Assembly (NCBI RefSeq): GCF_030068605.1
Contig: NZ_JASJOU010000002.1
Coordinates: forward strand, 124,001-188,000
Direction: 5' to 3'
DNA: 64,000 nt
Source of the DNA: Xanthocytophaga agilis
GTDB lineage: Bacteria; Bacteroidota; Bacteroidia; Cytophagales; 172606-1
A program made the translations under genes and the position numbers. Below, one piece after another: positions 1 to 64,000 of this stretch. The notes under the pieces were generated by a model that saw only the letters and a program-made list of their open reading frames with translations, ran no database searches and had not been told where the DNA came from. Each line of letters opens with the position of its first letter. The first letter of the stretch is position 1.

Positions 1-1
1 G

Positions 2-271
2 AAAGGAACATTGCGATTCAATGCCTTACACCATACTATTCCTGACATATCACAGAAGATGCTTACTGTGACATTGCGTACATTAGAAGCAGATGGCCTG
101 ATAACTCGCAAGATCTATCCTGAGATTCCGCCACGGGTTGAATACCAGTTAACAGAGATGGGTAGCAGCCTAATCCCCTATATAGATGGTCTAGCCAAAT
201 GGGCACTACAGAATATGCCTCATATCCTACGTTCACGGGATCAATACAACAACAAGGTGGCATTCAATTAG
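2..271 (+). CDS. HxlR-family transcriptional regulator, 5'-truncated by the window edge
   Basis: The reading frame is open from the first bases of the window and ends in TAA at 269-271. The protein begins KGTLRFNAL and continues with DISQKMLTVTLRTLEADGL, the recognition helix and wing of the HxlR winged-helix family (one-domain regulators that often control nearby enzymes or transporters). Roughly the last 90 of the usual 110-120 residues are present, so the start codon lies outside. The GNAT gene begins 21 bases after the stop on the same strand, so the two may be co-transcribed. Family assignment is by motif; the regulated gene is unknown. Confidence 0.85.
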   Translation, partial: KGTLRFNALHHTIPDISQKMLTVTLRTLEADGLITRKIYPEIPPRVEYQLTEMGSSLIPYIDGLAKWALQNMPHILRSRDQYNNKVAFN

Positions 272-292
272 TAATCCTGCCTATTCTATCTA

Positions 293-826
293 ATGCAACA
301 CTACAGAGAAGCTACCCTTCAGGATGCTGAGTCTATTGCTATACTCCATGCTACTAGCTGGAGAAATACCTATAGAGGCATGTTTAGTGATTCCTTTTTG
401 GATACAGAAGTGTGGAAAAATAGAAAGAATGTATGGGAACAACGATTTTTCTCACCTCTACCCAATCAAAAAGTTATTGTAGCAGACGAAAACGCTTCTC
501 TTAGCGGATTTGTGTGTGCTTTTGGAGATGAAGATTCAGTATGGGGTACATTAATAGACAACCTCCATGTGTCACGTCAGAAACAGGGTCAAGGCATTGG
601 TTCCCAATTGCTAAAACACATTGTATTCTGGATGCAACACTCACATTTATCTGATTCATTTTATCTCTGGGTTCTGAATGATAATCATCCAGCCAGAAGA
701 TTCTATGAAAAGCTGGGAGCCACCAATCAGGAAGCAGTGTTACATGACAATCCAGGTGGTGGACAATCTTTGGCACTTCGTTATGCCTGGCCTGACTATC
801 GAATATTGCTTAACAAAATTTCATAA
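293..826 (+). CDS. GNAT-family N-acetyltransferase
   Basis: 177 residues, the usual length of a single GNAT domain. The N-terminus (YREATLQDAESIAILH) is the standard first strand and helix. The acetyl-CoA pyrophosphate-binding loop is visible as QGQGIGSQLL near residue 100, followed by the C-terminal signature NDNHPARRFYEKLGA. Members acetylate amino groups of small molecules, antibiotics or proteins in the cytoplasm; the acceptor cannot be told from sequence. It follows the HxlR gene closely and ends just before a hairpin shared with the convergent LysE gene. Confidence 0.85.
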   Translation: MQHYREATLQDAESIAILHATSWRNTYRGMFSDSFLDTEVWKNRKNVWEQRFFSPLPNQKVIVADENASLSGFVCAFGDEDSVWGTLIDNLHVSRQKQGQGIGSQLLKHIVFWMQHSHLSDSFYLWVLNDNHPARRFYEKLGATNQEAVLHDNPGGGQSLALRYAWPDYRILLNKIS

Positions 827-834
827 CATCTAAA

Positions 835-885
835 GAGAAAGGAATGAGTTCATTTGTGTGAAACATTATGTTCCATTCCTTTCTC
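835..885. terminator. Bidirectional hairpin between convergent genes
   Basis: Twelve-base inverted repeat with arms GAGAAAGGAATG (835-846) and CATTCCTTTCTC (874-885). It lies between the GNAT stop at 826 and the stop of the convergent LysE gene at 896. The T-rich flanks are modest, so termination is inferred from position and stem. Confidence 0.6.
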
Positions 886-895
886 AATTGGGATC

Positions 896-1531
896 TTATT
901 GAATTCTTCCAGTCAGAGCTGAATAAATCAACCACACACCAAAACCTGTCAGACACAGTCCTACAATTCGGTTCATCCAGTCTAATGTGTGACTGCTGAG
1001 ATAATTACTAATTCTTCGGGCAAAGAACACTTTAAGAAGATCGGAAGAAAAAAGGATGGAAATAATCCCAGCCAGAAATATATAGGCTTCTGCCGGGCTT
1101 TTTTCAATCTTGGCAGAGGCTACAGAAGCCATACCAATCCAAAATAAAACTACTGCAGGATTCAAAGAGTTAAGCAAAAATCCTTTGGAAATAAATCGAA
1201 ATGTTCCCACTCGCTGTGGTTGATTTGTCCCATTCTCTGCTACTTCGAGACGGGATTTTTTCATAAAAGTAGCAATCCCAAACCCTATTGCGATAAGTCC
1301 GCCAACAGCTGCAATATTGGATTCAAACTGTTTGACCAATTGAGAAAGTCCCAACTGACAGACAAAAGCATACATCAAATCACTAAGAGCAATTCCGGCA
1401 GCCATTAACGCTCCGGATCGAAAACCTTTCTGAATTCCTGTCTGTAACAAAGAAAAAAACACAGGTCCTAAACTAAACGTTACAGACAGAATAAGGCCAT
1501 ATTTCATGCCCGTTAACAACGCATAAATCAT
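896..1531 (-). CDS. LysE-family amino-acid/metabolite exporter
   Basis: 211 residues, the typical size for LysE/RhtB translocators. The N-terminus has the family pattern of a hydrophobic helix followed by GPVFFSLLQTGIQKGFRSG, then about five further hydrophobic segments, including LLNSLNPAVVLFWIG, the conserved mid-protein NP motif. These inner-membrane proteins export amino acids or related metabolites by proton exchange. ATG start at 1531. The substrate is not predictable. Transcription converges with the GNAT gene. Confidence 0.85.
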   Translation of the reverse strand: MIYALLTGMKYGLILSVTFSLGPVFFSLLQTGIQKGFRSGALMAAGIALSDLMYAFVCQLGLSQLVKQFESNIAAVGGLIAIGFGIATFMKKSRLEVAENGTNQPQRVGTFRFISKGFLLNSLNPAVVLFWIGMASVASAKIEKSPAEAYIFLAGIISILFSSDLLKVFFARRISNYLSSHTLDWMNRIVGLCLTGFGVWLIYSALTGRIQ

Positions 1532-1599
1532 TCCGCAAATCTTTTAAAATCAAACAAGCAATTCCATTGTCCTCTCTTCATCGGACAACCAACAACAGA

Positions 1600-3153
1600 T
1601 CAATTATTGGCAAAATTCTTCACAAAAGCCTCCCATTCTTCATACTGTTGCCTTTTCATTACACGCGGAAACTTGGTTTGACCACCGATCTTCCCTTTAT
1701 GCTCCATCCATTGATAAAAAACCTCTGTAGGTACAACATCCACATATACATCTTTTAGTGCAGCAGCACGTTCTACCCGATAATCATCATTGAGTATTTT
1801 CAGTTTCTCATCTATCTTCTCACGCAACAATCGCGGATCGGCTTCGTCATCCGTTCCTATAAACCAATGATGTGCAAACAAAGTACCATGTGGTATACCT
1901 ACCACTGTAAACTCTCGAATATCTATTCCTTGTTCTTCAGCCACTTGTTGTACAGCTTTATTCATATTATCTACAGACAGGTGCTCTCCACACAAACTCA
2001 GAAAATGTTTTGTCCGACCAGTAATCACAATTTCACAAGCTTTCTTGTCCACAAACTTTATCACATCGCCAATCAAATAACGCCATGCCCCTGCACATGT
2101 CGACAGTAACAATGCATATTCCTTGCCCTCCTCTATCTGATCAATCATTAGTGTTTCCGGATTCTCTACCATTTCTCCGTCCGATCCGAAATTTTGTTCA
2201 TTGAATGGGACAAACTCATAGAACATCCCATTATTTAACACCATACGCATTGAATTACGCCCTGGTAACTGGTAAGCTATGAATCCTTCTGAAGCCAGAT
2301 ATGTTTCAATATAGATCAGAGGATGTGCCAGCAATTTTTCAAATCCTTTGCGATATGGCTCAAAAGATACACCACCATGTGTATAAACAGCAAGATTAGG
2401 CCATATATCATGGATAGTTTTCAACTGATATCGATCAATGATCTTCTCCATAAGAATCTGTATCCAGGCAGGTACACCTGCTATAAAACCAATATTCCAT
2501 TTAGGTGCCTGTTCTACAATTTCCTCCAGCTTTGTATTCCAATCTGCAATACTAGCTATTTCAAAACCCGGTTTGTAAAAATGCTGAAACCAAAAAGGTA
2601 TTCTGCTGGCATTAATACCACTCAAATCTCCTTCAAAATAAGTTCCATTGTAGTTAAGGTGAGTGCTACCTCCCAGAGCCAGCATACCCGTTTGGAATAA
2701 CTTGCCAGGAAGATCCGGATAGTCAGCAAGGGAAAGAATTTCACGGACACTGGTTTTGTGAATGGCCTTAATCATAGCCTTTGTAACCGGAATATGTTTG
2801 GAGGAGGATTCTGAAGTTCCGGAACTCAGAGCAAAATATTTTATTTTTCCAGGCCAGCATATATTCTTCTTACCTTGAAGCGTTTTATGCCACCACTGCT
2901 GAAATATCTTATTGTATGTAAAAACGGGTACGTTTTCCTTATATTTCTTATAGAAGGCATGAGGATCACGATTATATGTAATCTCATGTAGAATTTCTTC
3001 AAAGCCATATGTTTTCCCAAAAGCAGTCTTTTTTGCTTTATCCAATAGTGCCGCCAGCTCGTCCCGTTGCAATTCATAAGGTCTAACACGTTCCTGTTCA
3101 ATCATTTTACGAAGTTTAATACCTCGCTTTAGTAAAGTCCCGATTATTGCCAT
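1600..3153 (-). CDS. GH3-family acyl-adenylate-forming enzyme
   Basis: 517 residues, full length for bacterial members of the GH3 auxin-responsive-promoter family. Visible elements are the ATP-binding loop LSSGTSESSSKHIPVT near residue 110, YLIGDVIKF, and GRTKHFLSLCGEHLS in the C-terminal half. The superfamily adenylates a carboxylate and couples it to an amino acid or other amine. Bacteroidota homologues are common but lack an assigned substrate. ATG start at 3153 gives a normal N-terminus (MAIIGTLLKRGIKLR). No operon partner; the divergent neighbour lies 305 bases away. Confidence 0.8.
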   Translation of the reverse strand: MAIIGTLLKRGIKLRKMIEQERVRPYELQRDELAALLDKAKKTAFGKTYGFEEILHEITYNRDPHAFYKKYKENVPVFTYNKIFQQWWHKTLQGKKNICWPGKIKYFALSSGTSESSSKHIPVTKAMIKAIHKTSVREILSLADYPDLPGKLFQTGMLALGGSTHLNYNGTYFEGDLSGINASRIPFWFQHFYKPGFEIASIADWNTKLEEIVEQAPKWNIGFIAGVPAWIQILMEKIIDRYQLKTIHDIWPNLAVYTHGGVSFEPYRKGFEKLLAHPLIYIETYLASEGFIAYQLPGRNSMRMVLNNGMFYEFVPFNEQNFGSDGEMVENPETLMIDQIEEGKEYALLLSTCAGAWRYLIGDVIKFVDKKACEIVITGRTKHFLSLCGEHLSVDNMNKAVQQVAEEQGIDIREFTVVGIPHGTLFAHHWFIGTDDEADPRLLREKIDEKLKILNDDYRVERAAALKDVYVDVVPTEVFYQWMEHKGKIGGQTKFPRVMKRQQYEEWEAFVKNFANN

Positions 3154-3458
3154 GTGTGTTTTCCGTTAATTGAAATACTAATTATAATTCTAGCGTACTA
3201 AAAATTATATCTTCTCACTAAAAACCTTGTAGTTTTGCAGGCGCAACCCCTGACATCTACTACACAACCATCTCTGAATGGCGAACAAAGTTAAACCGAA
3301 ATCAACTGAAGTCAATACGAGTGTAATGTATCCGACAGAAAACTGGCCACAAGACACCTAGTAAACGCCTGTTCACTAACTAAATATCTATACCTGACAT
3401 ACATCCGATACAATCAGCGGACAATCTATTTACTTGTTTTTAAATCATTTCTTTAGTT
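3154..3458. other. Intergenic region between divergent genes, with possible promoter and small ORF
   Basis: AT-rich 305-base gap between the leftward GH3-family gene and the rightward YggS gene. It contains TAGTTTTG at 3230-3237, which matches the Bacteroidota -7 consensus TAnnTTTG on the plus strand, but no clear TTTG box at the expected distance. A 27-codon ORF (3278-3361) follows it. I see no RNA gene or repeat here. Confidence 0.4.
3278..3361 (+). CDS. Possible 27-residue leader or small peptide
   Basis: ATG-to-TAG ORF beginning MANKVKPKSTEV and ending NWPQDT, about 40 bases downstream of a TAnnTTTG-like box at 3230-3237. It is hydrophilic and without signal peptide. It may be a real small protein, a leader in a long untranslated region of the YggS gene, or chance. 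The only support is position and an intact frame. Confidence 0.2.
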   Translation: MANKVKPKSTEVNTSVMYPTENWPQDT

Positions 3459-4124
3459 ATGTCTATTCACGAAAATATCGCAGCTATTGAGAAACAACTC
3501 CAGCACACTCACTGTCAACTGATCGCAGTGACCAAGACCAAACCTGTTGAGATGCTAAAAGAAGCATATGATGCAGGCTGCAAACAATTTGGCGAAAACA
3601 GAGTGCAGGAAATGCAGGAGAAACAACCTCTTTTACCTTCTGATATTCAATGGCACCTGATTGGACATCTTCAAACCAATAAGGTCAAATATATTGCACC
3701 ATTTGTAGCACTCATACATTCTGTGGATAGTCTGAAGCTTCTGGAAGAAATAGATAAGCAAGCTGCCAAAAACAATCGTACAATTAACTGCTTGTTGCAA
3801 CTATTTATAGCACAGGAAGAAACGAAATTCGGGCTTTCCTTTGAGGAAGCCGAAGAGCTGATCTCATCTGGATCTATTGAAAGTCTCAAACACACACAAA
3901 TTGTAGGTTTGATGGGAATGGCAACATTTACAGAAGATCAAAATCAGATACGTCAGGAATTTCGTAGTCTAAAGCAGTTTTTTGAGAAATTAAAAAATAC
4001 ATCTCTGCCAGCAAATGTCCGAATGCAGGAACTTTCCATGGGTATGAGTGGAGACTATGAAATCGCGATAGAAGAAGGAAGCACATTAATCCGGGTAGGA
4101 AGTGCCATTTTTGGAAGCCGATAA
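3459..4124 (+). CDS. YggS-family pyridoxal-phosphate homeostasis protein
   Basis: 221 residues, matching the YggS/PLPBP family. The PLP-binding lysine is in LIAVTKTKP (Lys26). Other family motifs are FGENRVQE, WHLIGHLQTNK, VGLMGMATF, MSMGMSGDYEIAIEEGSTLIRVGSAIFG. These cytosolic alanine-racemase-like barrels bind PLP and buffer vitamin B6 and amino-acid pools but have no known catalytic activity. ATG start at 3459. It ends before a hairpin shared with the convergent kinase gene. Confidence 0.93.
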   Translation: MSIHENIAAIEKQLQHTHCQLIAVTKTKPVEMLKEAYDAGCKQFGENRVQEMQEKQPLLPSDIQWHLIGHLQTNKVKYIAPFVALIHSVDSLKLLEEIDKQAAKNNRTINCLLQLFIAQEETKFGLSFEEAEELISSGSIESLKHTQIVGLMGMATFTEDQNQIRQEFRSLKQFFEKLKNTSLPANVRMQELSMGMSGDYEIAIEEGSTLIRVGSAIFGSR

Positions 4125-4131
4125 AGTACCT

Positions 4132-4186
4132 GACGAAGGCTATCACTAGTATAAAACCTGCTAATGGCTATTTAGGGGCCTTCGTC
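4132..4186. terminator. Hairpin between convergent genes
   Basis: Nine-base arms GACGAAGGC (4132-4140) and GCCTTCGTC (4178-4186) followed on the plus strand by TTATCTTTTTT. It sits between the YggS stop and the stop of the convergent kinase gene, so it probably ends YggS transcription. Confidence 0.6.
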
Positions 4187-6241
4187 TTATCTTTTTTCGG
4201 ATAAGTTTGGTAAAGTAATTTTGAAAGTTGTTCCCTGATTAATTTCAGACTCTATAGCTATAACACCATTCAACTTCTCAACAGCTTCTTTGACAATATA
4301 TAATCCTAAACCAGATCCTTTAGTAGCATGATTAGCCCGATAGAATCGGTCAAATATCTTCTCTAAATGCTCGGAACTAATACCCTGTCCATTATCTATT
4401 ATTTCTATTATAGCCTTTTCAGAAGTTATATTTCCTCTAATCTTAATAAAGGGAGCGGATTGATTCAATTTATGGTAACGAATCGCATTTGAGATAAGAT
4501 TGCTAAAGATCATATTCAGCCGTTTCGTATCGCTGCAAAATACACCCGTCTGATTAACTTCTATTATTTTTTCAATTTTTATCGCTTCTTCCAGATGACT
4601 GAGATCGGTTAGTATATCCTCAATCAGTTTTAGGAAATTAACTTCTTCCAGTTGTAGGTCCGTATTATTATTTCGTGCGTAATCAATAATATCCTGAATC
4701 AGTAAATCCATTCGTCGTAATGTCTTCTCCTGAAGATCTATATAGTGTGGCAATTGGTTTTCCTCTGTGCTCTTGTCTTTCCGCATCAAATCAATCAAAC
4801 CCAGCACAGAAGCAATAGGAGAACGTAAGTCATGCGAAACTCTGTAAACCACCCCATCCATTTCAGCATTTAACTTCTGCAACTGTTCGTTGGTTGATTC
4901 TACCATTTTATTTTTCTCCTTTAACTGTAGATTGCCTGTTTCAAGCTGAACATTAGCGTGTTCCAGATCAGAGAAGGCAATAGAATATTGACGGGATAGT
5001 GCCAATGCCTGGGAGAATACAAATACTACTAATCCGATATAGAAAAAATGTCCCGTTTGTATAATAAAGCTAGTATACAATACATCATTCACTATCATCA
5101 GAAACAATATAACAAAGCCAAACAGGAAATATGTGCTTCCTACCCGCTGGTTTTTCCAGGCTTTAAAATAGACAGTAGCACCATATACAGCAATGAGAAA
5201 AATATATACCTGGAAAGGTCGAACTCCATAACTAAATATATCTGGTGGAAACAAAAGGGTTAATCCGGCAAAAACAAAACCAATCAAAACTACCCATCGG
5301 GTAACCATCCTTGAAATCTCTTTGGGAAACAGATAACGGGAATATAAAACAAAGACCAAAGGAGAGAGATACAGCGACAAAAACTCAAAATGGATAAGAG
5401 TATTCCAACTTATGTCAGCCCAGACATTAATTCCATATTCTCCTGTTGTGAGTATACGTATAGATAGAAGATTGCATAAAATAAAGAAATAAAGGGGAGA
5501 AGGATTACGACGTAAAAATATATAGAGAAACAAATGATATAGTCCAATTAACAGAAAACTCCCAACCACGAAGTAATCCAAAGTCAGATTTTGTACGCGT
5601 AAATGTTGAATATCCTTTGCCGGCCCCAGCTTGATTACATTCCAGAGTCCTCCCTTTCGATAATGAAAGTTCGACACAGGAACCAGAATTTCCAATGTAT
5701 CACCTGTTGGCATAAAGGTCGCTTCAAATGGAGAAAATTCAGGAGCCATCTCAGCAAAAGAACGTCCCACTTGACCCTCCTCTCCTACTTTATGCCCATC
5801 CACATACATTTCCATGGCAGTAGAAGCAGTGAGTACTTTTATGGCCAATAGTTGTTTTTTAGCAGGCAGGATAATTTTGAGCCGATATGTGCAGTATCCA
5901 TGTCCTTTTTTCCATTCACTACCAGCCACATTTGAATTCCAGACACCGGGGACAGATATATACGAAGTTATAGGAGGAATACGTGTATAAAAAGTCTCAG
6001 GAGTATAGAGCCCATTCCAATACCACTCCCATTCTCCACTCAAATCAGTAATACCATCCTCTTGCCAGTCCCACTTGCTTAAATCTAATACACCTTTTGT
6101 TGCCTGCGGATATGCATTGGCAAACACACTTCTGACAGGAAATAACAGCACACATATTCCCCAGAAGAAATGCAATATGTTATGATTATAGCTCTTTGTC
6201 ACGTAAAATTTTCTATTTCCAGCAAAACTACGATAACCCAA
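4187..6241 (-). CDS. 7TMR-DISM membrane sensor histidine kinase
   Basis: 684 codons from a TTG at 6241; a GTG at codon 14 (6202) would also give a plausible signal peptide ending SVFANA. An extracytoplasmic beta-rich domain (GVWNSNVAGSEW, MYVDGHKVGEEG) comes first, then about seven membrane helices, a coiled coil, and a kinase core: H-box YRVSHDLRSPIAS, N-box NLISNAIRYH, G1 DNGQGIS, G2 GSGLGLYIVKEAVEKLNG. This is the 7TMR-DISM architecture, which senses an extracellular ligand and autophosphorylates on His. No response regulator is adjacent. A perfect 10-base dyad lies just upstream of the start. Confidence 0.88.
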   Translation of the reverse strand: MGYRSFAGNRKFYVTKSYNHNILHFFWGICVLLFPVRSVFANAYPQATKGVLDLSKWDWQEDGITDLSGEWEWYWNGLYTPETFYTRIPPITSYISVPGVWNSNVAGSEWKKGHGYCTYRLKIILPAKKQLLAIKVLTASTAMEMYVDGHKVGEEGQVGRSFAEMAPEFSPFEATFMPTGDTLEILVPVSNFHYRKGGLWNVIKLGPAKDIQHLRVQNLTLDYFVVGSFLLIGLYHLFLYIFLRRNPSPLYFFILCNLLSIRILTTGEYGINVWADISWNTLIHFEFLSLYLSPLVFVLYSRYLFPKEISRMVTRWVVLIGFVFAGLTLLFPPDIFSYGVRPFQVYIFLIAVYGATVYFKAWKNQRVGSTYFLFGFVILFLMIVNDVLYTSFIIQTGHFFYIGLVVFVFSQALALSRQYSIAFSDLEHANVQLETGNLQLKEKNKMVESTNEQLQKLNAEMDGVVYRVSHDLRSPIASVLGLIDLMRKDKSTEENQLPHYIDLQEKTLRRMDLLIQDIIDYARNNNTDLQLEEVNFLKLIEDILTDLSHLEEAIKIEKIIEVNQTGVFCSDTKRLNMIFSNLISNAIRYHKLNQSAPFIKIRGNITSEKAIIEIIDNGQGISSEHLEKIFDRFYRANHATKGSGLGLYIVKEAVEKLNGVIAIESEINQGTTFKITLPNLSEKR

Positions 6242-6267
6242 TAGTAACAGATGTATTTAGCAAGCCT

Positions 6268-6288
6268 CTTGTGTAGAGTCTACACAAG
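6268..6288. promoter_or_regulatory. Perfect dyad upstream of the kinase gene (operator candidate)
   Basis: Arms CTTGTGTAGA (6268-6277) and TCTACACAAG (6279-6288) around a single central G. It lies 27-47 bases upstream of the kinase start at 6241. Odd dyads of this length are typical of dimeric regulator sites; an RNA hairpin in the leader is the alternative. Confidence 0.45.
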
Positions 6289-6533
6289 TACAACTATTAA
6301 CTAAGCGGTAAATAGGTGTACACTCAATTATTTATATAAAAATATATGCTTGAGCATAAAACATCAAAAGCAGTCAAGATACTTCTCTCCATTAATGCAA
6401 ATAACAAAACTCCGAAAGATAACGCTAGTTCCTACCCCTATTTATATACAACCTATCCTAATTAGTAACCAAAACCCTTCTTTAAAGAACCTGATTTCTC
6501 TCATTTATATGTATTTCTTTTCAAATACGTGTC

Positions 6534-6563
6534 TTTGAATTTACTATGATGTTTTTACCTTTG
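6534..6563 (+). promoter_or_regulatory. Bacteroidota-type promoter of isocitrate dehydrogenase
   Basis: TTTG (6534-6537), 18-base spacer, TACCTTTG (6556-6563), matching the Bacteroidota -33/-7 pattern TTTG / TAnnTTTG. Transcription would begin near 6570 and the first good ATG downstream is 6638, which supports that start. The same geometry is seen before the tRNA-Leu gene. Confidence 0.7.
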
Positions 6564-6637
6564 TGACACTATCCGTACATATGGCAAGCTATGACGGCAT
6601 TGCCGGTTTTATTCATTCTACACATACTATTTTGACA

Positions 6638-7867
6638 ATGGAAAAAATTAAAGTAGCCAACCCCGTCGTTGAACTGGACGGCGACGAAATGACCCGTATT
6701 ATCTGGAAATTCATCAAAGACAAACTTATTCTTCCTTATCTGGATGTAGATATTAAATACTATGACTTGGGCGTTGAATATCGCGATGAGACAAATGACC
6801 AGGTTACTGTTGACGCTGCTGAAGCTATTAAGAAATATGGAGTAGGTATTAAGTGTGCTACCATTACCCCTGACGAAGCTCGTGTACAAGAATTCAACCT
6901 GAAACAAATGTGGAAGTCTCCAAACGGTACGATCCGTAACATTCTGGATGGTACTGTTTTCCGTGAGCCAATCGTTTGTACCAATGTGCCTCGTCTGGTT
7001 ACTAACTGGGATTCTCCTATTGTAGTGGGTCGTCACGCATTTGGCGATCAATACCGTGCTACTGACTTTGTGGTTCCAGGAAAAGGGAAACTGACTATTA
7101 AGTTTGAAGGTGAAGATGGTAAAGTGATTGAACATACTGTGTATGACTTCAAAGGCAATGGGGTAGCGCTGGCAATGTACAACACAGATGAATCAATCCG
7201 TGGCTTTGCTCGTTCCTGCTTTAACATGGGCTTACAAAAAGGATGGCCAGTATATTTATCTACTAAAAATACCATCCTGAAAAAATATGATGGTCGTTTC
7301 AAAGATATCTTCCAGGAGATCTTCGATGCTGAATTTGCTGACAAATTCAAAGCAGCAGGTATCGTATACGAACACCGTCTGATCGATGACATGGTAGCGT
7401 CTGCACTGAAGTGGAATGGCAAGTTTGTATGGGCTTGTAAAAACTATGATGGCGACGTACAGTCTGACTCAGTAGCACAAGGTTTCGGATCTCTGGGTAT
7501 GATGACATCTGTACTGATCACTCCTGATGGAAAGATTATGGAAGCAGAAGCTGCTCACGGAACGGTAACCCGTCACTATCGTGAACATCAGAAAGGTAAT
7601 CCAACTTCTACAAACCCAGTAGCGTCTATCTTTGCATGGACTCGTGGTCTGGCATTCCGTGGTAAACTGGATGGTAACCAGGCTCTGATCGACTTCTGTA
7701 CTGCACTGGAAGACGTATGTGTAGAAACCATAGAAAGTGGCAAAATGACGAAAGATCTTGCCATCTCTGTTTTTGGCAATAAAGTAAATCATGGCGAACA
7801 CTATCTATACACAGAAGAATTTCTGGATTTACTGGATAAAAACCTTCAGGCAAAACGCAAAAAATAA
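6638..7867 (+). CDS. icd: NADP-dependent isocitrate dehydrogenase
   Basis: 409 residues of the eukaryote-like class of NADP isocitrate dehydrogenases. It converts isocitrate to 2-oxoglutarate and CO2 in the TCA cycle. Seen: [13 protein letters not shown] at the N-terminus, [33 protein letters not shown] (substrate-binding serine and arginines), [28 protein letters not shown] (metal-binding aspartates) and [17 protein letters not shown] (coenzyme loop). The open frame begins 25 codons earlier, but that part overlaps the promoter and is not family-like, so ATG at 6638 is chosen. It is monocistronic, with its own promoter and terminator. Confidence 0.95.
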
Positions 7868-7902
7868 CATATATAGATATTCTTACAAAGAAGTACTATC
7901 CC

Positions 7903-7940
7903 AAACCCTGGTAAATAACCTTTACCAGGGTTTTTCTTTT
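7903..7940 (+). terminator. Strong intrinsic terminator of isocitrate dehydrogenase gene
   Basis: Perfect 13-base arms AAACCCTGGTAAA (7903-7915) and TTTACCAGGGTTT (7921-7933), five-base loop, followed by TTCTTTT. It begins 36 bases after the stop codon. Confidence 0.9.
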
Positions 7941-8032
7941 ACCGGAAATGTTTTCCTTTTGAACATATACATATTAATCTAAGATATTATCTTTCAACCG
8001 ACTAACCCTTTATTCATTATCTATTAAAGTCT

Positions 8033-8809
8033 ATGCGAAATAATTCTTTTGGTGCAGCCTATCTCTTTGCTGTTACTATTCTTGTGTTGATTGTTTTTGC
8101 AGTTCTTAAATATCTCCAGATTCAGGCCGGAACGCTGGTTGATTGGGTAATTGGCATTGTAGCCTTCTGGTGGCTTACAGGTATTACAACCATTCCCTGG
8201 AATATGCACTTTGCCGCTAAAGAAGTATTGGTGGATGCTCAGACATCTTCTGATAAAGGTATTGAGGTAAAGGCAGCAGACATAAGTTATGCTCAGCGTC
8301 TCTCCAAACGCTTTTTATGGGCTGCCATCTTTCTTCATATTATATCTGCGTTAGTTCTTTATTTACTAGCCTATTATGGTGTCACGGTAGTAGGTTACAT
8401 GGCCTCACTGGCAGCGCTAGGACTTACTTTTGTGCGACCACTGTCTCGTTTATATGATTATGTGGTACATCGCCTGCAATCTATCCGCCATGAAATACGC
8501 TATCCGAGAGACGATGTATATGAGCTTAGTGCCAAATTAAACGAAGTAGCCAGCAAAATAACTGTATTGGAGGAAATGTTAAATCTTTCATACAGAGAAT
8601 CCTGGGCCAGCAAGCAACAGGAAGAACTTGCTTATCTGACAAACAAGCTCTCTGAACTTGATAAAGAGACTGATCGTATCAAACAACAGAATGCCCGCGA
8701 GCATGAACAACTAGCACGTCGTTCGGAACAGGAAATTGCCAAACTTTCAGAGGATGCACAGTTCCTAAATCAGGTTCGGGAATTAATCCGGTTTGTAAAG
8801 GGAGCATAA
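8033..8809 (+). CDS. Membrane protein with C-terminal coiled coil, function unknown
   Basis: 258 residues. Two hydrophobic segments lie near residues 8-28 and 38-60, and a further pair near 85-125 (LFLHIISALVLYLLAYYGV and VGYMASLAALGL). The last 90 residues are charged and heptad-like (KLNEVASKITVLEEML, KLSELDKETDRIKQQN), so a cytoplasmic coiled coil is expected. I do not recognise a named family. Own unit: the upstream gene ends in a strong terminator and the downstream gene is convergent. It could be a membrane-anchored scaffold; no function is claimed. Confidence 0.7.
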   Translation: MRNNSFGAAYLFAVTILVLIVFAVLKYLQIQAGTLVDWVIGIVAFWWLTGITTIPWNMHFAAKEVLVDAQTSSDKGIEVKAADISYAQRLSKRFLWAAIFLHIISALVLYLLAYYGVTVVGYMASLAALGLTFVRPLSRLYDYVVHRLQSIRHEIRYPRDDVYELSAKLNEVASKITVLEEMLNLSYRESWASKQQEELAYLTNKLSELDKETDRIKQQNAREHEQLARRSEQEIAKLSEDAQFLNQVRELIRFVKGA

Positions 8810-8818
8810 TTATATATA

Positions 8819-8854
8819 GTGTTGCGGCTATACCTTCTACCCAGTCGCAACACT
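8819..8854. terminator. Hairpin between convergent genes
   Basis: Arms AGTGTTGCG (8819-8827) and CGCAACACT (8846-8854) with an 18-base loop, between the stops of the coiled-coil membrane protein and the nucleoside hydrolase. T-rich sequence (TTTTATTATT) follows on the plus strand. Confidence 0.6.
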
Positions 8855-8865
8855 TACCTCTTTTA

Positions 8866-9780
8866 TTATTTTCCAGTTATCTTCCACCAATCGTTTATCA
8901 TTCCTTTTACATCTATCTGGGTATAGACAGATACTTCCCGTTGTGTGTTTTCAGGTGGTGTTAATCGCTTTTCTTCTTTGGCCAAGTCAGGGCGGGCTAC
9001 TGCTATCATTAATGCCAGATCCCAGAAAATACGTTCTTTGTCTCCGGGAGCATTGCTTAGCCAGCGGGTCACCAGGTAATCCCATACACCACCCTTTCCG
9101 GAAAGCCGTTTTGAGATTTCCTCTAGTGTAAACTTAAAATCATACAGAATATTAATTGGCATCAGATGCAAGTCAACTCCTTCTGTATTGAACAAAAAGT
9201 TAATAGCATTCAAATCATTCCGAACATTAAACTCGTCTTTGTTCCAGATCTTCTTCGTAGCATCATAATGCCCTCCCAAATTGTAACAGATTACTTTGGA
9301 CATAATATCCGGAGCTAATTTCAATGCGGATGCCACATTGGTAGCGGCACCCAGACTAATAATTATCAGTTTTTCATTTGCAGGCACTCGCCGGGCAGTA
9401 TGTATCATCAATTGAGTTGCCGGAGAATTTCGCCCTTCGTATTCTCCCCAAGGTTGCCCCATAATCATTTCTGATCCCAGTGGTGCCGGAATATCTATAC
9501 GATTCATTAATCGAAGCAAGTCTTCATTTAATTTCTGACTTTCCTGTACTGTATTAGGAGGAGACAACTGATTATGCCACTGAGCAGAACATAATCCTTT
9601 GACTTGAAAACGTGGTTCCAGTAATGCCCTTACAATCGCATACAAATCGTCAATCTCATTGGCTGTATCTGCATCAATAATTACTGTGAGTTTCTTATCT
9701 GCTAAGGATCTGGACCAGGAAGTTGCAGTGGTACCTGCAATGAGGAAAGTAAGTAGCTGAGTAAAGGTGCGGCGTTTCAT
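8866..9780 (-). CDS. Exported inosine/uridine-preferring nucleoside hydrolase-like protein
   Basis: 304 residues. The N-terminus MKRRTFTQLLTFLIAG is a signal peptide with paired arginines. Then comes the family's calcium-binding cluster DADTANEIDD (Asp36, Asp38, Asp44, Asp45). Later motifs include IISLGAATNVASALK and WDLALMIAVARPDLA. The family cleaves the N-glycosidic bond of ribonucleosides, but many exported Bacteroidota members have unknown substrates. It is alone on its strand, convergent with the upstream membrane-protein gene and divergent from the LytS-type kinase gene. Confidence 0.82.
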   Translation of the reverse strand: MKRRTFTQLLTFLIAGTTATSWSRSLADKKLTVIIDADTANEIDDLYAIVRALLEPRFQVKGLCSAQWHNQLSPPNTVQESQKLNEDLLRLMNRIDIPAPLGSEMIMGQPWGEYEGRNSPATQLMIHTARRVPANEKLIIISLGAATNVASALKLAPDIMSKVICYNLGGHYDATKKIWNKDEFNVRNDLNAINFLFNTEGVDLHLMPINILYDFKFTLEEISKRLSGKGGVWDYLVTRWLSNAPGDKERIFWDLALMIAVARPDLAKEEKRLTPPENTQREVSVYTQIDVKGMINDWWKITGK

Positions 9781-9917
9781 ATAAAGGAATGTTTTAGGTA
9801 TTACAGTTGTATAGTAATCAATGCCGAAAATATTATTTTGGTCAGTTCGATGTAAAAATTGCCTGTTTCACTGTTATAAAAAAGTAAAGCTACAGCAAAA
9901 TCTTTAGTTTTATCGCC

Positions 9918-10949
9918 ATGAAAAATTACCACCTGCAAACAGGCGTCATCCTTTCTATCTTCATTGCTGCCTTAACCTCGGTACCTCGTATTATACGCAT
10001 TGATCTGGATAATTATAACAATGTTGTATGGAGTTTTTTTTACAACTTTGTTTATTGTATGTTCTGCTGGGTAATCTTACAGTTTTGTATTCAGCGTGGC
10101 TCAATACAAAACTCTTTGTTCAGAGGATTCTTAGGACTTCTGGTCTGTATAGGATACTCAGTGCTTTATCATTTTCTCTCTGAACTGTATTTTCCTGCCT
10201 ATGTACTCATTCCTGTCTTGAAGGGATTAAACTTTTATCAGCGCTTATTTATGATTATGTTCAGAGGGGCTGTAGTAGGTGGATTTATTTATTTTGTTGT
10301 ATACTATTTGAATCTATTGTTAGAAACACAAAAAGCCAGAATAGAAAATGAACAATTAAAGCAAGAAAACCTGCAGGCCCGCCTACATTCTTTGCAACAA
10401 CAGATCAGTCCGCATTTTTTGTTTAACTCGCTTAACACACTTAAAACAATAGCCAGTGAAAACCCCGTAAAAGAATATGTACTTCAGCTATCATATGTGT
10501 ACAGGTATTTATTGAATTATAATGAAAACAATCTGGCTACTATTCAGGATGAGCTAAGTTTTTTGCAATCTTACAGCTATATACTCAAAGAACGATTTGA
10601 AGATGCGTTGCAGCTGGAAATTACGATTTCAGACTATGTAAAGGAAAAATGCATTCCTCCACTATCATTACAGATACTGCTTGAGAATGCCATAAAACAT
10701 AATATTGTTTCTTTATCTCATCCTTTACAAATCCGAATCTACAATGAAGGAGAAGATAAGCTTGTTGTAGAGAACAACCTTCAGCCTAAGTTATCTGTAG
10801 AAGAAAGTACTGGTATAGGTCTTCAGAATATCAGCGACCGCTATAAACTGTTAGCCAATCAGTCTATTGAAATTATACGGGCACCCAACCAATTTAGTAT
10901 TAAAATCCCTGTCTTACCCTGTTTAACAGCACCCATCGCCAAATGCTAA
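9918..10949 (+). CDS. LytS/YehU-type sensor histidine kinase
   Basis: 343 residues. Four hydrophobic segments cover roughly residues 8-125, then a short coiled coil, then the His_kinase domain. The phosphoacceptor box is QQISPHFLFNSLNTLKTIA and the ATP-binding half has LSLQILLENAIKHN and GIGLQNISDRY. Such kinases act on LytTR response regulators, and one follows at once: the stop of this gene overlaps the next start by seven bases, so the two are translationally coupled. Confidence 0.92.
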   Translation: MKNYHLQTGVILSIFIAALTSVPRIIRIDLDNYNNVVWSFFYNFVYCMFCWVILQFCIQRGSIQNSLFRGFLGLLVCIGYSVLYHFLSELYFPAYVLIPVLKGLNFYQRLFMIMFRGAVVGGFIYFVVYYLNLLLETQKARIENEQLKQENLQARLHSLQQQISPHFLFNSLNTLKTIASENPVKEYVLQLSYVYRYLLNYNENNLATIQDELSFLQSYSYILKERFEDALQLEITISDYVKEKCIPPLSLQILLENAIKHNIVSLSHPLQIRIYNEGEDKLVVENNLQPKLSVEESTGIGLQNISDRYKLLANQSIEIIRAPNQFSIKIPVLPCLTAPIAKC

Positions 10950-11710
10950 CCATACTGATTATTGAAGATGAAATAAAGGCAGCACGTGAACTTCAGAAAC
11001 TTCTGGAGGAATTACAGCCTGGCTGCCATATAACAGCTATTCTTCAGTCAGTAGAAGAAGCCATCCAATGGCTAAATAACAATTCTGTCCCGGATCTAAT
11101 CTTTTCTGATATACAGCTCGCAGACGGCCTTTGTTTCGATATTTTTAAAACTGTCCGAATACATTCTCCTATCATTTTTTGTACAGCGTTTGATGAATAT
11201 GCCATACGTGCATTTGAAACCAATAGCATCGATTATCTGCTTAAGCCTATCGACAAAATAAAACTTGGGAAAAGCCTTGACAAGTACGAAAGCCTAAAAC
11301 AGATTTATAGTGGGAATAAAGAATATGAAGCTAAGCTAGAGGCATTATTTTCTCAACTCAAGAAACCTTACAAAACCTCTCTTCTGGTCCACTTCAAGGA
11401 GAAAATCATTCCTTTAAAAACAGAAGAGATCGCCTTTTTTCATTATACCAATGGTATTGTACATGTTCTTACACAACGTAATCAGCAACATGTTATCAAC
11501 TATACACTGGATGAACTGGAATCAATAGTAGATCCACAGGTATTCTATCGAGCCAACCGACAATTTATCATAAACCGCAATGCAATTGCAAATGCAGAAC
11601 ATTACTTTGCCCGTAAGCTTACTGTTAAACTTCACATTCCAACTCCGGAACCTATTGTGATAAGTAAGGCCAAAGCTTCTGATTTCCTGCATTGGCTTGA
11701 ACACTCATAA
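10943..11710 (+). CDS. LytTR-type response regulator
   Basis: 255 residues. The N-terminal receiver has the acidic pair IIEDE, phosphoacceptor aspartate in DLIFSDIQLADG, conserved Thr/Ala in FCTAFDEYAIRAF and Lys in LLKPIDKIKLGKSL. The C-terminal LytTR DNA-binding domain runs from about residue 145 (LLVHFKEKIIPLKTEEIAFFHY) through VFYRANRQFIINRNAI. It is the partner of the overlapping kinase. The next genes encode an ABC-type exporter, a likely but unproven target; a perfect 14-base palindrome lies between. Confidence 0.93.
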   Translation: MLTILIIEDEIKAARELQKLLEELQPGCHITAILQSVEEAIQWLNNNSVPDLIFSDIQLADGLCFDIFKTVRIHSPIIFCTAFDEYAIRAFETNSIDYLLKPIDKIKLGKSLDKYESLKQIYSGNKEYEAKLEALFSQLKKPYKTSLLVHFKEKIIPLKTEEIAFFHYTNGIVHVLTQRNQQHVINYTLDELESIVDPQVFYRANRQFIINRNAIANAEHYFARKLTVKLHIPTPEPIVISKAKASDFLHWLEHS

Positions 11711-12034
11711 GCTGGCTCTATTCCACTATGTTCGGTCAGTAAAACAGAACATTGAGGCACTCCCTACTAGTAGGGTAAATGGGTAATTACTCATTCTTAT
11801 TTATTTAGGTCATTCTCAGGCTTTCAAGTTCTGTAAATAAAGGAATAACTGTACCTAATTACTAGAGACATTTACTGTTAATGGTCTTGTAAGGATAATA
11901 CTAATACTCCTCTTCCCAAAAGAGTTCATTTTTCTTCTGCCCGTTTGATAATTCATTTTGCCTGCTTTACTTATCTATTCCCCAATAAGGGTAACTCTTC
12001 CTTTACTTTTGAAGTGTAATCAAAATCAAAACAT
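11711..12034. other. Intergenic region upstream of the efflux operon
   Basis: 324 bases between the response regulator and the DUF2147 gene. It contains the palindrome CCCTACTAGTAGGG at 11762-11775 and a TAnnTTTG-like box, TACTTTTG, at 12004-12011, 23 bases before the DUF2147 start. I see no gene in it. Confidence 0.5.
11762..11775. promoter_or_regulatory. Perfect 14-base palindrome (operator candidate)
   Basis: CCCTACTAGTAGGG is fully self-complementary. It stands 52 bases after the response-regulator stop and about 260 bases before the efflux operon. LytTR sites are usually direct rather than inverted repeats, so another regulator may bind here. Confidence 0.3.
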
Positions 12035-12433
12035 ATGAAAGCAATACGCTTCTTTTCTTTTCTTTTTTTATCACTATGCACAGTTTTGTCTTACACAGCT
12101 TCAGCCCAAACAGCAAACGGTGATGCTATCATTGGCATCTATCAAAATCAGGATGGAGACCGAAAAATGGAAGTCTACAAACAAGACAACCAATATTTTG
12201 GAAAACTAATCTGGTTAAAAACACAGGATGGCAAAGTCCGACCTGGAGATGTAGTACTGAAAAATCTAAGCTACTCATCCAATCAATGGAAAGGGAAAGT
12301 TTATGCCCCTGCACGCAATACTGAATTTCCGGCAACAATTGTAATGCCGGATGATAATACCTTACAAATTACAGCAAAAGCAGGTTTCATGAGCCGTTCT
12401 AAGGATTGGAAACGGGTTACATCTACCAACTAA
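12035..12433 (+). CDS. Exported DUF2147-family protein
   Basis: 132 residues. A signal peptide (FFSFLFLSLCTVLSYTASAQ) is followed by the DUF2147 fold: GDAIIGIYQNQDGDRKMEVYKQ, YFGKLIWLK, WKGKVYAPARNTEF and a terminal SRSKDWKRV. The family is a small lipocalin-like periplasmic protein of unknown ligand. It begins 23 bases after a TACTTTTG box and ends 11 bases before the start of the outer-membrane factor, so it is probably the first gene of the efflux operon. Confidence 0.8.
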   Translation: MKAIRFFSFLFLSLCTVLSYTASAQTANGDAIIGIYQNQDGDRKMEVYKQDNQYFGKLIWLKTQDGKVRPGDVVLKNLSYSSNQWKGKVYAPARNTEFPATIVMPDDNTLQITAKAGFMSRSKDWKRVTSTN

Positions 12434-12444
12434 GCTTTTCAGGT

Positions 12445-13767
12445 ATGTCAATTCGAATCTTATGTCTAAGTGCATTCTGCTGGTGTATGGGCGCACAAGC
12501 CCATGCACAACAGATCTCATTCTCCTCATTGAATGATGTATGGCAGTATGCAGAGAAAAACAATATTTCCATTATTTCTGCTCAATCCTCACAAGCTATC
12601 GCAGACAAGACTATGAAACAGTCGTATGGAAATCTTTTCCCTACAATTACTGCCAATGGAAGCTTTACAGATAACATTCGCATTCAGCCCACATTGATTC
12701 CAGCGAATTTATTTAATCAGGAAGCTCCTGCCGGGACGTTTATAGAAGCGACTTTTGGCAGACGTTATATATACAATACCAATTTTACTGCTCAATTCAA
12801 CATTTTAAACACAGAAGACTGGTTTGCGATTGCTTCAGCAAAATATTCACACGAAGTAGCTCGACTCGCAGTAAATAAAACCATACGAGAGGTATATGAA
12901 CAAACAGCTGGTGCATACTACAATTATTTACTGTTAGAGGAAGTGACCAGATTGTCTGAACAAAATATCCTAATTGCAGATACCATTCTGACTAATGCAA
13001 GTCAAAAATTTACAGAGGGACAAGTCAGCGAAGTTTCTGTAAATTCCGCACAGATTAATCATGAAAAGGCACAGAAAACCTGGCAAATAGCAGTACAGAA
13101 CAGACAAATTGCACTCAACACCCTCAAATCTTTGTTGGGATTATCTGTAAATGATTCATTGAGTTTGTCAGAAGTACTTTCCAGTTCCTTACCAGAACCA
13201 CTTACAATACAAAGTTCCTATCATCCGGAAGTTGAGTTGGCTCGCTCTCAGGTTTTATTGGCAAAAACGACCTGGCAAGCAGCCAAGGCATCTTTTGCAC
13301 CTAAGCTTTCTGTAGTATATCAATGGAATAACCAAATTTCAGGTGACAACTTCTGGCAGTTTACTAATACAAACTCATTGCCCCAGGAATACTGGGGGCT
13401 ACGATTAAGCATTCCCATTCTGGCGGGTGCATCCCGAATATACCAGATCCAGAAATCCCGGATTGACTGGCAGTATAAAGAAAAATATTACGAAGACAGT
13501 CAAAAACAGGCAGATATTCAGGATGACAATCTACGTTTATCATTTGCTAATGCCTATGATGCATTAAAGAAGTCTGAAACCATTCTGGAACTTTATCACC
13601 AGAATGATCAGCATGCCAACCGACAGCTGGCAGAAGGCACTATATCTCTTGATGACCGTCTGCGAACTTTCTCTGACTATCTGTCGGGTCAGAATGAATA
13701 CCTGGAGAGCCTTTCTAACTATCTGGTCCAATACTATCGTGTTCAGATCCGAAATAAGGCTTTATAG
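12445..13767 (+). CDS. TolC-family outer-membrane efflux protein
   Basis: 440 residues. ATG at 12445 is preferred over the longer frame because it begins a signal peptide (CLSAFCWCMGAQAHAQ) directly. The mature part shows the two-repeat helical pattern of outer-membrane factors: long coiled helices (VNSAQINHEKAQKTWQIAVQN; LARSQVLLAKTTWQAAKASF) and strand regions such as GLRLSIPILAGASR. It would form the trimeric channel of a tripartite exporter with the adaptor and ABC proteins that follow. Confidence 0.88.
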   Translation: MSIRILCLSAFCWCMGAQAHAQQISFSSLNDVWQYAEKNNISIISAQSSQAIADKTMKQSYGNLFPTITANGSFTDNIRIQPTLIPANLFNQEAPAGTFIEATFGRRYIYNTNFTAQFNILNTEDWFAIASAKYSHEVARLAVNKTIREVYEQTAGAYYNYLLLEEVTRLSEQNILIADTILTNASQKFTEGQVSEVSVNSAQINHEKAQKTWQIAVQNRQIALNTLKSLLGLSVNDSLSLSEVLSSSLPEPLTIQSSYHPEVELARSQVLLAKTTWQAAKASFAPKLSVVYQWNNQISGDNFWQFTNTNSLPQEYWGLRLSIPILAGASRIYQIQKSRIDWQYKEKYYEDSQKQADIQDDNLRLSFANAYDALKKSETILELYHQNDQHANRQLAEGTISLDDRLRTFSDYLSGQNEYLESLSNYLVQYYRVQIRNKAL

Positions 13768-13791
13768 ATAACTCTCACTGAGAATATTCAC

Positions 13792-14913
13792 ATGAAAAAA
13801 TCTGCTTATACATATTATTTGACATATGTTTTATTTGCTGCATCTATAGGATTATCAGGATGTTCTGGCAAACGTAATAAAGAATGGGTCAATCCTACTA
13901 TCGCACCTATAACAGAAGCAGTTTTTGCTACTGGTTATGTAGAACCTGTAAATTTCTTTACCCTTACAGCTTTTAATGAAGGCTATCTGAAAAAAAGTCT
14001 GGTCAAGGAAGGCAATCTGGTAGAAACAAATCAGCTCTTGTTTATCCAGGATCAAAAAAACAATACCATTCAGGAGCAGGCTGCACATAATAATCTTCAG
14101 ATAGCCCGACAAAATGCGTCCACCAACTCTCCAGTAGTAAAGGAGTTGGAAGCACAGTTACACTCTGCAGAAGAAAAATTGGTATTAGACAAACTACAAC
14201 TGGATCGCATGCAAAAACTGGCAGCCACCAACTCTGTTGCACGAGTAGAACTGGACAAAGCACAGGTAAATTATGAGGGATCTCTTCACTCTGTAGAATC
14301 ACTTAAAGCCACTATAGCAGCTACCAAAAATAATCTTGAGCAAGCACTAATCAATAGCCAAAGTCAATTTCAAACAGTTAGTTCGACCAACAATTATTCC
14401 AGATTGCTTTCACCTGCCCACTATAAAGTTTATGAAGTCTTTAAGAAAGAAGGAGAACTTGTTCGTAAGGGGGAGGCTATAGCCACACTAGGCGACCCTC
14501 AACAGATGGTCGTAACCTTGAATGTTGATGAGAACAGTATCAATAAAGTTAAAGAAAACCAGATTGTACTGATTGAACTCAACACTGAGAAAGGAAAAAC
14601 CCTAACAGGGAAAGTCTCAAAAGTATATCCCTATTTCAATCAAGAACTTCAATCCTATAAAGTAGAAGCACTATTTGATACTCTGCCAGCATCAATTATT
14701 GCAGGCACCTTACTTCAGGCCAATATCATTGTAGACAAGAAAGACAAAGCATTGCTCATTCCAAGAGCCTGTCTGAGTCCTAATGGAAAAGTAATCAAAA
14801 AGGCTGAAAACAACAATGATACTATTTCTATCCAAACAGGTATTGTTTCCACCGAATGGGTCGAAGTCATTCAGGGTATTCAACCAACGGACCAGGTATT
14901 AAAAGCCTATTGA
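13792..14913 (+). CDS. HlyD/MacA-like efflux adaptor lipoprotein
   Basis: 373 residues. A lipoprotein signal ends in LSGC near residue 24. The biotinyl-lipoyl-like half motif (GYVEPVNFFTLTAFNEGYL, VKEGNLVETNQLLF) flanks a long coiled hairpin (LHSAEEKLVLDKLQLDRMQ) and the second half (VFKKEGELVRKGEAIATLG), then the membrane-proximal domain. Adaptors of this type join a TolC channel to an inner-membrane pump. It follows the TolC gene by 24 bases and precedes the permease by two bases. Confidence 0.88.
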   Translation: MKKSAYTYYLTYVLFAASIGLSGCSGKRNKEWVNPTIAPITEAVFATGYVEPVNFFTLTAFNEGYLKKSLVKEGNLVETNQLLFIQDQKNNTIQEQAAHNNLQIARQNASTNSPVVKELEAQLHSAEEKLVLDKLQLDRMQKLAATNSVARVELDKAQVNYEGSLHSVESLKATIAATKNNLEQALINSQSQFQTVSSTNNYSRLLSPAHYKVYEVFKKEGELVRKGEAIATLGDPQQMVVTLNVDENSINKVKENQIVLIELNTEKGKTLTGKVSKVYPYFNQELQSYKVEALFDTLPASIIAGTLLQANIIVDKKDKALLIPRACLSPNGKVIKKAENNNDTISIQTGIVSTEWVEVIQGIQPTDQVLKAY

Positions 14914-14915
14914 CT

Positions 14916-16160
14916 ATGAAAACCAGTATAAATACCCAAATCGCTTTTACATACCTGGTCAGTCGCAAAAAGCAGACAGCTGTTGCAGCCTTAGGGGTAA
15001 CCTTTGGCATTTCAATGTTCATTTTCATGAACTCACTGATTAGTGGTACAAATGATTATTTTGAGAAGGTAACTCTTAGCTCAACACCACACATCCGGCT
15101 GTATAATGAGAATCAGTTAAGCTCCGATAAAATGTTATATAACTATCTGGGTACCCAAAGCATCAATCTGATTAGTAACCCTAAACTGGTTGATGCTGAC
15201 AATCGCATCTATAACCCTAATTCAGTTATCCATGCCCTTAAGCAACACAAACAGATTACAGCTATTTCTCCTCAGGTCATTACCAATGTAATCTGCTCTA
15301 ATACCAGTATACAACGGAATGGAAATGTTTCGGGGGTTAATATATTGGAACAGGACAAGATGTTTGACATTACCTCCACTATGATTACTGGTACTGTCCA
15401 AGAACTCAGTAGCAATCCGGATGGAATTATCATTGGTAGTGGAATGGCCAATGATCTGAACCTGAAAAAAGGAGATAACATCACCCTTACAGCCTCCAAT
15501 GGAGCTGTGAAACGCCTGATGGTAACAGGGATCTTTCAGACAACCATAAAAACTGTTGACAATACCCGATGTTATACCAATGTAGCTGTAGTACAGCAAC
15601 TGTTACAAAAAGACAGAAGCTACATCACAGATGTATATATTAATATAAAGGATTATACCAGTGCTCCTGCCGTTGGTAAACAGCTGGAAGCTTTAACAGG
15701 ATATGATGCAGAAGACTGGCAAAGTGCTAACGAACAATCCATTGCTGCTCGTCTGATCCGGGATGTCATTGCCAACTCTGTAGTAGCCACCATTCTTATT
15801 GTAGCGGGGTTTGGCATTTACAATATTCTGAATATGACTATTTATGAAAAGATTAAAGAGATAGCTATTCTGAAAGCAACAGGGTTTGCGGGTACACATG
15901 TCATTGCAATATTTATTCAACAGGCATTATTCATAGGTATTATAGGTGGAAGTGTGGGTGTCTTTCTGGGTTGGGCAATTTCACTGACTGCCTCTAAATT
16001 TTATATAGGAATGGGCAATGTATCCTATTTACCTATTGCCTTTCATCTCCGATACTACGTTCAGGGATTTTTATTTGGCATAGGGACAGCTTTTTTTGCC
16101 GGTTATATACCGGCTCGTAAAGCCTCACAAGTTGATCCTGTATCTATTATCCGCGGCTAA
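14916..16160 (+). CDS. MacB/FtsX-type ABC transporter permease
   Basis: 414 residues from ATG 14916, two bases after the adaptor stop; the longer frame only reads back into the adaptor gene. One N-terminal membrane helix (VAALGVTFGISMFIFMNSL) is followed by a large periplasmic domain and three C-terminal helices with the FtsX signature (GIYNILNMTIYEKIKEIAILKATGF). The protein ends AGYIPARKASQVDPVSIIRG, the typical MacB/LolC end. It couples to the ATPase encoded next. Confidence 0.9.
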   Translation: MKTSINTQIAFTYLVSRKKQTAVAALGVTFGISMFIFMNSLISGTNDYFEKVTLSSTPHIRLYNENQLSSDKMLYNYLGTQSINLISNPKLVDADNRIYNPNSVIHALKQHKQITAISPQVITNVICSNTSIQRNGNVSGVNILEQDKMFDITSTMITGTVQELSSNPDGIIIGSGMANDLNLKKGDNITLTASNGAVKRLMVTGIFQTTIKTVDNTRCYTNVAVVQQLLQKDRSYITDVYINIKDYTSAPAVGKQLEALTGYDAEDWQSANEQSIAARLIRDVIANSVVATILIVAGFGIYNILNMTIYEKIKEIAILKATGFAGTHVIAIFIQQALFIGIIGGSVGVFLGWAISLTASKFYIGMGNVSYLPIAFHLRYYVQGFLFGIGTAFFAGYIPARKASQVDPVSIIRG

Positions 16161-16192
16161 CTTTCCACTACTCTCCTATTCCTATCTATTCT

Positions 16193-16930
16193 ATGCAAAA
16201 CTCTCAGCCAACTTATATGTCTGTTCCGCCATCAGGGCAAACACACTTAGCGTTAAAAGCTGAATCCATTTCTAAATACTTTTATATGCCTGAGAAGTTC
16301 CAGGTACTTCGTCAGGTAAGTTTTGAGGTATATACAGGTGAGTTTGTATCTATTATCGGAAAATCAGGTAGTGGCAAATCTACCTTGTTATATATACTCT
16401 CCACTATGGATACCGACTATGAAGGTCTGCTAACGTTAAACGGAGAAAAAGTAACAGGCAAACCACAAAACGCACTGGCAGCATTTCGGAATGAACATCT
16501 GGGCTTTGTATTTCAGTTTCACTACCTGCTGCCTGATTTTTCCTGCCTCAAAAATGTGATGATTCCAGCCTCTCGCCTTGGTAAATATTCAGAAGAAGAA
16601 ATAGAACACAAAGCATACGAAAAACTGAAGATGCTGGGAGTTGCAGATCAGGCGTTAAAACCTGCTTCCCAAATATCCGGAGGACAGCAACAACGGGTAG
16701 CTATTGCCCGGGCATTGATCAATGAGCCTACTATACTAATGGGGGATGAACCAACAGGCAACCTTGATAGCAAGAATACATCCATTGTATTTGATATGTT
16801 TATGCAGCTCAGTAAGGAGTTTGGTAAAACCATTATCACAGTAACTCACGACAATGACTTTGCGAATAAGTCGGATCGGATCATTGAGATGATGGATGGT
16901 AAGATTATTCCTGCACAACCTACTAAATAA
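16193..16930 (+). CDS. ABC transporter ATP-binding protein (MacB/LolD-like)
   Basis: 245 residues. Walker A is GKSGSGKST, the Q-loop region [12 protein letters not shown], signature [15 protein letters not shown], Walker [14 protein letters not shown] and switch histidine in VTHDND. The [10 protein letters not shown] sequence is typical of the LolD/MacB/FtsE group that works with FtsX-type permeases, which fits the preceding gene. It would power the exporter by ATP hydrolysis at the inner membrane. The substrate is unknown. Confidence 0.93.
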
Positions 16931-16967
16931 GTCTTCTTACGTCTGATTAAAACGTTTCTCTATTTCG

Positions 16968-17849
16968 ATGAAAGCAACAACTCTGGTATTATTTTTTGTG
17001 TGTATTCCTTTATTGATTAAAGCCCAGGAACTTGAACTGTTAGATATACATTATTCCATTTCACCTATTCAAACAAGTACTTCCCATGAATACATTCAAC
17101 AAGGTAGTATCAAGTTGCGTTATCCAATTATAGCAGGACAACGGAATCAGTTTCTTGTAGGTCCGACCTATGACATTATGTGGGTTGGGAAAACCATAAA
17201 TGATCATCAGGCATTACATGGATTATCTGTGCAGGTAGCGTGGCAACGAAAAATACGATCAAACCTTTCGTTCTCCTGGTTATTTACGCCAGGCATTTAT
17301 TCTGACTTCAAGGATATTCGTGAAGAAGACTTTCGATTCAGCACTGCATTCCGAATGAAACACACACTTTCTGAAAAAACAAGCATAGGTTTTGGAATAG
17401 GATATGCCCGACAATTTTTTGGAAATGTATTGATGCCTTTTCTGGAAATTGATTGGAAAATTAATGATAGATGGAGCATGTCAGGGTTATTCCCGATTAG
17501 ACCTAAAATAGAATATCTTGTAACCAAAAGATTGACATTAGGCACCCAGATACAAGTCGATAATTCTTCCAGTCGCTTAAGCTCTCAATACAATGAAAGC
17601 CAGATTGTACAGTTTAAACAATGGAATGCGCAATTATATGCTGATTGGAAACTTTATAAAAATCTATATTTTTCCCTGATAGCGGGGTATGTATTCCGAC
17701 GAAAAGTTCAGGTATTTACTAAGGATACAAAAGTACCCTGGACGTTATTTACCTTTCCTATTGGAGGCGAACGCACGGCCATACGTACTATCGCTGCCAA
17801 TGGATATTTGCTTCAGGCAGGCCTGGCAATTAAATTAAAACGCAGATAG
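16968..17849 (+). CDS. Exported beta-barrel-like outer-membrane protein
   Basis: 293 residues. A signal peptide (LVLFFVCIPLLIKAQE) precedes alternating amphipathic strands with many aromatic ends (RKIRSNLSFSWLFTPGIYSDF, LYADWKLYKNLYFSLIAGYVF), consistent with an outer-membrane barrel resembling DUF6268. It is the last gene of the efflux unit (37 bases after the ATPase) and could assist the exporter or be a separate surface protein. Confidence 0.7.
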   Translation: MKATTLVLFFVCIPLLIKAQELELLDIHYSISPIQTSTSHEYIQQGSIKLRYPIIAGQRNQFLVGPTYDIMWVGKTINDHQALHGLSVQVAWQRKIRSNLSFSWLFTPGIYSDFKDIREEDFRFSTAFRMKHTLSEKTSIGFGIGYARQFFGNVLMPFLEIDWKINDRWSMSGLFPIRPKIEYLVTKRLTLGTQIQVDNSSSRLSSQYNESQIVQFKQWNAQLYADWKLYKNLYFSLIAGYVFRRKVQVFTKDTKVPWTLFTFPIGGERTAIRTIAANGYLLQAGLAIKLKRR

Positions 17850-17986
17850 AATGAGTATGCAACACTCTTGTATTTTTACTCTTTGCAACCAATGTCTCAT
17901 ACAACCTTGTTATCCAGATACAATAGAATACCATTCATAAACAGGCTATGCTGGAAAAATGAGCCACCAACCACTACAGTACTACA

Positions 17987-18023
17987 GAAAAAAGCCTCAT
18001 CTTCCATACAGGAAAATGAGGCT
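17987..18023 (-). terminator. Terminator of the hexapeptide acetyltransferase gene
   Basis: Arms AGCCTCAT (17993-18000) and ATGAGGCT (18016-18023). Read on the minus strand the second arm is followed by TTTTTTC. It begins about 20 bases after the acetyltransferase stop. Confidence 0.75.
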
Positions 18024-18043
18024 CAGAAAGATAAGTAGGTAAA

Positions 18044-18610
18044 CTATTCTTTGGCTGTTATTGGTCGAATCACTTTACATGGGTTTCCGGCAGCAAATAC
18101 ATCGGATGGAATATCTTTGGTTACTACGCTACCCGCACCAATGACTACCCGGTCTCCAATGGTGACGCCTGGACAAATTACAGCACTCCCTCCTACCCAT
18201 ACATCTTCTCCAATGGTAATAGGTTTAGCATACTCTACTCCAGAAGACCGCTCTTTGTGATCAATAGGATGGGTGGCTGTGTAGATCTGTACATTAGGTC
18301 CAAACATAGTTCTACTCCCTATTTTTACATAGGTTACATCCAGTACCACACAATTAAAATTGAAAAATACTTTCTCACCCACAATCATGTAACTGCCGTA
18401 ATCACAATAGAAAGGAGGCTGTAGCCATAAGTCAGGCCCTGCGTTAGGAATCAACTCTTTTAGAATCCGCATTCTTTCTTCTGTCTGGTCTTCTCGGCTA
18501 TCGTTTAATTCCTTGATAAGTAATCTGGTTCGAAGACGCTCTTCGACTAATTCCTGGTCCAGTGGATTGTATAACTCTCCAGCGAGCATTTTCTCTTTCT
18601 CTGTTTTCAT
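18044..18610 (-). CDS. Maltose/galactoside O-acetyltransferase-like hexapeptide enzyme
   Basis: 188 residues with the N-terminal Mac domain (EKEKMLAGELYNPLDQELVEER) and a left-handed beta-helix of hexapeptide repeats (IGSRTMFGPNVQIYTATHPID, ITIGEDVWVGGSAVICPGVTIGDRVVIGAGSVVTKDIP). The catalytic histidine is in the TATHPID stretch. Family members acetylate sugars or related acceptors with acetyl-CoA. ATG start at 18610; own terminator downstream. Confidence 0.9.
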   Translation of the reverse strand: MKTEKEKMLAGELYNPLDQELVEERLRTRLLIKELNDSREDQTEERMRILKELIPNAGPDLWLQPPFYCDYGSYMIVGEKVFFNFNCVVLDVTYVKIGSRTMFGPNVQIYTATHPIDHKERSSGVEYAKPITIGEDVWVGGSAVICPGVTIGDRVVIGAGSVVTKDIPSDVFAAGNPCKVIRPITAKE

Positions 18611-18754
18611 TGCAGATGAGGAAATTTAAAGGGTAATACAAAATGAAATTTAAAGATCTGCTCCGGTATCTATAAGGAGTTATATCAGATCAGGAAGTAG
18701 TTACCTGAAAAATATATTGTATTATCAGATCCCTGCCAGACCAATCTTTATAGT

Positions 18755-19102
18755 CTACACATTGGGATCAATCAGTAAGTAGGCAAATTCACATACCTCC
18801 AGTAAATCGGAAGAAGAGCGAGCCGAACGTGTCTTTTTCTTTAATCCTTCAATAGAATCCCGATGGCTCTGAGACATTTTCCACTTTAAAACTTTATCTA
18901 AGGCTAACAGGATATATTCTTTCACCTTTTCGAGTTGGACTTCGGCATCAGGCGAATTGGCAGGGCCACGTTTGCCTTTTTCTTTATTGATAAGATTAGC
19001 CATCACACTGGCATAAGCCCCATTTTTAGTAGTTGGTTTTCCTCCATATACCTGAAGAAGAAAACTTTCATATATAGCAGCTAATGATGATGAATCAGAC
19101 AT
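18755..19102 (-). CDS. Hypothetical protein, 115 residues
   Basis: ATG-started frame with normal codon use. The product is soluble and rich in helix-forming and charged residues (VQLEKVKEYILLALDKVLKWKM) with a Ser/Arg/Lys-rich stretch (KKKTRSARSSSD). I recognise no family. It lies with another small gene between the acetyltransferase and the tRNA and is probably still host chromosome. Confidence 0.5.
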   Translation of the reverse strand: MSDSSSLAAIYESFLLQVYGGKPTTKNGAYASVMANLINKEKGKRGPANSPDAEVQLEKVKEYILLALDKVLKWKMSQSHRDSIEGLKKKTRSARSSSDLLEVCEFAYLLIDPNV

Positions 19103-19207
19103 ACTAGTAATTATTAAAACTTAAATTGCTATTGTTACACAATCACAAAGGTAGTTCAATTTACATTCTGCATTATCAGCTTATAACGACATATTTACCT
19201 GATTCGT

Positions 19208-19414
19208 TTACCTTCTCTTCTTCAATGATAAAGTAACAATAGAAGCAGATAGAGGAATTGCCGGATTGTATTGAAGCACTTTGTTAATCCTATACCCATC
19301 CTGAAGGGCATTTTGTAATTCGGTATGATATACTGCAATGTGTGCAGCCTGCCCGGCTACAAGATATTCAATTTTTATTTCGGAAGCCTGAATAGTAATA
19401 ATTCGCTCAGTCAT
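19208..19414 (-). CDS. Hypothetical protein, 68 residues
   Basis: Short ATG-started frame (MTERIITIQASEIKIEYLVAG...) ending in a basic tail LKKRR. No family recognised. It may be co-transcribed with the 115-residue gene 105 bases further on. It is the last feature before the tRNA promoter. Confidence 0.4.
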   Translation of the reverse strand: MTERIITIQASEIKIEYLVAGQAAHIAVYHTELQNALQDGYRINKVLQYNPAIPLSASIVTLSLKKRR

Positions 19415-19584
19415 TTAGAAAAGATAGAGATAAAAAAATCATAGGTAAAAGTATGAATGTAAACAAAGACAGGTAAAGCTACTAAAGATGTTGTATTTTA
19501 CTGTCTCAAAACACTATTTTCTGTAGTATGAATATAATTTCGAGGGAAGGAATCAAATAAATCAAAAAAGATTGATGGGTTAAT

Positions 19585-19614
19585 TTTGCTAATATAATTT
19601 TTTATTTACTTTTG
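19585..19614 (+). promoter_or_regulatory. Promoter of tRNA-Leu
   Basis: TTTG (19585-19588), 18-base spacer, TACTTTTG (19607-19614). This is the Bacteroidota -33/-7 pattern, and the -7 box ends 12 bases before the tRNA 5' end. It is identical in geometry to the isocitrate dehydrogenase promoter. Confidence 0.8.
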
Positions 19615-19626
19615 CACTCCACTTGA

Positions 19627-19710
19627 GCCGAAGTGGCGGAATTGGTAGACGCACACGTTTCAGGGGCGTGCGAGGGTAACCTTGTACGAGTTCGACTCTC
19701 GTCTTCGGCA
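19627..19710 (+). tRNA. tRNA-Leu(CAG), prophage attachment gene
   Basis: The acceptor arms GCCGAAG (19627-19633) and CTTCGGC (19703-19709) pair fully. The D arm is GCG...CGC with GGTAGA, the anticodon stem CACGT/GCGTG carries loop TTCAGGG with anticodon CAG, the variable arm is long as in class II tRNAs, and the T arm is ACGAG-TTCGACT-CTCGT. CCA is not encoded. The phage integrase begins 145 bases downstream, so the 3' half of this gene is the probable attachment core; the matching right copy is not in the window. Confidence 0.96.
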
Positions 19711-19720
19711 CAAAACCTTT

Positions 19721-19780
19721 CAGATTTTAAATCTGACGGCAATATTAAAGAAAAATCTGTAGCAGCTCCCGGGCTGCTAC
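19721..19780. promoter_or_regulatory. Two dyads between tRNA and integrase (attL arm or integrase leader)
   Basis: CAGATTTTAAATCTG (19721-19735) is a perfect odd dyad. Arms GTAGCAGC (19759-19766) and GCTGCTAC (19773-19780) form a GC-rich hairpin 75 bases before the integrase start. They could be recombination protein sites, a tRNA terminator or a leader hairpin; the sequence does not decide. Confidence 0.4.
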
Positions 19781-19854
19781 AACCATTTATAATCAATCCT
19801 GAAACTGCTCTTGATGGAGATAGTGAAAAAGTGGCCGCTCACTTAAAGCTATCA

Positions 19855-21057
19855 ATGTCAAGAGAAAAAAAACTTGTTTCAAAATTTTCCCCAGCTGTAT
19901 TAAAGAATAGATCTGGCGACCTGTCAAAGCGCTGGTACATTGAATACAAAGTGTGGGATGAAGCTTCTCAAAAGCTTATTCGCCAGCATGATTACCTTCC
20001 AAATGCCTTAAAAACAGAGAAAGAAAGACTGGAATATGGTAAAGCACGTGTAGCAACCATAAACAATCTTTTGGCACGTGGATTCTGCCTTAATGGTAAC
20101 CCCATTCCAAAGCCAGAAGATGAAAAACCTCAGTCTATCTACACGTTTTTATCCTTACAACAGGCTTTAGATTGGGCTTTAGACTTTAAGAAAGCAGAAC
20201 TGAGAATAGGCAGCCACGCCAGATATCGGAATGTGAGAGATTTATTTTATCAGTATGCTCCTCCTGAGCTAAAAGAGAAGCCTATCAATAAGGTGAATGA
20301 AAATGATATTCTGGGATTTTATCAATACATCACCTTAGAAACAGAATATCTGGCAAAAGATCATATCAAAACATTATTCAAAGGGTTATTCTCTCTTTTG
20401 GTTCGTGAAAGGATAATTGCAGAAAACCCATGTCCAAAAATTATAAAACAGAGACGTAGAACAGGGAAAAAGAATTTAAGTCGAAAAAATAAGGCTTTCA
20501 CAGAAGAACAATTCAAATCAATTCTTACCTACTTAAAAAAGAATGATAAGGAATTGTATCGGTTTGTGGTGTTTATGTTCTACACATTCGCCAGACCTAA
20601 ATTTGAACTTCGTTTGTTAAAGATTGGGGATATAGATTTGCGCCAGGAGAAGATTACGGTTGCTGCTGAACATAGCAAAAATAACTATGAAAGACGTGTA
20701 GATATCAGTCCTCATTTATTGAATGTTATTCAGGATATGGATTTACAGAAATATCCACAAAGCTATTACATCTTTGGCAGAGATGGCAAGCCAGGAAAAG
20801 AACCACGTGGTAAGGAAACCTATTACATGAAATTTAGAGCTGCTCTACATGCGTTAAAGTTAGATGAAGATCCGGATCTGACATTTTATTCTATCAAACA
20901 TACAGGAATTGTTATGCATTTTCTGGCAGGTGTTGACGTAGAAGCCTTAAAAGAACAAACTGGTCACAGAGATTGGGATAGTTTCTGGGTATATCTTAAA
21001 TCCTTAAATCTGATTACCAATGATCGTTTTAAAGCAAAATCTCCTAGAATAATCTAG
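19855..21057 (+). CDS. int: Tyrosine recombinase (phage integrase)
   Basis: 400 residues from ATG 19855. The open frame runs back through the tRNA, but that part is antibiological as protein, so the downstream ATG is chosen. An N-terminal arm domain and SAM-like core-binding domain (TFLSLQQALDWALDFKKAELR, ILGFYQYITLETEYLAKD) precede the catalytic domain. Catalytic residues are visible as Arg in YTFARPKFELRLLKIGD, His in FYSIKHTG, the His of EQTGHRDWDSFW and the nucleophile Tyr in VYLKSL. It inserts and excises the prophage at tRNA-Leu. It is the only rightward gene of the left arm and shares its stop bases with the convergent tape-measure gene. Confidence 0.95.
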   Translation: MSREKKLVSKFSPAVLKNRSGDLSKRWYIEYKVWDEASQKLIRQHDYLPNALKTEKERLEYGKARVATINNLLARGFCLNGNPIPKPEDEKPQSIYTFLSLQQALDWALDFKKAELRIGSHARYRNVRDLFYQYAPPELKEKPINKVNENDILGFYQYITLETEYLAKDHIKTLFKGLFSLLVRERIIAENPCPKIIKQRRRTGKKNLSRKNKAFTEEQFKSILTYLKKNDKELYRFVVFMFYTFARPKFELRLLKIGDIDLRQEKITVAAEHSKNNYERRVDISPHLLNVIQDMDLQKYPQSYYIFGRDGKPGKEPRGKETYYMKFRAALHALKLDEDPDLTFYSIKHTGIVMHFLAGVDVEALKEQTGHRDWDSFWVYLKSLNLITNDRFKAKSPRII

Positions 21058-21060
21058 GAG
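21041..21060. terminator. Dyad over the convergent integrase and tape-measure stops
   Basis: CTCCTAG (21041-21047) and CTAGGAG (21054-21060) are perfect arms around AATAAT. The right arm contains both stop codons, which overlap in CTAG. A bidirectional stop is inferred from position; T-runs are weak. Confidence 0.4.
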
Positions 21061-24000
21061 ATTGTACTATCTGATTCAATTTGATTCAATAAGGTTAATG
21101 CTTTTCTGGTTTCTACTATATTATTACTTACATATATTTCCCTTTGCCACTTCGAAACTTCCATCTGATAAGCCATTAACCTTTCTTTTATACTTGACAT
21201 TTCTGCCAGCATTTTTTCCTGTACCTGCATTTGTGAAGTGGCAGCCGAATTATCAGCCAAAGCAGTATTTAAAGAAACACCAGGATTTGTAAAGCTACCT
21301 GTTTCAAATCTTCTCGCCCTGGCTGCTTCCAGATATCCAATGATGTTAGCATATTTCGGACTTTTCAGCATCCAGTTAGGCGCAACCCATTCAGCACCTT
21401 TTTCCCCAATCACACCCAAAGATGTATTAGGTATATGCCCACCTTTTGCAAAAGTTCCCACATTATTAGCCCTTTGCCAAACACCATCCACTTCTACCAT
21501 GGGAATAGAATTCTGTTTATAGAGTTGTCCCATTACAAGAGAAGACATGGTATTACCACCATCTGCAAATTTTTGGGCTAATACATTACGTACAGCTAAA
21601 CCAGCTCTGACAGTTGCCAGTACTGCCTTTATGGTACCTACAACACCCAAAGATGCAATTGATCCAGGATGTGCCATATAGCCGGAAATCTCTGTTGCCA
21701 GATCAGTAATTATTTTCCCAACAGAAAATGCTTTAATTACACCTGCATTCTTCTTTCTGGCTTCTTCATCTTTACTCAATAATTGAATTCCGATATCTAA
21801 TGCATCTGAAGCAAACCCTAAACCTTGTTGTAAAGCAACTCTTTTCAGTTCTTCTGTCTTCTTAGCATTTTCTACTTTCTGCTTTCCATGTTCAACTTCA
21901 AGTGCCAGTAATTTATTCTGTGCAGCCTGGATCTGTGCAGCGGTTGCTGTATCAGACTGCTGAAGAAAAGCCAGCTCCCTTTCAGCTGCTGCTTTTTTTA
22001 TCTCATAAATAGCATCTTGCTTTTGCATCTCTGCATCAATTGCTTCCTGAAGTTTTCCTTCAATTCTCAACTGATCAGCTTCATCCTGTGCTTCCAGCCT
22101 GGCCAGTTCTTCTTCGTCTTGTGCTGCTAGTCTTTCATTTTCGGCTTCCAGTTGTTTTTGTCTTTGTTCTTCCTGATAAGCTGCCTTGTCTTCATCGAAT
22201 TTTCGCTGAAGAATATCTTTTTCCGCATTGTATTTATTTATCAGATCAATCTTTTGTTGTTCTGTTATCGCCTCATTTTTTAAAACAGCTTCTTTGTTTC
22301 TCTCAATTTCAGCCATTTGTTTATTATGAGAAGTAATCATCTTCAAAAGCCTGGCATCCGTTCCTTTTTCTGAAATAGCTTCACGCAAAGCTTCTAAATC
22401 CTGATCTGCTTTTAATGATTTTTGATCATAATCATCACGAAGCTTCTGCATTTTTTTCTGATGATCTTCTTCATCTTTTTGTTTCTTTTCTGCATTCTTT
22501 TTGGCTTGTTCCTGTTTTTTAGCTTCTTTTTCGGCAGCTTTCTTATCAGCTTCTGCTTCAGAGTCCAGTGTATTTAAAGTTGTAGTTTGTATAGCGGTAG
22601 TATTATTTTGATTGGTATTGTTATTTGTATTCTTTTTGTCGGTTTCTACAGAAGTCTTAACTTTTATTTCCTTACCTGCCATTTCAGATAGTTTACTAAT
22701 CCAACTGATTACCTGTTTTATACCCTCCCATAAGGCTTTTACAGGAACTAACATTGAATCTATTGCACCTCTGAATAAAGATGAACTTTGATAGGCATAA
22801 TTGAAACCACCCACTAATGCAGTAATAACTGACAATACAGCCTTTAAAGGAATAAGGCTTATATTTAATATGATCTTTATGGCCTCAAATACTCCAGCCA
22901 GGAAAGAACCCTTATCAGCTGTTATACCTAAGCTTCTGGCTAATTCGCCCAGTACATTAAAGAAATCTGTAAAGTAAGGTTCTAATGTTGAAAATACATC
23001 TTCCAATACTCCAAACAGACCTATAAGCAACTCCTGAACTAAACTGATTGCAGGTGCTATACCCTGACCAAACTGCAATTGTAATTTCTCCCAAGCTTTT
23101 GCTCTTTTCTCTGCTATAGCTGCATCGGTATTATTCTTTACATTGAATTCATTTGTAAGGCTAGTACCTTCCTGCATTGCTTTATTAGCCAGTTGTTGTT
23201 TTTCTCTAACCTTATCAGTTTGGTTAGATAACAAGCTCATTACTTTGGTAGCTTCCTGAGAATTGATACCCAGTGCAGCAAGACGTTTGGCCAGTTGATC
23301 AGCCGGCACTCCTTTAAAGCTTTCAGCTAGTTTAAGGACAACCTCATTAGGATCTGTATTGATCATTTCCTTAAACTTCTCATTTGTCATACCCAGATGT
23401 TGAGCAAATGTATCTGTAGACTTTGAGGCAGTTAAAAGAATGTTTGTTAAACCACCAGCTGAAATTTCAGCACTTAATCCTAATTCCTGAAAGGCAGCAC
23501 CTAAACCCATTGTCTGGCTGATCTCAGGTGCAAGATTACCAAGCTGGCCAATACGTGCTGTGAAGTCTGCTACTACAGGAGCTGTAGCTGATCCGGTTGC
23601 ACCTAGTTCATTTAAAGCTGATCCAATCTGATTGATGGCATCACCTGCATTCAGATCTTTAGTTTGCTTAAACAAAGATGCAAGTGTTCCCATTTTGCCA
23701 GCAACTTCTTCAGCACCACCACTGAATTCATCACCCAAAGCAACTACAGCCTTATCTGTACTTTCTATAAAGCCATCCATCTGATTAGTAGCAATTCCTA
23801 TCTGACCACCCACTTTGGCAATTTCCAATAGGTCCAACTGGGAAGTACGAGTGTCCAGATCTCCAATGCGATCATTCAATGCCTGGACTTCATCAGCTGT
23901 CATTCCTGTAGATTTCCGGATATCAGCAAAAGAATCTGAATAGGTTTTGGCTAATTCATAAGCTTTTCTACCAAAGTCAATAAGCTGGCCAGCCAGTTCA

Positions 24001-24296
24001 ACAATACCTGTAACAGCAAAAGCGCCACCCAAAGCTGTTTTAACCAGATTGGAAGCGCCACCCAGATCAAAGAAACCTTTCTTAACTCCATTGACTTCAT
24101 CCTTCAGGCTTGTTAATCTTCCCTTTACTTCATCAAATTCTTTTGATTTTTTGATGAATTCATCAGTTCCTGGTGTTAGGTTTCTAAGTTGTGACCATAG
24201 GGCTTTAGTACCTTGTTCAAGTTGTTTAATCGTTGCACCTGCCTGCTGGGCATCAGCCACAATTTTAATTTTACGTTCTTCAGAAGTAGTTGCCAT
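21054..24296 (-). CDS. Phage tail tape-measure protein
   Basis: 1080 residues. The N-terminal half resembles TP901-type tape measures (IKQLEQGTKALWSQLRNL, ALGGAFAVTGIVELAGQL, DSFADIRKSTGMTADEVQAL, QLGNLAPEISQTMGLGAAF). Hydrophobic segments lie around residues 420-500, and a long charged coiled coil follows (EAEADKKAAEKEAKKQEQAKK to about 820). The protein sets tail length and enters the host envelope during infection. Its ATG overlaps the stop of the preceding gene by one base (TAATG). It is the last gene of the leftward late region, an unusual place after the lysis genes. Confidence 0.9.
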   Translation of the reverse strand: MATTSEERKIKIVADAQQAGATIKQLEQGTKALWSQLRNLTPGTDEFIKKSKEFDEVKGRLTSLKDEVNGVKKGFFDLGGASNLVKTALGGAFAVTGIVELAGQLIDFGRKAYELAKTYSDSFADIRKSTGMTADEVQALNDRIGDLDTRTSQLDLLEIAKVGGQIGIATNQMDGFIESTDKAVVALGDEFSGGAEEVAGKMGTLASLFKQTKDLNAGDAINQIGSALNELGATGSATAPVVADFTARIGQLGNLAPEISQTMGLGAAFQELGLSAEISAGGLTNILLTASKSTDTFAQHLGMTNEKFKEMINTDPNEVVLKLAESFKGVPADQLAKRLAALGINSQEATKVMSLLSNQTDKVREKQQLANKAMQEGTSLTNEFNVKNNTDAAIAEKRAKAWEKLQLQFGQGIAPAISLVQELLIGLFGVLEDVFSTLEPYFTDFFNVLGELARSLGITADKGSFLAGVFEAIKIILNISLIPLKAVLSVITALVGGFNYAYQSSSLFRGAIDSMLVPVKALWEGIKQVISWISKLSEMAGKEIKVKTSVETDKKNTNNNTNQNNTTAIQTTTLNTLDSEAEADKKAAEKEAKKQEQAKKNAEKKQKDEEDHQKKMQKLRDDYDQKSLKADQDLEALREAISEKGTDARLLKMITSHNKQMAEIERNKEAVLKNEAITEQQKIDLINKYNAEKDILQRKFDEDKAAYQEEQRQKQLEAENERLAAQDEEELARLEAQDEADQLRIEGKLQEAIDAEMQKQDAIYEIKKAAAERELAFLQQSDTATAAQIQAAQNKLLALEVEHGKQKVENAKKTEELKRVALQQGLGFASDALDIGIQLLSKDEEARKKNAGVIKAFSVGKIITDLATEISGYMAHPGSIASLGVVGTIKAVLATVRAGLAVRNVLAQKFADGGNTMSSLVMGQLYKQNSIPMVEVDGVWQRANNVGTFAKGGHIPNTSLGVIGEKGAEWVAPNWMLKSPKYANIIGYLEAARARRFETGSFTNPGVSLNTALADNSAATSQMQVQEKMLAEMSSIKERLMAYQMEVSKWQREIYVSNNIVETRKALTLLNQIESDSTIS

Positions 24297-24706
24297 TAGA
24301 CGGTTTCAGGAATATTGTCAGAGATTGTTTTAATAGCACGGTCACCATATTTTTTAGCAAATATTTCCATCAGACGGAATGTTTCGCGTGTAAGTACTTT
24401 GCCAGTCCATTTTTTGGGCTTTCTGGCGTTTCCACGCATTCGACCTACTAACCGGCGTTCTGTAGCATTTTCGCGTACGCCTTCAATGCCAGTGCCTTTT
24501 CCTACACCCATATCTACAAACATCCCATAAAGCAGATAGGCAAATTCTATTTTGTGCAGATCTCCACCGGCAGCTGTAGAAACATGGTTGTGAAAACTTT
24601 GCATAAGCCTGAAGCTGCTACCAATGCGTTTGGTTTTCAGACTTTGTATCCATTCTTTGATAGTGATTTCAGCCCACGCCTGGCTGGTTTGTTCCATAGT
24701 TTCCAT
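24296..24706 (-). CDS. Putative tail-completion/neck protein
   Basis: 136 residues with the pattern FAYLLYGMFVDMGVGKGTG, arginine-rich middle (RRLVGRMRGNARKPKKW) and LMEIFAKKYGDRAIKTI. Similar small proteins recur near tape-measure or head-tail genes of Bacteroidota phages; I place it there by pattern and position, not by a named domain. It is coupled to the tape-measure gene by a one-base stop/start overlap and preceded by a late motif at 24739-24747. Confidence 0.6.
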   Translation of the reverse strand: METMEQTSQAWAEITIKEWIQSLKTKRIGSSFRLMQSFHNHVSTAAGGDLHKIEFAYLLYGMFVDMGVGKGTGIEGVRENATERRLVGRMRGNARKPKKWTGKVLTRETFRLMEIFAKKYGDRAIKTISDNIPETV

Positions 24707-24738
24707 GATACGAAAATCATGGATGGAATTCAGAGGGG

Positions 24739-24747
24739 AAAGGACAA
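24739..24747 (-). promoter_or_regulatory. Late motif copy 1 (TGTCCTTTC)
   Basis: Reads TGTCCTTTC on the minus strand, about 33 bases upstream of the start at 24706. It is one of seven intergenic copies in the late region, all in the same orientation. Confidence 0.5.
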
Positions 24748-24767
24748 ATAAGGACTAGATGTTATTA

Positions 24768-26153
24768 CTAAATATTCTCAAAAAGATTAAAGCTAATTGT
24801 TCCGTAATCTCTCTCACTAGGATTATTTCCAAAGTATTCTCTGATTCGAAGTATTTCAGCTTCATTTGGCTGGATGTGTTCTCTATAAAAAGCAGGGGAA
24901 CACATCCAGCTTTCCACATATTTAAGTAGCAAGTCACTTATCTCTTTGAGAAGGGTATTTGTATCTAACTTATCCAGCTTTATGCAAAAATCTCTGATTG
25001 TAATACTGCTTTTATGATATCCAACGATAAAGTATGAATTTGCTCTATCAGATACCAAATTGCAAGTAGCTGTATGTTTCAATAAAAGGTTTTTTATGTC
25101 TTGAGTAGGATTCTTTATTTTAAGATGATTGATGGTTTCTTCTATCAGTTGCGTCTCTGTGTAATGTTGATATAGATTGAATAAGTGATCAGCATCGTAA
25201 GTAACATCCAGAATAGTAGGAATAAAATGAATAAAATAAGAACAAAAGGGTATCTTAGGAAACGTATAAACCTTAAATTCAAAATCTTTTAATGTTCGAT
25301 CTTTTACATGATTATCTAATAATACCTTATAGGTGTTTAGCATACATAAAGCACGAACTTCCCCGGCCATTTTAGCCTTTTTTCCTTCATAACCTTCTTG
25401 AAAAGTGAGATTTTGTTGTAGAGTAGGCTCTTGTAAATAATTTTGATAAGTGTCTAATACTATTTCTTTCAATCTTAGCTGATAACAGAATGTTCGATAA
25501 GTTTGTAAAATCAAGTGACGATACTCATGAGGATTAAATAAATTTGTTCCTTCAATCTCTCTAAAGAGAGGAGTGTCATGATCATAACAATAACCATGAA
25601 ATGTCAATTGCTTTGCAATACCTTTCTTGTAAAATTTTAACCTCCTACCATTATTACTAAAAAAATCGGGCATAGTAGTCCAAACTTGCCTATCAGGAGC
25701 AAACATTTTTAGTAAAAGAGACTCTGCTATTATATGACAGCCTTGGTTAGTCAAATTTAAGCATCCTTCATACATACAGATTCGTGGTTTTTCAAGTGAA
25801 GCTTTAAGGATATTCTGCTGAACTTTTCTGATTTTTAGAAATTCCAAGTGCATTTCAATTAGTTTGCCTAATGCTTCTAAAATATTTGAAACAAGATCAT
25901 TTTGATCTGTAATCACGATAGCTCCATTCTCTACAGGAATATTCAGACCAAAGATTATGTTTGAATAAATAATATCCCTCATGCCTGTAACTGGCCAGCT
26001 ACCTTCAGGATATAAGCTCTCTAAGGTTGATAGTACACTTAACGCATATGACTTCTGCTTTGCAAGCACATCATATTTTTTAGCCTTTGCTGTTAGTTTT
26101 TCTAGTGTTTCTTTAATTTTATTATTATTCAAAAGAGTTAAATCTAATCCCAT
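24768..26153 (-). CDS. Prophage cargo protein with Cys/His zinc-site motif, function unknown
   Basis: 461 residues from ATG 26153; the frame extends 17 codons to a TTG, which touches the upstream terminator, so ATG is preferred. Helical N-terminal region (KIKETLEKLTAKAKKYDVLAK). Around residues 126-192 there is a Cys/His array: Cys126 and Cys131 in CMYEGC, His140 in GCHIIAESLLLK, Cys189 and His192 in GYCYDHDTPLF. This resembles a degenerate HNH-like or treble-clef zinc site followed by an E-F-rich segment. The C-terminal part is helical, without known domain. It is not an expected virion gene: it sits between endolysin and tail genes, behind a terminator and without the late motif. A moron with an accessory role (for example superinfection exclusion) is an inference. 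Confidence 0.7.
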   Translation of the reverse strand: MGLDLTLLNNNKIKETLEKLTAKAKKYDVLAKQKSYALSVLSTLESLYPEGSWPVTGMRDIIYSNIIFGLNIPVENGAIVITDQNDLVSNILEALGKLIEMHLEFLKIRKVQQNILKASLEKPRICMYEGCLNLTNQGCHIIAESLLLKMFAPDRQVWTTMPDFFSNNGRRLKFYKKGIAKQLTFHGYCYDHDTPLFREIEGTNLFNPHEYRHLILQTYRTFCYQLRLKEIVLDTYQNYLQEPTLQQNLTFQEGYEGKKAKMAGEVRALCMLNTYKVLLDNHVKDRTLKDFEFKVYTFPKIPFCSYFIHFIPTILDVTYDADHLFNLYQHYTETQLIEETINHLKIKNPTQDIKNLLLKHTATCNLVSDRANSYFIVGYHKSSITIRDFCIKLDKLDTNTLLKEISDLLLKYVESWMCSPAFYREHIQPNEAEILRIREYFGNNPSERDYGTISFNLFENI

Positions 26154-26202
26154 ATTTTTATAAAGTGTAGTTAGAAAATAGTATGTACTTTTAGAAATAT
26201 AC

Positions 26203-26237
26203 AAAAAAAGCCGTTAGGTAATACCCAACGGCTTTTT
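26203..26237 (-). terminator. Terminator after the endolysin gene
   Basis: Core arms GCCGTT (26210-26215) and AACGGC (26227-26232), extended by A/T pairs to about 11 bases. On the minus strand the stem ends in a run of seven T. It separates the holin/endolysin unit from the cargo gene, whose ATG lies 50 bases further on. Confidence 0.85.
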
Positions 26238-26264
26238 AGTGTAAAACCACTTATAACCTTAAAC

Positions 26265-26786
26265 CTAAACTTTCAGCTCTCTAATAGCTGAAATGATCAT
26301 CAATGCTACATTCCTCAGAATCTTAGCATAATCCGGCGCTGTAGCATAGCCAGCTTTGGCAATAGCATCAATAAAAAGAAAAGGATCTTCTTTGACCTTC
26401 AAAGCTTTGGCGTACCTGCTATTTTTAAAAAAGAACTGAGCATGATCTGTAAAACATTCTTCAGGTGTTTTGTACTTTCTGAAGTAATCTTTTACGATGT
26501 ACTTATACAGCTTCTTTGTCTTATCCCATGTAACCGAAATGGTAACAGGGAATTTAGCTTTGCTGGTAGCCAGATATTCTACTGTTTGAAGTAGCTGCTC
26601 ATTCCCATTGACACCATCCGTATCCTTTACCCCGAAAAACATGTTTCCAGGTGCAGACTTTCCCCAGGCTGATTCTACAGCAGCTTGTGCCAGGATGGCC
26701 ACTGCTGAAATGCCTACCTTATCCTGTGTTTGCTTGGCAAAAGGATAATACTTTTTAACAAAGTTGGTTACTGTTGGATTAGTCAT
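26265..26786 (-). CDS. Phage endolysin, glucosaminidase (FlgJ-like)
   Basis: 173 residues forming one glucosaminidase domain, which cleaves peptidoglycan glycan strands. The catalytic glutamate is Glu38 in AAVESAWGKS; also present are GNMFFGVKDTDG, DYFRKYKTPEECFTDHAQFF and AGYATAPDYAKIL. There is no signal peptide, so release depends on a holin. Its ATG overlaps the stop of the small membrane gene upstream by eight bases, the usual holin/endolysin arrangement. Confidence 0.9.
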   Translation of the reverse strand: MTNPTVTNFVKKYYPFAKQTQDKVGISAVAILAQAAVESAWGKSAPGNMFFGVKDTDGVNGNEQLLQTVEYLATSKAKFPVTISVTWDKTKKLYKYIVKDYFRKYKTPEECFTDHAQFFFKNSRYAKALKVKEDPFLFIDAIAKAGYATAPDYAKILRNVALMIISAIRELKV

Positions 26787-27045
26787 TTTTCTTCTTAGAA
26801 AGAGATTTAATAACAGCCTTTATAAGAATAACTAGCAGAATAGCCGCACCGGCTCCTGATATCCCAACGAGTATTTTACTGGCAGTACTCACATCTGACA
26901 TACTCCCGGGCGCAACAGTAAAAAATCTTTCAAACCAGTTCCAAAGGCCTTTGGCTCCCTGAGCACCAATTACACCTTCGATAACAAAAGCCAGAATCAT
27001 AGATCCCAGGCTAGCAATGAATAAAAGATAGACAGCGTTTTTCAT
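26779..27045 (-). CDS. Putative holin
   Basis: 88 residues from ATG 27045 (the longer frame needs a TTG). Two membrane helices: YLLFIASLGSMILAFVIEGVI near residues 6-26 and ILVGISGAGAAILLVILIKAVI near 58-80, with a basic tail SLSKKKND. Size, two helices, charged C-terminus and overlap with the endolysin are the class II holin pattern; holins share little sequence, so the call rests on context. Confidence 0.65.
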   Translation of the reverse strand: MKNAVYLLFIASLGSMILAFVIEGVIGAQGAKGLWNWFERFFTVAPGSMSDVSTASKILVGISGAGAAILLVILIKAVIKSLSKKKND

Positions 27046-27085
27046 ACGTTTTTTTCTGCTAAAATCAGGCAATTGCCAGTATGCA

Positions 27086-27094
27086 GAAAGGACA
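27086..27094 (-). promoter_or_regulatory. Late motif copy 2 (TGTCCTTTC)
   Basis: About 40 bases upstream of the holin ATG. The perfect palindrome GGCAATTGCC (27068-27077) follows eight bases downstream, a pairing also seen at copy 5. Confidence 0.5.
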
Positions 27095-27099
27095 CTACC

Positions 27100-28638
27100 T
27101 TATGTCTTGGTTCTAAGAAGGGTAACTTTAGCCGGCTTAATTCCGGATTTCTGACTTACTGTCACTGTGAGATCCTGAAGGAAATACAGGTTTTGATCCA
27201 GATAGATTTTCTTGCGGGGATCCAGTGAAAGAATATCTGCCAGATTCAGATTTACATTACGGTCTATGGTTTTGGCATTAGCCCGAAACTCTATATAGGG
27301 TTTCCACCACTTTTCATACAAGCCTTTTGCACCTGTCCAACGCAAAGAATAATTTCCGATCGTATTTCCTGCATGATCAATTGTATCATAAGTAGCAAAT
27401 GGGTAATTGTTCCCAGATCCGTCTGGCCTCATACCTCGATACCACATCAGATGTAGTCCAGAAGCATTATTTCCTATCTCAAATTCAGGAGAGCTACCTT
27501 TTTGCCGGATGTGTGGAGTGGTCCACTGTCTTGCCGTGTTCAGCAAATCAGCATGTTTATATACTTCCAAAGGGGAAAAATCTGTAGTAATAGGTTCTTC
27601 TCCTTCTCCAATGACAAACTTATTCCAGTCATCTTTGATGTTTTTGGTTAGTTCATCAGAGCTATCCGGATTCATTTGCAATGTATAGCCTTTGCCTTCA
27701 ACAGGTGTTAGATCCCAGTCAGCATCTGCCTTACTGGTCCAGTCTACATAGTCAGATTGCTTTAAGATATCGGGAATGTTTACCAATTCTACCTGTTTGG
27801 CGACTGTATCAAATACATAACCCAAAGGAAATATCTTTTGTAGGTTGATCAGGAATGTACCAAACTTGGTATCAGGCACATGATTCTTTAATGTGATCTG
27901 AGGTAAGTACTGATTGTAATTACTCCCAATCCTATCTAATGCATAGTTGTTATAAAGGATCAGTTGCTGAATTTCTTCATTCTGTATCCAGCTGCCTGTC
28001 ATTCTATAGCCTATTGCCTGGAAAGCCATTTCCAGTACATACAGCAAATAGAATTGCGGTACCATAGCATGTTTGCTGGTATAGGCATTGGTAGGGAATG
28101 CACCATTGACAAAATAATTCAGATACCCACCAAACTGGCTATTCTTATCCTGATAGAAGTCTTCATTCAGGATTGGAAAGGCTGTATAAGGTGCTAAACT
28201 ATTCTGATAGGGTTTGTAAACAGGTGTGTTAATAGCATTCAGAAATGCACTGGGAACAGAAGTAAAGGAGAATTCCTGTTTTAAAAGATCACGAAGGGAG
28301 CTATTTTTTACTTTGGTCTGTACATCTCCAGCATCAGACTGAAAGTTTAACTGAAACTTTTTAGAGTTAGCACCACGAACTACAATTTTACCCACCTTGT
28401 ACACCAGTCCACCCAGCCAACAGATACTATCCACTTGGTTGCCTACCAGATTTTCAGATGCAACTAAGTTAGGAAAGCCTAAAAGCCGGCGTGTCTTTGG
28501 GGTGTTTGTGACGGTAAAAGGATAGGTAAGCATTCCTGGAATGCTATCATCAGAAAACATTGGGTTTGCTGACTTGATGGTAAAAGAGCTGCTAGGCTCA
28601 ATATCCAAAAATTCGTCTAGAATTTGAAAGGCTATCAT
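27100..28638 (-). CDS. Putative tail hub/distal tail protein
   Basis: 512 residues from ATG 28638 (a TTG two codons earlier is the only longer start). It contains LLGFPNLVASENLVGNQ, LINLQKIFPLGYVFDTVAKQVELVNIPDIL and a C-terminal beta-rich part (VNLNLADILSLDPRKKIYLD, LTVTVSQKSGIKPAKVTLLR). The FPLGYVFD plus VELVNIPDIL pattern is common in Bacteroidota phage tail-hub-like genes; a baseplate/Tal role is inferred from this and from its place between SprB-type tail gene and lysis genes. A 12-base hairpin covers its start codon. Confidence 0.55.
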   Translation of the reverse strand: MIAFQILDEFLDIEPSSSFTIKSANPMFSDDSIPGMLTYPFTVTNTPKTRRLLGFPNLVASENLVGNQVDSICWLGGLVYKVGKIVVRGANSKKFQLNFQSDAGDVQTKVKNSSLRDLLKQEFSFTSVPSAFLNAINTPVYKPYQNSLAPYTAFPILNEDFYQDKNSQFGGYLNYFVNGAFPTNAYTSKHAMVPQFYLLYVLEMAFQAIGYRMTGSWIQNEEIQQLILYNNYALDRIGSNYNQYLPQITLKNHVPDTKFGTFLINLQKIFPLGYVFDTVAKQVELVNIPDILKQSDYVDWTSKADADWDLTPVEGKGYTLQMNPDSSDELTKNIKDDWNKFVIGEGEEPITTDFSPLEVYKHADLLNTARQWTTPHIRQKGSSPEFEIGNNASGLHLMWYRGMRPDGSGNNYPFATYDTIDHAGNTIGNYSLRWTGAKGLYEKWWKPYIEFRANAKTIDRNVNLNLADILSLDPRKKIYLDQNLYFLQDLTVTVSQKSGIKPAKVTLLRTKT

Positions 28639-28657
28639 ACCCAAATATGATAGCCTT
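28628..28657 (-). promoter_or_regulatory. Hairpin enclosing the start codon of the tail-hub gene
   Basis: Perfect 12-base arms AAGGCTATCATA (28628-28639) and TATGATAGCCTT (28646-28657) with a six-base loop. The start ATG (28636-28638) lies inside the stem and no T-run follows, so translational control is more likely than termination. Confidence 0.55.
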
Positions 28658-28668
28658 AAAATGAGGGA

Positions 28669-28677
28669 GAAAGGACA
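28669..28677 (-). promoter_or_regulatory. Late motif copy 3 (TGTCCTTTC)
   Basis: About 30 bases upstream of the tail-hub ATG and 11 bases upstream of the start-codon hairpin. Confidence 0.5.
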
Positions 28678-28683
28678 GAAAGC

Positions 28684-29007
28684 CTAAAAAATATCTATAG
28701 GATGATCACCTGATTTGACTATTATACTAAATAAAGGGACTGTTGTTGGCTTCCCATAATCAAGAAACCAAAACTTTGCACCTGGTGCAATTGGATTTCT
28801 AACTTCTGAAATACGGTTAAAGGTTTCTTCAGTAAGGGGTAATCCTAATTCTTCTAACTTCTTTAAGACTCCACTGTTAATCTTTTCAACATAGTCTTTA
28901 ATAAAAGAATCCTGAATAGAAGGCAGTGGCACATCTTTATAGATTGTATCCATAATGTCATAGTGCATTGATAAGACGCCAGGATGAAGTTTCTTGTATT
29001 GATCCAT
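28684..29007 (-). CDS. Hypothetical phage protein, 107 residues
   Basis: ATG-started, soluble, mixed helix/strand (MDQYKKLHPGVLSMHYD ... WFLDYGKPTTVPLFSIIVKSGDHPIDIF). It lies four bases after the SprB-repeat gene, so it is in the same unit and probably encodes a small tail or chaperone component. No family recognised. Confidence 0.5.
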   Translation of the reverse strand: MDQYKKLHPGVLSMHYDIMDTIYKDVPLPSIQDSFIKDYVEKINSGVLKKLEELGLPLTEETFNRISEVRNPIAPGAKFWFLDYGKPTTVPLFSIIVKSGDHPIDIF

Positions 29008-29011
29008 AATA

Positions 29012-31141
29012 TTAAAGCTTTGGTGTATAACGATTCATTTTAGCCGGTCTGACTTTAAAAGGAATATAATACAGTGTATTATCATCTTCAACAATAGTTA
29101 CATTGTCACCCACTACTGTTACTGCTTCATATCTGCCATTGTTAATCCTTTTCACATCTAAGCTAATCAAAAAGTCCTGTAAAGCTTCAATCTCTTTCAG
29201 ATCTTTATGGCCAGTACTCAGTGATAAAGTAACCTGACCTACACGGCTCACAGTGGCTATTTCTCCTTCAACAGGATTATAATTGTAAGGTAGCGTCCTG
29301 GCTAGTTCTTCAGCATCTACATCCACATTCTTTTCTGCATTTCCGGTTGCCATCAGTGAATCATACCCACCAATGGAATTAGCATACAAAAAGAACTGAC
29401 GGAATGGATAGTATTCTGTATCCAGATAGAATCTACGTACTTCAGTGATCACCTGGCCACTGGGACCAACACAATAGATTTCCCAGAAATAGACAGTTTT
29501 AGAGGGATCTACACTGGCCAGTGCTAGTTGTGTATAACCAGCTGGCACAATATACAGCTCATAACGAAGTACATTGGCCATTGAAAACTTATCTATTACA
29601 ACAAAGCTTCCATCTGTAAAAGTGACTTTTACTTTCACACCAAAAGTATTATAGTCAAAGGTGTTATGCAGATAATAAAGGTATTCCTGCTGATCAACTG
29701 GCAGTTTCTTATTGTTTGGATACCAGGTGAAGAAGGGTTTCTGTGTTTCCAGATAGCTAGTAAAGAATGTATCAGCTGCATATTCTTCAAAATCCAATCC
29801 ACCATGCAGACAGTAATTTGTCAATAACTGTACAGGTTCTTTTGCTGTGGGTGTTCCATCTGCTGAATCAGCATATTTTTCAGCATAACGCAGAAAATAA
29901 CGCTTAAAAGCCTTTGAGGCAATAGATACATTGCTCTGATTAAATTCGGGTAAATGAGGCTGTACATAGGTATCCAGAATGTTTTGCACATCAAAAACGG
30001 TTTTTCCCAGTGAATCTGCCGGCTGTTCTACAGTTACCATCTTGTCAAATGCATTGCTTCTGTAGCTTCCTTCTATCCAGACTTCCAGCACAAAAGAAGG
30101 ATAGAATTTTGTTTCCAGGCTATCCATTTCCGGACGAAAGACGATCGGATTTTTTGACCAGAAAAACCGGAACTCTGCAATCTCAATATTAACTGTCTTG
30201 CTACAGCCATTGGCATCTTTTACAACACATGTATAGAAGCCAGGCGCGAGATTGGTTCTGATCCGTGTTGTTGGTCCATCTGCCCAGGTATAGGTTATAG
30301 GTTCAACGCCTCCGGATGCAATCAGTTCTACATCATTGTCACTGATGATCCTTTCAACAGTTAAAGGAACATCAGGCTGGCTAACAACAATGTTGGTAAG
30401 CTGTTTTTCAACATTGTTAGCGTCTTTGACAATAACAGAATATACACCTGCAGGAATGCCAGAACGATCTTTGGTAGTAGCTCCATCATTCCAAAGATAG
30501 GTATACGGTGCAATGCCACCAGATACAGCAAGCTCAATATAGCCAGCCAAAGAACCAAAACAGAGAATGTTAGCTTTATTGGCAATACTTACCAGTAAAG
30601 GTGTATCAGGTTGGGTGATTACAATGGGAATGGTAAGACTAAGCTTAAACTGGCCAGCATCACCCGCTTCTGTAACGGTTACAGCATATGTACCAGCAGC
30701 CAGATTGATTCTATCCTTAGCTGTAGATCCATCATTCCAAACGTAGGTATAAGGCGCATTACCTCCTTCAGGATTCAGGGTAATAGTTCCATCAGACAGA
30801 CCAAAGCCGGTTGCATTGGTTTTAGTATAGGGAATTTTAAAAATAGATCCACTCCCTGAATTATTGATGCTAGCTGTGATACCTGAAATATTTCCAGATA
30901 CCTGTACATTGTAAAGACTACTGTAATTATCTGCCAATAGCTCAACTATATTACCAGATGAAGTAACTGTGAAGCTTAAACCGACAGTACTACGGATGGC
31001 AGAAGCCAGGCTTGCAGGATCATTAAAATCTGTCCCAAACCGATAAGATCCTAACGCGCCCAGGTTAGGGAAATTTAATACCAGTGTACCTGATATCTGT
31101 GCACCTCCAAACCCCAGCCTTAATCGTGCTCTTGTTGCCAT
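29012..31141 (-). CDS. Phage tail protein with three SprB-type repeats
   Basis: 709 residues. The N-terminal 100 residues form a small strand-rich domain. Residues about 107-322 contain three tandem SprB-type repeats, each with the pattern APYTY.WNDG.TTKDR.GIPAGVY.V.VKDANG and a joining VITQPD or VVSQPD. The C-terminal 380 residues (PIVFRPEMDSLETKFYPSFVLEVWIEG onward) are unlike SprB and probably build the virion structure. SprB repeats are known from huge gliding adhesins of Bacteroidota, so here they likely form a protruding stalk or bind the cell surface. Position among tail genes supports a baseplate or fibre role. Confidence 0.7.
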   Translation of the reverse strand: MATRARLRLGFGGAQISGTLVLNFPNLGALGSYRFGTDFNDPASLASAIRSTVGLSFTVTSSGNIVELLADNYSSLYNVQVSGNISGITASINNSGSGSIFKIPYTKTNATGFGLSDGTITLNPEGGNAPYTYVWNDGSTAKDRINLAAGTYAVTVTEAGDAGQFKLSLTIPIVITQPDTPLLVSIANKANILCFGSLAGYIELAVSGGIAPYTYLWNDGATTKDRSGIPAGVYSVIVKDANNVEKQLTNIVVSQPDVPLTVERIISDNDVELIASGGVEPITYTWADGPTTRIRTNLAPGFYTCVVKDANGCSKTVNIEIAEFRFFWSKNPIVFRPEMDSLETKFYPSFVLEVWIEGSYRSNAFDKMVTVEQPADSLGKTVFDVQNILDTYVQPHLPEFNQSNVSIASKAFKRYFLRYAEKYADSADGTPTAKEPVQLLTNYCLHGGLDFEEYAADTFFTSYLETQKPFFTWYPNNKKLPVDQQEYLYYLHNTFDYNTFGVKVKVTFTDGSFVVIDKFSMANVLRYELYIVPAGYTQLALASVDPSKTVYFWEIYCVGPSGQVITEVRRFYLDTEYYPFRQFFLYANSIGGYDSLMATGNAEKNVDVDAEELARTLPYNYNPVEGEIATVSRVGQVTLSLSTGHKDLKEIEALQDFLISLDVKRINNGRYEAVTVVGDNVTIVEDDNTLYYIPFKVRPAKMNRYTPKL

Positions 31142-31144
31142 GTA

Positions 31145-31663
31145 TTACAAAAATTTAGAAGGATCGTATTTTAAAGAAGTATTAGCTGTTGTTTTCAAAA
31201 GAAAGTCTACACGGGTACCATACATAGAATCACCCACCGGCCCAACTTTTTCCAAAGTGATATCATTCAGATCTACATGCCAGTTGATACGTTTTAACTT
31301 GTAATCATTGTATAGCCTACCAATGATATCAGTAGCAACAGATTCTGTAAAGTCTAGCTTGGATTCTACTTCATTGTAATCACCTTTACTGACTTTATCC
31401 AGAATCATAAAAGCACCCATAGCCAGTTGCCATTTATTGTCAGACTTGTTATCCTCAAATCTGGCATCATAGGTTTCCAGTAGCATAAAAGGTGTTTCCA
31501 GCTTGGATTTAAGCTTAGTGAGGAATTCAGAGAGTTCCAGCTTAAAGAAGGGATCAGCACTGCGGATAATCCTAGCAAAGTGCATTTCTGTATCACTATG
31601 CTTAATATCTACGTGCTTTGTAGCCAGATCCCTGAAGTATTGATTGTATTCCGCGTGTCTCAT
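31145..31663 (-). CDS. Putative head-tail connector/tail protein
   Basis: 172 residues, soluble (MRHAEYNQYFRDLATKHVDIKH ... YGTRVDFLLKTTANTSLKYD). Its start overlaps the preceding stop in ATGA. The C-terminal half looks strand-rich, as in tail-terminator or neck proteins. Function is inferred only from place between portal-side genes and tail genes. Confidence 0.5.
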   Translation of the reverse strand: MRHAEYNQYFRDLATKHVDIKHSDTEMHFARIIRSADPFFKLELSEFLTKLKSKLETPFMLLETYDARFEDNKSDNKWQLAMGAFMILDKVSKGDYNEVESKLDFTESVATDIIGRLYNDYKLKRINWHVDLNDITLEKVGPVGDSMYGTRVDFLLKTTANTSLKYDPSKFL

Positions 31664-32445
31664 TTGCCGTATTTATCTTTCAGTTCCTCATTTTCTTTGA
31701 TCACTTCATTCATATGCATCAGTACTGTGTGCAGATTTTCCGTGCCTGTCTGATCAATTGTACCAAATTTTTCACCTGCCAGGCTGATCAGTACCTGAGT
31801 CCATCCGGATGAAGCAGCTTTCTTTTGATTGTCTCCACTGAAAACATACGGATACATCTTTTCAAGTTGCTGTCTGCATCCACTAAACCAGGTACGGACG
31901 GCCAGCTTCTTTACAGGATCTAGGTTAGTGAAGTACTTGGAATGATCTGATATCAGGTGTTCATTGAAATTCTGTCTGATATCTCCTTTATAGGTTAATG
32001 AGCCTGGTAGATCTTTGTCACGCTTCCTTCTATATAGTACTGCCAGCATCTTATCCAGTGCATCCGGTTTAGGTTTCTTACCAAACTGCTGGGAGTAATA
32101 GGTATCAGCAAAGACAAATTCCAGAAAACTCATATTCTTAAAGCCGTCAGCTGGGCCATATACTTTAAATGGCAGCTGGTACCAGATTAAGTGAAGGCGT
32201 AACCATGGGAGAAGATTTTTAGTCAGACTGACATCACCTTTGATAAACGGATCAAGTACATACATACACCTGGCCACTGTTTCTATTTCCATCCTTCGTA
32301 AAGACTTCATCTTTACAGAAAGGATTGTTTTCAACAAAAGCAGCTTCTTTGCTTCTGTTGAAATAGGTTGGTGGATTATTTTCAATACAGAAAGTAGCTG
32401 CTTTCCTGTTAGCTCATTCCAGTTCTTTGGATAGTTTACTGTCAT
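31660..32445 (-). CDS. Hypothetical phage structural-module protein, 261 residues
   Basis: Helical protein (NWNELTGKQLLSVLKIIHQPIST near the start; LKDKYGK at the end). ATGA overlaps join it to genes on both sides, so the three are translated together. I do not recognise the family. It lies between the DUF6712-like gene and tail genes. Confidence 0.5.
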   Translation of the reverse strand: MTVNYPKNWNELTGKQLLSVLKIIHQPISTEAKKLLLLKTILSVKMKSLRRMEIETVARCMYVLDPFIKGDVSLTKNLLPWLRLHLIWYQLPFKVYGPADGFKNMSFLEFVFADTYYSQQFGKKPKPDALDKMLAVLYRRKRDKDLPGSLTYKGDIRQNFNEHLISDHSKYFTNLDPVKKLAVRTWFSGCRQQLEKMYPYVFSGDNQKKAASSGWTQVLISLAGEKFGTIDQTGTENLHTVLMHMNEVIKENEELKDKYGK

Positions 32446-32756
32446 AGAAAATTAAAATCTTTCAGGGCTTCTTTAATAATGGTTACAGGAAAAAGGAGGA
32501 ATTTATCCATAGCCATATGAACATCTATCTGTTTTTCGCTACAAACATTTTTACAATGTTTGATTAGACGAAGCTTTTGCCTGCGTGTTAAGCTAACCTT
32601 AAACTTTTTGGCAATGCTTTTAATATTCATATATCCATCTGGCACCTGATATCTGGCAGCTTGTTCACGCAGAACCTTTTCAGCCTCTATATCTTCCTGC
32701 TTCATCTGCTCAAAACGTTTCTGCAGAAAGTCCAAGTAATCTTTAAAAGCCTCCAT
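32442..32756 (-). CDS. Hypothetical phage protein, 104 residues
   Basis: A coiled N-terminus (FLQKRFEQMKQEDIEAEKVLREQ) is followed by a segment resembling a helix-turn-helix (YMNIKSIAKKFKVSLTRRQKLRL). It overlaps the upstream gene by 14 bases and the downstream gene by four. A DNA- or portal-associated role is possible but unproven. Confidence 0.5.
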   Translation of the reverse strand: MEAFKDYLDFLQKRFEQMKQEDIEAEKVLREQAARYQVPDGYMNIKSIAKKFKVSLTRRQKLRLIKHCKNVCSEKQIDVHMAMDKFLLFPVTIIKEALKDFNFL

Positions 32757-33726
32757 ATAAATGCTTTGAGGAACGATCTACAAATATTGTTTCAGTGGGT
32801 GGCTTATATAAACCGGAATCCTTGTATTCAGGATAATCATCTGCATTGGCATTCAAAAAGGCTATCAAACGTTGCAGATAATCATTTCCTTTCACACAGG
32901 CACTGGCTTTCTTGCTGACCAATAACTTATCTGAAGCTGTTGCTTGCTGCCTGTAGTTCTCCCCGGTAGCTCTATATTCATTTACTACCAATGCATTTTC
33001 CTTGATCTCTACAGGAAGTTCATCAATGGCATTGCAGATAGTCAGATAAGCTACAGCCGGCTGGATATAGGTTATCAAAAGCTTATTTTTATCTGTCAGC
33101 GTTTTATTTTGAATCTGATCTTTCAGCTTTGCGAATAAGGCAGGTGAAATATTTGGCTCAATAGAAAAGGTTTCTGTGTACTTCATAGTAGGAATCAAAG
33201 CCAGAAACGTTAGCCGGCTGCTGGCAATATTGTAATGATCCTGATACTCTGAAGTAGAATTGATGAAGTACTGACGAAATAAAGTAGAAGCTGGAGAGTT
33301 AGCCCAGTCTGGGAAAGTGCTTGATTTTTCTTCCAGAAAAGCCAGCATCTTTTCTTCCTTATCCGCTGCCTTCTTTCTGAAATATAATTTCAGATCATCT
33401 ATCTGCCATTGGAAAGCCGTTTTGTACTCACCATCTACCTGAATTCTAAATCCGGAATCTGAAATATCCAGTTGACCAGGCGTAATAAATTCAGCATAGC
33501 ACAGATTTGTGATAATGCCCTGACAGAATTCCAGCAGGCTTTTTATCTCACCTGTAACAGGTCCAGCATCATAGGCAGTTTCTAAGGCAGTATACTGAGT
33601 ACTACCTAACAACTTTAACACTCTATCATGTGCCTGTATCAGATCTGGCGTGATGGTTTCAAATTCATTGTTGATCCCAACAGACACATAGTTTTTAACT
33701 TCCTGAATTGTTTTTATTAGAGGCAT
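32743..33726 (-). CDS. DUF6712-like phage head-tail protein
   Basis: 327 residues. The first third (MPLIKTIQEVKNYVSVGINNE, LIQAHDRVLKLLGSTQY) and the repeat-like second half (LRLTFLALIPTMKYTETFSIEPN, YLTICNAIDELPVEI) are the pattern I associate with DUF6712 proteins of Bacteroidota phages. It follows the portal gene with a 32-base out-of-frame overlap, the usual place of head-completion proteins. Assignment is from memory of the pattern. Confidence 0.55.
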   Translation of the reverse strand: MPLIKTIQEVKNYVSVGINNEFETITPDLIQAHDRVLKLLGSTQYTALETAYDAGPVTGEIKSLLEFCQGIITNLCYAEFITPGQLDISDSGFRIQVDGEYKTAFQWQIDDLKLYFRKKAADKEEKMLAFLEEKSSTFPDWANSPASTLFRQYFINSTSEYQDHYNIASSRLTFLALIPTMKYTETFSIEPNISPALFAKLKDQIQNKTLTDKNKLLITYIQPAVAYLTICNAIDELPVEIKENALVVNEYRATGENYRQQATASDKLLVSKKASACVKGNDYLQRLIAFLNANADDYPEYKDSGLYKPPTETIFVDRSSKHLYGGF

Positions 33727-35050
33727 CTGGTGTAGTTGTTTCGCGTTTGGAAGGTGTAACTTTATCTAAGGTTTGCAGGATTGGACGTCTGAAACGCCAG
33801 GTGAAGCCTGGATATTTTTTTGACCATCCGTTATACCAGGCAATGAATTGCAGGGGTTCCAATATCAGGTGTGCATGTACATCACAAAGACTGATATACA
33901 TATTGAAGGCTTCACGTTTGTCGCTACCTGATCCACCACCCATACCTTTTCCAGGAGCACTGCCAATAATGGTAGGATCTACAGAGAGTGCATACAATAT
34001 GTGTGAGCTGGCTTCCTGAGAATCTTCTATATAGATCCCAGACTTGATTTTATTATCAATGGGATTAATCTTCCAATAGGAATGATCTTTTCCATGAAGT
34101 TCCTCATGTTCAAAAGATGTCATAATGGATTTACCGGCATTGTCAATCCCTGACATCCTTCTATCAAAGGCTTCAAGTTCTTCTGTCATCAACTCTTTCT
34201 TCTTTTCTATTGGCAGGGAATTCCAGTTGGGATATTTGTCAGACCAGTATTCTTTAGAGATCTCAACGTGGTATTGAGTAATAACCTGGTTGCCAAATAA
34301 AGCTTTTTTGAATGCAGGAATAGCTTTTGCTACTTCATACCATCCTGACACACGTATACTATCCCAGTGAGCTAACTGGTAATAAACCTTGCCAGGCGTT
34401 GGGTAACTAACTGGATAAATATATTTGGAACTAGTATCTCCTTTTACTTTGTCGACAGATGCATAGTAAGGATCAATTACAGGTACTGAGTTGTCCAGGT
34501 AATCTGAACCTTCCTTATCCCAGTTGGCATTAATGAAACATTTTTTTATCAATCCATCATTCTGATCCTGACGTGCCCAACGGCAAAAGGTAGCTTCTTG
34601 TGCACTGATAGATACTACCTGGCTACGATCTTCTGAAAGAATAATTTCAGGGAAGACATTGTAGAAGTAGTAAAGATCAGTACTGGCCTCAATCAAATAG
34701 CGAAGCACATTGCTTTTGAAAATAAACTCCTCTATATCAACATCTATGAAAGGAGTAAACTTTTCTTCTCCTTTTTCATCATAACTTCTGCTACCATACA
34801 TTATACCTCCTGAATAAAGCGCCCTAGCCTTCCAATCAAGAGTACTACCAATGATAGTATTGGCTTCGATCTCTCGTGTGATGTTTTGAGGAAACAAGTT
34901 GTCATCACCCCACCTGGCATACTCAGTAGTTGATCCGGTTTCTTTTTCTAAGGGAGCTGTAGGCCGCTGGTTTTTCCCCAGCGTAACGGCTGATTGGCTT
35001 TGAGGCAAATAGGCAACCGTTAATGCATCATTAATTAAAATTTCTGACAT
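33695..35050 (-). CDS. Phage portal protein
   Basis: 451 residues. Portal-like features: an early GDDNLFPQNI segment, a long mixed alpha/beta body (YLIEASTDLYYFYNVFPEIILS), a helical stem region (KREAFNMYISLCDVHAHLILEPLQFIAWYNGW) and a glycine-rich loop GSAPGKGMGGGSGSD. The portal forms the ring through which DNA is packaged. It lies next to the terminase as usual, with one small gene between, and ends in a polar tail. Confidence 0.78.
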   Translation of the reverse strand: MSEILINDALTVAYLPQSQSAVTLGKNQRPTAPLEKETGSTTEYARWGDDNLFPQNITREIEANTIIGSTLDWKARALYSGGIMYGSRSYDEKGEEKFTPFIDVDIEEFIFKSNVLRYLIEASTDLYYFYNVFPEIILSEDRSQVVSISAQEATFCRWARQDQNDGLIKKCFINANWDKEGSDYLDNSVPVIDPYYASVDKVKGDTSSKYIYPVSYPTPGKVYYQLAHWDSIRVSGWYEVAKAIPAFKKALFGNQVITQYHVEISKEYWSDKYPNWNSLPIEKKKELMTEELEAFDRRMSGIDNAGKSIMTSFEHEELHGKDHSYWKINPIDNKIKSGIYIEDSQEASSHILYALSVDPTIIGSAPGKGMGGGSGSDKREAFNMYISLCDVHAHLILEPLQFIAWYNGWSKKYPGFTWRFRRPILQTLDKVTPSKRETTTPDASNKNNSGS

Positions 35051-35072
35051 AGCGAGTTATAGACACGGTAGG

Positions 35073-35372
35073 TTAGTAGATGACTTTGAAACCATTGAAT
35101 TCGATCAACAGCCGTATGTGTAATTTTCGGATCTGTTCTGATGGCAGAATCAGAATGTTACGGGTGCTGTTCGCCCAGTGATTAGGTGATTTGGATTTTC
35201 CAGAAGACTCTTTCTTTTCTTCAGGAGTAGAAGCAGACTGGCGAAATAACCTGGCTTCCTGTATTTCGATAATCTCCCCACCTGTTTTTCTACGTTGGTT
35301 GAAAGTAACAAACTTGCAACTGAAGGTTTCGCCCTGTTCCATCTGCATTAGGGCTTCACTGAGCTTGATCAT
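35073..35372 (-). CDS. Hypothetical phage protein, 99 residues
   Basis: ATG at 35372 is preferred; a GTG nine codons earlier is possible. The N-terminal half looks like a small beta barrel (LMQMEQGETFSCKFVTFNQRRKTGG), the middle is polar (STPEEKKESSGKSKSP) and the C-terminus is IRLLIEFNGFKVIY-like. First gene of the portal unit, preceded by late motif copy 4. Function unknown. Confidence 0.5.
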   Translation of the reverse strand: MIKLSEALMQMEQGETFSCKFVTFNQRRKTGGEIIEIQEARLFRQSASTPEEKKESSGKSKSPNHWANSTRNILILPSEQIRKLHIRLLIEFNGFKVIY

Positions 35373-35418
35373 ATGGCAATTGTTTTTCTTTCGAATCACT
35401 TAAAAAAAGAAAACAGGG

Positions 35419-35427
35419 GAAAGGACA
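35419..35427 (-). promoter_or_regulatory. Late motif copy 4 (TGTCCTTTC)
   Basis: 47 bases upstream of ATG 35372 (20 bases from the alternative GTG), downstream of the terminase terminator. It heads the portal unit. Confidence 0.5.
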
Positions 35428-35482
35428 GCGTATAGACAGGGCGTTTCCAGCCAAAACCGATTTACAGGTCTGACAGATAGGA

Positions 35483-35515
35483 TTTTACCCTTTCAGAGGC
35501 ATTGAAAGGGTAAAA
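35483..35515. promoter_or_regulatory. Thirteen-base hairpin between terminase and portal units
   Basis: Perfect arms TTTTACCCTTTCA (35483-35495) and TGAAAGGGTAAAA (35503-35515), seven-base loop. The outer ends give A-runs, not T-runs, after the stem on both strands, so it is not a simple terminator; an operator or processed RNA structure fits better. Confidence 0.45.
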
Positions 35516-35549
35516 AAATGGAAAGTTTGATTCCGGCACGCACTGACGC

Positions 35550-35569
35550 AAAACGGCAATTTCCGTTTT
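35550..35569 (-). terminator. Terminator-like hairpin after terminase large subunit
   Basis: Arms AAAACGG (35550-35556) and CCGTTTT (35563-35569), 24 bases after the terminase stop on the minus strand. The stem ends in TTTT. Confidence 0.55.
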
Positions 35570-35592
35570 AAAAAGTAATACGATATATGATT

Positions 35593-37215
35593 TTACATCA
35601 GGTTGGGAACAAAGCCAGTGCGATTTTTTAACATATAATTAAAATCGTTCATGAGTAAGTAATCAGCGCTATCACTGAAGTGTGTGGCCTCTAATGGATC
35701 TACACCACTAGTATTCTTCTCACTATCCTTGTTCTTACGTATACCTTTGTTAGGTATATCATAGGCAGGTGCATTGGCCATTGATGTGGTAATGTGCATG
35801 GCCTTACGTTTATTGAATCGTATACGTGGTAGGTTTTCTTCTTCAGATAATAACCTAGCCCATAATAGATATCTCTCAGGGTGTAGGTGATAGCTTGCCT
35901 TGGTACGTGGTATAACAGTCCACCCAGCAGCACGTACTATCTTCATAAACTGTTGAGCATAGGTAAGATCACTGTTAGCCTGCTTCTTATCCCCTGCTGG
36001 ATCATAGCATAGTATAAGCTCTTTACAGGTATGGTATCTATAGTAGTCCACAAAGGCCTTGGCTAAATGGTCTATATGCTTAGGGTGTTTCACATATAGG
36101 GCATTAATAAACCGGTATTCTCTCATTTCTGTATGGGTAAGGTCCTGAGCAATGGACATAGTAGATATAGAAGAACCCCAGTCAACACCAGCTCTAATAG
36201 GTAGAGTAGATATACAGTCCAGATCAAACCGGCTGTCCATATCCTTCATCTGGTCAAAATTATAATGGAATTCTTCCAGCTTGGCATTATTGTAACTATG
36301 AGAATAGCCATGCTTGCCTTCTGCATCCAGATAAGGGTAAAAACCACCTTCTACTGTATTAGGCTCAATATTGAGAATTTCTGTTTCCCAGATAAAATCA
36401 GGCATGATACGGCGCATATTCCGAAAATATCGCTCTCCCAGGACTGCAATATTTTCAAAGCTGCTGGCAGCCGAAAAATGCACACAATCTTTGCGCAAAA
36501 GATTAAGCTCGTTTAAAAGAGCATTCGCCCGGGCTTTTTTTCCGGATTTATGCGCTTTCATAATTTCTTTGTTGATCAAAAACATCAAATCAATCTGTTC
36601 CTGATCCATATCCTGTTTTTTCTTCAAAATCCACTTAGCTTCAGCAGCTGTAGGCATGGATGTAGCAAAACAGATAGATTGATGTGTGTGCAAATGGCCA
36701 AAATACGTACGATTGGCACGCATAGTAGGCAGTGATTCATCCAAAAACTGATTATAGTTCAGATATTTGGCTTCATCACCCAAAACCCAATCTGTATTCA
36801 AACCGTTTGAGCTCCCCACGCGGTCCTGGCTGATCAGGTGAGCGCCTGCACCATTGTAGAAGATCATAAAGTGATCATAGCTTACAGGAGCTTCATAAGG
36901 TTCTTTCCATTTCCAGCTTTTTGGAGGTTTTCGACCTATATAATAATGGTGATCCCTGCGAAGGCCTAGCCGTTCTAATCCGGATATCAGAGAAGGTAAA
37001 GTACGAGTTAAAAGCTGAATATAGGTTTCACCAATGATCATTCCGGCTGATCTTGGCATTTGGGTAATGTTTCGTACCAGCTTATTGGCTAACAAACCCG
37101 AACTTTTAGCCGTACCACGTCCCCAAATATGATATTCCTGATTAGCATCAATCAGCATCGCATTTAGTATAGGACGGTTATAATAGATATTCTGAGCTTC
37201 AGGCTGGCTTTGCAT
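35593..37215 (-). CDS. Phage terminase large subunit
   Basis: 540 residues from ATG 37215 (two codons earlier is a TTG). ATPase domain: P-loop WGRGTAKSSG near residue 35, Walker B DWVLGDEAKYL near 146. Nuclease domain: GVDWGS, CYDPAGDKK and HFSDSADYLL, which carry the metal-binding aspartates of the RNase H-like fold. It cuts and pumps phage DNA into the prohead through the portal. The small subunit overlaps it by 17 bases. The P-loop has Ala before the Lys, a mild departure from G-K. Confidence 0.9.
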   Translation of the reverse strand: MQSQPEAQNIYYNRPILNAMLIDANQEYHIWGRGTAKSSGLLANKLVRNITQMPRSAGMIIGETYIQLLTRTLPSLISGLERLGLRRDHHYYIGRKPPKSWKWKEPYEAPVSYDHFMIFYNGAGAHLISQDRVGSSNGLNTDWVLGDEAKYLNYNQFLDESLPTMRANRTYFGHLHTHQSICFATSMPTAAEAKWILKKKQDMDQEQIDLMFLINKEIMKAHKSGKKARANALLNELNLLRKDCVHFSAASSFENIAVLGERYFRNMRRIMPDFIWETEILNIEPNTVEGGFYPYLDAEGKHGYSHSYNNAKLEEFHYNFDQMKDMDSRFDLDCISTLPIRAGVDWGSSISTMSIAQDLTHTEMREYRFINALYVKHPKHIDHLAKAFVDYYRYHTCKELILCYDPAGDKKQANSDLTYAQQFMKIVRAAGWTVIPRTKASYHLHPERYLLWARLLSEEENLPRIRFNKRKAMHITTSMANAPAYDIPNKGIRKNKDSEKNTSGVDPLEATHFSDSADYLLMNDFNYMLKNRTGFVPNLM

Positions 37216-37858
37216 CTTCAATAAAATCCGCTTTTTCGTTGATCAATTTCCTTTTCTCCTTATAGCGCTGAATCATAGTATCAATTTCAGTAGCTGTATG
37301 GTTCTCCAGGCCTGGAATCTGAGAAGGATCTACTATGATATTGTAGATATGTTGTTTGAGGTTGTCAAAATCCGGAATATTTGGATCTTCAATGTCCAGA
37401 CCTCTGATTTTGATCAGTTTTCCCAACATTTTATCCACCATATCATCATCTTTGGCTTTGTAGGCTCTACGTAGCACCCTTGTGGCATAATCTGCCAAAA
37501 GATTTCTATGGGCTTCTTTGGAAGCCTGAGAAATATCACCAAAAAGCCGTAAAGCACTTGTCACATCATGATAGGCCGTGGATTTCTTTACTTTCTTCAG
37601 TTTCATGATGATGCGTACTGTTTCTTCAGTAGTACGCATGCTTCGAAGGATAGAATAAGCCAATTCCCAACGTTCCAGTACTTCAGATTCAGCATCAGTG
37701 AGCTTTACACGCGGCTTACCATTCGGGTGATCACCCTTAATATAGTGAGCGTGTATTTTATCGAATAAGGAAGCATATTCTATAGCTGGTTGAAGATCCT
37801 GGCGACCTTCTATTCTGAGTTCCTTATTAAAGCTCTTTCTGCTTTCTTTCTTTGCCAT
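37199..37858 (-). CDS. Putative terminase small subunit
   Basis: 219 residues. An N-terminal basic region is followed by a predicted helix-turn-helix (KLTDAESEVLERWELAYSILRS; KVKKSTAYHDVTSALRLFG), then helices (ADYATRVLRRAYKAKDDDMVDKM) and a linker. DNA recognition followed by an oligomerising helical part is the small-subunit plan. It overlaps the large subunit, the normal arrangement, so the call is contextual but solid. Confidence 0.78.
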   Translation of the reverse strand: MAKKESRKSFNKELRIEGRQDLQPAIEYASLFDKIHAHYIKGDHPNGKPRVKLTDAESEVLERWELAYSILRSMRTTEETVRIIMKLKKVKKSTAYHDVTSALRLFGDISQASKEAHRNLLADYATRVLRRAYKAKDDDMVDKMLGKLIKIRGLDIEDPNIPDFDNLKQHIYNIIVDPSQIPGLENHTATEIDTMIQRYKEKRKLINEKADFIEDAKPA

Positions 37859-37863
37859 TCTAA

Positions 37864-38574
37864 CTATTTTTTAATACCCAAAGCTTCTTCTATTGTTTCA
37901 ATCTCCTTACGCCAGGCAATTACTTCTGTCTGACGATTTGCATTATCCTTTTGCTTGGAAACCTGACTACGAAGGTTATTCAGCCGGCGCATTAAGGCAG
38001 CCGGATCTTGCTGATCAGGAGTGGGCTCTACAACTGGCTTTGCAGGAAAATGGCCATGCTTCTGATAATAATCTAACTTATCCCAGTTCACATGAATCTG
38101 ATCAAAGTTTTCAAGAATCATCTTAGCTGCTTTTTTCCGTTCTTCATCACTTGGCAAATGAATCAGTGTAGCATGCAAAGAAGCCGACTGAGCATATAAA
38201 CCTTTCCATTCTTTCACTAACTCTTTACCTTCATCTGGCAGCCGGTTAAAATATAGATGTTCGTCTATTTCTTCAGTAGTAGGCTGCTTTGGCAGGCTAT
38301 CTGTTTCACCAGCTGGCTGCTGATCAGTAGCCGGCTCTACTTCAGCTACTACCTTTTCAGCCTCGAAACTGTGAACAATAACATTCTGTAGTAACCAAGT
38401 CAGTTCTTCTTTGATAGATAACCAGTTATAATCATCCGGACCAAAACCCAGTGTATGTCTGAGTCTGGGATATCTGGGACGTTCACTATAGGTATCATAC
38501 AGTTTTAAGCCAGCCCAATAGTCTTTGGGATCACGAAGCCAGGCTTCTATAGGGTGAATAACTCTTTCTGTCAT
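37864..38574 (-). CDS. Hypothetical phage protein, 236 residues
   Basis: N-terminal domain (HPIEAWLRDPKDYWAGLKLYDTYS...LGFGPDDYNWLSIKEEL), a Pro/Glu/Gln-rich linker around residues 75-95, then coiled regions (LIHLPSDEERKKAAKMILEN; LMRRLNNLRSQVSKQ). It starts in an ATGA overlap with a 57-codon gene and precedes the small terminase by five bases. Family unknown; a packaging or head accessory role is plausible from position. Confidence 0.5.
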   Translation of the reverse strand: MTERVIHPIEAWLRDPKDYWAGLKLYDTYSERPRYPRLRHTLGFGPDDYNWLSIKEELTWLLQNVIVHSFEAEKVVAEVEPATDQQPAGETDSLPKQPTTEEIDEHLYFNRLPDEGKELVKEWKGLYAQSASLHATLIHLPSDEERKKAAKMILENFDQIHVNWDKLDYYQKHGHFPAKPVVEPTPDQQDPAALMRRLNNLRSQVSKQKDNANRQTEVIAWRKEIETIEEALGIKK

Positions 38575-38744
38575 AAAAGATCTTTGAGAGCTTGTTTAAC
38601 CATGGCCAGCGAATCAGGGCTTTCACTTGTTGTTTCAAGCTGGCGTTTCAGGCTTTTGGAATAGCCATATTTTTGAAATAGCGCAACTCCTTTCCTGAAG
38701 CTGGGCTTTTTGGCATTAAGCCATTTTTCAATTTCTTCTTTCAT
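38571..38744 (-). CDS. Small phage protein, 57 residues
   Basis: ATG at 38744, stop overlapping the next start as ATGA at 38571-38574. The product MKEEIEKWLNAKKPSFRKGV... is basic and helical, with a repeated-looking GVALFQKYGYSKSLKRQL segment. It begins six bases after the methyltransferase stop. Coupling on both sides supports expression. Function unknown. Confidence 0.6.
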   Translation of the reverse strand: MKEEIEKWLNAKKPSFRKGVALFQKYGYSKSLKRQLETTSESPDSLAMVKQALKDLL

Positions 38745-38750
38745 GAAGGA

Positions 38751-39335
38751 TTATTTAAAAACCATAATAGTATTTTCAAACCACCAGCATTTTCCAGCTA
38801 ATGCACGTAAGTCTTCAGATTGCTTGTGGCAATAATCTCTATTACGTTCATGCATTTTTAACTGTATATAGTTGTTAGGCTTTTCATTCACATGTCCTAA
38901 ACCACCCTGACCAGGTACAGCCCAGCTAAGAACTATGTAAGCATCAGTATCTGATAAGTACCAAAGATTATTCAGTACTATGTCTTCATATTCAGCCGGA
39001 ATGTGTTCACCTACTTCCAGACAAAGTATCTGTGCACGTGGATAGGTCCCAGGCTTAATTTCTTCAGACAGATCCAGGCGCTCTATTGGAGAAAAGAATG
39101 CTATTTCTTCAATGCCTTCTGTAGGCTCAAATGCACGTACATCAAAGCCAGCCTGCTGTAGATATCTGGCATAAAAGCCGGTTCCACAACCCAGATCATA
39201 GACAGGCTGTGCTTTATCAAATAATTTTGCCAGGCCTTGTGCCAGCAGAATGGAATGGATATGGCCAGTCTTGGCTTCTTCCAAAGTCCAGATACCTTTG
39301 TTATTCATTGAAAATAAGTTTTTGGGTTTGAACAT
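38751..39335 (-). CDS. Phage SAM-dependent methyltransferase
   Basis: 194 residues from ATG 39335; ATG 39308 is an alternative that reduces overlap with the preceding gene to eight bases. Rossmann motif I is VYDLGCGTGFYARYLQQAG; an acidic motif (RAFEPTEG) and LCLEVGEHIP follow. The C-terminus holds WAVPGQGGLGHVNEKPNNYI. The target is not clear; pairing with a glycosyltransferase suggests methylation of a sugar or a virion/DNA-linked glycan, which is inference. Confidence 0.75.
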   Translation of the reverse strand: MFKPKNLFSMNNKGIWTLEEAKTGHIHSILLAQGLAKLFDKAQPVYDLGCGTGFYARYLQQAGFDVRAFEPTEGIEEIAFFSPIERLDLSEEIKPGTYPRAQILCLEVGEHIPAEYEDIVLNNLWYLSDTDAYIVLSWAVPGQGGLGHVNEKPNNYIQLKMHERNRDYCHKQSEDLRALAGKCWWFENTIMVFK

Positions 39336-39945
39336 CACTTGTTAGGCCTGCCTGGCGTACAACACTGGGATAGTGTGCATAATACCGAAGGCCTGATTCA
39401 GGTAGGATACTCATGCTGATCTGCTGATCAACTTGCCATTGCTCTTTTGAAACTTCTTTAATCCCTTCATAGACTTTCCGGATGGCTTCTTTTCCGCGGA
39501 CCATATAACCCTGAGTTCCCCAGCAATTAGCCGGCACAATCCAGAAGTCATTTACTTTCTGTAAGCCGGTTTTGGGCTGATCATCATAATGGGTATATCC
39601 CAGATAGACAAATTCCCAATCCGCAGGAAGCTTTGAAAGGGAAAGAGATAGCATTAGGTTAAAGCCATCTATCAGTTTCAGATCATCTTCAAAGATTAAA
39701 ATACTTTCATAGCCGTTTTCTACAGCTTCTTTAAAGATATCTCTGTGAGTCATCCAGCACCCTACCATACCAGCAGTCATGAATGGGTGTTTTAGCTGTA
39801 ATTGCTGGCCATCGACAGCTTCGTACTGTTTACATTCAATGCCAGCATCTGCCAGCTGCTTACCAGCATGCTCCCAGCGGTCTGGTCTGCGTTTGAGATT
39901 GATTACATAAATTCGGTCAAAGTTTAATTGAGAAAGTGGGCTCAT
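39301..39945 (-). CDS. Phage-encoded family-25 glycosyltransferase
   Basis: 214 residues. GT25 hallmarks: DRIYVINLKRRPDRWEHAGKQ, YEAVDGQQL, GMVGCWMTHRDIFKEAVENG, ESILIFEDDLKL (EDD metal site) and WGTQGYMVRGKEAI. The family transfers sugars from nucleotide donors in LPS or collagen glycosylation. In a prophage it may modify host surface glycans (blocking superinfection) or virion proteins. It heads the unit that also includes the methyltransferase and terminase genes and follows late motif copy 5. Confidence 0.85.
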   Translation of the reverse strand: MSPLSQLNFDRIYVINLKRRPDRWEHAGKQLADAGIECKQYEAVDGQQLQLKHPFMTAGMVGCWMTHRDIFKEAVENGYESILIFEDDLKLIDGFNLMLSLSLSKLPADWEFVYLGYTHYDDQPKTGLQKVNDFWIVPANCWGTQGYMVRGKEAIRKVYEGIKEVSKEQWQVDQQISMSILPESGLRYYAHYPSVVRQAGLTSDVQTQKLIFNE

Positions 39946-39994
39946 AAGCAGTGAGAATTAAGAGCCGTAAAGGTGTGAGAGTGGCAATTGCCAA

Positions 39995-40003
39995 GAAAGG
40001 ACA
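39995..40003 (-). promoter_or_regulatory. Late motif copy 5 (TGTCCTTTC)
   Basis: Five bases after the terminator stem and 50 bases upstream of the glycosyltransferase ATG. The palindrome GGCAATTGCC (39983-39992) lies two bases downstream. Confidence 0.55.
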
Positions 40004-40007
40004 CGAA

Positions 40008-40033
40008 AAAAGCCTGACAATTGCCAGGCTTTT
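40008..40033 (-). terminator. Terminator after the tail-tube gene
   Basis: Arms AGCCTG (40011-40016) and CAGGCT (40025-40030), extended by A/T pairs. On the minus strand it ends in TTTTTTC. It lies about 50 bases after the tail-tube stop and abuts late motif copy 5. Confidence 0.8.
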
Positions 40034-40084
40034 GCTACATATTCCCATAAAGGGATTCATCATTTGCCCACTGGGCTTGAATGT

Positions 40085-40675
40085 CTAGTCAACTAATACC
40101 AGATCCTGATAGTCTGAAGCTCCAGATCCTGAACCAGTCTTCACACGACCCGCAAAGATTGGAGCTGGTCCTTTTCTTACAGATTTAAAGCTGAAGTTAG
40201 AGCCTTTACGGTCTGCACTTGCTTTTCCAGTTGTTCCACTGGCAGGAATCATTTTAGCAGGATATGCACGATGTCCTAACATCCGGATCTGACCATCCAG
40301 TTCAGGGATCAAAAAGATCAAAGAACTGTTTTTAGCCCACTGAGCAAAACCCAGTACTTCAGCTCGTGATCCAGGCATGAAGAAATCCAGTTGGTTTAAG
40401 AAACTCATACCATCCAGTTCACCCTGTGCATCATGTTTTAATTCACCAGTTTCCAGTGTCACATAGATACGCTTAAAGTCTTTCCCTGGTAACATTTCAA
40501 TGTCTCTTGTAATGGTTACAAGATCAGCCAGTGAACCAGTAGCAGCACTGGAATCATCCTGGTCAGGCAAAGGCAAAACAAGAATTTCTTTTTCTTTGGC
40601 TACATAGATATACTGACCAACACCACTGGTATTATCATCACCATCTACATGTAGCAAGTCGGTTAAATCAGGCAT
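40085..40675 (-). CDS. Putative major tail (tube) protein
   Basis: 196 residues, strand-rich (YIYVAKEKEILVLPLPDQ, KRIYVTLETGELKHDAQ, AQWAKNSSLIFLIPELDGQIRMLG). Length, beta content and position two genes after the major capsid gene match major tail proteins of siphophages. No sequence motif proves it. Start ATG 40675. The unit ends in a terminator after this gene. Confidence 0.55.
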   Translation of the reverse strand: MPDLTDLLHVDGDDNTSGVGQYIYVAKEKEILVLPLPDQDDSSAATGSLADLVTITRDIEMLPGKDFKRIYVTLETGELKHDAQGELDGMSFLNQLDFFMPGSRAEVLGFAQWAKNSSLIFLIPELDGQIRMLGHRAYPAKMIPASGTTGKASADRKGSNFSFKSVRKGPAPIFAGRVKTGSGSGASDYQDLVLVD

Positions 40676-40679
40676 AGTA

Positions 40680-40955
40680 TTATTTTGTTAGAGAATACCA
40701 GAAGTTATTGAAGGTTACTGTATTTCCTGCTTCCAGATCAGCAGGCACCGGCTGTGCATTGTGATAGTCTGTTACCTTTTTTCCAGCAACTCTACTTTCC
40801 CCTATTTGATCATCAACTATCAACAACAGCCCCTCATTCGTTTCACGAAGCAATACATCCGCTTTCCCGTTATCGCCTCTTGAATTAGAAAAAGTACCGA
40901 TAGCACGCCAGGTGTTATCGGTAACTTTTTCCTGCAAGGTCAGATGGAACGGCAT
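40680..40955 (-). CDS. Small phage head protein, 91 residues
   Basis: Beta-rich (FHLTLQEKVTDNTWRAIGTF, LLLIVDDQIGESRVAG). It lies three bases after the capsid gene and four before the tail-tube gene. This is where decoration or head-completion proteins occur; no family recognised. Confidence 0.5.
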   Translation of the reverse strand: MPFHLTLQEKVTDNTWRAIGTFSNSRGDNGKADVLLRETNEGLLLIVDDQIGESRVAGKKVTDYHNAQPVPADLEAGNTVTFNNFWYSLTK

Positions 40956-40958
40956 CGG

Positions 40959-41954
40959 TTATGCGTAGTACAATTGGTTGTTGTCTGTACCGTCAGAGCC
41001 ACTTGCAAGGCCTGTAGATGTGCCAGTGTATACAGATACCATAACCAGCTGGTTAATCCAGAAGCCATAGCCAAGCCAGAATTCCATAAAGATTTTCACT
41101 TTATAGTCCAGAGTTTGAACATCTGTAACCTGTGGTGCATCGAAAATATCAATCAACTTCAGGAAGTTGTCTTCAGGAGTAGCAAAGATCAGATCTGATC
41201 CATCCAGACAATCCAAACCTACAATGGTACGTTTACCCAGACGGGTTTTCATGCCATTTTCGGCTGTATAGTTGGTGTTAGCACCAAACTTATTCTCATA
41301 GTCCAGAATGTAACGCTCTAGGTTAGAAGTACTCATGAAAATATATTTCAGAGACTTACGAACTTTAGTAGGTATGGCACGCTCAAATGAAGTTACTTCA
41401 GCTACAATATTGTTGTCTTGAAGAGCGTTCAGTTTGATGCGATACATAGGATTGTCTACGTTAGCAATACCATCAGCCAGAATCTTTTTCAGACCATTCA
41501 TAGAATAGCCAAACTGTCCTAGCTTAGTATTATCATACACCCCATCACCAGAAAGGATCTCGATATCTTCAACCACTTTTGGCCCTAGCTCTTTTTCAGC
41601 TATATACTTGCTGATAGGCATATCAGCCGGCTTCATATTCTCCTGATATAATTCTGCCAGCCAGCTGTTAAGGATGTCAGCTGGAACAATTTCAAAGTTT
41701 ACCTTCTGATGGTAGTTAACCAATTCATTGGTTTTGAAAGTTGTGGTGCCTAGTGCATTCCATACAGAGGCAAAACCCTGAATAACGTGATCAGTTACAG
41801 AATGTTGGGCAGGAAATTTACCCTTTACTCTCGTAAGGGTACGCATGTACTTGGAAACCTGAGCTTCACGGTACACCCATTCACGAACTACTTTATTATT
41901 TGTACGAAAATAATTCCCTAGTTCTTTTTTTACTTGCTCTAAGTTTATTGACAT
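40959..41954 (-). CDS. Putative major capsid protein
   Basis: 331 residues, the right length for an HK97-type shell protein. Seen: N-terminal helix MSINLEQVKKELGNYFRTNN, a central P-domain-like stretch (IADGIANVDNPMYRIKLN), and the A-domain motif GLDCLDGSDLIFATPEDNFLKLIDI. It follows the protease/scaffold gene by 73 bases and precedes the tail-tube candidate, standard head-gene order. The fold is inferred from length, context and the ATPEDNFLKLID pattern common in Bacteroidota phages. Confidence 0.78.
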   Translation of the reverse strand: MSINLEQVKKELGNYFRTNNKVVREWVYREAQVSKYMRTLTRVKGKFPAQHSVTDHVIQGFASVWNALGTTTFKTNELVNYHQKVNFEIVPADILNSWLAELYQENMKPADMPISKYIAEKELGPKVVEDIEILSGDGVYDNTKLGQFGYSMNGLKKILADGIANVDNPMYRIKLNALQDNNIVAEVTSFERAIPTKVRKSLKYIFMSTSNLERYILDYENKFGANTNYTAENGMKTRLGKRTIVGLDCLDGSDLIFATPEDNFLKLIDIFDAPQVTDVQTLDYKVKIFMEFWLGYGFWINQLVMVSVYTGTSTGLASGSDGTDNNQLYYA

Positions 41955-42027
41955 AGCAATGACTAGAAAAGAGTTAAAAGAGTGAGTTAGATGGAAAAAA
42001 CAATATCTTGAATAGAGTCAAGTTCAA

Positions 42028-43368
42028 TTACCGGCCTAGCATTTCATAGGCAAACTTGTTATGATCAGCTTCAGCATCTATGACTTCATTCTTATCTGAA
42101 GAAGCAGATGGAATCTTATCATCACCAGTTTTTATAGTTGCACTTGGCTGTGCTCCTGGCACCAATGCTTTCAGTCTGGTAACTTCAGCATTAGCTGTTT
42201 CCAATTCAGTTACTTTACCAGCTAGTGCAGCTTCAGCATCAGCCTTACCTTTGTCAGCAGCCGTAACTTTATCATTCAGATCTTTGATTTGGCTAGTCAG
42301 TTGAGCATTGGCATCCTGCAACTTTTTAGTTTCATCACCGAACGCCTGCAGGTTGGCTTCGTTGACCTGATCAGATTCACCGATCACTAATGCAGTCCAA
42401 CCTATTGCGGTTACAACAGCATTCCATTTCTTGGTAAGATTCATGGACTTTGTATTTGATTTAGTGGAAGAAGTTGCTTGGGATTGAAGCTCATATACAC
42501 GATTGACAGCATATTCCATATTGCCAATGCCATCAATCAGCCCAACTTGTAGAGCTAATTCAGCTTCATACATTTTACCCGTGAAAGGATTATCAACTTT
42601 GGTATTGATCTTATCCCCACGAAATTGCTTTACGCCAGCTATAAACTGATCTGCAATGAAGTTTACCGTTTCTTTGATGCCTGAGACATCCCCTTTCAAG
42701 GCATCACGATAATCTTTGTTTTTATCTTTGGACTGATCAGCATACACTTCAGTGAGCTTTATACCCTTTTGCTCATACCATTTTGAGTAATCTGCAATTG
42801 TGGTATACACTCCAATAGATCCAATGGTATCTGTTGGCTGGCTGGCAATTATTTCACTGGCACGAGAAGCAGCCCATACACCGGCACTGGCTAACATGCC
42901 ATCATCAACAAAAGCCACTACAGGCTTTCCATTGGAAACCATATCTGCTATAGAGTCAGCAAAAGTAGATGTTCCATCTACCTGTCCACCTGGTGTATCC
43001 ATTACTAGTACTGCACCCACTATCTTATTAGAAGATTTGGCTTCTTTCATATAAGATGTATAGTGCACAGTACCTAAACCACCGCAACCATCACCATACT
43101 TCAGCATAGGACCCATTACAGGAATGACTGCAATAGAGTTTTCAGGTGCTTCATTAAAACTAGTCCAGCGACTTGCACCTACAGTTCCTGCCTGAACACT
43201 ATACACCATATAAGGCCGTTCAGCATCCGTTTCATATTCTTTAGCAGGTCTGTCTACACTTTCCCCTTTCAGGATAGCTTCTACCAATGGCAGATTGGCA
43301 TTTGCCCATGTGGGATCTATCAGCCAATGTCCAGCAAGAATAGCGGAAAGCAGTTTGTAGTTTTTCAT
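42028..43368 (-). CDS. Head maturation protease (S49/SppA-like) fused to scaffold-like coiled coil
   Basis: 446 residues from ATG 43368; the longer frame would start at or before the late motif. S49 domain: IAVIPVMGPMLKYGDG, DTPGGQVDG (124-132), nucleophile Ser161 in GMLASAGVWAAS, TIGSIGVY. After about residue 310 it becomes Ala/Lys/Glu-rich with heptads (ETKKLQDANAQLTSQIKDLNDK), like a scaffold. An in-frame ATG at 42444 (codon 309) could make a separate 138-residue scaffold, as in lambda C/Nu3. It processes the prohead and lies directly before the capsid gene. Confidence 0.88.
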   Translation of the reverse strand: MKNYKLLSAILAGHWLIDPTWANANLPLVEAILKGESVDRPAKEYETDAERPYMVYSVQAGTVGASRWTSFNEAPENSIAVIPVMGPMLKYGDGCGGLGTVHYTSYMKEAKSSNKIVGAVLVMDTPGGQVDGTSTFADSIADMVSNGKPVVAFVDDGMLASAGVWAASRASEIIASQPTDTIGSIGVYTTIADYSKWYEQKGIKLTEVYADQSKDKNKDYRDALKGDVSGIKETVNFIADQFIAGVKQFRGDKINTKVDNPFTGKMYEAELALQVGLIDGIGNMEYAVNRVYELQSQATSSTKSNTKSMNLTKKWNAVVTAIGWTALVIGESDQVNEANLQAFGDETKKLQDANAQLTSQIKDLNDKVTAADKGKADAEAALAGKVTELETANAEVTRLKALVPGAQPSATIKTGDDKIPSASSDKNEVIDAEADHNKFAYEMLGR

Positions 43369-43399
43369 GCTACAAAAATTCATATGTAGCACGGCTGTA

Positions 43400-43408
43400 G
43401 AAAGGACA
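43400..43408 (-). promoter_or_regulatory. Late motif copy 6 (TGTCCTTTC)
   Basis: Immediately after a terminator and 32 bases upstream of the protease ATG. It heads the head-gene unit. Confidence 0.55.
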
Positions 43409-43411
43409 AAC

Positions 43412-43442
43412 AAAAAACCGCTAAACAAGGTCTAGCGGTTTT
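43412..43442 (-). terminator. Terminator after the small membrane-protein cluster
   Basis: Arms AAACCGCTA (43415-43423) and TAGCGGTTT (43433-43441); on the minus strand the stem ends in TTTTTT. It lies about 23 bases after the stop of the 154-residue membrane gene. Confidence 0.85.
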
Positions 43443-43464
43443 GCTGGTCTAAAAACAGGTGATG

Positions 43465-43929
43465 TTAGCTTTGAGGCAAAGTATCAGTGTTGGCTGTTTT
43501 ATCCCTATCATTTATCCATTTCGAAACCCATCCCCAAATCAATGGAAGAAGTAGTGCAGGTAAATCTTTCCCAGCAATATTATTAAGTGTCCCATCCCCA
43601 GCAAATTTGAGTATACCTAACGCTATAGTACCACCCAAACCTAATAATGTACTTTGCCAGTACTTTAGGTTTTTGAGGGTTTTGTTTAGATATAGAGTAA
43701 CGAAGGCAGCAATAACTAATCCCAGGCCAAGCAAGTTTTCAGGTTCATCAATCGTGAACACCAAATGTTCAGCTGCTTCTGATATGTCAGATCCCTGATC
43801 AATATTTTGGGAAGCACTGGAATCAATCTGGGAAATAGTTGTGTCAGTTTGTAGGCTAGCTGCTTTTAAGTCAGGCTTTGTAAAAAGGAAAGTTCCCAGT
43901 GTAAGGAACAAGAGAAATAGATGTTTCAT
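43465..43929 (-). CDS. Small exported/membrane phage protein (holin-like candidate)
   Basis: 154 residues from ATG 43929, which begins a signal peptide (HLFLLFLTLGTFLFT). A Ser/Asp-rich segment is followed by two membrane helices (LLGLGLVIAAFVTLYL and TLLGLGGTIALGILKF) and a third hydrophobic stretch (ALLLPLIWGWVSKW). Last gene of the small membrane cluster before a terminator. A lysis or exclusion role is possible; no family recognised. Confidence 0.55.
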   Translation of the reverse strand: MKHLFLLFLTLGTFLFTKPDLKAASLQTDTTISQIDSSASQNIDQGSDISEAAEHLVFTIDEPENLLGLGLVIAAFVTLYLNKTLKNLKYWQSTLLGLGGTIALGILKFAGDGTLNNIAGKDLPALLLPLIWGWVSKWINDRDKTANTDTLPQS

Positions 43930-43946
43930 AATAAATATAGAGTAGG

Positions 43947-44384
43947 TTAGTGAAAAATAAAGCGTGTGGCAATTCCTAAAGCAAACCCGATCCCAGTACA
44001 TTTCCACCAAAGTTGTTTGGCTTTCTTATTGTCTGATTGCAGGCTTTTGATTGTCAGCTGATCTTCTCTGTGCTGTACTTCCAGCCCGTGAATGATGTCA
44101 TCTTTCAATAGATTCATCTTTCTGACAGTTCGTACAGTACTGTCTTTAATGGCAAGCTGCTTTTCCTGAATAGAAGTTTTCAGTTCAAGTTTTGCCTTAA
44201 TGGGTTTGATCAGCTGGTAATCCTTTAAGTGTAAGAGAATCACGTTTGCTTCTAAACCTGTCAATGTCGTCCCTAGCGTATCGGTTAAGGTAGTCTGTGA
44301 ATGCCCTGCGAAGGGAATCACTAGACAGATAAGGAGCATTCGTATATTGCTCCTGGCGCTGGGTTTCCAGTTGAACGATTTCAT
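43947..44384 (-). CDS. Exported coiled-coil protein nested with upstream gene (spanin-like)
   Basis: 145 residues from ATG 44384 (ATG 44420 and 44339 are alternatives). Signal peptide-like N-terminus (MLLICLVIPFAGHSQ), coiled middle (LELKTSIQEKQLAIKDST; REDQLTIKSLQSDNKKAK) and a C-terminal hydrophobic end (WWKCTGIGFALGIATRFIF). It overlaps the upstream gene out of frame by 143-188 bases. Nested reading frames with coiled-coil envelope proteins resemble Rz/Rz1 spanin pairs, which fuse inner and outer membrane at lysis; this is inference. Confidence 0.55.
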   Translation of the reverse strand: MKSFNWKPSARSNIRMLLICLVIPFAGHSQTTLTDTLGTTLTGLEANVILLHLKDYQLIKPIKAKLELKTSIQEKQLAIKDSTVRTVRKMNLLKDDIIHGLEVQHREDQLTIKSLQSDNKKAKQLWWKCTGIGFALGIATRFIFH

Positions 44385-44589
44385 AATTGACGGCTTGTTT
44401 AACGTTTTGTAAACTATCATACTGCCATTCCAGCAGCATTACCTGATGCTGGAATGCAGTTACACTATCTTTCAATTGTTTTACCTTCTCTGTGCAGTCG
44501 CATTGTTTCTGTTCACAGGAAGGAATCAAAATGGCTGAAGCCAGGCCAATGCCTATAAGGCCTAAACTGATTAAAGCAATGTTTTTCAT
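44197..44589 (-). CDS. Coiled-coil lipoprotein/membrane-anchored protein (spanin-like)
   Basis: 130 residues. A hydrophobic N-terminus (ISLGLIGIGLASAILIPSC) is followed by CEQKQCDC, where a lipobox-type cysteine is possible, then heptads (VKQLKDSVTAFQHQVMLLEWQYDSLQ) and a charged C-terminus. Its ATG overlaps the upstream stop as ATGA and its 3' third encodes the start of the next gene in another frame. Together they resemble an overlapping spanin pair. Confidence 0.6.
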   Translation of the reverse strand: MKNIALISLGLIGIGLASAILIPSCEQKQCDCTEKVKQLKDSVTAFQHQVMLLEWQYDSLQNVKQAVNYEIVQLETQRQEQYTNAPYLSSDSLRRAFTDYLNRYARDDIDRFRSKRDSLTLKGLPADQTH

Positions 44590-44858
44590 TGAAGTCTGTT
44601 ACGTTTAGCAGTTTCGCGGATATCTTCTAGCTTCTTTTCCCACTGTTCAACCTTGTATTTCAGATCATCATTCTTTTCCTTCAGGTTGTCATTTTTGGTT
44701 TGAAGCACTTTGATTTCTGAACTCAAATCTTTCACACTGTCTTTAAGCTCCATTACTGTATTCCCAAACCAAGTGATCAGCACAGTGAGAATGCCTAACA
44801 CAAGCGTATTTATGTTACGCATAAAGTCCCTATTCGAATTTTTAACTTCTACTTCCAT
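44586..44858 (-). CDS. Membrane-anchored coiled-coil protein
   Basis: 90 residues: one helix (INTLVLGILTVLITWFGNTVM) then an almost continuous heptad coil to the end (LKDSVKDLSSEIKVLQTKND, YKVEQWEKKLEDI). Short N-terminal helix plus coil is typical of XhlA-type or i-spanin-like phage proteins. It overlaps the upstream gene by ten bases and the downstream one by ATGA. Confidence 0.6.
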   Translation of the reverse strand: MEVEVKNSNRDFMRNINTLVLGILTVLITWFGNTVMELKDSVKDLSSEIKVLQTKNDNLKEKNDDLKYKVEQWEKKLEDIRETAKRNRLQ

Positions 44859-45310
44859 AATTCAATAATCCAGTTAGCCAGGTGAATAAGTACTGCTTTC
44901 AGTAAGGCTTCTATGCGTGCTCTCTGATTACAGGCTGCTATGGTTAGCACTATCATCCCTATTTTGGCCAGAAGCATTAATACAATAGGCATTTCATCAA
45001 TCAGGCTATCTGTAAAAGAATCTTCTTCACTATCTGATACAATCCCTTGATAGTACCAGGGCAAACCCCTGAATAGATTCAATACGATATCAAAGATTAG
45101 CCAGTAAAAAGCGCCAGCAACAGCCAGCCAAAGTACCATATAGAACAAATGTGTGGTAATCAGCATAGTACCAGCTGTAAGGGGAACAAGCCGGATCAAT
45201 GCACCACGCAAATGATTGACTGCTTTACCTTCACTAATGCGATTAGCATCTGTGTAGGCATCTACCAGAATAGTTAAAGCAAGAATGAGAATGAAGATAG
45301 TTAAGCCCAT
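44849..45310 (-). CDS. Multispan phage membrane protein
   Basis: 153 residues from ATG 45310, which stands right after a terminator-like hairpin; a GTG at 45379 would add 23 residues read through that hairpin. Four hydrophobic segments (FILILALTILVDAY, LTAGTMLITTHLFYMVLW, VAGAFYWLIFDIVL, IVLMLLAKIGMIVLTIAAC). It is the first of five overlapping membrane genes and may act in lysis or exclusion. No family recognised. Confidence 0.55.
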   Translation of the reverse strand: MGLTIFILILALTILVDAYTDANRISEGKAVNHLRGALIRLVPLTAGTMLITTHLFYMVLWLAVAGAFYWLIFDIVLNLFRGLPWYYQGIVSDSEEDSFTDSLIDEMPIVLMLLAKIGMIVLTIAACNQRARIEALLKAVLIHLANWIIELWK

Positions 45311-45318
45311 AAAACAAA

Positions 45319-45348
45319 GAAGTCTGACAAATCTATTTGCCAGACTTC
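45319..45348 (-). terminator. Hairpin with T-rich tail directly before a start codon (attenuator-like)
   Basis: Thirteen-base arms (45319-45331 and 45336-45348, one G-T pair), four-base loop, followed on the minus strand by TTTGTTTT and then ATG 45310. It could end the preceding unit or attenuate the following gene. Confidence 0.55.
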
Positions 45349-45354
45349 CAGTCT

Positions 45355-45363
45355 TAAAGGACA
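45355..45363 (-). promoter_or_regulatory. Late motif copy 7 (TGTCCTTTA variant)
   Basis: Eight of nine bases match the motif. It lies 45 bases upstream of ATG 45310 and just before the 13-base hairpin. Confidence 0.45.
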
Positions 45364-45369
45364 GATAAA

Positions 45370-45606
45370 CTATCCCCACTTTGCTTTTAAGGCTTCCCGA
45401 TCACGTTTTAAAGCCAGTTCATGAAGTTCCATATACTCCATAGCTTTATCCCAATCCTTATCTTCTATCTCTCCCCGATCTCCAGCGCCTTGCAATTTCA
45501 TCTGAAGGGTTTGGCATTCTCTGTGCCAGTCTTCCTTTTTGAGTACTGCCGGAATGTTTAAGAACATTTGCAACAGTAAAAGATCATCTGCATCTAATTT
45601 TTTCAT
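45370..45606 (-). CDS. Hypothetical phage protein, 78 residues
   Basis: ATG at 45606, 18 bases after the beta-helix spike gene, so the two probably share a transcript. Acidic and helical (MKKLDADDLLLLQMFLNIP ... ALKRDREALKAKWG). Could be a tail-fibre assembly helper, judged from position only. Confidence 0.5.
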   Translation of the reverse strand: MKKLDADDLLLLQMFLNIPAVLKKEDWHRECQTLQMKLQGAGDRGEIEDKDWDKAMEYMELHELALKRDREALKAKWG

Positions 45607-45624
45607 ATATAAAATAGGTTATCG

Positions 45625-48102
45625 TTAACTAGCTGCCAGCTCATAGCATCCCCGATCAGGTGCAGATCCAGCATATTTCTTTCCAATTTTGCTGCCAGTA
45701 TTGTGACAGTTGCCACCTACAGCCGGCTTATACATCTGTCTGATATCAGATCCACCAACCAGATTGGGAGCCACGCCAGATGTAAAATTGTTATTTACAC
45801 CTGTTGTAGTGGTTGGCATAAGCTGTACAGAAGCATTAAACAGATTGCCTCTGATGTTGCACGTTCCAACTACTGTCAGTTGACCATTGCCAAATGGTGC
45901 AAATCCACCAGCATTACCATCTGTACTTTTCTTGGTAATGAAAACATTGTTAGCCGATGGACACTGAAATACATTATTTTCAATAGTAAGATTGGTTGGA
46001 TGATTGGGTGAACTTCCATCATCATTAGTCCTGGCGTTATAGTAAGCATAAGGGAAGCCATTGGGACTAATAATGGTGTTATTCCGATTAATACAGTTAG
46101 AAGTAAGGTTTCTATGTGTCTGTACGTTTGGAATCTCACTACCTAATAAAATTAGATTAAACTCTATCAATAGGTTTTCTGTAGTATATAAGCCTGATGA
46201 TGGCTTATTATAATCCCCAAAAACCTCCTGACAGTTTTGCACATTGCGCAAATCAAGTACATTTCGAGTAATTACCAGATCATGATTACTAACTTCAAGA
46301 GCTGCCTTATACATCACAGTTAAAAGGTTTTGCTCTACTCTGACAGAATGCCTGTAGCTTCTGTTTATCTCATTTCTGTATTCCAGGCTTAATTGATTCT
46401 TTCCTTTATTGGCAAACACCCACCAATTCACACTTTCGGCAGCCCATATTTCACCCCAGAATTGTGGACTGGCTCCCAGCCAAAGCCGGTTACCCATATC
46501 AAAATCATTGTTGAAAATATTATTCTGACTATGCACATTGTAATAGTTTCCAGATCCATCTGTATTGATATAATCAATCAAAGCTTTGAATCCATAACCA
46601 CGTACAGGAGAAGAAACTATATTATCAAAAATCTGAATATTGGTAGTATTCCCTCTAAGGGTAATAGCTCCAATAAAGCTATTGCCTTCACCAGTCCATG
46701 GATCACCTGATTCAGGAGGTCCATATCCTGCATTAGTAAGTGTACAACCATATATTACGCAATCCCTTGCATCTATACCTAATTGAATACCCTGCCAGAA
46801 AGAACGCGAAATAATGCAGTTGGAGATCACTAAACCCTGTACCTTATTACAGGATATCCCAGCCCTGCCTGTATAATTGGAACAGTCAATTGTCAAACCA
46901 GTAATGGAAAGATTCATACTGGTAAGAGTCGAATTATTCACTTTCAGAAAACCTTTATCCCAGCTGTACTGCTGTTGGCCTGTATAGTTGACAGATCCGG
47001 CAACATTCAGAATAGAAATACGTGGTTTTAATGTCACATCATTGGCAGTATCCAATGTTCCGGATAAAATCCGAACAACTGTTCCAGGAGCCGTCTGGGC
47101 TGCATAGGTAGTAGCAAAGTTAGCAGCCGTTGTATCTACATAACTTCCCTGAATTGTAACCTGAAGTTCAGTAGACCAGGCTGATACAAACGTATTATCA
47201 TACTTTGCCCGTATCCTGTAGTAATTCGTTCCTGTCAGAGATTGACTGGAAAAATCATGCAGAAAATACTTTTTAGGTTCTACTCCACGCAAAGAAGGAA
47301 TTTCAGTACTGCCATAAATTCCTTTATCTGAAAGCTCAGGCGTAATTGTAGTCAGGGTTTCATATGAGCCAGAATTATTTTTATACTGAACTTCATACGT
47401 TAGCTGGGATCTTGTGCCACCATTACGCCAGATCAGCTGTACTTTCTTAGAAGCTTCACACCAGCCAATAACACCTGTAGGTGCTGGCATGGTCACATCC
47501 ATAATGTTTCCAACTTCAGGAGTAGATAAAGCTGCATTGGAAGTAGCAGAAACTCCCTGAGCTACTACCTGATATTCATAGGCTTCACCATTCTGCAAAG
47601 CTGCATCTGTATCCGTATACTGGGTTTGAGTAGTCACACTTCCCACATTTGCCCAGTTGGAAGATCCAGAAAGCCGGCGCTGTACCTGATAGCCTGTTGC
47701 ACCGGAATAAGAAGCCCAAGAAAGATAGTTTTGCTTATCCAATGCCAGGGCAGCCAGACTGAAGCTGGCTGAAGATCCGGATGGTGTACCTGATACAATA
47801 GAGCTTACACGATTACCAGTACTGTTATAAGCTGTTACTCTATAATAGTACTGAGTCCCATTGGTAAGGCCTGTATGTGGATAGCCAAGGCTGTTAAGCT
47901 GGCCACCTAACTGCGTCCAGCCACCGGCTCCTGTGAGGGAGTACTCTAAAATATAGTAGGCAGCTCCTGTAGATTCCGTCCAGGCAACGGTATTAAGTCC
48001 GTTGCCTGGCGTTACAGAAAGGCTGAATGTACCTGGTATGGTTGGCGTGGGTGAAGTAGAACCACCAGATAGCTTTGTGAATATTTGTCGGATAGATGGC
48101 AT
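45625..48102 (-). CDS. Tail spike/fibre with fibronectin-III and beta-helix domains
   Basis: 825 residues. About residues 22-318 contain three Fn3-like domains (GLNTVAWTESTGAAYYILEYS, GLTNGTQYYYRVTAYN; QNYLSWASYSGATGYQVQRR; LTYEVQYKNNSGSYETL). From about 330 there is a right-handed parallel beta-helix of the pectate-lyase type, seen as NLSITGLTIDCSNYTG, VISNCIISRSFWQGIQLG and ENNVFQCPSANNVFI. The end is YAGSAPDRGCYELA. Such spikes bind or cleave surface polysaccharide. It is one of two large adhesin candidates in the fibre module. Confidence 0.8.
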   Translation of the reverse strand: MPSIRQIFTKLSGGSTSPTPTIPGTFSLSVTPGNGLNTVAWTESTGAAYYILEYSLTGAGGWTQLGGQLNSLGYPHTGLTNGTQYYYRVTAYNSTGNRVSSIVSGTPSGSSASFSLAALALDKQNYLSWASYSGATGYQVQRRLSGSSNWANVGSVTTQTQYTDTDAALQNGEAYEYQVVAQGVSATSNAALSTPEVGNIMDVTMPAPTGVIGWCEASKKVQLIWRNGGTRSQLTYEVQYKNNSGSYETLTTITPELSDKGIYGSTEIPSLRGVEPKKYFLHDFSSQSLTGTNYYRIRAKYDNTFVSAWSTELQVTIQGSYVDTTAANFATTYAAQTAPGTVVRILSGTLDTANDVTLKPRISILNVAGSVNYTGQQQYSWDKGFLKVNNSTLTSMNLSITGLTIDCSNYTGRAGISCNKVQGLVISNCIISRSFWQGIQLGIDARDCVIYGCTLTNAGYGPPESGDPWTGEGNSFIGAITLRGNTTNIQIFDNIVSSPVRGYGFKALIDYINTDGSGNYYNVHSQNNIFNNDFDMGNRLWLGASPQFWGEIWAAESVNWWVFANKGKNQLSLEYRNEINRSYRHSVRVEQNLLTVMYKAALEVSNHDLVITRNVLDLRNVQNCQEVFGDYNKPSSGLYTTENLLIEFNLILLGSEIPNVQTHRNLTSNCINRNNTIISPNGFPYAYYNARTNDDGSSPNHPTNLTIENNVFQCPSANNVFITKKSTDGNAGGFAPFGNGQLTVVGTCNIRGNLFNASVQLMPTTTTGVNNNFTSGVAPNLVGGSDIRQMYKPAVGGNCHNTGSKIGKKYAGSAPDRGCYELAAS

Positions 48103-48131
48103 TATCTAAAATCTTTTGTTAAGTAATTCAT

Positions 48132-48350
48132 TTATTGAGGTTCCCGTTTTTTGAGTAGTTCGTTCGCCTTATCAATAACTTTTTCAAAAGCTTCTTCTTT
48201 ATCTTCATCCCATAGCTCCCATTTAACGCCACAAAACTCGAATGTATCCTGTACACTGTAAGAGGTTACCGAATCATGCGCAATGGGCAGAATCTCAATA
48301 CCTTTCATAGTGAGTTCCTTTACTTGATTGTCAAATTCTTCGTCTTTCAT
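48132..48350 (-). CDS. Hypothetical phage protein, 72 residues
   Basis: Small acidic protein (MKDEEFDNQVKELTMKGIEI... ELWDEDKEEAFEKVIDKANELLKKREP) between the two fibre genes. Soluble, helical C-terminus. A fibre chaperone is conceivable; no family recognised. Confidence 0.5.
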   Translation of the reverse strand: MKDEEFDNQVKELTMKGIEILPIAHDSVTSYSVQDTFEFCGVKWELWDEDKEEAFEKVIDKANELLKKREPQ

Positions 48351-48363
48351 ATAAATAGTATGT

Positions 48364-51300
48364 TTAGAGTAGCCTCCAGCCTGCTGATGTAGCTATAATC
48401 CGAATGGCTTGATATTGAGTTGTTAAACTATATGTACTGGCACCATTTATATTGTCTCCAGAAAAAGGGGTAATAGTCACCGTTGTACCTGCCGCATCTT
48501 GCTTCATAATTGCGTATTGAGTACCTATATTGGCACTAGCCGAAGGCAATGTCAGTGTAAGTGTCCCAGTAGTGAAAATATAGTGGTGAGTTGCATCTAG
48601 CGTTGTGTTGGTAGTGACATTAGTTACATTGAATTTTACACCAGCTGCCAGAAATAGCTTCCCGGAACTATCTGCCACAACTAACTTGGCAGCACCTGCC
48701 GCATTCCGGATTACAAAAGCATTCGCAGATCCGTCCGCTGTTGCAGCCCAAACTTCTAGTGTAGCACCTGGCAAAGGCATTCCGGCTGAGTTATCCATAC
48801 CAATTCCAACCCTTGTCTTGCTTACGGTTTGATTAGATAGAATAACATGATCGTCTGTGCCCAAAAGCTTATGTACCCAATTGAACCTTTTCGCGTCTCT
48901 GGTTGGATCTGTTGTGATAAAACCAACTCCTACATCGGTTGGGATTGTTATTTCAAAGCGTCCCATCTCAGTACCCGCGCTATTGCGGATAATATTAACC
49001 TGAGTACCATAATTGGTGAAATACACTCTGAATTTGTCACCGGCAAACCATGTTTTGATGTTTGTAACCGCTGATGTGATTGCTGAGTTAAATCCGGACG
49101 GTGCCAAGAATCCTCTTGCATTACGGTTATTACGGATTTTATTGAGTACAAACAAATCTCCTATCTGATTCAAATGCGTTCCATCTGTTAGCATTCCCAT
49201 GTTAGAATTGGGATCTAATCCATTTCCTGAATCAGTAGTATTAAAACCTGTTGTACAATCAATTACAGTCGTAGCTTGAAAAGTATTATTTATATAAGTA
49301 GCAAGAGGTGTTACAGTCGCTGTAGTTCTAGGTGTTGGTGTAATGTGTTTAACATGTATACCTGCTGCCTGAAATTTGCGTGTAAGAGCTAAGTAATTAG
49401 CCTGCCATGTTGCCGTTGCGACACCTAATGCAATATCGTTACCTCCAATATTTAGCCAGATTTCCTTTGGATTCGCTGCAATAATGGCATCAGAAGCATC
49501 TAAGGCAGATTGTGTAGTATCTCCACTACCTGCCCAAACCACTATTTTACGAGAAGATTCTAATTGCAATTGATCTGGCCAACGTTCGCCAGGCGCATTT
49601 CTGCCAACTCCACGAGTATTACTGTCTCCAATGATGACAATTTCCGGATTTTTAATTTCATCAGAGTAAACACTAAAATTATCTACATCTACAGTCCCTG
49701 AGATGGCATAAAATCCAAACTTAAACACACCTATCATATCACCATAGGTATCCCTTTCTGTCGCGGATGTACCTAATGAATGAGATAAGGTAATAGATTG
49801 ACCATTAGCAGTATTTAATAGGGTAACTGAGAATGTAATCTTTGAAAAACCTATAAATACCTTCATTGCGTCACCGGCTGCAAAACTAATATTCTGAGCA
49901 CTTACGCTTTCACCTACCAATGCAGGAGAGCTACCTAATGATGGTTTAGGTGCATATATTCTTATTTGACCACCACTACCAGTCAAATTGATATTAATTA
50001 GGTTGTTTCTCAGATATAAGGGATTAGATCCAATATGAGCAAAACTATAGGATGCTGAAGATGTGATAGGTGTCATATCCCAACTTGCCTTATAGTTTTC
50101 CAGATTGCTAGGTCTTTCATATTGGGCATAATCTGTTGCAACTCCTGTACCTGCTAATCTAAGTTTATTGGATACAATAGTTATTGTAGATGCATTGCCA
50201 AACTTTGTCCAGCTGCTTCCTAATGATGCTCTGTTAAAATCGTCCCAGATAAAAAAACCTAATACATAAGCCTGTCCATATACATCATTAATAGCGGAAA
50301 CTATACTATCTTTTCTTAGTTGGACTAAAGAAGATAAAAGGCCAATTAAGGATGCAATTCGATCAACAGCAGATGTAAAGGTTGTCAATCCAGCAGAAAG
50401 CATTCCAGCCCAAAAACCAGTAGCATTATTAGAATCTGATGGCGTATAACTATCTGGGCCAGGAGGGCCTTGTGCTCCCTGAGCACCAGTAGCTCCTGTT
50501 GCGCCTTGTGGGCCTGGAGCTCCCTGATCTCCTTTATCCCCTTTTGGTCCAGTCGCGCCAGTAGCACCCGTATTTCCTTGCGGACCCTGAGCACCTGTTG
50601 CACCAGCTGGGCCTTGCGGTCCCTGTGGACCAGCATCTCCCTGTGGACCTTGATCACCTGTATCACCTTTGGGACCTTGTGCACCTGTCGCGCCTGTAGC
50701 ACCCGTTGCGCCAGTGGCACCTTGTGGGCCTGTTGCACCCTGTGGACCAGCTGGGCCTTGTGGACCTTCAGGACCAATTAAGGATTCCAGCCACTGAGCT
50801 TCATCACCTTCAAATCCATTTTCTACAGCGATATCATAAGCACTTTTGCCAGCACCTATTTCTATATCACCTGGATCTTCATAGCTGCTACCACCCACCT
50901 GGCGCCAGATATCAGAATCTTTTCTGAGAATGATACTATCCTTATAGCCTCCTTTGATCTGATAAGGAATACCACCTTCCATATCAAAGGTTGGTTCCTG
51001 AAACAGGAAATTGACGTTGTTAGCGACAAACTCATATTCTCTGAACTGTGTACCACTTGTGATACCAGTGATAGTAACATCAGATGAAGCAGTCAGATCA
51101 ATGATATCAAAGCTTTCTTTTCCAGTCAGATCTATGACAGTTCCAGTAACTGTGATGCTGGTACGTGTACGAGTGCCGGCTGCACCAGCTGGACCTTGTG
51201 GACCAATAGCACCTTGCGGACCTTGTGGGCCTGCCGGTCCCTGTGGACCTGTTGGGCCAACTGGACCTTTAATACTTACACCTGTTCCCCAGCTTCCAGA

Positions 51301-52062
51301 AGTCTTAGGTCCATAAAACAAAGCATTGGTGAGATCAAAATAGAAATCACCATTTGTGCCAGAACCTGAAGAAGGAGCTCCATTTCCGGATAAAATTGTT
51401 TTACCATCTATACCTGGATTCCCTTGTGGACCTGTTGCACCGGCTGGGCCTTGCGGTCCCTGAGCACCTGCATTTCCTTGTGGACCCTGTGGACCTGTTG
51501 CACCCTGTGGACCAGCTGGGCCTTGTGGACCTTGTAAACCCTGTGGACCTTGTGCACCCCAAATACCAACAGGTGAACCCCAGCTACCATTGGTTTTAGG
51601 TCCATAAAAGGTGTAGTCAGTTTTATTTATGTACCAATCACCATCATTACCAAAGCTGTCAGAAGGTACACCAACACCATTTCTTAGGGTTCTGCCATCA
51701 GCACCTGGAATACCCTGTGGACCTGTCGCGCCAGTTGCACCTTGTTCACCTTCTTCACCTTGTGGACCCTGTGGACCTTCTACACCTGGTAAACCTGGAT
51801 CACCTTTGTCCCCTTTATCACCTTTTTCACCAGGCAATCCACGCGGACCAGCTGGACCTTGTGGACCTGTTGCGCCAGGCGTTCCAGGTGCTCCTGGATC
51901 TCCCTTTGGACCTTGTACACCTTGCTGAAGCTGAAGCTTATCCCAGCGTATAAATTTATTCTGCTTATCCGGATTGGGTTCATCTACATCTACAATCGGA
52001 ATAATATCTTCTGCCGAAATACTCTGGGCTTCTTCCAGTTCGGTTATTTTTTTATCTTCCAT
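48364..52062 (-). CDS. Collagen-like tail fibre with SGNH/GDSL hydrolase domain
   Basis: 1232 residues. After a capsid-proximal region (1-46) there are Gly-X-Y collagen-like blocks at about 47-122, 169-221, 265-296 and 429-536. Two similar inserts (about 126-167 and 224-264) share [35 protein letters not shown] junction precedes the longest block. Residues about 607-800 are a beta-sandwich, and 806-980 an SGNH hydrolase: Ser814 in IIGDSNTRG, Gly849-region, IGGND (873-876), and Asp960/His963 in TDGTHLNQ. An esterase or deacetylase acting on host surface polysaccharide is the likely role. Confidence 0.82.
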
Positions 52063-52064
52063 AG

Positions 52065-52619
52065 CTATAATTTGATTCTTGCGCCTGATTCGAGTAATAG
52101 ATATCTGTTGCGTTCTGCCAGCTGGCTTTCAGAGATTGGCAGTTTCCCAGAATAGAAATAAGCTTCGTGGCGTGATTTGCCAGTAAAAGTAACTGCAATG
52201 CCATTTCTGCCAGAGGTCGAATCTTTTGTATCTAAAGTCCGCTCAAAACGCAGGTAATGCTCAATACTTCCAATTAGCAGGCGTTGGCCATTGTTGTCAT
52301 CAGCAGCGAAAACCAACTTTCTTCTTTTCATTAGGCCTAATACTCTTGCCAGGGAAGGTTGATTTTTAGGAAGAAAGCCTTTTAACTCCATATTGAAGGC
52401 TTCACCATGTTTGGTTTGTTGCATGGTTTCCTGATATCCCAGTGATTCCAGACTGAAATAAGCCTCATACCATGTTTTACCTGGCTGAAGCTGGATATCC
52501 TGATAAATTTCATTATCGAGAGCTGGAGGGATATAAATAATATCTTCAGTAGGAATGAAGTTAAGCTTTGCCAAACCTCCAATATTATCCCCAATCTCGT
52601 ATCTGTTGATAGATTGCAT
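52065..52619 (-). CDS. Hypothetical tail/fibre-module protein, 184 residues
   Basis: ATG 52619 follows the preceding stop by a few bases; the longer frame begins with TTG. The product is strand-rich with aromatic residues ([53 protein letters not shown]). It lies two bases before the collagen-like fibre gene, so a fibre-anchoring or baseplate role is plausible. No family recognised. Confidence 0.5.
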
Positions 52620-52621
52620 GA

Positions 52622-53218
52622 TCAATTGAGATTAAGGGTAATTTTCATCTTAGAAAGCCGGCGCTGTTTTGCTTTCCATTTATGCCAGCGGATGGTATTC
52701 GGATTCGTGGATTTTGTCCTAGTTGGCTCTTGTTTGTTTTCACCAACAGAAGGGACAATGTTCCCGAAAATTTTCACATTATTTTTCTTCTCAAACCGGT
52801 AAAAAGCTTTTTTCAAAGCTTCATAAGTAAGTCCATCCGTATGCAGATCATACCTTTCCATAAATTCTATAATCGCATCCTTGCGACATACACCATACGC
52901 CAGGCGTAAGTACATGTGTGTATAGAATTCCTGTTTGATCAGATGATCAACAAAGAAGTTAAAGTGAATAGCTGCTTCATTATCTACAAGGCAGCCTACT
53001 TTTTCAAAGAAATCTTTTGATACCAGGAATGTGATCTTACAGGTATGCTTGTTTTCAGAAACCTTCTGCACCTTTGCCGGCTTTGATATTTTGCTGGCTA
53101 CGTACTGCGCTATCGGATCTTGTTTGGAGCCACGTAACAGGATTCTGTCTGATCCATATTTTGACTTCAAATAAGAATGAATGTGGGGTTTGACGGGTAT
53201 ATGAACGGCTAGTTGCAT
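52622..53218 (-). CDS. Conserved phage-type protein, 198 residues, function unknown
   Basis: ATG 53218 chosen (MQLAVHIPVKPHIHSYLKSKYG); the frame is open ten codons further. The middle is KITFLVSKDFFEKVGCLVD and IKQEFYTHMYLRLAYGVCRKDAIIEFM. The basic C-terminus (HKWKAKQRRLSKMK) suggests nucleic-acid contact. I recall similar N-termini in mobile elements of Bacteroidota but cannot assign a function. First gene after a terminator, so it may begin the fibre unit. Confidence 0.55.
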   Translation of the reverse strand: MQLAVHIPVKPHIHSYLKSKYGSDRILLRGSKQDPIAQYVASKISKPAKVQKVSENKHTCKITFLVSKDFFEKVGCLVDNEAAIHFNFFVDHLIKQEFYTHMYLRLAYGVCRKDAIIEFMERYDLHTDGLTYEALKKAFYRFEKKNNVKIFGNIVPSVGENKQEPTRTKSTNPNTIRWHKWKAKQRRLSKMKITLNLN

Positions 53219-53336
53219 ACTTAAAATTACCCCTGATTGTCCCACCAACGGGAAGCCATAGAAGCGCCAGCGCCTGTATGTAATGTTTGCTCTGAAAAAG
53301 ATAGATTTTTAATACAGAAAAAGCTGTTTATAACAA

Positions 53337-53367
53337 AAAAACACTGCCTGAGTGTTGGCAGTGTTAG
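53337..53367 (-). terminator. Terminator after the ASCH-like gene
   Basis: Arms ACACTGCC and GGCAGTGT with an eight-base loop; on the minus strand a run of seven T follows. It ends the nucleic-acid module that starts upstream. Confidence 0.85.
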
Positions 53368-53400
53368 AGAATAAGGCCTTATTTTAGCCTTAATTTAGTA

Positions 53401-54165
53401 TCAATTAGAGTAAGCAACAATTTCAAATTCTATCACCCATACCCAGGGATTAAAAAGCCAATTTGCTTTTCCATGAATTTCACACCAGAGAGAAGCCCAG
53501 TGAGCAAACATAAAATCATGTTCCGTAACCCCTTCTTTAGAACCATTTTGGTAAGACTCTGGCATAAACTTAAATGGGCTATCAGCTTTTCCCAACACAA
53601 ATAAAACACCACCTCTTTCACTGACAGGAACACGAACACCTTCTGCCTTTATATCTTCAGTACTAATAGAATGCAGTCGTTCTACTTTGACATCTTTAAT
53701 TCTTAACCAAGTCCTGGCAGCTTCTTTTGGCATGAATCGGGATGATTTCCAACTAAAGCCGGCTGTACTTCTTTCCCAACTAGCCTTGAAAATATACCAC
53801 CAACTATCTTTCTCAATATGTGGGATAGTGGGATCATGCCAATAAGCAGTACGTGGCACTTTTGCCCATGGTTCACGAACCCAAAGTAAATCACCCTTTT
53901 TCCCGTATGGACATAAAATAGGTTCTACAGAAACATCCAACTTAAGATCATGAAAGCAAGCATATAAACCATCTTTTTTGATATGAGACTGCTTATCTTC
54001 TTCCAGATTAAATAAACCATCTAGCCTATATCTATTGGGATCTTGATTAATAATCAGATCATTTGCAAATAATCTTCTGGTTTGAGTTTTCTCGTTTTTA
54101 TAAACCTGCTTTACCAACTCTACCTTTAGAGCTAGTGGCTTTTCATTAGTTTTAGTTTTTACCAT
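53401..54165 (-). CDS. ASCH-domain-like phage protein
   Basis: 254 residues with the pattern of phage ASCH-like proteins: KTQTRRLF near residue 31, CPYGKKGDLLWVREPW, FMPKEAARTWLRIKDVKVERLHSISTEDIKAEGV, and the C-terminal LW..IHGK...NPWVWVIEFE. ASCH folds resemble PUA domains and bind RNA or modified bases. Its closeness to a C5 methyltransferase fits a role with modified nucleic acid, but that is inference. It overlaps the DUF4031 gene by seven bases. Confidence 0.75.
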   Translation of the reverse strand: MVKTKTNEKPLALKVELVKQVYKNEKTQTRRLFANDLIINQDPNRYRLDGLFNLEEDKQSHIKKDGLYACFHDLKLDVSVEPILCPYGKKGDLLWVREPWAKVPRTAYWHDPTIPHIEKDSWWYIFKASWERSTAGFSWKSSRFMPKEAARTWLRIKDVKVERLHSISTEDIKAEGVRVPVSERGGVLFVLGKADSPFKFMPESYQNGSKEGVTEHDFMFAHWASLWCEIHGKANWLFNPWVWVIEFEIVAYSN

Positions 54166-54413
54166 GTTTTTAGACTTTTGGATTTGAGTAAAAGTTCTTT
54201 ACTACTAATTTTTATAGCTCCAGCCTCCATTGCTTTCCTTACCTTCTCTGTATCTCTGACCACCTTACCACGTACAACTTTAGCCAGATCATAGTGAGGG
54301 TGACCTTTACGGACACCCTCAAACCAACATTTCTTTACACCTAAACTCTGAGCAAATTCATGTAACTCCTGTAATGAATCCGCTACCATGTGAATGCCAT
54401 CTGTATAGATCAT
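54159..54413 (-). CDS. DUF4031-family protein
   Basis: 84 residues beginning MIYTDGIHMVADSLQELHEFAQSLG, with WFEGVRKGHPHYDLAK, the exact pattern of DUF4031 (small proteins of unknown function common in phages and actinobacteria). It overlaps the ASCH-like gene by seven bases, and an ATGA overlap at its start is formed with the end of an upstream frame. Confidence 0.8.
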   Translation of the reverse strand: MIYTDGIHMVADSLQELHEFAQSLGVKKCWFEGVRKGHPHYDLAKVVRGKVVRDTEKVRKAMEAGAIKISSKELLLKSKSLKTW

Positions 54414-54456
54414 GAAAAGAATACATCAAAGAACCCACCCCAGGCTAAAAGCAGTG

Positions 54457-54582
54457 TTAAAATGATACCAACCGAATGACATAACCACGATCTGTTGTAT
54501 ACGTTGTCACTTTGCCATTATTCCGAAAACCTCTATACAACAACCGAAATAAGAGGTACAGTACTATAAATTGTGGTATCAT
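54457..54582 (-). CDS. Small hydrophobic phage protein, 41 residues
   Basis: ATG at 54580-54582 overlaps the stop of the preceding gene as ATGA, which argues for coupled translation. The product MIPQFIVLYLLFRLLYRGF then a polar tail with TTYTTDRGYVIRLVSF; one short membrane-associating helix. A second hydrophobic frame ends at the DUF4031 start but lacks a usable start codon. Confidence 0.45.
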   Translation of the reverse strand: MIPQFIVLYLLFRLLYRGFRNNGKVTTYTTDRGYVIRLVSF

Positions 54583-54923
54583 TTGCTATTGATATAAAGG
54601 TTCCACCATTGTCTGATAAAAGGATATTCTATGGCCAGCTCAAAAATGAAGGCTGGTATCTTACCTTCTGTTTTCGCCTGGCTGATCAGTCTTGCTTTCT
54701 CTGTTATAATTTCGAAAGCACCAGACTCAGGAGTTTGCCCAGGAACGATCCTGAAAACTTTGGCAGCCGTTTGTATCTCTGTCATAAAATCAGGATATAC
54801 ATTGAATTCAAATTGACCAGCTGCCAGGTGAAGAATAGCCAGCAGTGTGCTGGCTCTGTCTTTGCTCATTAGTGCCATGTCTAATTGAGCATAGGCTTTT
54901 TGAAGATCAGTTCTGTGACTCAT
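54579..54923 (-). CDS. Hypothetical phage protein, 114 residues
   Basis: Helical, soluble (MSHRTDLQKAYAQLDMALMSKD; FIFELAIEYPFIRQWWNLYINSK). It lies 22 bases after the methyltransferase stop, in the same unit. No family recognised. Confidence 0.5.
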   Translation of the reverse strand: MSHRTDLQKAYAQLDMALMSKDRASTLLAILHLAAGQFEFNVYPDFMTEIQTAAKVFRIVPGQTPESGAFEIITEKARLISQAKTEGKIPAFIFELAIEYPFIRQWWNLYINSK

Positions 54924-54945
54924 ATTTATATTGATTTTGTAATAA

Positions 54946-56334
54946 TTAGGTTAGAGAAGCTACACAACGAGATACTAGTAATTCCATAGTAGGAGGCGGA
55001 TTAGCATTGCCAATTTGTCTTTGCTGTAATTTCTTACTACCCAGTATTACATAATCAGATGGGAATCCTTGGGCTTTGGCTGTTTCAGATGGCTGTAGCA
55101 TCCTGAAATAACAATCCTCTATTTTTGGTGCTGTCTCTATCAAGCTAATGCTATCTTTTGTCGGAATAGTAGAAGTAGGATCTAAAACCAAAGAAGCTTG
55201 CTTTTTACCATGATAAGGAGCCAAAATAATACTACTATGTATACCTCCAGTTGTGACAGTGGATAAAGGATCTTCAGCAGAATGGACTTTACTATTTCCA
55301 TGATGTATTCCGAAAAATGGAGTTACCATTCCTAAAGATTGCTGTGTAGTTTGAGTCATTAGTACATTCATCAAGCTACGTGTTCTATCGCTTTTCGAAT
55401 GTGTATAGGCTGTTTCCAAGACAAAAGGCTCAAATAGATAGCTATTATTTACCTCGGTAGTTGGTTTGCTATATTTCTGTAATCCATATTTGATACGAGC
55501 GATGGTATTATCACAAAGATCCTTCATCTTAAGCTTGTGTCTGTCTGCTATACGAACCATAGGAATGGTAAAGTCAACAGCATTAAGTGCGGCATAGTAA
55601 TAGGGAACTACTTCAGTGTTACAAATTGAACATTGATATATATACTGTTTTTTGTATTTGCCATATTTTGGGCTTTTAGGCTTCCATGCCTGATATGCTT
55701 CTACTTCACCACATCGAATACAAGGTGCTTTTGGCCTAATTTGAAGATTAGGTTTTTTATTACCTTTTTTCCAGAAAACAACATAGATTCGATCACGGCT
55801 TTGAGGCGAAAAGCCAGATATACCTTCACCATGAGCAAATTGTGCATTTAGATAAACACACTCATGCTGATAGCCTAGCAGATGCATCGCCTTTAGCCAA
55901 GCATCCCACATAATCCAGTCTCTGACTTCAACTACATTTTCAGTAATAATGAATTCATAATTATGGATTTCAGCAAAACGAGGCACATCCCACATAGTTG
56001 CTCTACTTTTGATAGCAGATGGATCAAAGGCCTTATTCTGAAAGATATCCTGTTGATTGAGGTTTTTACGTTTTTTTCCAGACCCTCCCGAATGCTTTGT
56101 ACATTCAGGAGAAGCAATAAGGCCAGTGGTTCTATTGTACCTGGCAGGATGTGTTTCAGAAATATCAGCACAGTCATGGTGAGTGTCCGGATGATTTGTA
56201 TTATGGGATTCAATAGCCAGCTTCCAATGATTGAGAGCGTACTTTACTTCAACACCAGCTACTTTTTTTGCGCCCTGGCTACTTCCACCACACCCACAAA
56301 ACATATCTGTAAGTGTAATTTGATTTGAATTCAT
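54946..56334 (-). CDS. Phage C5-cytosine DNA methyltransferase
   Basis: 462 residues. Motif I MFCGCGGSSQG (12-20). Motif IV appears as ASPECTKHS, with catalytic Cys78 after Glu instead of the usual Pro-Cys-Gln. Motif VI is ITENVVEV, motif VIII QSRDRIYVVFW, and motif X QIGNANPPPTMELL. A four-cysteine zinc ribbon (CIRCG...CSIC) is inserted around residues 205-240. It methylates cytosine in phage DNA, probably to avoid restriction. A gene for an HNH nuclease lies directly upstream; no cognate type II restriction enzyme is evident. Confidence 0.9.
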   Translation of the reverse strand: MNSNQITLTDMFCGCGGSSQGAKKVAGVEVKYALNHWKLAIESHNTNHPDTHHDCADISETHPARYNRTTGLIASPECTKHSGGSGKKRKNLNQQDIFQNKAFDPSAIKSRATMWDVPRFAEIHNYEFIITENVVEVRDWIMWDAWLKAMHLLGYQHECVYLNAQFAHGEGISGFSPQSRDRIYVVFWKKGNKKPNLQIRPKAPCIRCGEVEAYQAWKPKSPKYGKYKKQYIYQCSICNTEVVPYYYAALNAVDFTIPMVRIADRHKLKMKDLCDNTIARIKYGLQKYSKPTTEVNNSYLFEPFVLETAYTHSKSDRTRSLMNVLMTQTTQQSLGMVTPFFGIHHGNSKVHSAEDPLSTVTTGGIHSSIILAPYHGKKQASLVLDPTSTIPTKDSISLIETAPKIEDCYFRMLQPSETAKAQGFPSDYVILGSKKLQQRQIGNANPPPTMELLVSRCVASLT

Positions 56335-56341
56335 AAATTAT

Positions 56342-56698
56342 TTAGAAGGTTATATATTGTTGGTTTTCACTTAATTTCTTGCCATACTTTTTCCTCTGAA
56401 TATTGTCTTCACGATCATAATTCAGATGGCAGGCTTGGCATAAGGCTTTCAGGTTGTTGAACCTGTTATTTTTTACATCATGATCCAGATGTGCTATTGT
56501 CAGGATCACTTTAGTGCCGGTTACTGTGGTCAATTCTTCACCAGTGAAAATATCAGGAGTAGTAATTGTCTCAATTGATTTGGGATGCAATTCGTGATTA
56601 TCTGCACCACAGCTTTCACATTTATTACTAGCCCGTTTTAAGATCAGGCGTCTGATCAGAGTCCATTTCGGATGATAATCCTTGTAGTCTATTGGCAT
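56342..56698 (-). CDS. HNH endonuclease
   Basis: 118 residues. YHPKWTLIRRLILKRASNKCESCG gives Cys27 and Cys30, the core has IAHLDHD (His70, His73) and NNRFNNLKALCQACH (Asn81/82, Cys87, Cys90, His91), a complete HNH/zinc site. Phage HNH proteins often assist terminase or cut host DNA; this one sits with a methyltransferase, so it could belong to a modification system or be a homing-type element. Its start overlaps the previous gene by 71 bases out of frame. Confidence 0.85.
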   Translation of the reverse strand: MPIDYKDYHPKWTLIRRLILKRASNKCESCGADNHELHPKSIETITTPDIFTGEELTTVTGTKVILTIAHLDHDVKNNRFNNLKALCQACHLNYDREDNIQRKKYGKKLSENQQYITF

Positions 56699-56966
56699 GG
56701 TTTATATAAAGTCTGTTAACCTTGGAAGAAACTTGAACAACAGCTATGAAGTAGATATAGAATAGAGTACTAAATGTGGATTCAGAAAGCCATTCAGGTT
56801 CTTCCTGCATACGATCAGCTTCTTCATACATGTTCAGCAAAGCCTTTTTAGCCCGATCTTCAGCAGTACTGTGGGTATCGTATATGCTTTCGAAAGTAGC
56901 CAGGCGTTGCTGGCCACTTCCATCTACATATTCCCGAATGATTGCATAGGTCAAAAACCGTTTCAT
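56628..56966 (-). CDS. Hypothetical phage protein, 112 residues
   Basis: MKRFLTYAIIREYVDGSGQQRLATFESIYDT... contains an acidic helix (RAKKALLNMYEEADRMQ) and a hydrophobic stretch (LFYIYFIAVVQV). It ends 71 bases inside the HNH gene, an unusually long out-of-frame overlap, so either its stop is correct and the overlap real, or translation initiates differently. No family recognised. Confidence 0.5.
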   Translation of the reverse strand: MKRFLTYAIIREYVDGSGQQRLATFESIYDTHSTAEDRAKKALLNMYEEADRMQEEPEWLSESTFSTLFYIYFIAVVQVSSKVNRLYINHANRLQGLSSEMDSDQTPDLKTG

Positions 56967-57172
56967 CTTTCTTCAGCCATTTTTAGAAAATTCATTTCCT
57001 TTATCTCTCTTGGAATGAAGGCAGCCAATTCACCTTCTAGATTTAAAATACCCATCTTGCATCTGGCTAAAGAATCATATCTCTGTTCCATCAACAACTT
57101 AGTCCGTACTCTGTGAAGGTTTCTGTGTCTCTCCATTGCCTTCATTAGCAATTCAAGCTGAAAGTCTTGCAT
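56963..57172 (-). CDS. Hypothetical phage protein, 69 residues
   Basis: Basic, helical (MQDFQLELLMKAMERHRNLHR ... REIKEMNFLKMAEER), overlapping the next gene by four bases and the preceding one by 20. Tight packing supports expression. No function assigned. Confidence 0.5.
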   Translation of the reverse strand: MQDFQLELLMKAMERHRNLHRVRTKLLMEQRYDSLARCKMGILNLEGELAAFIPREIKEMNFLKMAEER

Positions 57173-57467
57173 GATCTTCGTCCTGGCTATTTGCTTCTTT
57201 CAGTTTATCACTGAAAAAAGCCATTGTGCTAAATAGATTTTGAAGGGCTGAATTGTACTGTTCTTCAGTAGCTGGTAGGTACAATTTCTGTGTAGATTCC
57301 AAACGTTCTGGTGTGAGTTTGGTACGGTAAAGACAATAGTCAAAGAAATTGTCTTTTTTTAAGGTACGTACATAGACCATAGTGGACGCATCCAGCATTT
57401 TGATATGTACAGCGTTGTCATCAGAGCGAAAAAACAACGGAAAAACAATTATTTTTTTTTCTTCCAT
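57153..57467 (-). CDS. Hypothetical phage protein, 104 residues
   Basis: N-terminal strand pattern (MEEKKIIVFPLFFRSDDNAVHI), then a helical half (LESTQKLYLPATEEQYNSALQNLF). It is the first gene downstream of the TTGGATA-repeat region, which therefore contains its promoter or leader. No family recognised. Confidence 0.5.
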   Translation of the reverse strand: MEEKKIIVFPLFFRSDDNAVHIKMLDASTMVYVRTLKKDNFFDYCLYRTKLTPERLESTQKLYLPATEEQYNSALQNLFSTMAFFSDKLKEANSQDEDHARLSA

Positions 57468-57812
57468 AATAACTAAAATTTAGCTTTGGAGATTTTGGAT
57501 TTTTGGATAGTGGTTTTATTTAACTATTTATTAATGAGATTATTAGGTCAATCATTCCTTATTTTAGTATCCAAAAAAATCCCTCATTTTGGGCCTTATA
57601 TCCAAAAAAATCACCCACGTAAATTTTCCCGTTTTGGAGTTTTTTGGATATAAAAGAAGTTTTTTGGATATAACTGGATTTCTTGGATAGGAATGGATAG
57701 TACTTTTTATAGTAGATATTATGTATATGAATAGATATAGCTATATAAAATTGTACTGTATCCAATATTCCAAAGTATCCAAGGCTTTTTCTAGTGATTT
57801 ACTTACCAGACG
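57468..57812. repeat. Intergenic array of TTGGATA repeats (origin or protein-binding array candidate)
   Basis: 345 AT-rich bases without a supported gene. The heptamer TTGGATA occurs exactly four times on the plus strand (57503, 57644, 57664, 57683) and as TATCCAA four times (57568, 57599, 57759, 57776), with degenerate copies at 57493, 57632 and 57694. Several are embedded in TTTTTTGGATATAA or TATCCAAAAAAAT. The array lies directly after the helicase/primase gene. Replication origin iterons, a repressor array or a transcription control region are all possible. Confidence 0.65.
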
Positions 57813-60056
57813 CTATAGAAAATTTTTGTAGTCGATGTCAATCACTCCTTCAGATTCGGGTAGGTCTATTCCCATTTCTTTGTACTTTCTTAATCTTTCA
57901 GTAGCGTCTTCCATCCTTATTAGATTGATATTTATCTTATTGTACACGAACTGCGTGCACCACGAATACGAACCGTCTTTGAACATCTTTTTAAGCTTTT
58001 TTACAAAGCATTCCGGATCTAATTGCAGGTAGTCTTCCAGTGTGGATTTTGCCAGAACATTGGGATCTCGACGCATGGCCATTTCTTTCATATACAAGCC
58101 GTGGATATTCTGCACGCGTAAATACACATAGCCATCTTCCAGCATAAAATCCTTTCCTTCTGCAATGGCTCCTTCATTAAACAGAGATTCTACTATTTCC
58201 CAGAACTTTGACACGTCGTCAGATCCTTGAAGTACTGAGTGCTGTATTTCAATGTTAGATATCAGAACTTCAAGAAAATTGTCTTTAGTAAAAGGGAGTA
58301 GATCCAGCTTGCAGAAAATAGAAGCAATCGCATTTAGAGAAGCATAATTGATCAGTAGCCTATCATCCATTTTAAGCTTACCTACTTTCTGACTTAGGAT
58401 TTTGTAGGATTCTTTAAAATTTTCCGGAAACTGTTCAATCACTTCCTGCCGGTATAAAAGCATGTCTACAGTAAGGTGACTGATACCAGCTGCTTCCATT
58501 TTCTTCAGCTTCTCAAATTCTTTCTTCTGATCAGCAGTGAAGCTGGATTCTTTGAAAGTGAGTAAAACGACACGTGTAAATAGAGCTGGTTCAATAGTGG
58601 GCATTTCTTGTCCTGACAAAATACAGCCAGACCTGATTGGTGTTGTATGAGTCTGAAAAGAGTTATCTGTTTTGGCTCTTTCACCACCCACACCATCATA
58701 GACGTTCTTTAAAGATTCTATGATCTGCTTATTCAGGTTGTTTTTGTATTCATCCAGCCAGACTATTGCATTTGCGAACTGGGCAAACTTGCGCATAAAG
58801 CCTTTTGTTGTTCCGGTACCACCCAACATGAATTGATCCTGACCTTCACCAAAGAGCTTTAATATAGATTGTGCCATTGTTCCCTTTCCTGATCCGCGTT
58901 GTCCATACAAAAACAGGATAGGAAAACGTCTGTCCATGGCATCATAGATTACATCTCTGAACAAACACGATAGATAGAAAGCAATACCAATCTTCCCACG
59001 TTTCTTATACACTTCTACAAACTGATTAACCCAATCTTTAAAGATGATATCTGATTCCATGTATTTGAATTTCTTGTCATTCGAAAACATTTCGTCTTTA
59101 TCACCAAACATCTGCGATTGTGCAGGAATAAAGTAGTTGATATCATTATGATCAATGATTCCATTATCATCAGCTTCTTTGAATTCCACTTCTTCCTCCT
59201 GGCCAGAAACATCAATCAGCCCATTGGAAAAGCAGTAGAACTGGCCACGTTTGTGATATCCCAGAAAGTCAATCATGATTGAAAACCGTTCTTCCCGTTG
59301 TAGCTTGTCCTGGAGTTTATACAGATCTGTTTCAGATCCTTTAAAGATGAAGTTACCACGCCTGGCGATTACCTTTCTGAAACTACCTACAGATGTAAAA
59401 TCATCTGTGTTAAGCGCAATCTGGGTTTTATAGCCAAACTTGTTTTTTACTTCAATCATCCTGTAAGCGCTATCCTGGCTGGTTTGAACGTGATAAAGGA
59501 TCTTCATCAGAAAGTTGGAAACTTCATACAGCTGACCTTTGGGAGCTACAGACCAGTAAGATCCTTTTTCCGGATCTTCAAAAAATCCGAACTCCATATA
59601 GTCATTCATGTCTACACCATTAGGCAGCTTGTCTTTTATTTCAGCTTCTGGATCTCTCTGTTTCTCTGCCTTTGTTGTGATATCATTATCCCTACACATT
59701 TTAAAGAACTGTACAGGGGTTTTGGCTGGATTCTCTTTCAGATAACTTTCAAAAATCTTGTGAGCTGCTTCTTCATTGAAAGTTTCCATCAATTCAGCTA
59801 CCTGCAGAAACATCCCTCTCCCAAATTCTCCAAATGTTGCCAGGCTGCTGGCTACTGTGTTCAGATCACCATTGCTTTCTATTATGTTCAACTTCAGATT
59901 CTTAATCTGATTGACTAGCTTTTTTGCTTTATCGTAATGCTGCTTTTGTGCATAGTCCCAGTCTTCAGGCTTACCAATAGAGATAACTTTAGCTTCTTTA
60001 TTGGCAGGCTCCTTTTCAGGCTGGGCTGGTTGTGTTCGTTTTGTCCGTGAAATCAT
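57813..60056 (-). CDS. Phage replicative helicase/primase (SF3-type ATPase)
   Basis: 747 residues. An N-terminal region (RTKRTQPAQPEKEPANKE; coils around 40-60) is followed by a possible primase-like middle (residues 150-330) and an AAA/SF3-like ATPase: Walker A YGQRGSGKGT (385-393), Walker B IVWLDEY (431-437), sensor-like HTTPIRSGCILSGQEMPTIEPALFTR. A C-terminal winged-helix part is likely. Similar large proteins start replication in Bacteroidota phages. The repeat array that may be its origin follows its stop codon. Confidence 0.75.
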   Translation of the reverse strand: MISRTKRTQPAQPEKEPANKEAKVISIGKPEDWDYAQKQHYDKAKKLVNQIKNLKLNIIESNGDLNTVASSLATFGEFGRGMFLQVAELMETFNEEAAHKIFESYLKENPAKTPVQFFKMCRDNDITTKAEKQRDPEAEIKDKLPNGVDMNDYMEFGFFEDPEKGSYWSVAPKGQLYEVSNFLMKILYHVQTSQDSAYRMIEVKNKFGYKTQIALNTDDFTSVGSFRKVIARRGNFIFKGSETDLYKLQDKLQREERFSIMIDFLGYHKRGQFYCFSNGLIDVSGQEEEVEFKEADDNGIIDHNDINYFIPAQSQMFGDKDEMFSNDKKFKYMESDIIFKDWVNQFVEVYKKRGKIGIAFYLSCLFRDVIYDAMDRRFPILFLYGQRGSGKGTMAQSILKLFGEGQDQFMLGGTGTTKGFMRKFAQFANAIVWLDEYKNNLNKQIIESLKNVYDGVGGERAKTDNSFQTHTTPIRSGCILSGQEMPTIEPALFTRVVLLTFKESSFTADQKKEFEKLKKMEAAGISHLTVDMLLYRQEVIEQFPENFKESYKILSQKVGKLKMDDRLLINYASLNAIASIFCKLDLLPFTKDNFLEVLISNIEIQHSVLQGSDDVSKFWEIVESLFNEGAIAEGKDFMLEDGYVYLRVQNIHGLYMKEMAMRRDPNVLAKSTLEDYLQLDPECFVKKLKKMFKDGSYSWCTQFVYNKININLIRMEDATERLRKYKEMGIDLPESEGVIDIDYKNFL

Positions 60057-60405
60057 CTTTAGTTGGTGGGATTATGCCAGCTTCAATCCAATCCTGTTTG
60101 GTTACTTTGGGTGGATTAGCCAGCATTTGTTCCTGAATCGCGTTAATAGCTGCGTAACCTTTTGCAAGGCCGGAAATCATTGCTATTTCCTGATATAGTT
60201 CATCTATGATGGCTTCAGAATGATTGATAAAATCGACAATGGTTTGAGCCTGGTTATCTTTCTTTTCCAATAATGCTTCCATCCCAGGTTTCTTACCGAT
60301 TCTATCTAATTCATCTTCCAGTTCCTGAACTACATTCAACAGCCTGGCCTGAGCTCTGACAAAATCTGTTTTAAGCTTTCGGCTTCTGTCTGAAAGTTGC
60401 TTCAT
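60016..60405 (-). CDS. Hypothetical phage early protein, 129 residues, coiled coil
   Basis: Heptads near the N-terminus (LKTDFVRAQARLLNVVQELEDELDR) and a Pro/Lys/Asp-rich end. It overlaps the helicase start by 41 bases out of frame and the upstream gene by four. Could be a helicase loader or replication accessory from position; no family recognised. Confidence 0.5.
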   Translation of the reverse strand: MKQLSDRSRKLKTDFVRAQARLLNVVQELEDELDRIGKKPGMEALLEKKDNQAQTIVDFINHSEAIIDELYQEIAMISGLAKGYAAINAIQEQMLANPPKVTKQDWIEAGIIPPTKDDFTDKTNTTSPA

Positions 60406-60716
60406 GCAGCTACACTGGCTGGCTTGACTTCTTCAGCTGGCTGGGCTCCCTGTTTTCTTTCTTCCTTTTCCTTGTGCTGAAGGATGGCTTCTACTACCTG
60501 TAATTCTCCCAGGCGCAACAACAGACAATTATTAACTAAAGTGAGTTGTTGCAGATTTTCTTTCATGAGTGGGAGTATTTCACTGTTAGGAACAGTTTTC
60601 TGAAGATCTGCTATCTTTCTGCTCAGTGATGATATACTATCATTAAGAGCAATAGAACCTTGTGAAAGCTGATCTTCTGTAAGGTTGGAAAATTTGGCAA
60701 CTGCTATATGATTCAT
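60402..60716 (-). CDS. Hypothetical phage early protein, 104 residues
   Basis: Helical with repeated heptad patterns (ISSLSRKIADLQKTVPN; LVNNCLLLRLGELQVVEAILQH) and a Lys/Glu/Pro-rich tail. ATG 60716; overlaps the next gene by four bases. Function unknown. Confidence 0.5.
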   Translation of the reverse strand: MNHIAVAKFSNLTEDQLSQGSIALNDSISSLSRKIADLQKTVPNSEILPLMKENLQQLTLVNNCLLLRLGELQVVEAILQHKEKEERKQGAQPAEEVKPASVAA

Positions 60717-60735
60717 ATGTGTGGAGAATAGAGAG

Positions 60736-60957
60736 TTAGAAATGATGTTTGAAAGTTTTATTACGCTTTACCAAAGCCGGGTAAAACTTCTTTGGGAGTG
60801 GTTTAGGCTTCTGTTTCCTGTATTGTCTCTCACTCATGTATTTGTAAGAGCGTTTTCCTCCTTTGTGAAGGCCGGTTTTTTTATCGATTCGCTGGCCATA
60901 GACCGGACATAGAAATGCCAGGAAGATCCATACGATCAGTAGTAGGTAGATTTTCAT
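60736..60957 (-). CDS. Small exported basic phage protein, 73 residues
   Basis: A clear signal peptide (MKIYLLLIVWIFLAFLCPVYGQ) precedes a strongly basic 50-residue mature part (RIDKKTGLHKGGKRSYKYM ... VKRNKTFKHHF). Secreted early proteins in prophages can alter the envelope or block superinfection. The stop of the upstream gene overlaps its start as ATGA. Confidence 0.55.
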   Translation of the reverse strand: MKIYLLLIVWIFLAFLCPVYGQRIDKKTGLHKGGKRSYKYMSERQYRKQKPKPLPKKFYPALVKRNKTFKHHF

Positions 60958-61343
60958 GAAGACAATGGCTGGTTGATTATTAAATAGGCGTTGTTTCCTT
61001 TGTATTCTATAGGGGTTTCGGATATTCGGAAAATGGCACTTTCTGTCTGTTCAAGTACCTTTCCCTGGGTAAATAGCTTTCTGGCAAGATCTGCCGAATT
61101 GAAATAGACTATTTTCTTATTAGATGTAGTTCTAAGTATTATTCCGTGAATACTATCTGTTGCACTGAGATAGTAATCTTTCGTTAGTGTGTTCTCAATA
61201 ATGATGATTCGCGGTTTATCGTCGCAAACTCCCAGCTGATTCAGTAAAGAAGCAGACAGGTTGAAAAGCCCACGCCTGGATACGCGTAGTGTGGGCTTTC
61301 TTTTTCTTTTTAGAGTAGTCAGATTATGGACTTTTAAAACCAT
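60954..61343 (-). CDS. Hypothetical phage early protein, 129 residues
   Basis: Basic N-terminus (VLKVHNLTTLKRKRKPTLRVSRRG), strand-rich body (PRIIIIENTLTKDYYLSATD, HGIILRTTSNKKIVYF). Overlaps both neighbours (four and 20 bases). No family recognised; possibly a DNA-binding regulator because of its charge. Confidence 0.5.
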   Translation of the reverse strand: MVLKVHNLTTLKRKRKPTLRVSRRGLFNLSASLLNQLGVCDDKPRIIIIENTLTKDYYLSATDSIHGIILRTTSNKKIVYFNSADLARKLFTQGKVLEQTESAIFRISETPIEYKGNNAYLIINQPLSS

Positions 61344-61518
61344 TTAGTATTTCCGGATAAAACAGGGCTAAGAATAAAATCAGGGTGATCAATCCGATTA
61401 TCAGGCCTCGAAAGAAATACAGCCTTTGTAGCCGGCGTTTATCTTTCTTTCTACACTTCAGTTCCAGGCTTTGCATGTGAAGCATTAGGAACTTTCCTTG
61501 GCTGCGATTGGAGTGCAT
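61324..61518 (-). CDS. Small membrane protein, 64 residues
   Basis: A basic cytoplasmic half (ELKCRKKDKRRLQRL) then one helix (FFRGLIIGLITLILFLALFYP). It starts just before the conserved early gene and overlaps the next frame by 20 bases. Function unknown. Confidence 0.5.
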   Translation of the reverse strand: MHSNRSQGKFLMLHMQSLELKCRKKDKRRLQRLYFFRGLIIGLITLILFLALFYPEILNGFKSP

Positions 61519-61521
61519 AGG

Positions 61522-61905
61522 CTAATAGTTCCTGTCATTTAGCCAATCTTCTTTATCATCCGGATCTGGTTTAGCCGGCACTGTAGTAGCTGCCAGTTGA
61601 TTTTGCTTATTCAGTTCAAACTGTACAGTTCTTCTGACCTGTTGTTCTACATCATAAGGAATGATAGGAGTAGATTTTAAACTTTCAGCCACCCTTCTGG
61701 CATATACTTCTGTAGTGGGATTCAGAGCATACATTGCAGAAGGATTAAACATGCGTGTAAACGCTGGGATAGTTTCCGTTTCCGGAACATCTACTTTAAT
61801 CAAAGTAGCGCCACCAATAACCATTGTACTGATCATGCCAGCAATCTTGCCGTGACCCATGAGTTCCAGTACTCCCCAGGTCTCTATTTTCTCTTGTTCT
61901 TGCAT
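61522..61905 (-). CDS. Conserved Bacteroidota phage/mobile-element protein, 127 residues
   Basis: KIETWGVLELMGHGKIAGMISTMVIGG, IKVDVPETETIPAFTRMFNPSAMYALNPTTEVYARRVAES is a pattern I recall from many Bacteroidota phages and elements, sometimes listed as acetyltransferase without clear support. Small beta-rich domain then an acidic polar tail. A role in early phage functions is likely, but not known. Confidence 0.6.
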   Translation of the reverse strand: MQEQEKIETWGVLELMGHGKIAGMISTMVIGGATLIKVDVPETETIPAFTRMFNPSAMYALNPTTEVYARRVAESLKSTPIIPYDVEQQVRRTVQFELNKQNQLAATTVPAKPDPDDKEDWLNDRNY

Positions 61906-61937
61906 TTTGGAAGAAAGGATAAGGGTTTAAAACTGGA

Positions 61938-62138
61938 TTAATCAACATCTACGACATGGCCACCACGTGATAGTTCATCACTTTCGTCATATTGGATTGA
62001 CGAGTATGGCTCTATTTCTGGGACTTCTACTTTTTGAAATTGCTCATTTAAAAAATCAGCCATTGTATCGGTTTCGAAAAGCATGGCAAAGGCATTAGCC
62101 TGGAGTTTGTCTGGAAAATTCACTGTTACTGTGTACAT
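61938..62138 (-). CDS. Hypothetical phage early protein, 66 residues
   Basis: ATG 62138 gives MYTVTVNFPDKLQANAFAMLFE...; the longer frame needs a GTG. The first half is a ferredoxin-like strand/helix pattern and the C-terminus is acidic (DESDELSRGGHVVDVD). No family recognised. Confidence 0.5.
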   Translation of the reverse strand: MYTVTVNFPDKLQANAFAMLFETDTMADFLNEQFQKVEVPEIEPYSSIQYDESDELSRGGHVVDVD

Positions 62139-62285
62139 AACATAGGATTTTGAAATGGGTAATAAATATGTAATGAGTAAGCTGGTTTCAGAAGGACTTG
62201 ATTTTGTATGGGCAAAAGGATTCCAGTGCACTTAAAAAGTGCTTTTTTAAAGCTCAGAAGTTGTATGGGTAAAGGGAAGTAAGAG

Positions 62286-62663
62286 TTATCCTTTAAAGAA
62301 AGGTCCTAGATCTATAATCTCTAAAACTGTGAAGTTTGCAAGAGCATCCCAGCCTTTTAGAGCTTCCTTAGTTGTTTGCATGGTTAGTATTATAGTTCCG
62401 GAAAAATTAACTACTTGTGATAGTAAAGGTGATAGCGGAATATCTTTGGATCTGAGAAACCGACAAAAAAGCGTTTTCAGAAGTGCATCTATATTTGGAA
62501 CTCCATCAAATATCAGATAATCAGTTTCAGAGGTAATGATAATGTCTGATAGATCCTTACTCTCTACAAAAACACGTTTTTTAGCAAACTGGCTAAAATG
62601 TTCTGCTACAGCTGTTTTTCCTGAACCTTGCTTGCCAATTATGAGAATTCTTTTTCCTTTCAT
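62286..62663 (-). CDS. Small P-loop ATPase, phage early gene
   Basis: 125 residues: Walker A LIIGKQGSGKTAVAEHF (10-17), a possible Walker B YLIFDGVPNI near residue 70, then helices. Shorter than typical AAA or kinase families. It may be a replication or packaging NTPase or a regulatory one. Overlaps the upstream gene by four bases. Confidence 0.65.
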   Translation of the reverse strand: MKGKRILIIGKQGSGKTAVAEHFSQFAKKRVFVESKDLSDIIITSETDYLIFDGVPNIDALLKTLFCRFLRSKDIPLSPLLSQVVNFSGTIILTMQTTKEALKGWDALANFTVLEIIDLGPFFKG

Positions 62664-63124
62664 GATTTTACGAGAGTTCCAGCTAGTACTTCTGGAGATT
62701 GAGTGTGCAGATAAATCAAAAGTCCATTTGTATCCCCTCCTATCTTTTTCCAGTTTTTGTAATCATTCTCACACGCCTCATAAAACTTTGGATTACATCC
62801 ACTAACAGCCTTATAGAAGTATTTTTTAGCTCTTTGCTTGTGGATCTTATGTCCATCTGCTCTACTCCAAAAGTCTCCATCATATTTTACATGCCAGATC
62901 TCCATAGAATAAAATCGCATATGACTACGATCCTTTGCCTTTCTTGTGAGCACGATCACTAACCTCTTATCTGTTTTCCGATTTAGGTATTCTTTAGCCC
63001 AACTCTTGAAAGTAGCCACTGTCTGACTGTACGAGTAATCTTTACCTGCTTCCTGTTCATCCAGGTAAACAGATATCTCTTGCCTTTCTCTGATTTCTTG
63101 TAGGGTTTGACCTAAGTTTTCCAT
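62660..63124 (-). CDS. Hypothetical phage early protein, 154 residues
   Basis: N-terminal helix (LGQTLQEIRERQEISVYLDEQEAGKDY), mixed alpha/beta middle (DKRLVIVLTRKAKDRSHMRFY), and a Lys/His/Tyr-rich part (HKIHKQRAKKYFYKAVSG). Coupled to the P-loop gene. No family recognised. Confidence 0.5.
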   Translation of the reverse strand: MENLGQTLQEIRERQEISVYLDEQEAGKDYSYSQTVATFKSWAKEYLNRKTDKRLVIVLTRKAKDRSHMRFYSMEIWHVKYDGDFWSRADGHKIHKQRAKKYFYKAVSGCNPKFYEACENDYKNWKKIGGDTNGLLIYLHTQSPEVLAGTLVKS

Positions 63125-63179
63125 GGTTTTACTGGATTTAGTCTATGAAAAAATGAGATTCATCGAAATGCAGGATTAC

Positions 63180-63470
63180 TTATACAGTAGTTTTCTCATT
63201 GAGCGCTAATGACTCTGTATATTCTTTTGCTATCTGGTTAATGAGTTTAGCCAGATAGCGATTAAAGCGAATTCGCCTTTTCACTAGACTTACATACACT
63301 GTATTGATAGGCATTCCTGTTTCGGATTGGGTGTAACCTTCTTCAGCAGCACGAGAGATAACCATATTAGACCAGCCATTTGGTAGTTTAAGCTCTCCGT
63401 TTTCTATTGGAAGTAGCATTATCCGCAGATACTCTACATCAGATGCAAGTTCTAGATTTTGTGTAATCAT
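63180..63470 (-). CDS. First leftward early gene, 96 residues, possible regulator
   Basis: Begins 35-40 bases after the early promoter/operator. Soluble helical protein (MITQNLELASDVEYLRIM... FNRYLAKLINQIAKEY) with INTVYVSLVKRRIRFNR, which could be a recognition helix. Position opposite the repressor would suit a Cro-like or antirepressor function; sequence does not prove it. Confidence 0.55.
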   Translation of the reverse strand: MITQNLELASDVEYLRIMLLPIENGELKLPNGWSNMVISRAAEEGYTQSETGMPINTVYVSLVKRRIRFNRYLAKLINQIAKEYTESLALNEKTTV

Positions 63471-63510
63471 AGATTTGTTTTATTATTGACCTATTGTTAT
63501 TATGTTGTTA

Positions 63511-63540
63511 CAAAACTACTATCATTCCCAGGGAACGCAA
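63511..63540 (-). promoter_or_regulatory. Early leftward promoter with operator dyad in its spacer
   Basis: On the minus strand TTG (63538-63540), 19-base spacer and TAGTTTTG (63511-63518) match the Bacteroidota promoter. The palindrome TTCCCAGGGAA (63525-63535) lies inside the spacer, an ideal place for repressor blockage. The early gene starts about 40 bases downstream. Confidence 0.65.
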
Positions 63541-63567
63541 ACCAATTTAGAAGATATTTCTTACATA

Positions 63568-64000
63568 ATGCCAGAGTTCAAGAAAATAGATTTAAAAAGG
63601 CTTGACGTCGTTATTAAATCACTAAAAGACAGATTATTAATCAGAAGTCAGGCTCATTTCGCTGCTTTACTTGGCGTTAAAGATCAGTACATTACAGATT
63701 TAAAAAAGGGTAAAACTCCACAAAAGGAAGAATTTCTTACAAACCTATACGATACATTCCCCCAGATCAACAGAGACTTCTTGGAAACGGGTGCGGGAGA
63801 TCCATTGAATCCAATAGATATAATGACTTTCACTCATCCAGACAATGATCATTCTGTTAATGATAATCAGACAGAATACATTGTTTCTAAAAATGGAGAT
63901 AAAGAATCAGGAGTAGTTTATTATAAAGAATTGGATCTTGTAGATCTTGACAAGGTTAAAAGAATCAAGATTCCAGTAGTAGAAATAGAAGTAGCAGCTT
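63568..64000 (+). CDS. Phage repressor-like regulator, 3'-truncated by the window edge
   Basis: At least 144 residues from ATG 63568. The N-terminus carries a helix-turn-helix (SQAHFAALLGVKDQYITDLKKGK), then a linker rich in Asp/Asn/Ser, then KRIKIPVVEIEV at the window end, which could begin an S24-like or other oligomerisation domain. It reads away from the early operon across the operator dyad. It would hold the prophage dormant; the cleavage domain, if any, lies outside the window. Confidence 0.75.
   Translation, partial: MPEFKKIDLKRLDVVIKSLKDRLLIRSQAHFAALLGVKDQYITDLKKGKTPQKEEFLTNLYDTFPQINRDFLETGAGDPLNPIDIMTFTHPDNDHSVNDNQTEYIVSKNGDKESGVVYYKELDLVDLDKVKRIKIPVVEIEVAA

Follow-up and report, generated by a model that had tools for sequence, protein, structure and literature searches.

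A cargo gene next to the endolysin gene of a Xanthocytophaga agilis prophage encodes a divergent member of a large zinc-site protein family with a putative role in anti-phage defence

Among the closest described counterparts of the gene analyzed here are the single-gene defence determinants carried by prophages, such as the PD systems and the P2 genes old, tin and fun (PMC9519451). Hotspots of P2-like phages, namely the gpA-gpQ interval and a second locus holding fun, are described in PMC9519451 and PMC9122126; the word "ogr" does not occur in the main text of either paper. No paper on the zinc-site protein family presented below was found in the open-access literature, and no described family was found behind the annotation names "SEC-C domain-containing protein" and "YecA family protein". 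PMC9229204 lists a SEC-C motif protein from a phage; at 362 bp it is too short for the zinc-site family. In PMC3339403 a gene of the YecA family appears just as a name.

The gene is located within a prophage in the window, i.e. the whole 64,000-nucleotide stretch of X. agilis DNA that was analyzed. Its possible reading frames and the adjacent terminator are as follows:

24768–26153, minus strand: gene encoding the 461-aa cargo protein, with an ATG start at 26153 and the zinc-site core at approximately residues 112–252
24768–26204, minus strand: longer, TTG-started form (478 aa), the frame as given in the original prediction
26205–26237, minus strand: intrinsic terminator, made up of a 15-pair stem with a T-run behind it, that closes the endolysin unit, upstream of the cargo gene

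An ORF of 461 residues is indeed present. The original prediction gave no strand for it; it is encoded by the minus strand, and the plus-strand reading of 24768–26204 contains stops throughout. Since the TTG codon abuts the terminator, the 461-aa form was preferred over the 478-aa form, and the start of the gene is likely to be ATG 26153 rather than TTG 26204. A single copy was found in the 9.77-Mb genome of the strain. The GC content of the gene (0.319) is the lowest of 18 minus-strand genes compared (21.05–39.95 kb), with values of 0.340–0.428 for the other 17.

The cargo protein gave no credible match in Pfam (E 0.001), NCBIfam, PHROGs, the PADLOC models or the PDB sequences. Matches to RasGEF_N (E 0.49), PbeC (E 0.038) and a BRISC subunit (E 0.58) were too weak and were taken as chance. 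Distant relatives were reached stepwise, through intermediate sequences and profiles. The first of them were provided by a match in genome G005 (E 5.6e-12 for residues 102–304 and 9.6e-7 for residues 365–459) and by the G110/G180 search (E 7.7e-7), followed by profiles. In alignment, these three relatives are 20–24% identical, and the full zinc site is invariant. The distribution within the class is patchy: a single-sequence search identified 3 of 395 genomes and a profile search 5 of 395 (the strain's own genome included in both counts). Direct searches with the cargo protein in viral contigs, phages and plasmids revealed no relative, nor did a search of the viral contigs with an early alignment (A1). 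With one of the three relatives (L005) as the query, 15 plasmids were matched, 11 of them with the annotation "SEC-C domain-containing protein" and 4 with that of a hypothetical protein, together with two unannotated Listeria phage records.

Genomes were also scanned with a DNA pattern for the motif A-x-T-F-x-G-[FY]-C-x2-H-D, and viral contigs with a related pattern. This analysis revealed at least 117 genome loci, and 116 of the 117 among the matches listed were assigned to the family by HMM; the corresponding result for the viral scan was 53 of 59 contigs. The HMM had been built before the scan from an alignment (A2) that contains the cargo protein. Judging from the record titles (80 among the matches listed), the loci are spread over more than 10 phyla. 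In E. coli, a match was present in 92 of 5426 genomes, at 95 places, all of them chromosomal.

The 128 full-length relatives were reduced to 117 non-redundant sequences, and 114 of these were aligned with the cargo protein (alignment A4, 115 rows), three relatives that touch a record edge being excluded. H140, R220 and a Glu or Asp at position 201, none of which was part of the search pattern, are present in all 115 rows. F197 is present in 114 of 115 rows, and C126 and C131 in 112 of 112 and 110 of 111 rows with a letter at the respective position. F185, G187, C189, H192 and D193 are also complete in the 115 rows, but they belonged to the search pattern. In a pattern-free alignment of 8 sequences, two Cys, His, Cys, His, Asp and Arg (R220) are invariant. 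Judged by sequence homology over the core and the C-terminal region, and by these conserved residues, the cargo protein is a member of a large unnamed SEC-C/zinc-site family. The predicted numbering of C126, C131, H140, C189 and H192 proved exact for the 461-aa form, and these residues are conserved in distant relatives found without the motif search. Their conservation in the family argues that the zinc site is real, and it would be expected to bind metal.

An N-terminal SEC-C motif is present in approximately half of the family (50 of 115 members by Pfam PF02810, 57 of 115 by regular expression), and it is the sole Pfam family recognized in the relatives. PADLOC matches of the relatives themselves (E1-E2, E2 and PDC-S12; 9 of 10 relatives scanned) were dropped as stretches at the SEC-C end (residues 2–71). 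One further stretch, a weak REase_II match (L028, residues 163–209, E = 0.0064; ten relatives scanned), lies outside this end. The SEC-C motif is absent from the cargo protein, which matches no Pfam family at E 0.001. The first conserved Cys is preceded by 125, mostly helical, residues, compared to a median of 48 in the aligned relatives, and the identity of the cargo protein to these 114 sequences is 13–22%. Since it is divergent and lacks the SEC-C motif, its function may have shifted. The relatives, mostly of 300–400 aa and usually encoded by single genes, are located on prophages, satellites, plasmids and chromosomes.

The array of Cys and His residues was originally thought to resemble a degenerate HNH or treble-clef site. 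A degenerate or active nuclease of the HNH type (beta-beta-alpha-metal), either homing-like or restricting foreign DNA, is one alternative explanation of the gene; it concerns the fold and is compatible with a defence role. The order of the residues is in agreement with this proposal: the Cys pair is followed at a distance of 9 residues by a His, and then by a C-x2-H that opens a helix and precedes the invariant Asp, which resembles the anatomy of HNH domains. However, an hhalign comparison (run without a positive control) of the core family with 16 HNH domains from loci retrieved by means of PF01844 and PF14279 gave a score of 10.8, i.e. inside the range of 20 column shuffles (6.7–14.9). No Pfam HNH match at E 0.001 was obtained for the 115 family members, and the catalytic Asn of HNH was not recognized. 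Predicted models of the whole protein (pLDDT 77.9, pTM 0.75) and of the core, residues 112–252 (pLDDT 86.1, pTM 0.71), gave no credible match in Foldseek (best E 0.8 for the whole protein and 0.86 for the core in PDB, 0.25 for the core in the viral library) or VIA-align (best Z 5.1 and 4.4); the absence of a fold match does not imply a new fold. The structure prediction and remote-homology search proposed as a check for a nuclease fold thus yielded no credible match from Foldseek, VIA or hhalign. The proposed resemblance held for the order of the residues but not for profile similarity. HNH membership was therefore set aside as unsupported, as is nuclease identity, and an HNH-type enzyme seems unlikely, although it deserves some weight.

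The company of the relatives was examined in 18 distinct annotated or ORF-called contexts (flanks of 6–12 kb), which were chosen for diversity and not blindly; five short G-genome loci and a repeat of the Klebsiella lineage are outside this count. A named anti-phage system was identified in 7 of the 18 contexts, a toxin-antitoxin-type gene only in 5, and neither clearly in 6. The seven contexts with a named system are:

Enterococcus context: AbiH, by annotation
Aminobacter context: HamA with TIR and Fic, by annotation
Listeria phage record (L016): Gabija together with a CBASS cyclase and effector, by PADLOC
Salmonella element: PARIS AriA/AriB, by PADLOC
Klebsiella context: PifA, by PADLOC
Vibrio pelagius context: Gabija, by PADLOC, and Abi, by annotation
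Staphylococcus xylosus context: GajB, by PADLOC

Gabija genes were thus detected by PADLOC near the family in three records. From its integrase, AlpA and DUF927 genes, the Salmonella PARIS element may be read as a P4-like satellite. The toxin-antitoxin genes found near relatives are Fst, VapBC, Hok and MqsRA. Three of the six contexts with neither kind of gene contain ABC-three-component and CoiA genes (one), Fic and HEPN genes (one) or a restriction endonuclease (one). In the unannotated Listeria record (L016, 3153–8841), Gabija-like genes, the family member and CBASS-like genes are arranged in a row, and for this reason the record may be an island or a prophage fragment rather than a phage genome.

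Four E. coli regions were read. Two of them belong to P2-like prophages in which the relative is flanked by gene D and ogr (L200, 10501–13687; L202, 10492–13690), an interval that may be an additional accessory slot of such phages. The other two regions lie on an element with repL and mobQ.

For a comparison of neighbours in 20 genomes, 127 proteins adjoining the family gene were set against 120 of 140 proteins called on the same contigs at a distance of 22 kb or more. The control was trimmed to 6 proteins per locus, one protein per trimmed locus being dropped by distance or size; in one case locus of the 20 (L232), no single ORF was recovered for the family gene. At E <= 1e-10, 131 PADLOC families were matched near the family gene and 91 in the control, a comparison that is qualitative only, since the listing covers 25 families on each side and one protein may match several models (e.g. 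GajB and RTasHel). Defence-type matches occur in the control as well. Among the 25 of the 131 families listed are BrxL, PglZ, LmuA, LmuB, ThsB, the UG17 reverse transcriptase, RTasHel, AbiEi, AbiEii, GajB, SoFic and PDC-S04; the systems named by PADLOC near the family are BREX, Lamassu, Thoeris, DRT, AbiE and Gabija. The 25 of 91 listed for the control include a type IIG enzyme, DpdF, PD-T4-6, ShosA, RtcR and PDC-S67, and are mostly generic models. The "mad" models appear on both sides. Beside the window copy itself no known defence gene was identified.

Because the relatives keep company with anti-phage systems and are located in P2-like prophages and a P4-like satellite, a defence role by association is likely. 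We consider it probable, by a modest measure, that the cargo gene is a stand-alone anti-phage gene carried by the prophage. The suggestion of an accessory, anti-phage function is strengthened by relatives near PARIS, Gabija, CBASS, PifA, AbiH and HamA, and weakened by the 11 of 18 contexts without a named system.

The gene could also serve mobile elements in a different manner, i.e. in counter-defence, protection of their own DNA, regulation or stable maintenance, in which case nearness to defence genes would arise because both occupy the same accessory slots. Relatives adjoining conjugation genes or a single-stranded DNA-binding protein gene, as well as those near the toxin-antitoxin genes named above, are in agreement with such a service. 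However, PARIS, Gabija, CBASS and PifA are complete and mutually unrelated systems, and the accessory sites of relatives in prophages and satellites suit defence better, which makes this explanation improbable, if still a serious one.

The neighbourhood of the cargo gene in the window contains the following features:

21054–24296, minus strand: tape-measure protein (PHROG E = 7.8e-85)
24296–24706, minus strand: 136-aa tail-region gene, unmatched in PHROGs, that forms one border of the variable slot
24735–24746, minus strand: TGTCCTTTC element preceding the 136-aa gene, just downstream of the cargo gene
26265–26786, minus strand: endolysin, the upstream neighbour (PHROG E = 1.4e-38)
27083–27094, minus strand: TGTCCTTTC element preceding the 97-aa gene that itself precedes the endolysin gene
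27100–28644, minus strand: 514-aa gene with no PHROG match; other border of the variable slot

An integrase gene is located at 19633–21057. The placement between endolysin and tail genes was confirmed, with the endolysin on one side of the cargo gene and the 136-aa gene and tape measure on the other. Tape-measure relatives were found in 15 of the 395 class genomes and 2 of the 8 family genomes (own genome counted in both). For a comparison of the slot, 12 regions were fetched and searched with 14 window proteins. Both border genes were present in 3 of these regions, and in none of the three was the cargo gene found. In one (G227) the border genes are 53 bp apart and the slot is empty; in another, from the same genus (G006), they are separated by a different ORF, of 203 aa; in the third, a second, truncated prophage relative in the same genome, the slot contains ORFs of 246 and 250 aa. 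In a further genome (G394) the 514-aa gene alone of the border pair was found, and the gene order differs. The slot of the window prophage holds the 97-aa gene, the endolysin gene and the cargo gene. Since it is empty or otherwise filled in related prophages, the cargo gene is regarded as an insertion in a variable slot. In the three related prophages with both border genes, the slot yielded no relatives of the endolysin or of the 97-aa gene (26265–27072), and the endolysin may thus itself belong to the variable insert.

The second prophage relative (G000:C2:189112-193520; L273, 3112–7520) lies 1.1 kb beyond the window end. Its tape measure is shortened and has 315 aa. Its relative of the 514-aa gene retains the C-terminal part, fused to a different N-terminus, peptidase-like by eye.

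The strong terminator predicted ahead of the gene is present: its minus-strand stem lies between the endolysin and cargo genes, and the site (26237–26205) is the longest among 13 terminator-like sites in the 21–30 kb region (5.9 expected). The late motif said to be missing from the gene had not been spelled out; the element found in the present analysis is TGTCCTTTC. The window contains 6 copies of it, each of them on the minus strand and within 24.7–43.4 kb (24746, 27094, 28677, 35427, 40003 and 43408), compared to 0.74 expected on both strands under a first-order model, a count that is post hoc because the element was spotted by eye in upstream regions. Five copies were compared (43408 was left out), and these lie 22–58 bp ahead of ORF starts 24706, 27072, 28644, 35399 and 39945. 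A looser 12-base form with one mismatch gave 9 matches versus 3.8 expected, a number reached by 3 of 100 shuffles. From its sequence context, TGTCCTTTC is a candidate late promoter element of the phage. None of the six copies precedes the cargo gene, although the element is present before neighbouring genes, which agrees with the predicted lack of a late motif. The search for a promoter of the cargo gene itself gave nothing convincing: the best Bacteroidota-type match, with 2 mismatches, is a weak promoter-like sequence only.

A perfect palindrome, CCATGAT-N6-ATCATGG (24703–24722), overlaps the start of the 136-aa tail-region gene. It has no second exact copy in the window, and 3 others with 3 mismatches were found, as chance predicts.

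The terminator, the missing TGTCCTTTC, the lowest GC content and a slot that related prophages leave empty or fill with other genes support well the view of the gene as moron-like, and its cargo status is strong. As in morons, the gene is absent at the same slot in related phages, and it has a terminator ahead and no late-type element. The same-strand position between endolysin and tail-region genes would also suit a virion or lysis-associated protein co-expressed with these neighbours. This explanation is very improbable in view of the terminator in front, the lack of TGTCCTTTC, the absence of the gene from related prophages retaining both border genes, the lack of a PHROG match, and the location of relatives on plasmids and chromids at sites remote from phage genes. 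Equally far-fetched is a housekeeping SEC-C/YecA-like metal-binding protein acquired by chance, as the annotation names of relatives might suggest, given the patchiness among class and E. coli genomes and the carriage on mobile elements.

The cargo gene is best explained as an accessory gene of a temperate phage, inserted among tail-region genes. In the lysogen it is probably transcribed separately, and its likeliest job would be to stop other phages from infecting the host. The zinc-clamped core, with H140, D193, E/D201 and R220, may be the part that acts or binds, possibly on nucleic acid. Sensing or recognition of the target may fall to the SEC-C motif in relatives and to the helical N-terminus in the present protein. 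A bolder proposal, which we put forward tentatively and with more doubt than confidence, is that the family represents a widespread single-gene anti-phage system of more than 10 phyla, unseen by Pfam and PADLOC save for SEC-C, in which the zinc core (Cys pair, H140, C-x2-HD, E/D201, R220) forms a new catalytic or sensing fold and which phages and satellites load into accessory slots, including the D-ogr interval. Should the family prove antiviral, names such as "SEC-C domain-containing protein" would have concealed a defence gene of many phyla that is carried by dairy, enteric and marine mobile elements, and the window copy would be the same cargo in prophages of this host lineage, at a tail-region slot that is empty or differently loaded in relatives.

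Compared with HNH/treble-clef nucleases (PF01844, PF14279), the core shares the order Cys, Cys, His, C-x2-H and a predicted strand pair followed by a helix, but its profile similarity did not exceed that of the shuffles, no fold match was credible, and 49 residues separate H140 from C189. Proteins annotated as "SEC-C domain-containing protein" or "YecA family protein" have the same core motif (Cys pair, His, GFC-x2-HD, F and Arg) and are often encoded by mobile elements, whereas the cargo protein lacks SEC-C and has a longer stretch before the first conserved Cys. Unlike the defence cargo of P2 (old, tin, fun) and the PD systems, it has no credible match to any PADLOC model; like them, it is encoded by an accessory gene of a temperate phage, placed at a variable slot and expected to protect the lysogen.
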